A stretch of DNA of 49,318 bases, taken from the NCBI GenBank assembly GCA_025201845.1, contig MU604033.1, positions 9,385 to 58,702 of the forward strand, written 5' to 3'. Position 1 is the first letter of the stretch, and each line of letters starts with the position of its first letter. The position numbers were made by a program, and so were the translations under genes. This DNA comes from Martensiomyces pterosporus. Its lineage: Eukaryota; Kickxellomycota; Kickxellomycetes; Kickxellales; Kickxellaceae. The notes beneath the pieces are model-generated. The model saw nothing but the letters and a program-made list of their open reading frames with translations. It was not told the origin of the DNA and did no database searches. Positions 1-49,318 of this stretch are shown here, piece by piece.

Positions 1-2072
1 TGCTGCTGTTCCTCATTGGCCTTGCGGTCCTTCTTGTTCTTCTTGTTGAATCTCAAGAATGAAATCGGCGACGGCAGCTTGGCTTTTCTTGACGAGGTCG
101 AGGCAGACGGGGAAGCAGAGGACTCGTGCGCACTGTGCTGCTGCTGAGGGGAGTGGGCGCCATTCCGACTGCTGCTACCCATGGCTGTGGCCGACGGCAC
201 TTGCGGAAGAGGAGCCGTTTGTGAGTGGTGGATCTGGGGTGCCACGGAGCCCGCCATTGGCTGCTGGTGCTGCTGCGAGCCTATTTCGTTATTCCGAGCA
301 TCACTGCTCCTGGACCGCTGCATCATCATGGTATCCGCCGCGCCAGCCCCAGTTGATGCCGAGCCAGCGCCGCTGTTGTTATTAAGCGAGGCACCAGTGG
401 CTGTCTGCCGATCCTTTTCGCTCTCGCTTTGCTGCTGATGCTGGTCGTCCCTGCCCCACTGCCACCAGGAGCCCGACTTTTTATGCGTAACAGTCTTGCG
501 CTCGGTTGGCAGCGGCGCTTCTGCCTCATGTGCCTGATGTTGCTGCTGCTGCTGTGCCTGCTGCTGCTGCTGTGCCTGCTGCTGAGGAATGTGCGGGAGC
601 GGTCCCGACGGTGCCGGTTTCTGCAGATGCTTGCCAGCAGCAGGGCTTGCAGGAACGGGCGGCGGCTGGTAGCTGGGCATAAGGGGCGGGAGGCTTTGTT
701 GGTTCTGGTGCTGGTTCTGGTGCTGGTTCTGGTGCTGGTGCTGGTGCTGGTTGGCAGACGGAGCGGATGGCAGCGACATGCTGCTGCTACTGCGACCACC
801 ATTGTATCCGCCAAGCTCATCGAGCTTAAAGTCGTCAAAGCCAAAGTCCTCCACAGCAGCAGTGACCTGCCTGAGAATCTCCGCGGTCGACAGACGCTTG
901 TTCGCATTGGCATCCGTATTAATGCCAGGTGGCGGGCCATGTGCGCCACCACCAGCAGACGCTGGGGACGCATTCACGAGCGGTGGCTGTGCCGTCAGTG
1001 GCTGTTGGCCAGAAATGGAGTTGCTAGCAGAGCGAGACGACACTGGGTGCCGGTGGTGGTCAGGCGCCGGCTCCCCCCCAACACCACCGCCGAGCCCATC
1101 ATCTTCTTGCTCCCTCTGCGCCATGCCATGCTGTTCATGTGCGTGTCTCGCATGATCCAGCACCGCCGTGCCAGCAGGCTCGTGCTGCGCAGCAGAGCGG
1201 CCGCGGCCAGTGGCAGACAGGGGCGATGTCGGCGACAGCTCCTCGTCCAGCTCGCCATCTGCCACAGCCGGAGCCAGTGGGGACGACACGCTGGGTGCAG
1301 AGGCCTCGTGGTGTTTTCGCCTTCTCCTTCCAGACATCGTGCTCGCTGTCGAGTCTCTCCTCTTGTTTGCCAGCTTGCTCCTCTTGAGCGACGACTTTTG
1401 TATGGTCTGGACCAGGAAGGGCGCCTCATCCTTGTCTTCCTCCGTGACCCGCTCGATGAACGTCTTCCTCCTCACCAGCCCCGTTGTATTCCTTCTTCGC
1501 ACGCCCTGGCCATGCATCCTTTGGCCGCCAAAATCAAACCCAAACCCCATGCCTGCGCCATCAGGGCCGGGCGAGTCGGGCGAGCTGTCGTCGTCGGTGT
1601 TGTACGAGTAGCTCAGGATGGACTTGCGCCGATTCACGCTGTCCTCCATCTTGCTCAGCTGGCTGCCGTGCTTCTTCAGCCACTCTTGGAACTCTCCGGG
1701 CGCAATTTCGGGGTGCAGGCGAGCGGGCAGCCAGACATTGGACGCACCATTGAGGAAATCCGAGTCTACATTGAACTCCTCTGGAAACCTTGCGGCTATG
1801 GCGCCGCGTTTCAGCTCGCCGACAGCCTCGAGCTCCTCGTTGAGCCACGATTCGGGGGTTTCGGAGGATGCATTCGAATCGGGTCTCGGAGCAGCCGGAG
1901 CGCTATGCTTGGCACCCTCTGCCTCCGTGGGGCTGTCCAGGCTGGCGTCCTGAGCGCTGTGTGTGGCTGCTCGACCCATGTCGCTGGCCGAGCGACGACG
2001 AGACATTCGGCCTTGCTGAGAAGATTCTCCAGTTGCATCCTGCAGCCGCTGTTTCTGACCAGTGGCCAACAT
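1..2072 (-). CDS. Low-complexity protein, possibly Sbe2-related (3' end outside window)
   Basis: An uninterrupted reading frame starts at an ATG at 2070-2072, with an in-frame stop just upstream (2076-2078), and runs off the left edge, so about 690 codons of the N-terminal part are visible. Most is disordered: Arg/Ser-rich segments, a QH/QN run (about 715-765), Gln tracts (about 540-590) and a Lys-rich patch near the edge. A folded-looking island at roughly residues 75-155 contains SWLNEELEAVGELKRG, then VWLPARLHPEIAPGEFQEWL and an RRKSILS motif. I associate this WxPAxxHPEIxPxEFxxWL...RRKSxLS pattern with fungal proteins annotated Sbe2/Sbe22-like (Golgi, cell-wall trafficking), but from memory only. 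The C-terminal domain that would settle the family is outside the window. The long ORF on the opposite strand is a shadow of this low-complexity frame. Confident that it is coding, unsure of function. Confidence 0.6.
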   Translation of the reverse strand, partial: MLATGQKQRLQDATGESSQQGRMSRRRSASDMGRAATHSAQDASLDSPTEAEGAKHSAPAAPRPDSNASSETPESWLNEELEAVGELKRGAIAARFPEEFNVDSDFLNGASNVWLPARLHPEIAPGEFQEWLKKHGSQLSKMEDSVNRRKSILSYSYNTDDDSSPDSPGPDGAGMGFGFDFGGQRMHGQGVRRRNTTGLVRRKTFIERVTEEDKDEAPFLVQTIQKSSLKRSKLANKRRDSTASTMSGRRRRKHHEASAPSVSSPLAPAVADGELDEELSPTSPLSATGRGRSAAQHEPAGTAVLDHARHAHEQHGMAQREQEDDGLGGGVGGEPAPDHHRHPVSSRSASNSISGQQPLTAQPPLVNASPASAGGGAHGPPPGINTDANANKRLSTAEILRQVTAAVEDFGFDDFKLDELGGYNGGRSSSSMSLPSAPSANQHQHQHQNQHQNQHQNQQSLPPLMPSYQPPPVPASPAAGKHLQKPAPSGPLPHIPQQQAQQQQQAQQQQQHQAHEAEAPLPTERKTVTHKKSGSWWQWGRDDQHQQQSESEKDRQTATGASLNNNSGAGSASTGAGAADTMMMQRSRSSDARNNEIGSQQHQQPMAGSVAPQIHHSQTAPLPQVPSATAMGSSSRNGAHSPQQQHSAHESSASPSASTSSRKAKLPSPISFLRFNKKNKKDRKANEEQQ

Positions 2073-3559
2073 TTTTCAAAAGCAAGAGCAGACGCAAAAG
2101 CAAAAGAAAAAGACAAGGGCGGCACACCCGTTGGGGGAACTGCAGAAGGGAATGTGCAAATTGAATGAAGGACCACAGCAGAAAGGGAAACAGGAAAGAG
2201 GGGGTATACTAGTACAGCTTTGTTTTAGGTGTGGTTTGGAGTTGTAGCGGGCGGGAAATTGGGACTGCCTGTGAGCCAAATTGGGTGCAACGAAAGGGAA
2301 ACGAAAAGAAGGGGGGCTGTCACGGTATACTAGGGAGAAAGGGAGAAGAGCAAGGCTCAAAGGCAAGTTGGGAGTTGGGACAGAGAGAGAAGAAAAGACA
2401 AAGCACCCTTCTGCTGCTGTTTCAGAGCTTGCCAAAGCACGCTCGTGTTTACTCTGCACGCAGGCTCCTGGGGGCGGTGGGTGGGGGCCAAATGCAGCCA
2501 ATCGTCGATGGCGAGTGGTTTCCAGGCCCGGACTTCGCTCGGCTGGCAGGCTGCGTGCGCCAGAGCGAGCGAGCAGGCCCAAACTCTATTTGCCACTGCG
2601 AGCCTGCTGCTCGCTCCCAAGAAGCCAGGATAGCCCGCCCTCTCCCTCCGAGCGGCAGTATGAGGGGGCATGTGCGCAGGCAGGGGAGGCTGTGCGGGGG
2701 CAGCAGGCGCCGCTGCGGAGGCGGTCAAGACTAGATTCAGTAGCCACGACCCCGCAGAGACGAGGCGGGGTGGGATAGATTGGCTGGCACCACGGCCTGT
2801 GGAAGGCAGCGCACAAAACTTTTCTGGTGGGCACTGCCTGCGCTCCGCCTGCGCTCCGCCTGCGCTCCGCCTGCTGTCTTCCCCGGACCCACACGCTCAG
2901 GGAGCTCTGCCCAGAAAAGCGCCTTTTCCCATTCCCCCCCACCACCAAGAGCGCCCATCCCAGTCCTGGATCCGCATGCGCTTCCGCCCCGCCACACAAC
3001 CAGGCACTATGCGCCGCAGGGGAGCAGAAAGCGGGAGGTAAACAAACTCAACTGGGCACCAGTGCTGTTCATCATGGAAGCCACTGCACGTATGCGCTTT
3101 GCACTATACGCCCGCACATTTGCCCAAAGAAATCAGCAGGCCCTGAGCAGCACTAGCGGCGATTGTCGCTGCAGCACGGAACATGATGACGGAAAAGCAT
3201 ACATGATGCACGTCAAACCACGTATGCGCCGGGACCGCCTCTCACCGGCCGGCCGATGAGGATGACGTCTCCTCGCGGCCTGCTGCTCTGTGCAGCTACT
3301 GCCACCGCCGCTACTGCCTTCATACTGTGATGCTCCCCTCTCCCCAAGCAACGGGGAGCCCGCAGAGTCACGCGCGCCAAAGAGCAGTAGGGTGCTGCCC
3401 TTCTTCTCAACCTCCATCTGCGCTTCTGGGCGAGCTTAATGTGGTATCGAAAGTGCAAGAAGAAGAAGAGGAAAAACGAAATAGCACTGACTCTCCTACT
3501 ACCACATTGTCTCCACAATGGGCGCCTCCCAGCAGACCACTCTAGGGCGCACAATATGC
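2073..3559. other. Intergenic region, about 1.5 kb, no gene seen
   Basis: This lies between the start of the Sbe2-like gene and the stop of the PANK4-like gene, both on the minus strand, so it must hold the promoter of the former and the 3' end of the latter. Several overlapping ORFs of 60-170 codons exist, but none has a recognisable domain, and their composition follows purine-rich and GC-rich tracts. A short GC-rich tandem repeat lies at 2836-2873. Confidence 0.6.
2836..2873. repeat. 11-bp GC-rich tandem repeat, about 3.5 copies
   Basis: The unit GCCTGCGCTCC occurs three times in succession, followed by GCCTG. The repeat is perfect and lies in the intergenic region. No function is evident. 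Confidence 0.85.
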
Positions 3560-5974
3560 TCACCTGGCGGCTTTGGGGGCGTACAGGCACAGGGCGTCGT
3601 AGATCTCGGCGTTCGCAGCATCCGCGGCCATCTGGTTCTTGAACACGGCCAGCTTCAGCGAGTCGCACGTAAACCTCGCGCGGTAGTTCGAGTGAATCGC
3701 CCTGCCCATTCCCACGATAACCATCAGGTCTGCGCCCTGGCAGTGTCTAACCAGCCGCTCGTCCAGCTTCCTCAGATCCAAGCACGGCCCACCGCTTCCC
3801 GTCCCGCAGACCTCCAGCCTCCTTTCGCTGACGGCCATCGATATGATCGAGTCCAGCTTGGCTGCGCGCCTGACGATGTCGGCCAGCTCGCGCTCGGTCA
3901 CATCGTTCAAGGCCGGCCTCGAGTTGGCAGCCAATACGACGTGCGTGTTGGTGGCCACAAGGTATCTTGCAAGCGGGAGAACGCCCAGACACACGTCGGC
4001 GCCGCTGTTGTCCACAAAGATAACCGCCCTCTGGTACCCCTGCCGCTCGCCGTTTAGCAGCGGGCCGATAAACTCGTCTGCGTTGTTGAAGCGGCTAGGG
4101 CGGTTGACCTTGTCTCTCGCCTGGTCAAAGTTCAGGTTGCCGTCGGCCAGCATGTCTCTCAGCGACGTCGAGCCCCAGTCGAACATGTTGCCAGCCAGCA
4201 CGTTGTGCAGCAGGGTGCGCAGCCTCTCGTGCTCGTCGCTGATGGCATCGGTCTGCGCAATGGCGTTTGGCAGCGCTTCGAGTGCATCGTCAGTCTCTCG
4301 CCTCTTGACCGACGCAAAAATGTCCTCCAGCCCCACCTCGTGCAGGCACTGCTCGCGCAGCCCCAGCAGCGTGCGCACAGACATCGGCCCGTATGCGTGC
4401 GGGCGCTCGCGCAGCCTCCTCAAGTGCTTCAGGTACAGCGCCACGAAGCTCTCCATCTTGACTCTGGTATCCCGGCCACACGACAGCGTGCCGTTCTCCG
4501 CCAAATCCAGCAGCCCGTGGGTGTTCTTCTCCATGGCGGAGATCCAGTACTCCTGCTGCTTCAGATCCTTTGACAGATCCACGGTGTCTGGCTGGTATGG
4601 TGTCTGCTGCGTGTTGATCAGCTGGGGCAGCGACAGGAGCTGGGACGACTGGCGGTCAAGCATGCCCAGCGAGCTAACCGCCTCGTCGGCAATGGTCTCT
4701 GTGATCGAAAAGTTCTCGGTAAACGAGTACGCCTTGTGTCTGCGCACGCGTCTCCCTCCTGCATCCTTGTCGCTTGCCAAACCAGCGCCGCTAGACGGCG
4801 ACACGCATGGGGAGGCACCAGGATCCGACGCCATGACAAAGGCACCAGTGGCGCCCAAAAAGCCCTCGTGGCGGAGGAACAGCGCACGCATCTCGCCCTT
4901 CGACCAGAAGTTGATGGCATACGACAGCGTGTGCATGGTCAGCGGGTGGCCGCGAATGAAGTACCCGCCAAAGTAGATTCTCTTGATCCCGTGCAGCTGC
5001 GCATTCAGATATGCGATCTGACCAATGTTGTTGCTGACCATATACAGCAGCGACCGGGCAATGTCTGCGTCGTCAAACTGCTTGTCGAGGGACTTGCGGT
5101 ACACGCCCGCCATCGTGGCCGCAATATTCGTCGCCTTCAGGCCGATCTTGTCGTAATTGGTGCCGTAGATATCGCCGACCATCATGTCGACCTTTGTGTT
5201 GTCGCCCGTTTTCGTCATGTCGAGCATCTCGTCGAACGACCTGACGCCCGTCAGCAGGTTCAAGAGCCCCCACAAGGTGCCGCCTCCAAGCGATGTCCCG
5301 CTGATCCGCTCGTGCTGGCCCTCGCCCGTGACCTTGATGATGCTCACGCCCGACCCGATGTTAACCAGCATATAGGGAAACATCTCGTCTGTGGTGGGGT
5401 TCTCGAACTGCATCGGCGCGTTCTCCGAGTATGTAAACACCTCGTCCGTGACCTCGCGAATGAGGAAGTTCAGCCCGGTGGTCAGACTCTCCATCTCGTC
5501 CTCGACCTCGATCTTCACTCCCAGCTCCCTGCCCAGCAGCTCGCGGAACCTGTGCGCGCCGCCGCCCGTCGCCCTAATAACCGGCCCCCTCGCTTCCTCG
5601 TTTGCGCCATTCGGTCTCTCCCACTCAGCCTCGCTTGTCTCGGCGCTGCTGCTTTCCTGCACTTGGACCAGCGGTGGCTCGGTGTCCTGCTCTGAATCCT
5701 CGCTTTTCTCGACGGTCTGCGTGGTGAGGAGGGTGCGTATGAACGCCACGCACTTTTCGACGTTGTCTGTCTCGAATGCGGTGAAGTGAAGCCGCCCGCC
5801 TTGGTCGTGCCCGCCGGATGTCGTCAAGTACACGACCTTGGCCAGGGACCCGCCAATGTCCACGGCTACCTTCTGGACACGCCCGGTCTGGTTCGGCAAG
5901 AGGATATCGCTGGCGTCGCCGCGCTGCAGGCCGTCGATGACGGCGCCCGACGAATTGATGTTGCCAAACATCAT
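3560..5974 (-). CDS. PANK4-like pantothenate kinase / DUF89 phosphatase fusion
   Basis: A single-exon 804-residue protein starting MMFGNINSSG. The N-terminal half is a type II pantothenate kinase: VAVDIGGSLAKVVYL (about 36-50), a TGGGAHRF loop, VEDEMESLTTGLNFL, MLVNIGSGVSIIKV, and RISGTSLGGGTLWGLLNLLTG followed by the conserved SKGEMRALFLRHEGFLGA segment. The C-terminal part is a DUF89 damage-control phosphatase with FVDNSGADVCLGVLPLARYL, a LAANSRPALNDVT block and GMGRAIHSNYRARFTCDSLK. This is the architecture of animal PANK4 and plant PANK2. Vertebrate PANK4 lost the catalytic Glu and Arg. Here the Glu of the DEM motif and the Arg of ERISGTSLGGG appear retained, so both CoA-pathway activities (pantothenate phosphorylation, and hydrolysis of phosphopantetheine or its damaged forms) are plausible. 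The length is close to human PANK4. It is cytosolic by default, as no targeting signal is seen. Confidence 0.93.
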   Translation of the reverse strand: MMFGNINSSGAVIDGLQRGDASDILLPNQTGRVQKVAVDIGGSLAKVVYLTTSGGHDQGGRLHFTAFETDNVEKCVAFIRTLLTTQTVEKSEDSEQDTEPPLVQVQESSSAETSEAEWERPNGANEEARGPVIRATGGGAHRFRELLGRELGVKIEVEDEMESLTTGLNFLIREVTDEVFTYSENAPMQFENPTTDEMFPYMLVNIGSGVSIIKVTGEGQHERISGTSLGGGTLWGLLNLLTGVRSFDEMLDMTKTGDNTKVDMMVGDIYGTNYDKIGLKATNIAATMAGVYRKSLDKQFDDADIARSLLYMVSNNIGQIAYLNAQLHGIKRIYFGGYFIRGHPLTMHTLSYAINFWSKGEMRALFLRHEGFLGATGAFVMASDPGASPCVSPSSGAGLASDKDAGGRRVRRHKAYSFTENFSITETIADEAVSSLGMLDRQSSQLLSLPQLINTQQTPYQPDTVDLSKDLKQQEYWISAMEKNTHGLLDLAENGTLSCGRDTRVKMESFVALYLKHLRRLRERPHAYGPMSVRTLLGLREQCLHEVGLEDIFASVKRRETDDALEALPNAIAQTDAISDEHERLRTLLHNVLAGNMFDWGSTSLRDMLADGNLNFDQARDKVNRPSRFNNADEFIGPLLNGERQGYQRAVIFVDNSGADVCLGVLPLARYLVATNTHVVLAANSRPALNDVTERELADIVRRAAKLDSIISMAVSERRLEVCGTGSGGPCLDLRKLDERLVRHCQGADLMVIVGMGRAIHSNYRARFTCDSLKLAVFKNQMAADAANAEIYDALCLYAPKAAR

Positions 5975-6201
5975 TCTTTTGTTGTTATTGCTGCCAAGCG
6001 CGTGCGTGGGGATCGGGGGATGCGTAGAGAGGGAGTGGATGGATATTACAAGTGATGGCTGCTAGCAAAAATAATGGAGTAGAGAGGAAAAGCGAGCCTT
6101 GCTGCTGCACACTAAATCAAAGGGGACGAAAAATAAATATTGGGGGGGGGGGAGTGTGAGTATGTGTGGAGAAGAGAGGAGGAGAGAACGCCGACGTGGA
6201 G

Positions 6202-6211
6202 CCTTATAAGG
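6202..6211. promoter_or_regulatory. CArG-box-like palindrome CCTTATAAGG
   Basis: CCTTATAAGG fits CC(A/T)6GG, the binding consensus of MADS-box (SRF/Mcm1-type) factors, and lies 228 bp upstream of the PANK4-like start. It is a single site found by eye; occupancy is inference. Its core also resembles a TATA element. Confidence 0.35.
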
Positions 6212-6576
6212 AAGCTCGGCACACTGCGCTTGTCCGTCTGACACGCAGCCCTTATCGCACCGCCATCGCAGTCGCTTCAGGAGAGGCGGCCGGAGGAGAT
6301 TGCGCTGCTGGCGTGGAGGTTTCTGGCAGTTGGATGCTCCGGGCGGGTGGCTTGTGACTCGTGTGTTTATCTGCTCTGCGTCTTATCAACCACGCAGCGG
6401 GCGCTTGTCAACAGGGAGGGGAGCGGGGCGGATCGCCCAGCAATTGCATTGCTGCCCCTGTGGACTGTGTGCTGCTTTCTGGATCCTCTGCTCGTTCCGC
6501 GGCCCCGCCAAGCGAAACTGGCGCTCGGAGGCATAGCATGGCCCGTGCTGTGCCTGCAGCTGCCGGGACCTGGGCG

Positions 6577-6732
6577 TTGAATGCCAGGCTGGAAGCCCAG
6601 CCAGAGAAGGCCCTGCGCATTTACGCCTGCAGAAAGCCGCCGTGCTTGCTCCCATTGAATGCCAGGCTGGAAGCCCAGCCAGAGAAGGCCCTGCGCATTT
6701 ACGCCTGCAGAAAGCCGCCGTGCTTGCTCCCA
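6577..6732. repeat. Perfect 78-bp tandem duplication (2 copies)
   Basis: Copy 1 is 6577-6654 and copy 2 is 6655-6732; the two are identical at every base. The period of 78 is a multiple of three, so the reading frame is kept, which is why a 163-codon ORF spans it. There is no other sign of coding. Confidence 0.97.
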
Positions 6733-6959
6733 GGCCATCTGGCTGGCATGCGTGCATCCAACATGTCACGTGCACAGCGTCCATGCCCCACCAACCACAG
6801 CACCGAAGAGCCGCTGCTTGGCGCGAGCCTTGAAAGGGAAGGCGTGAGGTAAGCGAGGGCGCTGGGGCCCTGCCCTCTTTTGTTCAGTACTCCCCACACT
6901 TGGATTTTTCTCTCTAGCAGCTACTGCTTTCCTTCACGTCAGATTCGAACCAAACGGAA

Positions 6960-8381
6960 ATGGGCGTCGTTCTAGGCTGCATGTCCAGCCAATTCTTCTC
7001 GTGTCTGGCCTCCCTCGGGTGCTCCTGCTGCTGCGCCGCCTGCAAGAGCATCAAGCTCACAGGGTCCATAGGCACGCGGCTCTCCTACGCGGGCATGTTC
7101 CTCCTCAATTCCTCCATCGCCTACGCAATGACCACCAGCTGGGGGATTGACCTGGTCAAACGCATATCATGGGGCTTCATATCGCTCAAATGCCCCGAGG
7201 GCGTGTGCTACGGGACGCTGGCCGTGCACCGAATGTGCTTCTCGCTCAGCCTGTGGCACCTCATTCTTGGCGCCCTCACCATGGGCGTCGTCGACAGCAG
7301 AAACCCGCGCGCAAAGGTGCAGAACAGCCTGTGGGGTATCAAGTTTGTCGGGTGGGTGGTGCTGGCTGTGCTGTCGTTCCTTATTCCCAGCGGGTTCTTC
7401 GAGTTCTACAGCAAGTACATTGCCATGTTCGGAGCAGCGATTTTCTTGCTGATTCAGCTGGTGCTGCTTGTGGACTTTGCATACAATCTTGCAGAGGCCT
7501 GCATTGACAGGTGGGAGGACACCGGACGCCCGCTGTGGAGGAACCTTCTGGTGAGCGGCACCGTTGTTATGTACCTGGCGTTTGCGGCGATGACTGTGGT
7601 GGACTACGTGTTCTTTGCAGCGGAGGGATGCGGCCGCAACCAGTTCTTCATCACGGCCAACATGCTCCTCTGCATCGTCGTGTCAGTCATTGCCATCCAC
7701 CCTCTTGTGCAGGAAGCCAATCTGAAGTCGGGCCTGGCACAGGCAGGCATGGTCACCGCGTATGCCACGTACCTGGTCACCAGCGCACTAGCTGGATCCC
7801 CACCCGGCGATGCGGAGAAAGGGGAGCCCGTGTGCAACCCGCTGGCGAAGATGGCGGGTGCCAGAGCCACAATGGCGGTCGTGGGCGCGTTCTTCACCAT
7901 TGGCGCCATCTGCTACAGCACCACTAATGCGGCGACAAAGAGCAGCACCCTGATACGCAGCAGCAATAACAGCGACTACGAGCCCCTGTCGACTGAGGAA
8001 TCGGCTGTGCCACTTACGCAGCCGTCGAATGCCCAGCTGAGGCAGAACGCGCTGCGTGATGCTGTGGCTAGTGGTGCGTTGCCAGCGTCAGCGCTGGATT
8101 CAGCTGCGGAGGAAGAGGGGGAAGAGGACGGTGAGGATGACGAGAGGTTTGGCGTGCAGTATAGCTACACGTTCTTCCACTTCGTCTTCTGCTTGGCGTC
8201 AATGTATGCTGCCATGCTGCTGACCAACTGGAACAGCATCGACTCGAACGACAGCGTCATTATTATTGGAAGAAGCAAGTCGGCTGTCTGGGTCAAGGTT
8301 GTCACCAGCTGGCTGTGCATTCTCCTGTACTCGTGGACGCTGGTCGGCCCAGTGGTGCTCCCTGACCGCGAGTGGTCTTGA
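6960..8381 (+). CDS. TMS1: Serine incorporator family membrane protein (Tms1)
   Basis: A single exon of 473 residues, the normal length for SERINC/Tms1. The start (MGVVLGCMSSQFFSCLASLG) has the Cys-rich first segment CSCCCAACKSIK, followed by about ten hydrophobic segments, including GTRLSYAGMFLLNSSIAYAM, RMCFSLSLWHLILGALTMGV, NSLWGIKFVGWVVLAVLSFL and the C-terminal pair FFHFVFCLASMYAAMLLTNW and VWVKVVTSWLCILLYSWTLV. The cytosolic loop before the last pair is acidic (EEEGEEDGEDDE). Family members sit in endomembranes or the plasma membrane and act as lipid scramblases or serine-lipid synthesis factors; the fungal role is poorly defined. It is convergent with the downstream HOOK-CTL gene, with 149 bp between stops. 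Confidence 0.95.
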   Translation: MGVVLGCMSSQFFSCLASLGCSCCCAACKSIKLTGSIGTRLSYAGMFLLNSSIAYAMTTSWGIDLVKRISWGFISLKCPEGVCYGTLAVHRMCFSLSLWHLILGALTMGVVDSRNPRAKVQNSLWGIKFVGWVVLAVLSFLIPSGFFEFYSKYIAMFGAAIFLLIQLVLLVDFAYNLAEACIDRWEDTGRPLWRNLLVSGTVVMYLAFAAMTVVDYVFFAAEGCGRNQFFITANMLLCIVVSVIAIHPLVQEANLKSGLAQAGMVTAYATYLVTSALAGSPPGDAEKGEPVCNPLAKMAGARATMAVVGAFFTIGAICYSTTNAATKSSTLIRSSNNSDYEPLSTEESAVPLTQPSNAQLRQNALRDAVASGALPASALDSAAEEEGEEDGEDDERFGVQYSYTFFHFVFCLASMYAAMLLTNWNSIDSNDSVIIIGRSKSAVWVKVVTSWLCILLYSWTLVGPVVLPDREWS

Positions 8382-8530
8382 ACAGCAGCGCTCTGTCCTT
8401 TCCTTCATCCTGTAATTTTCTCCCTTCCTTGCTAATGTTAACCAGGCACGCGCCTCACACTGGATCCAACATGCAAAAGCGACGCTTATATTTGCTAATC
8501 TTACACGAGCAATAACTCAAACAGTATAAT

Positions 8531-11053
8531 CTATGCGAAGGCCATGGCTTCGGCGACCTTTATGGAATGGCACGAGTCGACCTCCAGGTCGATGGCATAG
8601 CACACAACCAGTGCCTCCACGGTGCACGACAGCACATGCGTGGTAAGCTGCAGGAGGGCGAACGGCAGTGCGCTTCCCGCAACAGCAACCAGCGCCGAGT
8701 GGACCGACAGCACATCGACCGCCTTCACGCCCAGCGCGTATCCAAAGACCACCGACACAAGGAGGGCATAGCAAGTCATCGACGACTTGATCAGCGAAAC
8801 AACCGGCGAATGCAGCAGGTGGTGCTTGCGCAGGAGCCTAGTGACGCTGAGCGACGATTCAAAGAACCCCTTTCCGGTAAACGCCGCATACACAGCTGAG
8901 TAGCTGTTCCAGCTCTCCACAAAGTAAATGGGCCGGCCAACAAGCAGCGACACGAGGGAAATGGGGATGAAGCGCAGCAGCCTGACCATCCAGCGCAGCA
9001 GCAGCTCTGCCAGATGCAGCGATTTGGAGATAAGCAGGAGTGTGGCAGACACAACCACCGTGCCGAACTGGCGTGTGAGCGCCGAGATCACCGATGCCTG
9101 GAGCGTCTGCAGTGCCGGCGGCTCCTGCGGGTCGTGGCGGTGAAAGTACCACTGGCAAACCACCGACGACACGACCATGCGCAGGATCTGCACAAACACC
9201 CCCGATGCCCACGCAAACGTCGCGACCATATACACGGGCAGCGCCCAGTAATGCCCTGAGCTCAACCACGCAGCCGCTCCACTCTTTCCGGCGCTATGCG
9301 CAGTAAGGCTCTGAACAAGCGGCAGCCGCGAAGCGAATATTCCCGAAGTGATGGTGAACACGCCGTAGAACGCAAGCAGGAGGACCGAGAATGCGTATAC
9401 CTCCTTGTTGTCCACCAAGACGTCGCAGGACAGCCTGATGATGTCCACACTCCGCTCAATATCCTGCCTGCGCTGCGAGATCGACCACACAAAGCGGATG
9501 GCGAGTACCAGGGAAATGCCGATAACAATTGCGGTTCTGACGCGGTACCCAACCAGGTCCTCTACTCCTGGGATCCTGAATATCTGAGTGCCCGCCCATA
9601 CCGCAATGGCGGCTCCAACAACAGGCACGCCCAGAGTGGTCAGCCAGACGACCTTGCGCGTTTGGTACCGCAAGATCTGGATCCACACGACACTCAGGAC
9701 GGCAGACGCAATGGATGCCAGAGATACTTGAAGCAGGGCATCAGCCATGTCGTAAAAGTCCTTGAAATAAGGCGAGCGCTCCGAGGGTATCTTTGTCGAC
9801 AGGAGCAGGTAGCACCCAACAAGGACGTAGAGGAGCAGGTTGACGACAAAGAGGTAGCTAGTGACTGAGTGCGGTCCAGTGTACCCGACTGAGACGACGT
9901 CCTGGCCGTACTGGTCGAGATCCTGGCTGAATTCCGAGACATACGAGTCTGTGTCGCTGTCCCCGTCTCCCTCTTCGACTTCGCTGTCACTTGGAACGAG
10001 GCCAACCATGTCCCTAGCTTCGCTGTATCCGTCCGTCGATTCGATTGTGTCAATAGACGCTGCGCTGTCAGATGGATGCAGTATAGCAGGCTCGTGTGTA
10101 AATGACCGTAGTGCTCCTGAGCCTGTGAATGAGGCACTCAGCAAGGCAGCATTCTCCGGCTCGGCCTGCTGGAAATCGCCTAGCAGGGAGTGGTGGTCGG
10201 GGAACGACGAATAGGCCGATTTGAACTGCTGGAACGAAGTCTGGACACTAGACGCGCTGTCGTTGGAGACATCATACAGCGGCACACGCGGTTTCCGCTC
10301 CCTACTACTATGCGGGCTGTTGTTGTTGTTGTTGTTGCTCGAGCTGCCCTGCCCAACCGACGCCGCCTTGCCTGGCGAGTCCCCACTCTGAATGTGCACG
10401 TCGCTGTTCACGTCAGCATGGCTAATGATACTGCTTCCCTCCATGCCAACCCCCCGTCTCTGCAGCTCCTGCTGCTCGCCATTGATATCCACAGCGCCCT
10501 CCCACATATTCTCTACACCTCTCTGCAATTCAGCCTTTGTGGCATCGTCCAGTACCTCATATATGCTCCTGGCGCCATTACGGTCACTCAGTAGTGTGAC
10601 GGCAACCACAAGCACAAGGAGCCTCCACAGATCGTCAAACGGCGCAATGGCCAGGGTTGCGACGCCCGGAACGTAGTCACGCACCAGCTGCCTGCCAAAC
10701 CCTTGCTCAAAGTACCGCAACAAGAGGCGGGCGAGCTGCGCCAGAGCATCCAGGTTGGGCTCGCCTGGGTGGCCGGGGAGCACGATTGACGCGGAGGCGA
10801 AGTAGTCGGGGTCGGCTTTTGTGACAACCTCAATCAATATGCGCGCATCTACCAGGCTGCCAGTATCGGCCACATCCTCGCCAGACAGGTTGGAAAGCTA
10901 CACACACGCAGGGTATCGAATGCACCGTGTGCCTGTGTTAGTAAGCGCTGGTGTGCTGCTGGCGCTGGGATTAGGACAGAAATGCCCGCAGCCACTGCCG
11001 GTACTTACCCAGGACAGGCAGGCTTCTCGAAATGGCTGTTCTCTATACGACAT
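8531..11053 (-). CDS. HOOK-domain / choline-transporter-like (Pns1/CTL) fusion protein
   Basis: Two exons: 11009-11053 (ATG plus 14 codons) and 8531-10897. They are separated by a 111-nt intron with donor GTAAGT, a CTTACTAAC branch region and a TAG acceptor; phase is kept, giving about 803 residues. The large ORF alone has no ATG near its start. Residues ~10-150 read as a HOOK (calponin-fold) domain: ACLSWLSNL (the W helix), SLVDARILIEVVTKADPDYF, then NLDALAQLARLLLRYFEQGFG, PFDDLWRLLVLVVAV and VLDDATKAELQRGVENM. Residues ~165-350 are a disordered Ser/Asn/Asp-rich linker ending in an acidic stretch. From ~358 there are about ten membrane segments with CTL-family marks: FVQILRMVVSSVVCQWYFHR, SVISALTRQFGTVVVSATLL, WNSYSAVYAAFTGKGFFESS and the terminal VEALVVCYAIDLEVDS. 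CTL proteins are plasma- or vacuolar-membrane proteins of uncertain substrate. The fusion is continuous, with no internal stop. Confidence 0.85.
10898..11008 (-). other. Predicted intron 1 of the HOOK-CTL gene
   Basis: On the minus strand the donor is TGG|GTAAGTACC, a TTACTAAC branch-like sequence lies about 35-45 nt before the end, and the acceptor is GTGTGTGTAG|CTTTCC. Splicing joins 15 codons in phase 0 to the long ORF. It supplies an ATG and the first helix of the HOOK domain, two independent reasons to believe it. Confidence 0.85.
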
Positions 11054-11708
11054 TGTGTGTGCGCTGGCAGCAATACTTGCATTAGTCAATAAAAGCAGGT
11101 GTATTATTTACGAGACATTTGGTCCAGGCGGAGTGAAAAGGAGGGGCTGCGTGCCTGGCAAAGGAAAGCATGCTTTGAGCGCCAAACAAGCCACGTGCAT
11201 GCGTGCCGAAAAAGCACACCATCGCCCGCCCGCTTCTCGGCAGGCAACAACCAAGCGGCTCCGTCCCTTGTGGCCTTGGCGGTATGTCTGGCACAAGACA
11301 CGCAGCACGACGGGTCCTTTCGCTCCTCTGCAGCACGCCTACAAGCTGATGGATGCTGCCAAGTCATATGTCACCTGCGACATTCGCTTGTTCGCTGGTG
11401 GCTCCTTTGCGAGTCGAGTCTGATCGCCCCAGCAAGTCGCATCATATCAACCAAGATTGAGGCGCTGGGAGATAGCCCACAGCAGCAGGGCAGCAGCCAG
11501 AGGCACTGCGCTTGGCTCTCCCCAACTTAGTCCGCCTCTCCTCTCCTTGCCTTTATGCTTCCTGGTATCCTCTTCCTACAATTTCATATTCTTTATTCCC
11601 TTTACTGTCCTCTCTTCTTATCTGTACTCCGTGCCCCTGCCACGGCGAGCACATTTACCTTTCGATTCGCCAATCATATAGCGGTGTGTGTGTGAACGGC
11701 CACCCACA
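11054..11708. promoter_or_regulatory. Divergent promoter region, HOOK-CTL (-) and GEM1 (+)
   Basis: The 655 bp between the two start codons hold no supported gene. The GEM1-proximal part (about 11520-11640) is strongly pyrimidine-rich on the plus strand, as is common upstream of fungal start sites. Individual factor sites were not recognised with confidence. Confidence 0.5.
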
Positions 11709-14098
11709 ATGCGCGACGACATTCGCATCGTTCTCGTTGGCGATGGTACGTTGCTTTGGCTGGGCGAATCAACAAAAAGACCGTGGAGGCATACGGCAAT
11801 TGCGGAGCAGCAAAGCTGGCGCCTTTTTCTGACTGCCAGGCACCGAGGATTCGTACTAACTCTGCCTCGCCGCTTTAATGCATTCAAACTGTAGATGGAG
11901 TCGGCAAAAGCACATTGGTTACAGCGCTTATTAAGGAAACGTTTGTCGTAAATGTAAGCAGCAATAACGCAGGGCCTTGGCGCACTTGGATAAGCGCCCA
12001 TGCTATCTCTTGCTGGCAGTGATTTTCCGCCCGCTGAGCCATGGAAGAAAAAAACACAGCAGCCAGTAGTGGCATGTGCCTGTGCGTAAAGTGGAAGAGA
12101 CCCTTTCTGTTTGGAACACCGCACTGAGCCCTGCGCTTGCCTTTTTTTTTTTGTCCTGTAGGTTCAATCGGTTGTTCCTGAGGTGACTATTCCGCCAGAG
12201 GTGACACCAGAAAACGTCACCACACACATCATAGACACATCAAGTAAGTGCAGCCATTGCAATTGGAGGCCACAGGGAGCACAGCTGGCAAGGACGCATG
12301 CTAATGCCCCCCCCCCTCATTCAATTCTGTTGTAGCAAAGGCGGAAGACCAGGAAATACTGGAAACAGAGCTGCGCAAGGCAAACGTGGTATGTATAGTC
12401 TATGCCGTTGACGATCGGAGCAGCTTCCAGCGGGTGCACGAGCATTGGCTGTCGATGCTGCGCCTGCAGGGCATCAATCTGCCGGTGATACTGGTTGGCA
12501 ACAAAGTGGACATGCGCGACGAGGACAACGGCCACGGGAACACGGTTCTTGAGGAGGAGGTGGTGCCAATCATGAACGAGTACCGCGAGATCGAGATCTG
12601 CGTGGAATGCTCGGCAAAGGCGCTTCTCAATGTCTCGGAGCTGTTCTACTTTGCGCAAAAGGCTGTGCTGCACCCCACGCGTCCCCTCTACGATGCGCGC
12701 GACCATATGATGAAGCCAAGGTGCACAGAAGCCCTTGTGCGGATCTTCCGTCTGTGCGACATGGATGGCGACGGGATCTTGAACGACAATGAGCTCAACG
12801 AGTTCCAGAGAAAGTGCTTCAATACGCCATTGCAGCAGCGCGAGCTGGAGGGCGTCAAGGAGATTGTCAAGGCTAGCCGGCCCGACGGCGTCACCGAAGG
12901 CGGGCTTAATGTTGAGGGCTTCCTGTACCTCCACTTGCTGTTCATTCAGCGTGGGCGGGTGGAGACCACATGGATGGTGCTGAGGCGCTTCGGGTATGGC
13001 GATGACCTGAGCTTGCGGGAGGACTACCTGTGTCCCGAGTTTGATGTTCCGGCTGACTGCTGTGTTGAGCTCAGTCCTAATGGGTATGCGTTCCTCACGG
13101 AGATCTTCAAGAGATACGACGCGGACGGCGACAGCGCCTTCTGCCCCGAGGAGCTGGAGAATATATTCAGCCTGTCGCCTGGAATCCCCTGGAAACGCAG
13201 CAAGTTCCCGCAGTCCACAGTGGCCAACGCAGCGGGATACGTGACGCTGGAGGGATGGCTGGCACAGTGGAGCATGACCACGCTTCTGGACCACAAGCAG
13301 ACGCTGGCGTATTTGGCGTATTTTGGGTTTCCGGGCGATATCCGCGACGGAATTCGACTGGTAGGGAGGGGCAGCGGCCAGAGCGGCTTGCGGAAGCGGA
13401 AGAAGGGCAAGCTGCAGCGCAACGTGTTCCTTTGCTACGTGGTTGGTGCCACGGGGTCTGGCAAGACGTCGCTTATCAGAGCGTTTGCCAAGAAGCAGTT
13501 TTCGGACGAGTACTCGCCGACTTTGAGGTCCACGACGACGGTCAATTCGGTCGACGTCAAGGGATCGGAGAAGTACCTTGTGATGCAGGAGTTTGGGCCG
13601 TACGACACTAGTGTGCTGCAGAGCAGGCGGCAGCTGGAGTGCTGCGACCTGCTGGTGATGGTGTATGACTCGAGCGACCCGAACTCGTTCTCGTACTTGA
13701 GCAACCTGCGCAAGAACTACTCGCTGGACAACGTGCCGATGATATTTGTTGCAACCAAAAGCGACTTGGATTACGTCGAGCAGCGGGGCGAGCAGCCGCC
13801 GGATATCTACTGCCGAGAGCTCAAGCTCAATGCTCCGGTGTATGTGTCGGTGAAGGACGGGCAGACGGCGAGCGTGTTCCAGCGGATGGCCGCCATTACA
13901 AGGAACCCGCCGTCGGCCACCCCTGCCCTGCTGCTGTCGAGGCCGCAGGCGTGGTCGGTGACAAAGATCGTCGGCGTCACGGCGCTGGCGGGTGTGGGAT
14001 TGATTTCGACGTTTGTGGCGTACCATGCAATGAAGTACTGGTGGCACAGCATAACCCACTCAAGATCATCACCCGCCACTGCCAGAAAAGAGCTCTAG
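11709..14098 (+). CDS. GEM1: Mitochondrial Rho GTPase Miro/Gem1
   Basis: Four exons: 11709-11745, 11895-11953, 12162-12243 and 12336-14098, with GT-AG borders and phases that close to 646 residues. The N-terminal GTPase has its P-loop GDDGVGKS (residues ~11-18), which is split by intron 1, a switch region IIDTSTKAEDQE, and NKVD and ECSAKA guanine-specificity motifs. Two EF-hands follow: DMDGDGILNDNE (about 202-213) and DADGDSAFCPEE (about 320-331). The C-terminal GTPase has P-loop GATGSGKTS (about 429). A tail anchor, IVGVTALAGVGLISTFVAYH (about 603-625), precedes a short basic end. This is the complete Gem1/Miro architecture: an outer-mitochondrial-membrane GTPase that acts in mitochondrial inheritance and ER-mitochondria contacts and, in animals, links mitochondria to motors. 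It is divergent from the HOOK-CTL gene. Confidence 0.97.
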
Positions 14099-14110
14099 AT
14101 ATATAAAAAA

Positions 14111-14136
14111 GCTGCTGCTGCTGCTGCTGCTGCTGC
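14111..14136. repeat. CTG trinucleotide run in GEM1 3' flank
   Basis: Eight or more consecutive CTG units begin 13 bp after the GEM1 stop codon, so they should lie in the 3' UTR. Similar CAG/CTG runs occur elsewhere in the window, both coding (Gln) and non-coding (near 24961). Confidence 0.9.
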
Positions 14137-14626
14137 AAGCCATTCCCCCCTCTTCAATATTTATAATGTCCGCCTTTTTTGTTGCTGTTGGTAGTGGTCG
14201 TAGCACAAAATACATTGGTAGTTTCATTTGCTGCCGTCTCTATTTGCTGGAGCCAGAAACATGAACTGCATGTTTGCTGTTTACTGCCACCACAGCACAC
14301 AAATAGAGTGCTGTGGATCATGCCTCTATGGCCGCAAGTGCAGGGGCTGGTGGTATAAATTGCAATGGGCAGCCCATGGCGAGCGCTCCGCTCTCTTCCT
14401 TTTCTTTCTTTTCTTCAGAGGAGCCCTCTTTAAAAGGATCCTTTTTCTTCTCATCTTCTCTCTCTTACGCCCTTCCACGTCGCTCCATTTCGGTGCTCGC
14501 TTGCTCCCCTTACATCCGACCTCATACCTCCCGGCTTTGAAATCCTAGCACACCAGCATCCCTGCCTCCCTCGCATGTGCACTGCCTGTAGATCATCATG
14601 CATCCCCTGCCCTTTGCAAACAAGCT

Positions 14627-14664
14627 CGCATCTGATCGCATCTGATCGCATCTGATCGCATCTG
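14627..14664. repeat. 10-bp tandem repeat (GCATCTGATC), nearly 4 copies
   Basis: The unit GCATCTGATC is repeated exactly three times with a partial fourth copy. Each unit holds GATC and part of an E-box-like CATCTG. It is non-coding and no function is evident. Confidence 0.9.
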
Positions 14665-15222
14665 CGCCCCATCAAACCCGTGTTCGTCTCCCTGTGTGCG
14701 GTCGTTGTGCTGCACCCCAGGGACAGTGCAGACTTTAGTGCTTGCAGGGGCCCACAGGGGAGGCGGCAGGCATCTTGCTATTCAGCAGGATCCCTTGCCG
14801 TACGAGACCCTAAGAGCCCCTTTCTGACGAGTGCGATATGAGGGACCTTGATTTGCGGTTATTGTGTGTTTGATTTCCCTCACGAGGTACGGCATGGGTC
14901 TCCAGTTCAGGCAAACACATGTGAACAGCACTGGCTGTTTTGTATTTCTAGCGTTTTCTTTCTCCTCTCAGGGCCTATGAGGGTACTGGTGATGACGCGG
15001 TCGCTCTTTCTTCACTCTTTCGATCCGCCTTTCTTAACGACATGCTTTAACGACTTTAACGACTCTCCATCTCTGTCCGCCTTAACGATTTCGCACTTTA
15101 AACCCCACATTTTTCGTCACGCTTTCTTTGCTCCCTCTTTCTCACGTAAATAGCAAATAAGGAAGAAATGTTGTCAAACGCCCCCTCACTATCAAAACTG
15201 GAAAAGCTGTGAAAGCAAGCCA

Positions 15223-16278
15223 TTAATAGACCTTGCTGCGACTGCTGTATGATGCGGCTCCAGTCCTGGCCTGGTTACGGCGACGGCGCCTATCTCTGTC
15301 GCTCTCCTCCTCGCTCTCGCGTCTCTGCTTGTTATTTGCCAAGATAACGAGCAGTCTGACGAAGAGCTCAACGAGGTCGTTGAAGAATGTCAGCGAGTGT
15401 CTGACGGGGTCCACCGCAAGGCCCATGTTGACTTCGTCCAGCATCAGCTGCGTATGCATGATCACATAACCGCACGATGAGGCCAGCCCCAGCAGCAGCT
15501 CCAAGCTAATGAGCGTGCTGGTTGGGTAGAAGAAGTTGACCAAGCTGACCCACCCAAACGTGCACACAGCAAAGGAGATCGAGCCAAGCAGGTAGATGAC
15601 CTGGCGCCTATTCGAGCTCAGAACACCCAGGGCAAACGACGCGAAAAGCACCAGCGCCGATCCCAGGGCCGCATACACCAAGGCCGCATCGTCCCAGTAA
15701 AAGAACTGCAGGATCAGCGGCCGCAGACTAGCGCCTGTAAGCCATCCGTCGAGCCACAGCAGCGAGCGACGCTTGTTGAGGTTTTCGCTCGTTGGCGGCA
15801 GCATAAAAATAGCCAGTGTGGTCGCCAGAATGCCCAGCACCGTCAGCAGTCCCCCGGAGCCCACAAAGGGGACTCTGTCCGCGACATAATACCCGATGAT
15901 GCTGGAGGCGACGGTTGACGTCAGCATCAAATAGATGCTCAGGAGCTCCCTCTGGGCCTTTGACGTCAGGTCGGCCGTCTGCGTGAACGACATGAATACT
16001 CTTTCGGCGTCCATCTTCGCTGCGGTAAACCTGCTCCTTTTGCGAGGCTTTGAGCTGTTGCGTGCGCTGGCTCTTTCCCGCTTTCTGTGTGACTGTAGTA
16101 CGTCTTCTGCGTCGCTTAGCCCCGATGAGAACAAAGAGGCAAAAACGGGGGACAAGCGGTGCGAATTTGATATCTCTTCCGCGTCGTTTGGTTCAGGCGG
16201 AAATAGGGCTGAAAGAAATGAGCTTTCGGTATCTGCGTATAGTACTTGCTGTGCGTCAGTGGTATTTGAAGAAACCAT
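15223..16278 (-). CDS. Bax inhibitor-1 (TMBIM6-like) protein with N-terminal extension
   Basis: A single-exon, 351-residue protein. From Met89 on it matches TMBIM6/BI-1: MDAERVFMSFTQTADLTSKA, then six to seven membrane segments, the conserved SLELLLGLASSCGYVIMHTQ segment and a final amphipathic segment LVELFVRLLVILANNKQRRE, ending in a charged Arg-rich tail. BI-1 proteins sit in the ER membrane, act as calcium-leak channels or pH sensors and protect against ER stress. TMBIM6 is usually near 240 residues. The extra ~88 residues here contain three diverged 24-residue repeats beginning at residues 8, 32 and 56 (DAQQVL, DAEEIS, DAEDVL; SHR in copies 2 and 3) and a basic KPRKRSRF patch. The ATG at 16276-16278 was chosen because the repeat unit continues to the N-terminus; Met89 is the alternative start. 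PMS1 lies 225 bp upstream on the same strand. Confidence 0.85.
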   Translation of the reverse strand: MVSSNTTDAQQVLYADTESSFLSALFPPEPNDAEEISNSHRLSPVFASLFSSGLSDAEDVLQSHRKRERASARNSSKPRKRSRFTAAKMDAERVFMSFTQTADLTSKAQRELLSIYLMLTSTVASSIIGYYVADRVPFVGSGGLLTVLGILATTLAIFMLPPTSENLNKRRSLLWLDGWLTGASLRPLILQFFYWDDAALVYAALGSALVLFASFALGVLSSNRRQVIYLLGSISFAVCTFGWVSLVNFFYPTSTLISLELLLGLASSCGYVIMHTQLMLDEVNMGLAVDPVRHSLTFFNDLVELFVRLLVILANNKQRRESEEESDRDRRRRRNQARTGAASYSSRSKVY

Positions 16279-16390
16279 GAATATAAAATAGGAGAAAGAA
16301 AAAGCTGGAGACCCAATTTAACAGCAGGAAAATAGGAGGGGAAGGGCGCAGCAGCAGCAGCAACCCCCGATGCCAAGAGCCAGAGCATAT

Positions 16391-16428
16391 GCCGCCACGT
16401 AGTGCTGGTGCCACAATCACGTGGCGGC
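16391..16428. promoter_or_regulatory. 10-bp perfect inverted repeat with ACGT cores
   Basis: The left arm GCCGCCACGT (16391-16400) and right arm ACGTGGCGGC (16419-16428) are exact reverse complements with an 18-nt spacer. It lies 113-150 bp upstream of the BI-1-like ATG and just past the PMS1 stop (16504, minus strand). It could be a two-site ACGTGG element for a bZIP or bHLH factor, or a hairpin in the PMS1 3' end. Which one cannot be told from sequence. Confidence 0.5.
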
Positions 16429-16503
16429 AGAATAGGCGACGTCTAGAAAGGCCTAGCAGTTTTCGGTCGGCTGTGCTGCGGCTGCTGGGTGCTGCTCGTT
16501 CTC

Positions 16504-18930
16504 TTACTCGGGCAAGTGGAAGAGGTGTCGCATAGTCGGCCGTCCATGTGGGCAGTTCCACGGATGGTCGAGCTCGCTCAGATGGCCCACAATCTTCTTC
16601 ATTTGCGACACGCTCAGCGGGTCGCCAATCATGGTGGACTTCCGACAAGCCCTCGACGCAAACATCCTGCGAGCCCTCTCACACCTGGGCATAGACTCTG
16701 GGTTAACGCAGAGCTTCCCAATGAGCTCCATCAGGTCCTCCTGGTTGAACAGCGTCTGGTCAATAAACGGCTGGCTCAACAGGCTGACGCGTCTGCCAGG
16801 CATCGCATTTTCATCCACCTTGATATGGAATCCGTTCTTCATCAGCACGTCCTTGTACTCGACAGCCACGCCCTCGTCAATCACGCTCAGCTCCAGCGTG
16901 GATGGGCGGATCAGTGGTTGTGCGGCAATGACTGATCGCTGCTGGAGCTGTTCAAAGTTGTACTTCTCGTCCGATGCGTGCTGGTCAATTATGTACATGT
17001 CGCTGTCCAAGCGCGCTATAATGAACCCGCGGTTGAACTGGCCGACAATGGACATGCGCGAAAAGTCTGTTTTGTGGATCAGCCGCGAGAGCGCTGCTGA
17101 GGCTTCCTCCTGGTCCATTACCGCAATCCCTCCTCCCTCAGCGCCGCTCGCTGCCATGAGATCTTGCCCCAGCCCAGCCTCTCTCTGCTGGCTCTTCTCC
17201 TGCTCCTGCATTCGCTGCTCCTGCCTCTGTCTCAGCCGCTCCCGCACATTCGACCAATCTTGGGCTATGTTCTGGACGCGGTTGCGGCACATGCCTATCA
17301 CCACCGTTGAGAGCTTCTTGGCTGGTGGTGGCTTCGGTGTGCTGGTGCTGGTGCTGGTGCTGGTGCCGCTGTCTGCTGCTGCCCTGCTTCCACCCTTTTT
17401 GTTGGGCATGGGTCGCTCCTGCTGCTGCTCCTGCTGCTCTCTGGGCTTGACAATAACTACATTGCTCGCCATCACCGGCTGCTCTCGTACCTGGTGGATG
17501 CGCTGTGGCTGCTTTGCCGCTGGTGGAGGATCTAGATCTGGCACCTGGTTGCTTTGCCGTTTCGCACCAGCGGCGGCAACGCCTGGCGATGCAGTGCTGC
17601 CTCGACTTTCCGCATAGGAGCACCGGATTACACCGGGCACTGAGGTTTCTGCGATCATTGGCACTGCTGCTCCCATTGCGATCCCGCTGTCTTCGCCTCG
17701 GCCAATAGACAGCGCAGCGGACTTTTCCATACTGCTGGTCTCTGTGTCTACCAAAGTGGCTTCCCGCCCTACGCCTGTGGCAAGATCAGCTGCAGCATCC
17801 GTCAGCGCAACAGTTGACTGAGTTGAAATGTCGCTGCTGTCGCGGTATAGCTGCGTTTGGACCTTGTTGACCTTGAACGTCGACTCCGACGGCTCGAACA
17901 CCTGCATCAGGGCTTCTCTGAGCGCTGCTAGCAGCTGGGTTTCGTGCCGTATCAGAATAGTACGCTTATCAGGCGTCAAATTGACATCGACAGTCTCTGC
18001 GTTGATGCCAATAGCAATGGCAAACATCGGGTGTCTAGTCGGATTATACCCGCGGTACATTTCGTTAGTGAGCTTTTTGGCCTTTGGGAAATCACAAGGC
18101 CGGCCATTCACGAAGAAATACTGCTTATCAGACCCGCTCCTCCCAGCCTCCGGCAGTGGTTTTGAGATATGCCCCTCGATGCGCAAGTCCAGGCCCTCAC
18201 AACTGTCCCCAGCGGGCGTGAAATCAAAGTGCGCAATGTGTGGCTTTGTGTGTGTGCCAAACACCGCCAGTAGCCTTGAAAGCCGTGTGCTCTGCGGCTG
18301 CGTACGTACAGCCACAGTGCTGGCGCCCTTGTTTGACTGGTTGGTCAGTGTCAGGCGCACCTGGTCGCAGATAATCGAGTACTGCTCAACCAGCCCCGCC
18401 AGACGCATGAACTCGCGCCTAATGTTCTTCTTCAAGTCCTGCAACCTGACAGGCCACTTGGCAAACAGCCCAACAAGTTGCACCGTAGTCCCGCGCTCCC
18501 TGGCCACCGGCTTCTGTGCCAGCAGCTCACCGTCCGCGCCATACTCCAGCTGCACACCCATGGGCGCTGTTTCTGCCGTGGCCGTAGTGACGACAACTGC
18601 TGAGACAGCGCACAGGGAGCTCAGGGCCTCGCCGCGGAACCCAAAGGTTGCGATGCCCTCCAAGTCCTCGAACGAGCTGATCTTGGACGTCCAGTGCTTG
18701 CGGCACAGAACCGCGTAGTCGGCGGAGGGGATTCCCTGACCGTTGTCTGTGACCACTATGGAGCTGAGCCCGCTGTCCTTCATCTTGATGTCTATCGAAG
18801 TGGCACCCGCATCAAGGCTGTTTTCCAGGAGCTCCTTGACTGCTGTCGACAGGTCGATGATGACTTGGCCTGAGCACAGCCTGTGGACCGTGTCCTTGGC
18901 TATCGGTCGCATGGCTGCAGCCCCTGACAT
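16504..18930 (-). CDS. PMS1: DNA mismatch repair MutL homologue (yeast Pms1 / human PMS2)
   Basis: The open frame extends upstream to 19197, but the natural start is the ATG at 18928-18930 (MSGAAAMRPIAKDTVHRLCSG), giving 808 residues. The N-terminal GHKL ATPase carries VKELLENSLDAGATSIDIKM, DNGQGIP and TFGFRGEALSSLCAVS. The transducer domain ends with VNLTPDKRTILI. A low-complexity linker follows (Ser-Thr repeat, Gln-rich). The C-terminal endonuclease has the metal-binding motif DQHASDEKYNFE, ARRMFASRACRKSTMIGD and the end WNCPHGRPTMRHLFHLPE. Retention of DQHA(x)2E(x)4E indicates the nicking endonuclease of MutL-alpha (with Mlh1), acting in nuclear mismatch repair. A palindromic CCACGTGG lies about 100 bp upstream (19033-19040). 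Confidence 0.96.
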   Translation of the reverse strand: MSGAAAMRPIAKDTVHRLCSGQVIIDLSTAVKELLENSLDAGATSIDIKMKDSGLSSIVVTDNGQGIPSADYAVLCRKHWTSKISSFEDLEGIATFGFRGEALSSLCAVSAVVVTTATAETAPMGVQLEYGADGELLAQKPVARERGTTVQLVGLFAKWPVRLQDLKKNIRREFMRLAGLVEQYSIICDQVRLTLTNQSNKGASTVAVRTQPQSTRLSRLLAVFGTHTKPHIAHFDFTPAGDSCEGLDLRIEGHISKPLPEAGRSGSDKQYFFVNGRPCDFPKAKKLTNEMYRGYNPTRHPMFAIAIGINAETVDVNLTPDKRTILIRHETQLLAALREALMQVFEPSESTFKVNKVQTQLYRDSSDISTQSTVALTDAAADLATGVGREATLVDTETSSMEKSAALSIGRGEDSGIAMGAAVPMIAETSVPGVIRCSYAESRGSTASPGVAAAGAKRQSNQVPDLDPPPAAKQPQRIHQVREQPVMASNVVIVKPREQQEQQQERPMPNKKGGSRAAADSGTSTSTSTSTPKPPPAKKLSTVVIGMCRNRVQNIAQDWSNVRERLRQRQEQRMQEQEKSQQREAGLGQDLMAASGAEGGGIAVMDQEEASAALSRLIHKTDFSRMSIVGQFNRGFIIARLDSDMYIIDQHASDEKYNFEQLQQRSVIAAQPLIRPSTLELSVIDEGVAVEYKDVLMKNGFHIKVDENAMPGRRVSLLSQPFIDQTLFNQEDLMELIGKLCVNPESMPRCERARRMFASRACRKSTMIGDPLSVSQMKKIVGHLSELDHPWNCPHGRPTMRHLFHLPE

Positions 18931-19320
18931 TACTGGCGTGTGTTTGATGTACCAGCCTTTATGGCTTTGAGGTTGGCAGCGTTTGATGTGCAAAGCAATA
19001 CGAATAAGCCCCACGCAGGTGTGTGATAATATCCACGTGGAAAGGAGGTGCGAGTAGAGAAAGGTAACAGGCGGCGGGTGATGGCTTGCTTTTACATGAA
19101 CTCTAATGCATAACCCGCCTGCTGCGTTCTCCAGCAGCAAACCCCCAATCCACTGGACATTATGGCCACACCCAATAGAAACAACCTGAACGTGCAACGC
19201 GGGCGATCCGCAGCCAGCACAGCCAGGAGAGGGGGAGAGACAGATGGAGATATAGAGGTATGCAGTTTAAGTAAACAAAAGATCTGAGCAGGAGAGTGGA
19301 GAAAGCATTTAGATGCTCGC
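18931..19320. other. Intergenic region, PMS1 promoter / CAP1 3' end
   Basis: This 390-bp interval lies between tandem minus-strand genes. It contains the palindrome CCACGTGG at 19033-19040. The open frame fused in phase upstream of PMS1 has no domain content and is treated as 5' flank. Confidence 0.5.
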
Positions 19321-20417
19321 CTAGTTGTCTGCGTTGCTCAGCTCGCCACCGATCTTGTAGTTTGCGATCTTCTCCCAGTCGATCTTATTGCGGGTGACGG
19401 GCAGGGTACGGCGCAAGCCCTTGAACGTCTTTTCGGCGAGCTGCCTATACCCGTCATTAATGCCCCTCTGGAAATCAGCCTCAAAGTCACCAATAGTCTT
19501 GACCAATTTGCGTGCCAACAAGGCCGGGTCCTGCTGCGAGGGCACGTCAGCAGTGAAGTCCGACTGCGTGTCAAGCTGCACGTTGCCATCCTCAAAGTAG
19601 TGGACCTTGACCTTGGCACTCCCGTTCAGGGCGCTGTTCTCTGGGCTGAACGACCACACGGCGCGCCACGACCCGTTCCAGTAGTTCGACGGCGAGAACT
19701 TGTTGCTCACCACACAAAGAACCAACGAGCCCTCGTGAGAGAACACAGTGGCAGCGCCTTCAGGGTAGTGTGCCTCGACGTATGTGTTCAGCGCCTGCTG
19801 CAGTGCCGAACGGAGCTCCTCGTTGGCGTCGGCCTCCTCGCTGACGTCTTGCGGATCGGAGGCCACTCGGCGCAGGTGGTCGAAGGAAAACACCGTGCGC
19901 GTGTTTGGGTCCAAGTACCGCGACTCACCGACCAAGTTGTAGTGCGTAATCATGACCTACACGGCGTATATGGCGGCGGACTGCACCCTTTGAGCAACAA
20001 ACAGGTATATATAAAAAAAGCAGCTTGCACCATTCACGGCTGCCGGCGTGTGTATGCATGTGGATGGGCTGGCCGAAACTTACAGTGCTGTCCCTCTCCG
20101 GGACATCAACGACCAAGAACTGCTGCATGTTGCTCTCTGCAAGCACACGCTCAATTTGCTCCTGAAGCGCCTCATCGTCGTTGACAATGCCGCGGATATC
20201 TACAAGGCGCAATTTCAGCAAGACCAGACAGAGCACATTAGAAGGCAGGCAATCCGCGTCCAAAGAGCCCAGTTGTTTTGGATTCGCCAGCTGCAGGATG
20301 GGCACATCAGCGGGAGCTGTATGGATTGCTGTTACCATTGAACACATCGTCTACCTCGCCAGGAGGGCTGTGTAAAAGGAATTTGGCTGCCTTGGCGATT
20401 TTGTCCTCCGAGTTCAT
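19321..20417 (-). CDS. CAP1: F-actin capping protein alpha subunit
   Basis: Three exons: 20336-20417 (MNSEDKIAKAAKFLLHSPPG...), 20084-20199 and 19321-19956. Introns of 136 and 127 nt use donors GTAACA and GTAAGT and acceptors TTGTAG and GTGTAG; the joined frame gives 277 residues against 286 for human CAPZA1. Conserved blocks in order: KFLLHSPPGEVDDVFNDIRG across intron 1, ITHYNLVGESRYLDPNTRT, FDHLRRVASDP, NYWNGSWRAVWSF, VHYFEDGNVQL, and LRRTLPVTRNKIDWEKIANY with the C-terminal Asn/Asp tail. With the beta subunit it forms the heterodimer that blocks barbed ends of actin filaments at cortical patches. The third-exon ORF alone would miss the N-terminal 66 residues. Confidence 0.96.
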
Positions 20418-20820
20418 GGTTCTGAAAGAAAGCAGAGAAGTAGCAGTGGAAATGCGTGTCTGTGGTGAAGAGAAGAAAGCGTAGTTTTGGAGGCGGTGTT
20501 TCAACAAAAAGGAGGGCACACCGCATTAATAAAGACCAGCAGTGCGCTCCGAGCCCTTTTCACGCATGGCAATGCTCATCCCCAAACCCAGCAGGACACC
20601 AAAACAGTGCAAACGGCTGCTGCCTGCTGGTGCCTCAAAGGCAGGTCCGAGCTGGGCTGTGCCAGATGCCGATCAACGGCCCCCTTGTGGTTCGGCGAGT
20701 ATTGCTGAGCTGGCGCTTTGGCTCACGTCTTTTTTTTTCAATAGAAAGCTCGGATTCCTGAAGAGAACAACAAAATGTGGGGATTTTGAAACAATGAAAG
20801 GCAACTTTCTACGTTGACGC
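20418..20820. other. Intergenic region, CAP1 promoter / eS4 3' end
   Basis: 403 bp between tandem minus-strand genes. A T(10) run near 20732 lies about 90 bp past the eS4 stop. Nothing else is recognisable. Confidence 0.5.
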
Positions 20821-22417
20821 TTAGGCAGAGGCCTCAGCAGCCTGCTCTCTGCGGCGGTCGCGCTCCTCAGCAATGGTGAGCTTGACACCCTTGTCCTTGG
20901 GGAGGGAGATCCAGGGCTTGTTGCCGTCGCCAATGACGAAGACGTTGGACTGGCGGGTGGCGAACGAGCGGTCGAGGGCATCCTTGACGTGGACGATGTC
21001 GAAGCCGCCGTGGTGGCGCTCGCGGTGGGTGATGACACCAACGCGACCCATGTTACGGCCACCGGTGACCATGGCAACGTTGCCGATCTCGAACTTGATG
21101 AAGTCGACAATCTTGCCGGTCTCAAGGTCGATCTTGACGGAGTCGTTGACCTTGATGAGGGGGTCGGGGAAGCGGACGGTGCGGCCGTCGTGGGTGACGA
21201 CGTAGGGGATGCCACCGGCGCCGAGCTGGCAGCGGCGAACCTTGCCGAGCTTGAACTTGGCCTCCTCATCGGTGATGCGGTGGACAGTGAAACGGCCCTT
21301 GGTGTCGTAGATCAGGCGGAAGTTCTCGCCAGTCTTCTCAATGGAGATGACATCGAGGAAGCCAGTGGGGTAGGTGGAGTCAGTGCGAACCTTGCCGTCG
21401 ACCTTGACGAGACGCTGCATAAGGATGCTGCGGACCTCGCGGCCGTTAAGGGCGTACTTCAAGCGGTTGCGCAGGAAGATGACCAGGGGCAGGCACTCGC
21501 GCTGCTTGTGGGGGCCGGCAGAGGGCTTAGGGGCGTAGGTGCCGGTAAGCTTGTCCAGCATCCAGTGCTTAGGAGCGTTAAGACGCTTCATGTGCTTCTT
21601 AGGTCCGCGAGCCTAAAATACAGAAAGGGGCAGTTCACAGTGTACAAACCAGGTGCGTTAGCTCCATGTAGTTGAGGACACGCTGAGGGCCAGCGCTCAA
21701 GAAAAACGCGGCGCTTCTCACTGCAGACACATGGAAGACCTGCTTGTGCAGTGCAGGTCCATTCAAGGACCAAATTGAGGCATAGGGATGTCGTCCAGAA
21801 GAGATGAGAGAAAGGTCAGGCTGTTGTCGCGCGGGTGTTCTGTTGTTGTCGCTGTCGGTGCTTTTGCTGCCGTCGTCGGAATGCGCTTTGCGGCGAAGAT
21901 GGGCCTCGTACTAGGAAATACCTGAGATGAGAGAAAGGTCAGGCTGTTGTCGCGCGGGTGTTCTGTTGTTGTCGCTGTCGGTGCTTTTGCTGCCGTCGTC
22001 GGAATGCGCTTTGCGGCGAAGATGGGCCTCGTACTAGGAAATACCTGGCGCGTTTGCCATGGCCCAATCTTCTGCCTCGCAGCAACGAGAAGCAATAGAC
22101 CACAACCACGCTGTTTCCAAAAAGCGCACTCAAATGAGCACACTGTCCAGGGTGAATGAGCCCAGCCCTCATGCACGAAATTTGGCGAAGCCCGCGCAGC
22201 CACAAGCACCCCAGCACGGGCGCCTCCAAACAACGTGCGAATGGATTCGAGTCCGCCCGTCTCTCCGCGCGTATCCCTCCCCAATCCATCTGCGGTGCAT
22301 CCATCCATCCTCGCTGCCACGTCGCATCCATCAGCCCTCTCCCATTTCTCTCACTCCCTCTGGCCGCGTATCCAATGCGCACCAGCAGCCCAGCAGCATC
22401 AGTTCGATCTTTACCAT
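20821..22417 (-). CDS. RPS4: 40S ribosomal protein eS4
   Basis: Exon 2 (20821-21612) starts immediately after a TTTTAG acceptor with [20 protein letters not shown], lacking only the initiator Met of the universal MARGPKKH start. The best exon 1 is the single ATG at 22415-22417, followed directly by donor GTAAAG, giving an 802-nt intron and a 264-residue protein (human 263). The S4-like RNA-binding part ([40 protein letters not shown]) and the central eS4 domain with the KOW-like [16 protein letters not shown] are complete. A start codon alone in exon 1 with a long first intron is common in fungal ribosomal protein genes, but other ATG-GT positions in the interval cannot be wholly excluded. 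The intron holds an exact 123-bp tandem duplication. Confidence 0.93.
21613..22414 (-). other. Long first intron of eS4 (predicted)
   Basis: The 802-nt intron runs from ATG|GTAAAG to TGTATTTTAG|GCTCGC. It is the longest intron in the window. It carries the 123-bp tandem duplication, but I found no convincing box C/D snoRNA in it. Confidence 0.65.
21801..22047. repeat. Perfect 123-bp tandem duplication (2 copies)
   Basis: Copy 1 is 21801-21923 and copy 2 is 21924-22046, with one further matching base; the copies are identical. On the minus strand each copy contains AGGTATTTCC, and the junction reads CATCTCAG|GTATTT, resembling an abutted 3' and 5' splice site. Confidence 0.97.
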
Positions 22418-23198
22418 GTTGTGCTTAGTATTCCAAAATGTAAGAACCTCGGCGAAAAGAGAGAGATCACTCGGCAGCGTGAGGCACAGCACTATCACAT
22501 CCCCTTTCTGCGCCAAACAATTTTTCGCCTCAGCCTGCACACAGTGCCTCTGCTGCCTGCCTCTGCTGTGTTTTGGCTGGCGCTGCTCCTTGGGCGCTGG
22601 AATGAACCACAGGCTGCAGTGATCATGATCGCAGCTGATCAATCGGCGGATTAAAATGCCTGCATAGCGACGATGCATGCCTCCTGCTTGCCGGCTCCAA
22701 CAAGCAGCGGCGCCGGTTAGAGGCATCCAGATGTTGTGGGACGCTTCTATTGGGTCGATGTCAGCAGCGAGGAACCTCAATGATCTTCAATCCTGGGACC
22801 ACGTTTCCGAGAGGAAGGAAACTGGGTTCTTGATGCTTAGACAGAGCGCGCATAAGGGCAGCAGATATCATGATCGAGTGGCAGAGAAATCAGAGTGGCT
22901 GGCACTGCCCGGCCAGCACTGTGGACATGGATTATGACTAGGACGCAGGCTCCCGCCGTTCTGCAAGCTCCCTTTCTTCCTCGCTGGCCCTCTCTGCATC
23001 CGCCTTTTTTTCGCCTGAAAAACAAGGAAATATACCGCCCTCTCGCTAGTTTGTGTACTTTTAATCCTTTACTCCTGCTGCTACTGCTCTTCTGCGGCTC
23101 GACGCTACTTGCTGTTAGCTAAGCGCGCGAACACTGCCTTCTACGCCTCTGTGTCCACGTATATTTGCGTTGGTCTTCGTTTCTGATACTTGGCACTA
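22418..23198. promoter_or_regulatory. Divergent promoter region, eS4 (-) and ALG5 (+)
   Basis: 781 bp between start codons. The ALG5 side (about 22970-23190) is pyrimidine-rich. No ORF here shows family features. Confidence 0.5.
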
Positions 23199-24332
23199 AT
23201 GGAATTGCCACAGCTGCTTCTCTCGCTGCTCGCATTCGGTGTAGTCGCCGCGGTTGCGTGCTCTGTAAGTACAGACAGTGGCCCTAATTAGCTCTGCAAT
23301 TCTCCTTCGCTTTGGCTGCCTGTACGGGAAATAGACGGCCAGTGTGCCCAGTGCGCTCTTGCCTTTATAGGTGCGGCTTTTGTGCGCTAAATACTTCTCT
23401 TGGTTTCCTCTGGCATGCCGTAGGTGCTGGTGGTGCGTTTCAAAAGTCCAAAACCTCGGGCCCGTGAGGAGAGCGAGAACTACTACATAGGCATTGACGA
23501 GAAGCAAGAGCGGCAAAGACTAGGCGATTTGAATGATGAAGCAACGGTGGAGCTATCCATCATTGTGCCGGCATATAACGAGGAGGAGCGGTTACCTGTG
23601 CTGCTCAACGACGTGCACGACTATGTGACTCAGCGGCGAACCAGGGACAAGGGATTCACATTCGAATTAGTGATAATGGATGATGGCAGCAAGGACAAGA
23701 CATCCGAAGTGGCCATGGAGTTTGCGCGCATCCACGGCATCAAGGAGATGAAGATAGTGCGGCATGTCATCAACCGCGGTAAGGGCGGAGCCGTCACTCA
23801 GGGCATTCTGTGCTCACGGGGCAAGTACCTGATGTTCTGCGATGCCGATGGCGCTACCAGATTCAGCGATATTGACGCTTTGCTGAGCGAGGCGCAAAAG
23901 TGCGAGCGAGACGGCCTATCGATTGCCATTGGATCGAGGAACAACCAGGCATTATCTGGGACGGTCGTCGAGCGCAGCCACGTGCGGGCGTTCCTGCAGT
24001 GGGGATTCCACACCTACGTCACGATCTTGGGGGTGCGTGGTGTGCGCGATACTCAGTGCGGGTTCAAGCTGTTTAGTCGGCGCGCGGCGCGCTTGATCTT
24101 CCCCAACATGCACGTGGAGAGATTCATCTTTGATATTGAGATCCTGCTTTTGGCTCGGTACCAGAACATACCTGTGGCGGAAGTGCCTGTCAACTGGCAC
24201 GAGGTCGCGGGCAGCAAAATGTCGATTGTGAGGGATTCGGTGCAGATGGCATTGGATCTGCTGGCTGTCCGCCTCAACTACCTGCTCGGCAACTGGAAGT
24301 TCACACGCGACGCTAGCATCAAGCCAGAGTAG
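23199..24332 (+). CDS. ALG5: Dolichyl-phosphate beta-glucosyltransferase
   Basis: Two exons: 23199-23264 (MELPQLLLSLLAFGVVAAVA, a signal-anchor helix) and 23424-24332, with a 159-nt intron (donor GTAAGT, acceptor CCGTAG), phase 0, 324 residues (yeast Alg5 is 334). The GT2 fold shows VELSIIVPAYNEEERLPVLL, VIMDDGSKDKTSEVA, RHVINRGKGGAVTQG, a DxD motif in MFCDADGATRFSD, then RDTQCGFKLFSRRAARLIFP and EVPVNWHEVAGSKMSIVRDS. It makes dolichyl-phosphate glucose from UDP-glucose at the ER membrane, the donor for the three terminal glucoses of the N-glycan precursor. A candidate poly(A) signal AATAAA lies at 24463-24468. Confidence 0.97.
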
Positions 24333-25248
24333 AAAAAACACTTGCTAAAAATGCCCATTCCTTGTGCTGCCTTTGCGCAAACACCTGCGGAGCGTGGACC
24401 AGCTGCTGGGCCACATGCTCTCTCACTTCTGTCTTGCTTCGCTGTTCAAGCACCCATCACCTAATAAACCACAACCAGAACTAAATGCTAAGCTCGGAAA
24501 GGGTGTGGATCTTAATCTTGGCGGAGGAAGAGCCGGAAAGCCATTGCTGTAATGTGGAGCGCGAGTTCTCGCAGGAGGAAGCCCGAGAAGGCGCGGATAT
24601 TTTCAACCAAGCACAGCGACGCGCCTCTAGCTCACCAAGGGCAGCAGATCGACACGGTACCATATTACCCCTCCTCTTCGATACCAGCTGCAGCAGTGGA
24701 AGCCGCTGTTGGGTGCGGGCAAAAATGCTATGGATGTGTGGGGAGAGCGCGCGGTTTACCGCGGCAATAAAATATCCACCATGCTCTGCCTGGCGCTTCC
24801 ATTTTTCCTCCATGCTGGAAGTTACAGCCTGACTTGGTTCGGATCGGCTTTTGCTGTGCGGTGAAAATGCGTTGGGCCAGCGGTGTAGGCAGCAGCGGCT
24901 GTGGCTGGCGGAGCAAGGTGGGAAACTCAGCAGCCTCAGGCGCCCCAAGCCAGGATAATTGCTGCTGCTGCTGCTGGACTGCTGGCTGGGTGCCAAAACG
25001 CTCCCTCGCGCACCATGTAGTGTGGAAGGAGCAGGGAAAATTTTTAAAGCGCAACATGCGGAGCATGCTGGCTGGTATTTGTGTATGGTAATAAAGAATG
25101 GGTGCTGCCCTCCCTCTTTGGCAGCCTCAGCCATTTCCACTCGGTCCTCCTCTCCTCCACACACATTCCTGCTGCCTCTTGTCGCTTGATTACCAGCACA
25201 CATTTTTCCTTCTGCGTTCCAATTCCCAAGCACAACTAAATACCGAAA
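24333..25248. other. Intergenic region, ALG5 / PDC-E2
   Basis: 916 bp between two plus-strand genes. AATAAA at 24463-24468 may end ALG5 transcripts; a CTG run lies near 24961. A 250-codon minus-strand ORF (24481-25233) has no recognisable domain, and its Ser run comes from the CTG repeat. It is not annotated. Confidence 0.5.
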
Positions 25249-27548
25249 ATGTCTGCTGCCTCAAAGTCCTCTCAGGTTGCTCGCCTTCTGTCGCGCTCGG
25301 CCAAGCTCGCGACTCCCGCGACTGCTCGCATGGCCGCCCGCGCCTCTGCGCGCCATATCAGCACTTCTCGGTAAGCAGCCCGCTTCGCATTCGCTCAATC
25401 ACACGCACATTGCTGCCTGCACTTGCAATTTCTGTCTCCAGTGTGGTTCGGCTATGGCGTCTTTGGTGGCCTGCTCCTCTACCCCTTTCCTTTGCTTGCT
25501 CCGGGTAGGGGGGAGGTGGCCAACGCCACTTGTCTTATCTCTTGTCAAGGGGCTGTTTGCATGCAAGTGCAGATGGCCTCTCGCCTCATAGCGAGCTAAG
25601 GAGCTGGCGCACTAGCGATTCAGTAGCAGCTACTGATGCCTGCTGCTGCTGGCCTCGCCCCGACAGGACGGCCTTTTCGCTCTCTTGCGGCAAAGCTATC
25701 TTTTTGGGTAGCACATCCACACTCCCGCCCCTTCTGCTTGCCTGGTTTTTCTCTAGCGAGTGCCGTGCTACGTTTTGGTGGCTCTACGGTTACTCCCCCC
25801 AAAGCATCTGCTGCTGCCACTATTACAAACCTACACGCTGGACTATTGTTGTTGCTAAATGCGGAAATTCTGGTTTCGTTTGCTCGGCCTTTTTTGGTCC
25901 ACTCTGCGGGACGCCCCTCATTGTGCGTAGTGTTGCTGCTCGCTCGGCTGTCAGTCTTCGCATCAACAGGATCGCTGTCCCCGTCAGCGGCCTTGCCCGT
26001 CAGTACAGCTCCAAGAGTAAGTACGACGCTGATCTCCGCAACACTTGTGATTTTTTTGCGTTAGCAATCCCAAAGCGCCGTTTCTAGCACTCTTGTGCTG
26101 GCGCGTGCCGATCAAACTCACATTCGCTTTCACGCACTTGTGCATACAGAGGCTCTAAAGCAGCTAATACCGTGAAGTGCCGGATAATCTTTCCCTTAAA
26201 TAATATGGACCTGCGTTTAGGCTACCCTGACCATCAGATGATTGGGATGCCCGCTCTCTCGCCTACCATGACACAGGGTAACGTTGGCCAGTGGCAGAAG
26301 AAGGTCGGTGACAAGATCGAGCCCGGAGATGTCCTTGTCGAGATCGAGACCGACAAGGCGCAGATGGACTTTGAGTTCCAGGACGAGGGCTACCTCGCAA
26401 AGATCCTTTCTGAGACTGGCACCAAGGACCTCAGCATCGACTCGCCCATCGCTATCATTGTCGAGAACGAGTCGGACATCGCTGCATTCGCTGATTTCTC
26501 CCTTTCTGAGGCTAGCGTCGAGTCTCCTGCCATCGATGCCTCTGCTGATCAGGCCCCCGCCGCTGCTGCTGTTCCGGCTGCCGCTGCCCCGACTCCTGCT
26601 GCTGCTACCACTGCTGCTACTGGTGGCGACCGCATCTTTGCCAGCCCCCTGGCCAAGACCCTTGCTAAGGAGAAGGGTATTGATCTTGCTCAGATCAAGG
26701 GATCCGGCCCCCGTGGACGTATTGTTAAGTCTGACATCGAGAGCTTCACTGCCACTCAGGCTGTTGCTCCTGCCCCTGCCCCCGCTGCGCCTGCCAAGGC
26801 TGCTGCTCCCGCTGCTGCGAAGGCTGCCTCTGCTGTCCCTGCTGCTGCCTCTGCTGGCTACACCGACACCCCTGTTACCAACATGCGCAAGGTCATCGCC
26901 ACTCGTCTGACCGAGGCCAAGTCGACCATTCCCCACTACTACCTCACTCAGTCGATCAACATGGACAACGTCAACAAGCTGCGCAAGTCGCTCAACACTG
27001 CCGCCAACGGCGCCTACAAGCTTTCGGTCAACGACTTTGTCATCAAGGCTGCTGCCAGTGCCCTCCGCGATGTCCCCGATGTCAACAGCTCGTGGCAGGG
27101 AGAGTTCATCCGCCAGCACCACCACGCCGACATTGCTGTCGCTGCCGCCACCCCTGCTGGCCTCATCACCCCCATCGTCAAGACCTGCGACGCCAAGGGC
27201 CTCAAGGCCATCTCCTCCGACGTCCGCGACTTGGTCACCCGCGCTCGCGCCAACAAGCTCAAGCCTGAGGAGTTCCAGGGCGGCAGCTTCACGATCTCCA
27301 ACCTTGGCATGTACGGCATCACCTCGTTCTCGGCTATCATCAACCCTCCCCATTCTGCCATCCTTAGCGTTGGCACCACCGAGCAGCGCCTGGTTCTGGA
27401 TGAGGCCTCCGAGAAGGGATTCAAGGCCGTCGAGGTCATGTCCGTCCAGCTTTCGGCTGACCACCGGGTCGTTGATGGCGCCACTGGTGCCCAGTTCCTC
27501 AAGGCCCTCAAGGGATACCTTGAGAACCCTCTTACTCTCATTCTCTAA
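25249..27548 (+). CDS. LAT1: Pyruvate dehydrogenase complex E2, dihydrolipoamide acetyltransferase
   Basis: Three exons: 25249-25370, 25931-26016 and 26221-27548, with introns of 560 and 204 nt, donors GTAAGC and GTAAGT, and acceptors GCGTAG and GTTTAG. The joined frame gives 511 residues. Exons 1 and 2 encode an Arg/Ser/Ala-rich mitochondrial targeting sequence with ARHISTSR and GLARQYSSK. One lipoyl domain follows, with MPALSPTMTQGNVGQW and the lipoyl-lysine in EIETDKAQM (about Lys115). Next come an Ala/Pro linker, the peripheral subunit-binding domain (FASPLAKTLAKEKGIDLAQI, GSGPRGRIVKSDI), a second Ala/Pro linker, and the catalytic domain ending in LSADHRVVDGATGAQFL with the HxxxDG active-site motif. 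This is the core of the mitochondrial complex making acetyl-CoA. The ORF upstream of the third exon (from 26172) is intronic. Confidence 0.96.
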
Positions 27549-27977
27549 ATTGGCTTTTTCTCTTTAGAGCTGCTGTTCTTTCTTTTCATATGGTACTATC
27601 TATTACACACTCTCCACATCTAAATCATCTGCAGTGGCCTCCTGGCTTTTGGTGGGTTGTGTGCGGGGGGGGGACTGGCCAGAGGAATATAAACGCCAGA
27701 TGCGTCTTGGCTGCCTCACTTGCCATCTCGGCATTCTGAACGTCATTGTGCCGGCCTGTATACGCACGAGTACAGCACGGCAAATGCTGTCTCGGATCAG
27801 GGGATCGCACACATATACCCCAGTTCAAATAGGGTTCTCTTGGCGAGAGAAGTGCTGCTCTGCCAAGACCAACACCAGGCGCATTGCGAATAAATAATAC
27901 GCGAAAGCCACCACGCTCCGCCTTCTCTTCTTCCCTGTTCGTCACTTAAACACCCCTTTCTTACTGCTTGTAACACG
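27549..27977. other. Intergenic region upstream of small gene
   Basis: 429 bp including a G(9) run near 27667 and AATAAA at 27889-27894. It should hold the 3' end of the E2 gene and the promoter of the 114-residue gene. Confidence 0.45.
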
Positions 27978-28425
27978 ATGTCGAGCTCACTGGCAAGCAC
28001 ATACGAGGTAACTGCTCCACCCAGCACCTACGGGTGCTGATGGCGAAGAACGCTGCACGAAGATACACTCGCTAATGAAACCACACGCTGTTCTTTACAA
28101 GCGCCTTTAGGCTAACATCGCCAAGTTTGACGCCGGCAGCGCCAAGGCCAGCAGCGTGGCCGAGGTATTCGGGCCACCAGCGCTTCTAGGCACGTCGCTG
28201 GACCAGCTACGCTCGCCCTCGGACCCCAGCATCGCCTCCATCATGCCTGGCCTCGGCCTGGGTGCTCCCCCGGCCGGTTCGTCTCTCCAAGCGAGCAGCA
28301 ACGAGGCACCGCAGTACTACTTGGCCTACAGCGATGCGGACAACAGGATCCTGTGGTTCCATATCAAGACCCTGCCTAACGGAGACGAGGTTGTGACTGA
28401 GCACGGATGGCGCAGCACAAGCTAA
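27978..28425 (+). CDS. Small protein of unknown function, 114 residues
   Basis: Two exons: 27978-28007 (MSSSLASTYE) and 28111-28425, with a 103-nt intron (donor GTAACT, acceptor CTTTAG), phase 0. The protein starts with a short helical region (ANIAKFDAGSAKASSVAEVF), then a Pro/Gly/Ser-rich middle, and ends in a compact-looking segment with APQYYLAYSDADNRILWFHI followed by KTLPNGDEVVTEHGWRS, which alternates polar and hydrophobic residues like a small beta structure. No family was recognised. Support for coding: clean splice sites in a consistent phase, an ATG at the 5' exon, and low stop density with non-repetitive composition. Confidence 0.6.
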
Positions 28426-28692
28426 AGCAGCACCAGCGGATATATGGAGTGCATAGAGGTCCGATATAGCTTATAAATCTGTAGAAAATAAGAAAAATGG
28501 AAGGAGCGTCCGAAGAAGGCACACGGGAATGTGCGTGCAGAGACATAGAGGTTGTAAGTACTACCAAAACATGAAAGTAACAAGTTAAAGTACAGCGGGA
28601 GAAATACGCGGAGAGTGGGAAAGCAGCCAGAAAAGGCATGTGTGTATCCGTAGCCTCTTTTTAAGTAGGAAAGTGGTTGTTGCTTTTTTGCT

Positions 28693-31008
28693 TTACTCCT
28701 TGAATCCGTTTTGAGGCGTAGCCGGGTTGAGGGTGTTCGACGACGTGGTGCTAGTTCCTCCGGGCGCCACAGGCTCGCCCAGCGGCGCAACATTGGCCAT
28801 GGCAGCAGCGGCCGCGGCGACGGCGACAGCAGACAGCGAAGCATCCGCCGGCTCATCCTGCATCATGCCTGGGCCAACGCTATGTTTGGCATTGTTGCTG
28901 CCCAGAATGTCAGGCAGAGGGAGGTGGTGAGGCTGCTGGCCGGCCATGAGATGGTGGGCTGAAACCGGCGACGACGATTGCAGCTGGTGGTGTGCCATTG
29001 CATGCTGGCCCATCTGCTGGGGGTCCTGGTGCGGGTGGTGGCCGTGGTGGCCGTGGTGATGCGCCAGCGGGCTCTGCATGTCGATGGCCGATCCTGGATT
29101 TGCCATGCTGGGCGTGATCGGTGGTGGCGGGGGGAGCATATGGTGCGCAAGAGGCGTGCCCGGAGAATTGCCCGATGCTACCGCCGCTCCCTGCGAGCCG
29201 CTGTGCATCATAACACCAGCAGATACAGCCAGCGGAGTGGTCGATCCACTGTCGCTGGGGCTCTCGCCCTGCGAGCCGCCCTGCGACTGCTGGCCACCTT
29301 GCTGCTGCATGCTGGCGAACTTGGCCCTCTGCCGCTCGTGGATGCGCTGGTGGCGACGCAGGTTGCTCATCACCGAGAACCGCTTGCCGCAGTTATCCCA
29401 GGTGCACTCATAGGGCTTCTCGCCGGTATGCGAGTGCATATGCGTGGCAAGCGTCGATGGTCTGGCAAACATCTTCTGGCACACAGTGCACAGATAGCGC
29501 TTGCGCTGCGAGGTCGACGACTGGCCATGGCTGTTGACGCGCGGCAAGCCATTAGACGTCATAGCGCGCGTAGGGGTGGAGGGCACGGAGACCCCGCCAG
29601 CCGGAGGAGTCGGCGTAGGAATGACAGCGGGCATACCGGCAGCAGGCATGCCCATGTTGTTAAGGCGACCGAGCATCATCGAGGCAGCCGGATAAGGCGG
29701 CCCTCTGGTCGCGGCGGCAGCGGTGGCAATGCTGTACTGTCCGGGCACACCAGCGTGCGGCGGGTAGGTGCTTCCGGCAGCCGCCGCCGCAGCTGCTGCA
29801 GCTGCAGCCATTGGGTCAAAAGCGTTTGGCGGCGAGGTGGGGACGCCAAAGTACGAGTTTTGGCGCTGGTAGCTGCCCGCTGGGTCGATGGGCGGGAGAT
29901 GCATGCCAGCGGGCGCAGCAGACCCAATGTCCGAAGCGCCAGGCGTAGCACCAACTGCGCCAGTGCCATCGCCGTTACCCGTAGCGCCCATAGCAGCCGC
30001 ATATCCGTTATACGCAGCAGTTGCACCAGTGTACATTCCATGACCAAAATCGCCCATATATGAGCCAGCGGCAGCAGCGGTGTTGTCAAAGGATGCGACG
30101 GCAGTAGCAGTGGCAGAGGCCGAGGTCGGGTCGTGAGAGATGCCGCTGGGATGGAGTTGCTGGTGCTGCTGGTGCTGATGGTGTTGGGGGTGCTGCGATG
30201 CCTGGTATTGAAGCTGATGCATGTCGGGGATTCCGTGTGCACTGCCATTGGGCTGCTGCTGTCCAGCGTTGGTGGGGATTGCGCCTGAATTATCCGAAGA
30301 ATGGGGGTGCTGCTGCTGCGCTTGGCTCTGGTGGTGCTGAGGGTGCTGCTGGCTCTGGTGGCCATAGTAGTAGTCGCCAGTCGTAGTAGGCGGGAAAGAG
30401 TCGCCCTCAAGACCGGTAGCCATGCCAGTGGAGATGGGCGATGTGAACGAGGCGGCAGTCGTGTAAGAGCCTGCCATGTTTCCAGAGCCCGGAACCGGCA
30501 TGCTATGTGCAGTGATGCCCTGGTGGTAGTGGTTGGCATACGGACGCCAGCCGTCAGTGCTGGGCTGAGCAAAGCCGTGCGAGGCAGCTGAGAGAGGAGG
30601 AGTGGGCTGAGGAGCCATTGTCGAGTCGGTGCTGATACCAGAGAGCGAGCTCTGCTGCTGCTGCTGCATGATCTTGACCAGAGGAGTGTCTGGAGGACTG
30701 CTGCCCGCAGTATCTGTGTTGTTGTTGTTTGTCTGCTGGTACTGCTGCTGCTTGGCAGAGTCATCCGGCAGATACGGAGCGGCATACTGATGCGACTCGT
30801 TGCCCCACGGGCTCATGACATTACCGCTGTCGCCACAATTAGCGCCGTTTGGGTCTGGGTAGTAGGTACCACCGTTGCCGCCAGCGGCTGTATTAGAGTC
30901 TGGGTAGTAGGCGCCGCCAGATTGGGGCTTTTGAGTGTGGTCGGTGGTCGAGCTGTGCTGCATGCTGTAAACGGGGGGAATTGCCGTGTTTTCAGCGAAC
31001 GCGGCCAT
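28693..31008 (-). CDS. C2H2 zinc-finger transcription factor, His/Gln-rich
   Basis: The open frame begins 12 bp further upstream, but at a TTG. The first ATG (31006-31008, [20 protein letters not shown]) gives 771 residues. Two adjacent C2H2 fingers at about 502-555 read [39 protein letters not shown] and [13 protein letters not shown], joined by a TGEKP linker, the usual DNA-binding pair of fungal regulators. Everything else is low complexity: Gln runs, a His/Gln region (about 215-300), an Ala(11) stretch and Pro/Thr-rich parts, typical of activation or condensate-forming regions. The type 'FARPSTLxTHMxSHTGEKP...FSVxSNLRRH' occurs in many zygomycete and basidiomycete factors; I cannot assign an orthologue. 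An unusually long 7.6-kb gene-free region lies upstream. Confidence 0.88.
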
Positions 31009-34000
31009 ATGAGAATACAAAAGGAGAGCGAGAGGACTTTTTGTCGCTGTTGCGTGGCTTCTATTGAATCAAAACGGCCCTCCCTCTGTTGTCCTTTTCT
31101 TTTCTCTCCAAAAGACCTTGATCCTCGCGATAGGGGCTATGCTTGGTGGCTCTCGTTGTATGTGCGAGATCCTAGGCAGCAGAGGAGCAGGTGCAAGGAA
31201 AAGGGCTGTATTAGTAGCGCTGTCTGATGTGGAGACAAAGGGCGGAGGAGCAAGAGTGGTTACGAAAATAAATAGATAGATTTTCTTGTTTGAATATCCA
31301 TTCCTCCATCTGTGATTTGCGCCATCCCGGCAAGTCGCATAGCTCTTCCAGGACACGATGGCACACAAGAAAGTGAAAAGTTCCTTGGAGCGAGGAGGCT
31401 CTTGGCGCTATGCTTTTGCGCTGTATGCCCAACCAAACAGCAGCACGTTGGGAATGCTGCTTTGGCAGAGCAGCCAGCCAGCGACACCCTTCAGTGACCA
31501 ATGTGTTGCGCAGGCTTGTGATTTGGGCACTTTAGAGCATGCGTGTGTTTAGTGGGACAAAAAGGACCAAGGCAATGAAAGGCCTGTGTGGGAGAGTGAA
31601 GGAAGGAGCAGGGTGATTGGTGGTGGTGTGGTGTTTTCAGATGTATTGTTCCTGTAAGAAAGAAGCCAGGAGGATGTGCGCACATTGTTCTCTCCAGCCT
31701 CTCCTCCACACAGCAGACAAAACCCCCCTTTTGTTTACCATTAGCCGAAAGCACACATACACACGCCTCTTCTCCCTGCTACTTTTTTTTTCCCTCGGCA
31801 CGCACAAACATGGTGAAAACTTTAAATAACATACCTTTTTATTGGAGGTGCTGTTCCTTGGCTGGGCCTGTGGTGCTGGCGTGATTTGGGGCAGCTGGAG
31901 CGTGGAACGACTGATGAGATTATTGCGATAGATACAGTGCAGAGGTGGGCGGGCGACGGCTTGAGGTATAGAACCGCCTGCTGTAGCTGATGGAAATGCC
32001 AGACAGGAGCGGTCTTGCTAGAGATTATCCAAGCGAGACCAGACCAAGAGTGCAATGGAAGAAGATAATCAAAGGCTGGGGGCTGATTAGACTGCGCGAG
32101 GGGTGCAAGCTGTGTTGGACACTAACAATAACACGAGCGCGAGCAGCGAGTGTGTATGATGCGTATGAAGAAGAGTCTAGCTAAATGAACAGGCGTGGCG
32201 GGAGAAGCTGGCGGTGATAGCAATAAGGCGGGAATGGAGAAGGAGAAAGCAGGAGAAAGAGACTGGGACGATTTACAAAGCAGTTCGAGATAATTATAAG
32301 CTCTTCTCTTTTGTAATACACGAGCCCACCGACGCCCGCCGCCATTCAATTGCCTTTATAACCGCCTAGCAGCAGCACAGGCGGCAGGAGCACAGGCGCA
32401 AGAACAAGCGCAGACACGGGCACGGAGGAGAAGGGTGTGAGGGACGGGGAGGGGCATGACCATTTTGGCGTAGCTTCTTGGAGCGTGCCTTGCGCTTTGC
32501 TGTGCGCGGGGTAAACGGAGCGCTTGTTATGCAGCAACCACAATAAGCACGGGTTGGCTGGGGGTGTAGCCAGCTAATGAAATCTGCGGAGTGTAGGCGG
32601 AACGGAGCGAGGAAGAAAATGCAGGGGGGTGGGTGGGCAACACGGGTTCCGTGCAGAGGCGTGTGCCATCAACACCCCCCTCCATCACCACGCCTGTCTG
32701 GCATTTGCCGAAACGGCTCTTCCACCGCCTGCCAAGCAGTCCGAATGGGCGGCAGAGAAAGAGCAGTGGGTGCCGCCTCTTGCGCTTGGCTGCACCGCTG
32801 GCCTGCCAGATGCTGTGCGCCCAGAGACCAAAGCCTGTGGCACGGCTTGCTTTAAAGGCCGGCCTGCTTTCCCAGGCTGAAGCGGCAGCCGGTCTGGCTG
32901 TGCCGCCCTCTCGATGAGGCGCTGCCGCTTGGGTAAGGGAGCCGATCCAGCAGAGGATAGCAGCGGTCTGGGCATGGGCGCTCTTCCTTCTGCTCGCTGC
33001 CCGCCCATGCGCAGGTGCACGGCAGCGGGCGAGGGAGGCGGGGTGGGTGTGCTGGCGTTTGGGGGTGGGTGGTGTTCTATTTTCACAGCCTGCCTCGGTG
33101 CGCTGTGGATGGGTAAGGCCAAACAGGAGGCATACTCGCGCATTTTTGGCAGAAAACAGGTTTTCGCGTGCTCTCGCCATGGGTGTCCGCCCGCCCTATT
33201 GGGCGCCGCCAATTCCTGGTGAGAACGGCAGACAGAGTTTATTTGACCAGCCCACCAGCCGAAAAGCCAAAGAGTCCGGAGAGGGGGCGGAGGGGAAGAG
33301 GCACTATCGCACGAACCCCCTTTCGCTTCTGATTGGAGCCTTTGCACTTGGGCCACAGCGGCTGCAGCCAATTGCATGCGCAGGGAACACATTGCCTGTA
33401 TCGCTGTCGGTGCGCCCAGCCAGAAAAAAACAGCGCATGTAAAAAATGCAAAGCGCAAAGCGAGCAGAAAACGCAGTGCCTCGCTTCTGAAGAGCGCCTG
33501 GGCTGATTAGAGATGCTGCGATTGATACCAGCCAGCCTATCGATTCCGTTTGTTTTGCCACCACCACCACCACCGAGACCTCCGTCAGCTTCAGCCCGCT
33601 GGGAGTGCTATGCGCGCCTGCTGCTTTTGGCCACACCGTCACAGCTCGCCCATCCATATCGGGCCACAGCGGTAAAGCGAAAACCACGCAGCGGCGGCGG
33701 CACCAGCTTTTGCCACGGCCACAGAGCCACGGCACGCATCTGCTCGAGGGCAAATGGCACACACAGCCCTTCACCAGCCATGACGATTCGGGCTTTGGTT
33801 CCACACAGCCCGCAAGCCAGAAGCAGGCAGTCAGCTGTGTCTCTTGCTCGTCCCTTCCCTCCAGCCTCGGCGCGGCCAGACGAGGGCTGGGAAACAAAAC
33901 AGAACACAGAAAAGGCAAATGTCGAAAGCAGCGGCATAGATAAGCTCGCGCGGGGGAGAGGGGAGCGGGACCGTACGGCTGGCGCTGCATTTGCCACCCG

Positions 34001-34190
34001 CCCATCCCCAGCTGCATCAATCGAGGCCAGCAGCCATTGCTGCCACTGCTCCCGCCTAGGAGTTTACCAGCCAATTCGAGCGCGCAGAGCACACATTGCA
34101 CACGGATAGAGCTAGGATGACGCAGTTTGTTTTGGGGGGGGACAGGCGGGAGTGGTGTAGACTTTGCGGACGCTCTGTTTCTGCTTGTTG

Positions 34191-34205
34191 TATGCATGAT
34201 GCATA
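34191..34205. repeat. Perfect 15-bp palindrome
   Basis: TATGCAT, a central G, then ATGCATA. This is an exact dyad with one central base, within the gene-free interval. It is a possible factor site and nothing more can be said. Confidence 0.8.
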
Positions 34206-35868
34206 GGAACGGGTGGGGGTGGAGAAAGGCGGGACCTGTGCTCATGGCAGCTGGTGTCATCGTGTAAATATTGGCCAGCCAGTCGACAAACATTGCAAGT
34301 GCAGCAACGCACATATCGACAATACCAAGTAGGGGTGCCAGCACACTCGCATCCCCAGAGCTGCCATGTCCGAGAAAGCAAGCAGCCCATGCACACAACT
34401 CCTTTTTCGCTCGCCCATTTTGTTTTATTTTTGCTCCCTTGGGGCCAACTCTTCGGGATCACTTTGCAAAGCGCTTCTTTGCAAGAAGCGGCCGTGGGCA
34501 GCAGGGAAAACTGGAATCCCGTATGCTGCTCGGCTTCTGCTCCAGCAAGTAGTAGCAAAATGATCTGCTACGCGCCATATCCCCTAAAGATAGAGGGTGT
34601 TCTACGCTGCTGAGCAGACATGCACTATATCACTTGTCAGAACGAAGCGCCTTCACACTGCCGCTGCGATGTGTTCCTGTTTTACACGCAGACCACCCAC
34701 CACTGGCTGGGTGTCTTGACGCGCGTGCAGGACGCCAGGGCTGACTATATGGAGTGGGGTCGCTTCTTCCTGGCTGCTATCTCGACACTACACACACAAA
34801 GCGCTCCATTTGGCCTGGGAGAGGGGGGATAATTAGATTGCAGACACATGTGACAGAGCGTGAGCCCATGCAACAAACGATGTCATCCAACCATCATCAG
34901 CACACATCCCAACAATAATTCAAAACAGGAACAATTGAAAAAAAAAAAACTGTCGCAATGTTTCGGCGCAGAGACAGAGGCACAGACAGAAACACGCGCT
35001 GCCCATGTAGCATGTACACACGGCGGGGAGGAGAGACATACCCCAGAGAAATAATAGGAAAAACGCGTATACATGAAAGCGAGCATCATCCACAAGTTCA
35101 GCTGCTTGTGACTTTTGGGCGTATAACTTCTCTGCTGCCCCTGGTGAGGCTGCGCGGCATCTTGCGTGCGAACTCTGCATTATGATTTTCTGCCCATCTC
35201 TTCAATCCAGCACTATTGCGCTCCATGAACTCTATGATGAAGCAAGCAAAGCAAACGCTCATGCGTGAATGCCTGGCGGATCTGCACATATTCAAAAGCG
35301 ACAGAGCGGCATCAGCCTGCTTGAGGCGGCCAGGCGCTTTAACAACAGCAAGCCCTTTGTAGCAGCTCGGTGGACGGCCAGATGGCTGAGCGAGTTGAAC
35401 AATGGGACGACGTGGTATGCTCTCCACACTGAAGAGGAGAGGGCCTTGCTGAGGCAGACACCAGACGCCAGGCACATGGGAGGGATGGGCAGGATCCACC
35501 ACAGCACGCGCTCGCCCTCACCCCTTTCGGAAGACGCAAACAGCAGGAGCGACACCAGCACCAGCCTGTAGGCCACAGGCACACACAAACAAAAGCGCCA
35601 GATATGCATGCTATCCCAGCAGCACCTGTGCTGCTCTTTGCTGTGGTTGTTTCATATATCCGCTGCTGACTTGCTGAAGTCCATGCTTGCAGCCGCTGTT
35701 CTGTGACGAATATTCGCTTGCATGGTCGTGCATGCCTTTGCAAACGCCGTCAGTTTTCGTCCTCTGGCTGACAGAAATGCTGTCTGTTTGCACGACTCGA
35801 CCCATATACGCATGCTGCCACATGACACCGTGCGTTGACAGCACCCGCACTCATCCTCTTCCTCCTGC

Positions 35869-35899
35869 CCACATATATGTGCATATCTCATATATGTGG
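35869..35899. repeat. 11-bp inverted repeat, AT-alternating arms
   Basis: CCACATATATG (35869-35879) and CATATATGTGG (35889-35899) are exact reverse complements around a 9-nt spacer, and each arm is itself nearly palindromic. It may be a dimer-binding site or cruciform-prone spot. Confidence 0.8.
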
Positions 35900-38620
35900 C
35901 CAGTACATGTCCCATATGCCAGTGCCGCGTTTTTACGCCAGGGTACACACGTAAACAATCAGACATATGTGACGCATCGATCAGCAGTGCCAAAAAGCAT
36001 TTTTCACACGAGTAAACACCACATAGCAAAGCGCTGCCACCTGGAGATGCAATCTGCCTTTTTTTCCCGTGCAAATCAGGCTGGCCGCGGATTGCTTGCT
36101 CGACATAGACATCATTGATGGCACCAACATGTATCTACCTGTAGTGTGGGTTTTCCACTTCTAAATTGAACATCGCTTGGGGCTTCTAATGCGCATCTCT
36201 ATTTATCTGCCATACTGCTGACTTTGAAATTAGAGATGTTGCAGTGATCTACGCCCTATATCATTGATCACCCTCTCCTCCCACTTGCTCCCACATAGGA
36301 TGCGTGTTCATCCTGCATTCATGGCGCCGCCACAGCTCGCCAGTTACTTGCTTGATATGCTGGCTGGGCGTTTCTAGCGACAGCTCGTCATCCACTTCAG
36401 CTGGCCGCTCCTCCCTCGTCTCTCCCCGTTCTACTCTCGTCGGTCTCTGCTTCGCCCCTCGCACGCAGACACCCCAAGAATCTGTAGCCCCCCGTCTCCT
36501 CTCCCTTGCTCGCTGGCACCTCAGCTGCTCTAAATGGAGCAGGGTAAGCACACCGGATAAGCGAGCGGCCCAAAATGGAGAGCCCTTGGGCTCCAAATAA
36601 ATTGCATGACCACCCAGTCCACTCCCCAGCGTGCTGCCATGAGGGGCGGCGGATCCCAATCGCTGATACTCCTGCCAGCAGGCTTTGAAGCGCGCTTCCA
36701 TTTCCATCCTATCACAATTTCTCGCACAGCTCCAAAATGAGCAGCGGAAGAATGTTCCCCTTTGCAGCTCCAGTTTCATTATCGTTTTTTTTTTCTTCCT
36801 GCAATTGCCAGAAACCGCAAGGGAGCGACGGAAGAGCAAAAACAGTCATTTTTCAATTGGCTCCTCATACGTCGACGGCAGCAATTAAATGCTAAAGGCA
36901 AGCCGTGCAAATCCCTTCCGCTCAATGGCTGCAGAGCGCACCGATGGCCTCCGCATTGCCTGCAGCCTCATGTCCGACATGCAAGCCAACCGGGCGCACT
37001 GCAGCTGAAGCAACAGACCACAGCAGCGCCAGCCCTTTTGTTCCCGTGTCGCTGAGCGTGTTCATTTCAAGTGTCTCTGCATCTTCCTGGGACAGCAGCC
37101 TCTACGAAATAGGCAACTGGGCCATTTTTCTCTCCCTCCGGCAGTTGGCGTGAAATCATATTCGCCGCTGGCGCATTCCGTTGCAGTTATACACTGCGGC
37201 TGCCAAATCTGGGCGGAGCGTGCGGGGCGCTGGATGGGGACCAGCTGGCGCTGTTTAGCCGCCAAGCTGCAGCCGCAAAGGCGAGAAGTTTACTCGGTGC
37301 CACTTAATTACGCGAGGGGCCTCAGATGATCAGACTTGGTCTCCAGATTAGACCCAGCCACAAGCACGCACATCTGACAATTGGAACTCGACCATCTGCT
37401 ACATGCATAGCTTGGTGCACACGTATGTGGCCAACACATAATGTCCCTGTCGCGTTTTGATCTGCGCTCATATCTACACGCCTTTTCGGGCCGTGTCTTC
37501 TCTTTGCCAGCCACCCACCCAATCTGCTTTAATCTCTTGTGCCTGCGTATGCTCACGCTGCCCATCCCTTGAATCCCCACTCCCCAACGCTGCTGGGCAG
37601 CTCAAGGGTGTAAGTGGCGACTGGTAATTCTTGTTAGGGGATAGGAGGGAGGAGTAGCGAGAGGAGACCAAGGAAAAATCCTTTTTAGCCTTGGCCACAG
37701 CGTGAAGCCTGTCGCTCAATCCAGGGCGGTGCTTCTCCTTGTATGGAATCCATTAAATGGATCTTCGCGCTACAAGGATACCTGTGACCTTTTAAACTCC
37801 AAAGCTTAATGTCGCAATAGCAGGAATCGGCGCTGGCACACATATTTCTACACATGTCCGCTAATGAGGCGGGGGCCGTGTGCCTTGCTGGCTACCCAGA
37901 GCCGCATCTCCATGGCTACTGCCTTTTATTTTTCGCCAGTATATACAGCTTCAAAAATAAATACCACTCCGCATGGCATGCTGTCTCGCCAACCTCTGTC
38001 ACCCGCCTCTGGCTGCAAAGAATGCCTGGTCCTCCCCACTCGGGAAATCGAAATCATGTCGCACAAAGAAGCCAGGAAAGAGAGGAGAAGGGGATGAGCA
38101 AAACAGCCTCCAGCGCCTCAGTCTGCACATACGGTTTTTGTTGTTCTGTTATTGCTGCTTTTGCTGTTGGTAGTGCTAGTGTCTTTTTTTTTTTTTGACT
38201 TGCTACCAAGTATCTACTATTGCTCTATTGTGCACCTCTTCTCTGCTGCTCATTTCTTTATTTCTTTATTTCACCATTCTTCGAAACTCTGCACTGCGCA
38301 TTGTTCATTTCTGTCTACTTGTCATTTACGCAAGCGCATCCTCACACACACCCGCTCCTGGCTTTGGTGGTTCGCGCATTCGATTCCACCAGCGCTTATT
38401 TAATTTGCCAGCTTGCCTAGCCTCACAGATTGCTTCAGAGCTCGCACTGCAAATCGCATTTTCCAAGCGCGCTACACAGCATACTCTCGTCTGAGTGCCC
38501 CTAGTACATTCGAATTCTACCGGCCAGTTGAACAGTACAACGTGTGCACGCGCGCTCAGACACACTCGCGTATATTTGCTGCCAGCCACTCTGGTCTCCT
38601 TGTGATTTAGTATTGGAGCG

Positions 38621-41222
38621 ATGGCAACAAATACTGGCTTTGCAGCCTCGCAGAGCATGGCTAACCTTGACGATATCAGCAGCAATGGTGGTAGCAGTCG
38701 TGGCGGCGATGGGTCACTGCCAGGAACCAGCGCCGCATCAGCAGTCACGCCGACTGCTCCTTCCCTCTCGAATGGTCGCCATAGCTACGAGGCGACTATA
38801 GCATCGGCAACGACAGCAGCGGCAGCGACTGTGAACACAACTCCACCGCCACCATCACCTAGACAACCGTTGCCAGCACCACCCACAACAGCGAACAATG
38901 CACGCCCGTCAATGTCGGCGACGCCTGGCAACGAGCAGGGAAATGGACAGGTGGATCTCACTGAAATTGATGTAAGCTACAGCTGTACTATGCGTCTGCT
39001 GAAAACCAGTGTGCTGCAGGCACTGCAGTCTGAATCCAAACGCTGTAGCAATGCCAGCCGAGATAGGCGCAGCGAATGAATGCTGGCTGGAATGGCGAGG
39101 TTTTTTTTTTGTTGCTGATTGGAGATGGATGCTTTGCAGCAAGCGGCTTTTGGTTGCTGATCCGGTTTGTCAACGCGCTTCTTTCTTATGGTAGGGCGGC
39201 CTCGGGATGCTTTGCAGCAAGCGGCTTTTGGTTGCTGATCCGGTTTGTCAACGCGCTTCTTTCTTATGGTAGGGCGGCCTCGGGATGCTGCTGGAGCGGT
39301 CTCGACAGAGCCTCTCGTCGTGCAAGGTAAGCAGCCCCCTTGCACTCTACACTTGGCCTGGCTTTTATGTTTTTCATGGCTGAAGTGCATGGCTACTTGA
39401 ATCGGTGGTGGCCACAGAGGCCATGCCCTTCACACTCTTCGCAAACATGTGTAAATGTACATGCTTGTGAATGAAAAGGCTGAATTGTGAATCAGCCCAT
39501 ACAATATCCTCAGCATACATTCACAACAGCACACTGCTGCCGATCTTGCTGTGCTGTTGCGCGTTCATGCTCACATTTAACCGAGCAATGGATTCGCATT
39601 GGACTCTCAAAGCAACGCCAAGTGTTTGATCCTGCCATTTTCCAGTGTAGGAGACAGTGGTTTTCTTGAAAAACAGGGCCAAAGTGGAAGAAGAGTACGG
39701 AAAAAGCCTGCAAAAGCTAGCGCTAAACACCCTCAAGTCAATGGACAGATCAGGCATGCCGCACAGCACGCACCAGGCGGCTTGGCAGCGCTTGGTTGAA
39801 GTCCACGAGACATTGGCCTCCAACCGGATGAAATTCTCCATCACCCTGTCCGAAATGTCTGAGTACTTGAACAGCTACGTCAAGGAGAAGGAGAAGGTGC
39901 GCAAGCAGCTGAAGGAGACGGAGCTGCGCTATCAAAGGACCATCGAGGATGCTGAGGCTTTGCTGGAGAAATCTCGCAGCAAATACGAGATGCACTGTGG
40001 CGAGTGGGAGAAATTGCTGCTCAAGTCGGGTAACAACAGGACAGATAGCGCCTCGTCGATAAACAATCTGCCGTCATCGACGTCAAAGTCCAAAAACGTC
40101 AGTAATGCTATGTCGGGCATTTTTGGTAAGCACAAAGGGTCGACGCAAGACTCTCTTGAGCGAATGGGCCAAGAAGCTGGAGTCAAAGCAAAGGTCGCCA
40201 ATGAAGCATACAAGAAGCTGCTGCACAATGCAAACTCTATACGGAGGGACTTTTATGACGTCCAGCTACCAAAGATCCTAGCCAGCGTCATGGGCCTAAT
40301 CGAGGAAGTGGACCAGTTCTTAAAGTTCAGCCTGGGCAAGTATGCGTATACGTACGAGTCGGCAGTGCTAGCAGACGCCCTTACACTCAAGCCGATCCAG
40401 GGCGGCCCTGGGATGGTCGAAATGGTAGGAGACATCGATACAAAAACAGACCTGGACACGTTCCTTCAAGTTGCAGCGAGCCAGGGAGGTCGGGTAAACC
40501 GCGATAGCATCCCTTACAAAGAGTACGAGATGTCGGCCATTGCGCGGTTATATGCCAACCCGAAGCGCATCTTTGGGGTGTCCTTGGAAACACAGCTTGC
40601 GCGCGACAGACACACAATCCCGCTGATCGTCGTCAAGTGCACGGACGCCGTCGAGGCCTTTGGCTTGCAGAACGAAGGCATTTACCGGCAGTCAGGCCAG
40701 AGCTCACAGGTGCTCAAGCTGCGCAACGAGTTTGACCTCGATGCAGAGTCCGTCGATCTGCGCATCGGGTCCTACTTGGGCGACATCAACAACGTCACCA
40801 GCGTGCTCAAGATGTACCTGCGTGAGCTTCCCAACGGCCTCATCCCGCCCGCACAGCGAGACGCCATGCTGTCGTTCTTCCCAGCTGACGACATTGATGC
40901 TGGCGGCGATTCGCGAGCGTCGTTTGCTCGCGAGAAGGATGACGCTGACTATGCGGCAAAGATCAATGGCCTGGTGCATGCTATCAGGTGTCTGCCTGTG
41001 GCAAACAGAAACACGCTGTCGTTCTTGGTTGCTCATCTGGACAAAGTCCAGGCGTTCCAGGAGTTCAACATGATGAACTCGGAGAACCTCGGCATCGTCT
41101 TTGGCCCCACGCTGCTGCCTGCTGGCAGCGATCCTGCGAATGCGGCGTTGGATATGCGGAGGTCAGCAAAGCTTGTCAGGTTCATACTTGACAACAGAAA
41201 GCTTATATTCGAATCGCCATAG
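38621..41222 (+). CDS. RGD1: F-BAR / RhoGAP protein, Rgd1-like
   Basis: Three exons: 38621-38971, 39273-39326 and 39651-41222, with introns of 301 and 324 nt, donors GTAAGC and GTAAGC, and acceptors GGTAG and TGTAG, all phase 0. They give 658 residues (yeast Rgd1 666). Residues 1-115 are disordered, Ser/Thr/Pro-rich. The F-BAR domain starts at LTEID|GGLGMLLERSRQSLSSCK|ETVVFLKNRAKVEEEY, whose assembly across two introns supports the model, and continues through coiled-coil segments (YLNSYVKEKEKVRKQLKETE). The RhoGAP domain covers about 465-658, with the arginine finger in GIYRQSG, SVLKMYLRELPNGLIPPAQR and NSENLGIVFGPTLLP. It is a membrane-curvature-binding GAP, in yeast for Rho3/Rho4, acting in polarised growth. 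The acceptor of intron 1 lies inside a 78-bp tandem duplication. Confidence 0.95.
39127..39289. repeat. Perfect 78-bp tandem duplication spanning an intron-exon border
   Basis: Copy 1 is 39127-39204, copy 2 is 39205-39282, plus seven further matching bases (GGATGCT), which is likely the microhomology behind the event. Each copy holds the 3' end of RGD1 intron 1, including the TAG acceptor (39192-39194 and 39270-39272), plus the first bases of exon 2. Confidence 0.97.
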
Positions 41223-41347
41223 CCTCGGGCTTTCTTTTTTGCTTTCGTTCACCCCTCATGCTTTTTCTTACTCTAGTTCTTTTCATTATATGGGTGTGGC
41301 TCCAACATTTCAATAATAGCAAACATGCGTTTCGTCGCCTTGCTGCC

Positions 41348-44300
41348 TCAAAGAGATGTTGTCACGGTGAGTGATGTGGCATGAACAAGGAATACAGGGG
41401 GCAGGCCGCGTGCAAGGGCATCGATTCCCTCCAAATACTCCATTGTCTTTTGCTCCGACTCCGACGTGCCCAGCTCCGGCGCCTGCAATGTGGTGAATAT
41501 CAGCGCTGTAGACGCCTGGCTCTCGCGGCGGATCATCTCGTTGAGGATACGGTTCTGAGTGCTTATCGGCATGTCGTTAAACTCGGTCAGCGGCTGCTGC
41601 TCCTGTTCCTGCTGCTCCTGCTGCCCACTACTGCTAAGCTCCGGTGGCGGTGGGCTGACACGAGGGTTGCCGCTCTCGAGCGGGCTAGAGCAAACCAGTG
41701 CCCCTCCAGCTCCCTGCTCAACTGCTTGTTCGGATGTTTGTGACGTAGCTGCTGCAAGTGCACGGCTGTAAAAGTTTGAGAGTGCCATCGATCCGTCTGA
41801 GGACCGTCTTGGCACCAGGCTGATATCATGATCGGTATTCCCCAGCGGGATATTTCTAATGCGTACTCGACTATGCTCCCCTGGCTCGATATCAACGCTG
41901 GTTCTTCTACCCCACAGCCCGCGAGGAAGCAGAGATTTCCTTCTGCTGCCCGGGTTTCCCTCGGAGATTGTCGCATACCTACCAAGCGACGCCGTGTTGG
42001 CATTGGCGCCTCGGCCAGAAGAGTGCGAGTCAATGCCAGTTCCGCCAGCAATATCTGATAAAAAGTCTGACTCGGATTCTGTGTCGGAGTCGCTGCTGCC
42101 CTGGTCCAGCCGTGTTGATTCGTAGCGCAAGGGCATTGGCAAATTGACTTTCATACTGAATCCAAGCTGCGGCGAAGCCTCGGTTGGAGCGACTGCGCTC
42201 GGCCTCGCAAACGAGACGCCCTGCGATGACTCTGGCTTTGCGGTCGCGTTTGGCGCGGCTGATGGCCCTGGTGTTCTCTGGTCGCCATGGTCAGCAACAG
42301 CATTACTTTGGTATGTGGTGCTGGTGCTGGTGCTGGTGCCGCTGACCACTGCCTCGTCGTAGGCAGAGATGCCAGCCCCACGGAGATAGTGAACATGGAG
42401 CTCTGCCATCACTCGAAGATCGCGCAGCAATTTGGCCACACGACGGGTCTCCTCTTCTACGTCACTCTGGTCCTCAACAAAACACATGACGCGGAGCTTG
42501 TAGCGGTGACTCCAGTAGGGGACCAGGTGCAGCACGGTTCCCAGCTGCAGCACCATCACGTAGGAGTCAAAATTGGTCAAGTATGCGCGCTGCCCAGAGT
42601 CGCTAGTAGTTGTTGCTGTTCCGATCTGAATAGGCCACAAGTCGATGTATTTTTTCTGTTGCTGTCCGCTGCAGTCCATCATATCGGTCTTGGGTAGCGG
42701 CCATGCCAAACTGCTGTGAGGATGTGGCGGCGTGGGATCATGCAAGGCCGGCATGGTCAGACCGAGCTTAGAGAACCCGTATGCGATTCCAACAGCCTTG
42801 CCCATCAGCAGCACATCCTCGATGATGCGCAGGTAGGCGACTGGAGAAATGGGTGTGTTGAGCTGAATGTTGTCTGTGGGCAGCAGCACATCGTCGATCG
42901 AGTCGCCGTGGTCCTCCAGGCTGCCGTCAAAGGTACGCTCAGGGTCGCTCTCACGTCTCTGGTCGAGCTTGAGGAACCCCATCACCACAATGTTTGGACG
43001 CATTCCACCCAGCCCAGCGCCAAACACGATGCTACGTGCGCCGGCGTCTTCACTTTTGTCGATTGCAAGATTCAAAAACGCCTTGACGCGAGCAACATCA
43101 ATCAAGCGCATCCACGCAGCCTCTTGCTGCTTCAGCTCGGGCAGCAGCTCGTAGAAGCTGCCCTTGATGACGTGCCCGATGACGTACAGCCCGCCTTTCT
43201 TCAGCGCGTTGCAGAATCGGATCAGATGGAACGAGCTGCGCGGGTTGTGCACGAGCAGTAGGATCTGAGGTCTCCAGAACTTGACGTGGTCTTTGCGCAG
43301 ATCGAGTCGGAGCATGTACTTGCGGCACTGGTGGTAAATGAGGCTCTGCGTGACATCGCCCCAAGCCTTGGGCGGGCACGTGTAGTGCACGTACAGAAAC
43401 AGCACGACGACAACAGCAGTGGATATCAGCGCAGAGATCGGGTCGACGAATATCATCACGCCAAAGCACCCAGCTGCGCCAAGGAAGGCTGTCCATGCCT
43501 TGAAGTAGTGGAATGTCGGCCGGAAATTGACAGATGCCGCAAGCTTCAGCACCAAGCATGCAAGGTTGACAAAGCCAAACATGATCAGGTTGAACATGGT
43601 CGTGTATGGCGCAACTGCATTGATGTCGCCGGCAAACAGCGCGAGCTGCGAAATGGCATAGGTGATGACAATCGACCGGACCGGGTTGTCGTTGCGGTCG
43701 GTCTTTTTGAGCGGCTTGAGAAAGGCAAACAGGTCGTCCTTAGCAATTGCCTGCAGGATGCTTGCAGACGACAGAACGCCGCTCAGCGTGCTAGTAACAC
43801 TTGTGGTGATGGCGCCGATAGGCACAATCAATGGCACGAGGTTGATTTCCTGCAGGACGTTAAAGTTGTCGCGAAGCGTGCTGCGCCGTGTGGTCGAGCC
43901 AAGGGATATGGCGATTGTGAGATAGAGGATAAATGTGATCAAAACGGCCCACAGCGTGCCCTTGGGTATCGATTTGCTGGGCTTGCGGAGCGCTGAGGAC
44001 ATGGATGCGCCAGCCATGATGCCGACGCAGGCAGGGAACAAGACACCCAGCACAGTGCCCAGAGTCTCTGAAGGGCGGCCTTCGGAGATGGGCGACAGGT
44101 CGGGCCACAGATTCTCTTTGAATGTGTCCATGCTCCAACCGGTGTAGTGGATCGCCTTTTCCTCATTGACAAACGGGGCCCGGAAGGCAAAGGATGCGAG
44201 AATCATTGCTGTTGCGGCAATGATAGGCGTTGACAAGACGGTAGACGCCTTTGCAAACACCTGGGCACCCGTCAGGCACACTACCGTGCAAAAGATGAGC

Positions 44301-45082
44301 AGGATAGAGTTGTACAGAACGCACCACCACTTGCCCTCGGGGAACGTATGCGTGATGTCGCCAATCGTGCTCCCAAAGTTGTTCAGCAGCGGCTCAACGA
44401 AAGCAACGTCGTTCAGCACACCAGCCAGCAGCGTGCCTGCATAGAACATTAGCCCTATGCTGCCGCCAAATTCAGGGCCAAGCGACCGCGAGAGCATGTA
44501 GTAGGGTCCGCCACCCTTGACTGTGCCGTTTGTGGAGATGGCAGAGATGGACAGCGTTGTCATTGTGGTGATAAGATATCCGCCGACGAAGCTGCCGATC
44601 GTTCCCATGATACCTACTTGGCTCAGGAAGTAGCCCATGCGCACAAACACCAATATGCCCCAGATGCTGAGCATCACTGGCAAGAAAACGCCGTCCCAAG
44701 TGCCTAGCTTGTGAGGTGCATTTGCTTGTATATCGCCAATGCTTCTTCGGCGCCTGCGAGACCCAGGGCATGCAGCACCATCCTCGCCGCGACCAGTGTG
44801 GTCCGGTGATATGCGGCTGTGATGCTGCTGCCGATGAACGCTGCTTCCAAAATCCTCGGTTGCAGCATATCTGCTACTGGGTGCAGCGGTGGCATCATGC
44901 AAGTCCTCTGCTTTGCCTGTGCCATGCCTTAGCAATGCTGCTGTCTCGTCAATTTGGTCGGCTGGCTTGCTGTCGTTTGCCGATTCATCAGCCGAGGCGT
45001 CGTTCTCTGTCGAGCCAACGCGGGCCAGCTGGCGCTCTAAATCGTCTATATGTGTGCCAGCACGGCTGAGAAAGCGGGGCAT
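41348..45082 (-). CDS. VHC1: SLC12-type cation-chloride cotransporter (Vhc1-like)
   Basis: A single long exon. The open frame extends to 45187 but only from a GTG; the ATG at 45080-45082 (MPRFLSRAGTHIDDLERQLA) gives 1244 residues. After a ~130-residue acidic/Ser-rich N-terminus, the amino-acid-permease-type core begins at LGTWDGVFLPVMLSIWGILV and includes TNGTVKGGGPYYMLSRSLGP (the conserved helix-3 region), FPACVGIMAGASMSSALRKP and ten further segments up to ALISTAVVVVLFLYVHYTCP. The large cytosolic C-terminal domain follows (KAWGDVTQSLIYHQCRKYML, FWRPQILLLVHNP), with a long Ser/Gln-rich insertion (about 960-1170), ending in the family-like GLPPVFLVHATSLTVTTSL. Yeast Vhc1 is a vacuolar K-Cl cotransporter. 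Human SLC12A9 is the other close type, so the symbol is tentative. It converges with RGD1, with 125 bp between stops. Confidence 0.9.
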   Translation of the reverse strand: MPRFLSRAGTHIDDLERQLARVGSTENDASADESANDSKPADQIDETAALLRHGTGKAEDLHDATAAPSSRYAATEDFGSSVHRQQHHSRISPDHTGRGEDGAACPGSRRRRRSIGDIQANAPHKLGTWDGVFLPVMLSIWGILVFVRMGYFLSQVGIMGTIGSFVGGYLITTMTTLSISAISTNGTVKGGGPYYMLSRSLGPEFGGSIGLMFYAGTLLAGVLNDVAFVEPLLNNFGSTIGDITHTFPEGKWWCVLYNSILLIFCTVVCLTGAQVFAKASTVLSTPIIAATAMILASFAFRAPFVNEEKAIHYTGWSMDTFKENLWPDLSPISEGRPSETLGTVLGVLFPACVGIMAGASMSSALRKPSKSIPKGTLWAVLITFILYLTIAISLGSTTRRSTLRDNFNVLQEINLVPLIVPIGAITTSVTSTLSGVLSSASILQAIAKDDLFAFLKPLKKTDRNDNPVRSIVITYAISQLALFAGDINAVAPYTTMFNLIMFGFVNLACLVLKLAASVNFRPTFHYFKAWTAFLGAAGCFGVMIFVDPISALISTAVVVVLFLYVHYTCPPKAWGDVTQSLIYHQCRKYMLRLDLRKDHVKFWRPQILLLVHNPRSSFHLIRFCNALKKGGLYVIGHVIKGSFYELLPELKQQEAAWMRLIDVARVKAFLNLAIDKSEDAGARSIVFGAGLGGMRPNIVVMGFLKLDQRRESDPERTFDGSLEDHGDSIDDVLLPTDNIQLNTPISPVAYLRIIEDVLLMGKAVGIAYGFSKLGLTMPALHDPTPPHPHSSLAWPLPKTDMMDCSGQQQKKYIDLWPIQIGTATTTSDSGQRAYLTNFDSYVMVLQLGTVLHLVPYWSHRYKLRVMCFVEDQSDVEEETRRVAKLLRDLRVMAELHVHYLRGAGISAYDEAVVSGTSTSTSTTYQSNAVADHGDQRTPGPSAAPNATAKPESSQGVSFARPSAVAPTEASPQLGFSMKVNLPMPLRYESTRLDQGSSDSDTESESDFLSDIAGGTGIDSHSSGRGANANTASLGRYATISEGNPGSRRKSLLPRGLWGRRTSVDIEPGEHSRVRIRNIPLGNTDHDISLVPRRSSDGSMALSNFYSRALAAATSQTSEQAVEQGAGGALVCSSPLESGNPRVSPPPPELSSSGQQEQQEQEQQPLTEFNDMPISTQNRILNEMIRRESQASTALIFTTLQAPELGTSESEQKTMEYLEGIDALARGLPPVFLVHATSLTVTTSL

Positions 45083-45463
45083 GTGACTGATGCGAATTTG
45101 ACTGCAATGGAAAAGCAAGATGGGTTGGATATACAAGGGTGCAAACGAGCAAGGGAGGAAGGGCAGCAAATAAAGCGGAACCAGCACAGTGTATCAGAGC
45201 TGAACAAGGAGTGTTTGTTTGTGTAATTAATACGTCTTTGGGTTCTAGAGCAGTAGAGCATAGTGTGTCTGCGGCTGCTGCCTGCCGCCTGCTGCCTGCC
45301 GCCCCTCGTCTTGCTGTGTGGAACGCGAGGCGGCGGGAGCGATTCCCCTTCTATTCGAGAGTAACGTGAAACAATGTTTGGGTATACAGCCGCTCTCATC
45401 CCCCTTCTCCCTCCCTTCTAGGGCTATCTGCTGTGGTTTACAGACTAGGGCTACAAGAAATCC
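45083..45463. other. Intergenic region, cotransporter promoter / MRM2 3' end
   Basis: 381 bp between tandem minus-strand genes, with a GCTGCCTGCC repeat near 45277-45302. No gene seen. Confidence 0.5.
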
Positions 45464-46207
45464 TCAGGACTGCTCGAGAGGCTTTTTGTGGATGCACACA
45501 AAGTACTGCTCCGAAGACTGCTTGCGCGAGGCACTTGGCTTCTCAACAACAACCTTTTCGAAGGCCTCTCGCAGGGCTTTGCGCAGCTCAGACTCGCCGC
45601 CACCCATGAAGTATTTGAGAACCATGCTGCCGCCATAGCCCAGGAACTCATCTGCAAATGCCAGCACATCCTCGCATAGATTCATTGTCCGTGCGGCGTC
45701 GGTTGAATGGTGGCCAGTGAACGATGGCGCCATGTCAGAGAGCAAAAGGCCAACTCGCCTGCCGTCCAGCGCCTCAGTCAGCCGCTGCTTGGTGTCGTTC
45801 TCCAAAAAATCGCCCTGGATAAACTGCACGCCTGGAATTGGTCTCATGGGCAGGAGATCGACGGCAATGATGCGCTCACTGGCTTGCCCAGCCACTGCTC
45901 TGCTTGACCCGCCAACCCGCCGAGCAATCACTTGGCTCCATCCACCAGGAGCTGCGCCACAGTCGACGATGCATACACTCTCGGATTTTGGGATGAGGCT
46001 GTGCCTGTCCACCATCTCGATGAGCTTGAAGCTGCTGCGTGCACGGAATTGCTCCGTCTTTGCTTGCTTCACAAACGGATCGCGTGTCTGTCTGTCCATG
46101 TACCTGTGCGAAGACCCGCCCTTCTTGCTGGACATCCACCGACGTTGTATTTGGGCGATGCTGCATATGCAGCGCATTCCCTGTTTATCAGCAAGTGCTG
46201 CCCACAT
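45464..46207 (-). CDS. MRM2: Mitochondrial 21S rRNA 2'-O-uridine methyltransferase
   Basis: A single exon of 247 residues. The N-terminus (MWAALADKQGMRCICSIAQI, then QRRWMSSKKGG) is Arg-rich and lacks acidic residues up to the RRWMSS site apart from one Asp, as expected for mitochondrial import. The FtsJ/RrmJ fold follows: FRARSSFKLIEMVDRH with the first catalytic Lys, SAM loop IVDCGAAPGGWSQVIARR, IIAVDLLPMRPIPGVQFIQG, LLLSDMAPSFTGHHSTDAAR with the catalytic Asp, GGSMVLKYFMGGGESEL with the second Lys, and KQSSEQYFVCIHKKP with the Glu, completing the K-D-K-E tetrad. The family methylates a uridine in the A-loop of the large mitochondrial rRNA. It is divergent from the zipper-like gene, with a shared 202-bp promoter. 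Confidence 0.94.
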   Translation of the reverse strand: MWAALADKQGMRCICSIAQIQRRWMSSKKGGSSHRYMDRQTRDPFVKQAKTEQFRARSSFKLIEMVDRHSLIPKSESVCIVDCGAAPGGWSQVIARRVGGSSRAVAGQASERIIAVDLLPMRPIPGVQFIQGDFLENDTKQRLTEALDGRRVGLLLSDMAPSFTGHHSTDAARTMNLCEDVLAFADEFLGYGGSMVLKYFMGGGESELRKALREAFEKVVVEKPSASRKQSSEQYFVCIHKKPLEQS

Positions 46208-46409
46208 CCTCTATAAACAGAATATACAAATGCTTGCTCTCATACAAGGCGGAATATGGCTAGCAAGGAAAGGCCCGATTCACTGAGTGCGGTAATGCAA
46301 AGACACCATCGGCACCCCTTGTGGGAGAGCCCTGAGCAAGCGTGCTAGCATATACTGATGACGATGCTCTGGCGTTGCCTCCACAGCTGCTGTGCATCAC
46401 AGCGCCAGT

Positions 46410-47110
46410 ATGCCAATTTCTTTTCTGCAAAAGCTTGCCGCAGCTAGCAATTTGCTACTTTCTAATTGGGAGCAGTGCCGCCAACACATACACTCGGCCT
46501 GGTATGATGGACAAGCGACGTCAACCGCCACCAAGCTTTGCCAGTATCAGCGTTGGCCACTGGCGCAGGCTTGGTGAGTGCTTTTGCTACCAGCCAACAT
46601 CGGATTGTGAAGGAAGCAAGGTCAGAGTCAAGAAGGGCTGCCGGCACATGCACCAGTATACAAGCGTGGAGGCACAAAGGCTGTTAAACCAACATGCAGG
46701 CGTTTGTTGGCTTCTGTTCAGAATACAATACATAGAAGGCGCTGAGCCTACCTAGTCCAGCTCGACAAGCAGAATGCGCTCCACAGAACACGCACAAAGA
46801 GCAGCCGAAAGCGCGCAAGACCAAGCGCTCTGCAGCACCGAGCAGGTGTGCCATAGCATTGAATCGGGAACTGGCAGCCTGCAAAGGTCGGTGCACGTTT
46901 CTAGAGCAGGAGATAAGGGCACTCAAAAAGCTGGCAGCGAGCCATGCTTGCCGGGTAGAGGCAGTCACAACAAGGTACACGCATGCAAGCATTGCCTTAT
47001 TAGCAGGCGAGCTGTGGCCCGGGAAAACCCGATGGCTGTACGGCGACTACCCGCTTTTGGCACTGTTCCCTAATGCCCCCGAGCTGCTTCAGACTTGCAA
47101 GGCAGGCTGA
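46410..47110 (+). CDS. Small leucine-zipper-like protein, unknown function
   Basis: Two exons are proposed: 46410-46573 (MPISFLQKLAAASNLLLSNW...) and 46756-47110, with a 182-nt intron (donor GTGAGT, acceptor CCTAG). The phases close to 172 residues. Exon 2 encodes a basic stretch (HKEQPKARKTKRSAAPSR) followed by a clear heptad pattern, IALNRELAACKGRCTFLEQE then IRALKKLAAS, with Leu/Cys/Leu/Leu at d and Leu/Cys/Ile at a. The layout resembles bZIP factors, but the invariant Asn and the Arg spacing of bZIP basic regions are absent, so I do not call it one. The end (WPGKTRWLYGDYPLLALFPN) is non-repetitive. An alternative is that exon 2 stops at 46954 (donor GTAGAG) and joins an exon at 47328-47540. 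Coding is likely, the exact model is not. Confidence 0.5.
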
Positions 47111-48256
47111 TCTGCATTGGATGGAGAGCGACCAGAAGGGTGCATCCATATTTGGGAGGTGCGAGGTGGGCTTTGGGGCGACAGACCAGCCCAGCAAGGC
47201 AACACCGCAAGGCGATGCTGACTCGTAGGGAAACATGATTGCATGTCCACACGCAGCCGGAGAAAACAGGGAATGTGCTGGCAAAGTTGGCTCTGGCAGC
47301 AATAGCATGCTAACTACTCGGTGACAGTTGCGGTGGTGGTCGCTACGTAGTGAGCAAGCTATTCAAGCACCCGAAGACACAACAGCTAGGGCATTCGAGT
47401 GCAGCGGGCAGAATCCACGCATGAAGGATGCGTGTGTGGCCACAGCTGGCAACACTGCCGAATACAGTGCGCCAGCAGCAAGCCCAGATACAGAGCCACA
47501 GCATTTGATGCCAGCAATTAGCCTGGCTGGCATGTTCAGTGTAAGTAGTGGTGTTATCTTGCCCTGCCTCTCGTCCTGCCTTCTACCATGGTGATCACCA
47601 ATGTTTTGTAGTTTTCAGTGCCATCACATGGGGGCGTTTGGCGTAGATACCTCCTCCGTCTCTCTCTCTCTCTCTCCCCATGTGCACATGTAATTTACTT
47701 TTGTTGATACATGCTGGCTCCGCGGCCCTCTCGGAGCAAGGCGGAGCAGACAGGGATACAGAAAAGAGCAAGCCAGGGCAAGCCAACAAAAATGCCTGCG
47801 CTCAGATCGCCAAACCCAGCGGCAGCCTGCATGCTGCTCGAAATTGGCCTCTGTGCACAGGGCAGTATTTCTGTTCCCAAGACAGCGCGGAGAATAACGC
47901 TGTTGGGTATTTTGCGCCATTTCCACGCACAACCCGCAGATGCTAACGCCAGGAGCAAACTCGCAACCTCTTTTGCTGGGTTGATCAGGAACATCTAGGC
48001 GACCTCTGGAGGAGATATCGCTGAGGCCGAGGCTGCAGAGACGATTTCATATCGACTGCACGGCAGTGGCACCGAGGCACCCCCACTGCGAAAGCAGAGC
48101 GGCACATGCTGTCAGGAGTAAAAAATTTTGTGTATCTATTTTGAAAGTAGAGGAAAGGAAAATGCACAGTATTAAGTTTAAAGAAAAGGGCTTGGTGGGC
48201 TCTATATGGTACGAGAGGGGGTGAGCAAGCGATGCTTGGGCAGAGTGTCCAGCAGC
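47111..48256. other. Intergenic region with exon-like segment at 47328-47540
   Basis: About 1.1 kb between the zipper-like gene (+) and the PCK1 stop (-). A GCTAAC branch-like site with acceptor GGTGACAG at 47327 and a strong donor GTAAGT at 47541 frame an open segment of 213 nt (71 codons) on the plus strand. A further acceptor TTTTGTAG lies at about 47604-47611. A CT dinucleotide run lies near 47658-47677. The segment may belong to an alternative form of the upstream gene. Confidence 0.4.
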
Positions 48257-49318
48257 TTAGAGCTGAGGGCCAGCAGCAATGATCTCGGGCGTGGCCTTGT
48301 CGGCGTACTCCTTGAAGTTGGACTGGAAGAGCTGGGCGAGCTTGGCAATGGTCTCCTGGAACTCCTGGGGAGTGCCCTCCCAGGCCTGCGAGGGATCGAG
48401 GACCTTGGCAGGGACGTTGGAGACGGCGGTGGGGATCTGGAGGTTGAAGACGCCGTAGTTGGTGTACTCGGCGTTCTGCAGCTCGCCCGAGTGGATGGCA
48501 TCGATGATGGCGCGCGAGTACTTGAGCGAGATGCGCTTGCCAATGCCGTAGGCGCCGCCGTTCCATCCGGTGTTGACGAGCCAGACGTTGACGTTGTGCT
48601 CCTGCATCTTCTGGGCGAGCATCTGCGCGTACTTGACGGGGTGCCAGACAAGGAAGGGCTGGCCGAAGCAGGCAGAGAAGGTGGCCTCGGGCTCGGTGAC
48701 GCCCTCCTCGGTACCGGCGATCTTGGCGGTGTATCCCGAGATGAAGTGGTACATTGCCTGGGCAGGGGTGAGCTTGGCAACAGGGGGCAGAACGCCAAAG
48801 GCGTCGCAGGTGAGCAGAACAATGTTCTTGGGGTTGCCGCCGACGCAGGGGATCTTTGCGTTGGGGATGTATTCGATGGGGTACGCGCAGCGGGTGTTCT
48901 CGGTGATGGACTTGTCGGTGTAGTCGACAACGCGGGTAGCCTCGTCGTAGATGACGTTCTCCAGAACAGAGCCGAAGCGGATGGCGTTGAAGATCTCAGG
49001 CTCCTTCTCGGCGGAGAGATCGATGGTCTTGGCGTAGCAGCCGCCCTCAATGTTGAAAACACCGTTCTCAGTCCAGACGTGCTCGTCGTCGCCGATCAAG
49101 GGGCGCTGGGGGTCGGCAGAGAGGGTGGTCTTGCCGGTTCCCGAGAGACCAAAGAAGAGCGAGACATCGCCGGTGGGGCCCTCATTGCACGACGAGTGGA
49201 GCGAGAGGACGCCAGCCTTGGGCATCAGGTAGTGCATGACAGTGAAAACGCCCTTCTTCATCTCTCCGGCGTACTCGGTGCCCAGGATGACCATCTGCTT
49301 GCGCTCAAAGGAGATGGC
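48257..49318 (-). CDS. PCK1: ATP-dependent phosphoenolpyruvate carboxykinase (5' part outside window)
   Basis: 353 codons up to the TAA stop at 48257-48259; the frame is open to the right edge ([20 protein letters not shown]), so roughly the first third of a ~540-residue protein is missing. Visible motifs: [12 protein letters not shown], the kinase-1a loop [13 protein letters not shown], metal/nucleotide site [63 protein letters not shown] and [20 protein letters not shown] with the adenine-binding region. It converts oxaloacetate and ATP to PEP in the cytosol, the committed step of gluconeogenesis; in fungi it is normally glucose-repressed. No intron is seen in this part. Confidence 0.97.

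Follow-up and report, generated by a model that had tools for sequence, protein, structure and literature searches.

Can a dynein-binding head form part of a membrane protein with many passes, and what would it do there? Soluble adaptors are dynein's usual route to membranes. The question is raised by a gene on the minus strand (8531-11053) of the window, the whole stretch of 49,318 nucleotides analysed here, which is part of contig C105 in a host genome of 17.4 Mb. The initial annotation, made from the letters of the DNA, had read in this gene one spliced frame of about 803 codons that joins a HOOK dynein-adaptor-like domain to a choline-transporter-like (CTL) membrane protein. The gene and its product are laid out as follows.

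11009..11053, minus strand (read 11053-11009): exon 1, start codon and first HOOK-domain helix, residues 1-15, with the helix-1 Trp last
11008-10898, minus strand: intron, GTAAGT...TAG, phase 0, 111 bases
10897-8531, minus strand: exon 2, residues 16-803 and stop, from the 788-codon open frame and the splice
10493..10897, minus strand: HOOK domain, residues 16-150, from a family profile run against the PDB, Pfam HOOK_N matches to 10 of 18 members and predicted folds
9878..10492, minus strand: linker, residues 151-355, disordered, Ser-rich and acidic, from pLDDT, 37% mean identity and composition
8534..9877, minus strand: CTL/Pns1-type membrane domain, residues 356-803, about 10 long helices (counted by eye)

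The spliced product has 803 residues, and exon 1 contributes MSYREQPFREACLSW. The top database match to the window protein, P0001 (GQ54DRAFT_291933), comes from Martensiomyces pterosporus (Kickxellaceae) and is identical to it, including the join of exons 1 and 2, except that 21 linker residues are missing. The GT...AG intron and the shared join thus support the single spliced frame as read from sequence. In the exon-1 frame the profile of the N-terminal domain (N-domain) also finds a match (E 4.7e-4), and the exon-1 start pattern is present in 18 of 32 family rows, P0001 counted. The residues without a counterpart in P0001 are linker residues 178-198, within 9878-10492. Their absence is probably caused by an extra annotated intron, which may be a prediction artefact because the frame stays open without it. 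A different start occurs in P0024 (Coemansia sp. RSA 720), where an N-terminal extension, residues 1-82, replaces the exon-1 helix, unlike the other family members; perhaps this is a wrongly joined exon.

Upstream of its start, the HOOK-CTL gene is divergent from a gene for a Miro/Gem1-like GTPase (11709-14098, plus strand), in which the frame at 12305-14095 carries Ras, EF-hand-associated and Roc-type domains. With the Miro start set by eye, the two starts lie about 650 bases apart, and one promoter region may therefore serve two proteins that are anchored in membranes and possibly linked to motors. A Serinc-family gene (6918-8381, plus strand) and the HOOK-CTL gene face each other tail to tail, with about 150 bases between them. 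Elsewhere in the window, a pantothenate kinase (Fumble) and an ARMT1-like damage-control phosphatase domain share one frame at 3560-6061 (minus strand), an arrangement that occurs in other eukaryotes, and a cation-chloride cotransporter-like protein (AA_permease and SLC12) is encoded at 41348-45193 (minus strand) in a single frame of 1281 codons.

The N-terminal domain is recognized through its family. A Pfam search with the whole window protein gave no HOOK match at E<=1, and residues 16-181, compared as a single sequence with the PDB, gave seven matches at E<=10, none of them HOOK. The family profile, by contrast, reached only three PDB sequences at E<=10, namely Hook3 twice and Hook1 (best E 1.2e-4), and Pfam HOOK_N, with a best E of 7e-4, matched 10 of 18 N-domains but not that of the window protein, which is one of the eight left unmatched. 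The identity between profile consensus and Hook3 is 31/140 (22%), and the N-domain profile matches the host's ordinary HOOK only weakly (E 0.096-0.12). The predicted structure is a calponin-homology-like fold with an extra last helix, in agreement with HOOK and with the calponin-like fold that the initial annotation expected for residues 1-150. Judged by profile and predicted fold, the similarity is HOOK-specific and the domain belongs to the HOOK family. The HOOK assignment thus stands at the level of the family, although the window sequence by itself remains unmatched.

The identity of the membrane domain is more direct. Pfam Choline_transpo (PF04515) matches residues 476-787 (8582-9517) with an E of 7.3e-31, in line with the CTL motifs noted earlier in the last 440 or so residues, and both the profile and the predicted fold place the domain in CTL/SLC44. 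With HOOK recognized by family profile and fold and Choline_transpo by Pfam, the proposed fusion is present in this protein. No Pfam match other than Choline_transpo was obtained at E<=1, and a C-terminal FTS/FHIP-binding region is absent by this search. Fungal CTLs are reported to split into a Ctl1 clade and a Pns1 clade, and Ctl1 of Schizosaccharomyces pombe is described as binding Atg9 and shuttling between the Golgi and the autophagosome assembly site (PMC3738441). Because a separate host gene in C41 clearly matches yeast PNS1 (E 7.4e-79), the HOOK-CTL gene would lie outside the Pns1 clade, on best-match evidence, and we infer by elimination that its membrane domain is a Ctl1-like fungal CTL. 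The full-length profile of the HOOK-CTL family reached no CTL chain at E<=1, 9f63 included.

Between the two domains lies a linker that had been described as disordered and acidic, and both properties are borne out: pLDDT is below 50 over residues 150-318 of P0001, and linker residues 152-333 include 29 acidic and 10 basic residues among 182. Two stretches stand out by columns in which at least 80% of 30 rows agree.

10205..10267, minus strand: linker motif 1, S.DS..S..TS...F.SA.SS, residues 226-246, conserved columns
9905..9946, minus strand: linker motif 2, SYVSEFSQDL..YG, residues 333-346, conserved, with a short helix predicted

As Atg8-binding motifs these were considered and dropped, no fitting pattern being seen by eye. 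Structure prediction, which is not a dedicated coiled-coil program, places no helix between residues 162 and 316 of P0001, nor does it show a coiled coil following the HOOK domain, so that the protein is predicted to lack a coiled coil, as first proposed.

Is this architecture peculiar to one genome? Protein searches (E<=1e-3 and E<=1e-5) gathered a family of 38 proteins, including P0001, the window's own gene. In 32 of them the N-domain match is 109 profile positions or longer, and in one (P0034) it is partial. Five models are without it: four have their start within the linker, and P0035 starts only at the domain's final few residues, as would be expected of partial or truncated models. PF04515 is also found in 31 of the 32 carriers of the N-domain, the exception (P0036) being a partial record of 459 residues. 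Named sources are Coemansia, Dipsacomyces, Linderina, Kickxella and Martensiomyces. Measured against the window protein, identity averages 63% in the N-domain (30 rows) and 66% in the CTL region, compared with 37% in the linker (31 rows each). Five genera, all of the Kickxellaceae, soil fungi that have had little study, therefore share a conserved fusion in which an acidic, disordered linker joins the N-terminal HOOK domain to a polytopic CTL domain, and the search in related fungi that had been suggested thus found the same architecture. Protein searches at E<=1e-3, 1e-5 and 10 returned the HOOK-CTL family alone, by a method that requires shared exact words; the one at E<=10, run with a CTL stretch and aimed at other fungi, gave 455 candidates and 32 matches, all of them family members already found. 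The apparent restriction to Kickxellaceae is uninformative, because these word-based searches missed CTL proteins that certainly exist elsewhere.

Several known systems resemble parts of this protein. HOOK adaptors (human HOOK1-3, fungal HookA/Hok1; HOOK_N PF19047, HOOK PF05622) have, judged by profile and fold, an N-terminal HOOK domain in common with it, and the positions of Hook3 Gln147 and Ile154 are mostly kept in the HOOK-CTL family; they carry coiled coils and a C-terminal cargo/FHIP region, whereas the HOOK-CTL protein has neither and ends in a CTL membrane domain instead. ZYG-12 of Caenorhabditis elegans is also a transmembrane protein that bears a HOOK domain, and it is said to bind the dynein light intermediate chain (LIC), but it is described as a KASH protein of the outer nuclear membrane with a long coiled coil, in place of a roughly 10-pass CTL anchor without one (PMC10071310). 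KASH5, reported as a transmembrane activating adaptor, is likewise a membrane protein recruiting dynein via LIC, and differs in its EF-hand in place of HOOK, its long coiled coil and its location in the nuclear envelope (PMC10071310). The Rab7-interacting lysosomal protein RILP is reported to bind LIC helix 1 and to recruit dynein without a long coiled coil, with RILP homology domains where the HOOK-CTL protein has HOOK (PMC10071310). CTLs of the Ctl1 clade share the CTL family with the present protein, which is non-Pns1 by elimination, and S. pombe Ctl1 is the autophagy partner of Atg9; its published description, as far as drawn on here, makes no mention of a HOOK domain (PMC3738441). In the literature searched, which takes in few subscription journals, no description was found of a HOOK domain fused to a choline transporter, nor of one joined to a many-pass protein that resembles a solute carrier and lacks a coiled coil. 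The view that no HOOK-CTL fusion had been described agrees with this search, but the HOOK-CTL protein is not a new category, because a transmembrane HOOK precedent exists in ZYG-12.

The host genome contains the machinery with which such a protein could work. A frame of 4937 codons encodes the dynein heavy chain, and a LIC gene is present, whose C-terminal stretch, NEDLTSFFQNLLGRK, resembles by eye LIC helix 1 with its two conserved Phe residues, the element reported to bind the Hook domain (PMC5841405). A separate, ordinary full-length HOOK gene and an ATG9 gene are also found. For the one ordinary HOOK that was found, the genome has two RAI16/FHIP-like genes, L010 (C16, E 3.4e-61) and L011 (C132, E 4.2e-22), perhaps a sign that the host has more than a single cargo link of FHIP type. 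The FTS-Hook-FHIP complex is said, in the title of one paper, to mediate the distribution of AP-4 and its cargo ATG9A.

How might the fusion act? A direct link between a compartment and dynein had been proposed for it, and we infer that the protein could provide one. The N-terminus and HOOK head would be cytosolic, by analogy with the prediction for Ctl1 (PMC3738441), and the head, leashed by some 200 flexible residues, would hold LIC at the CTL-bearing membrane. Dynein would then be concentrated on, or kept near, the membrane carrying the protein, and the motor might be handed to a separate full-length HOOK-FHIP adaptor. A long coiled coil is general among activating adaptors, while RILP recruits dynein without one (PMC10071310), which favours a tether; lacking a coiled coil, the HOOK-CTL protein should tether or recruit rather than activate motility alone. 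That the conserved fusion concentrates or holds dynein at its membrane in this manner is a tentative reading, whose chances we put just short of even. A more specific form, in which a Ctl1-type protein travels with Atg9 and its LIC-binding HOOK head lets autophagy-related vesicles recruit dynein directly with no FHIP bridge, is unlikely.

These readings depend on the contact between HOOK and LIC. LIC binding by human Hook3 is reported to depend critically on Gln147 and Ile154, and mutation of Hook2 at the equivalent positions abrogated binding of LIC1 (PMC6400558); Hook3 M140D likewise showed no LIC1 binding (PMC5841405). The Lys and Val that had been noted at the first two positions are indeed found in M. 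pterosporus.

10535..10537, minus strand: K136, aligned with Hook3 Gln147
10514..10516, minus strand: V143, aligned with Hook3 Ile154

The leading rival explanation accepts the HOOK domain as genuine but holds that it has changed partners: LIC binding would be gone, and in its place the domain would bind FHIP or a different trafficking protein, microtubules, or the CTL domain of its own chain. Some folds of the HOOK and CH types do bind other partners. At the position of Hook3 Met140, 25 of 31 family rows have Asp or Glu, in a register that hangs on an adjacent one-residue gap, and the host's ordinary HOOK keeps the Met140, Gln and Ile positions, in a by-eye reading of a weak alignment. Four of the 31 rows, M. 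pterosporus included, have Lys (three rows) or Arg (one row) where Hook3 has Gln147; the protein has no coiled coil for dynactin; and the densely conserved EPNLDALAQLARLLLRYFEQG and PFDDLWRLLVLVVSVTLLSERN (consensus) lie outside the LIC-binding last helix. However, Gln is retained in 27 of the 31 rows, and the Ile154 position is hydrophobic in all 32 (Ile 23, Met 6, Val 3). Given the 22% identity to Hook3, retention of both would be roughly a 1-in-20 coincidence, on the assumption of independent positions and with related sequences counted repeatedly. Invariant residues of the last helix (L139 and G142 in 31/31, W147 in 32/32 rows) also fit a retained LIC groove, although helix packing could explain them as well. 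As the family mostly keeps Gln and Ile, the loss or change of LIC binding suspected from Lys and Val cannot be deduced from one species; the acidic residue at the Met140 position is a better ground for doubt. Read from the alignment, the LIC-contact signature is mixed, with two determinants kept in most members and Met140 not, and a change of partner has a substantial chance, though somewhat below even.

According to another explanation, the N-domain has no cytoskeletal role and caps the CTL domain, either to regulate it or as a structural part, and the near-equal pace at which the two domains change (63% and 66% identity) would fit this. Yet some 200 mostly disordered, fast-changing linker residues separate them, as suits a domain that reaches freely, and the fold is specifically HOOK rather than generic; a cap therefore seems improbable. 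That two genes were merged by annotation or assembly, as models lacking the N-domain (5/38) and a gene structure read from genomic sequence alone might suggest, is scarcely credible given that domain, linker and CTL region lie in a single uninterrupted frame of 788 codons and recur in five genera.

If the HOOK-CTL protein does tether or recruit dynein, a HOOK head within a many-pass membrane protein, maintained across a family of fungi, would attach the motor in a new manner, and the fusion would raise the question of what a HOOK domain does without a coiled coil. Should the membrane part be Ctl1-like, the fusion also points to a compartment, since S. pombe Ctl1 is reported to bind Atg9 (PMC3738441). 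If the autophagy-related form were true, it would parallel the mammalian HOOK-FHIP-AP-4 route for ATG9A, and nature would have recorded in the fusion that HOOK is functionally linked to the Ctl1/Atg9 compartment.
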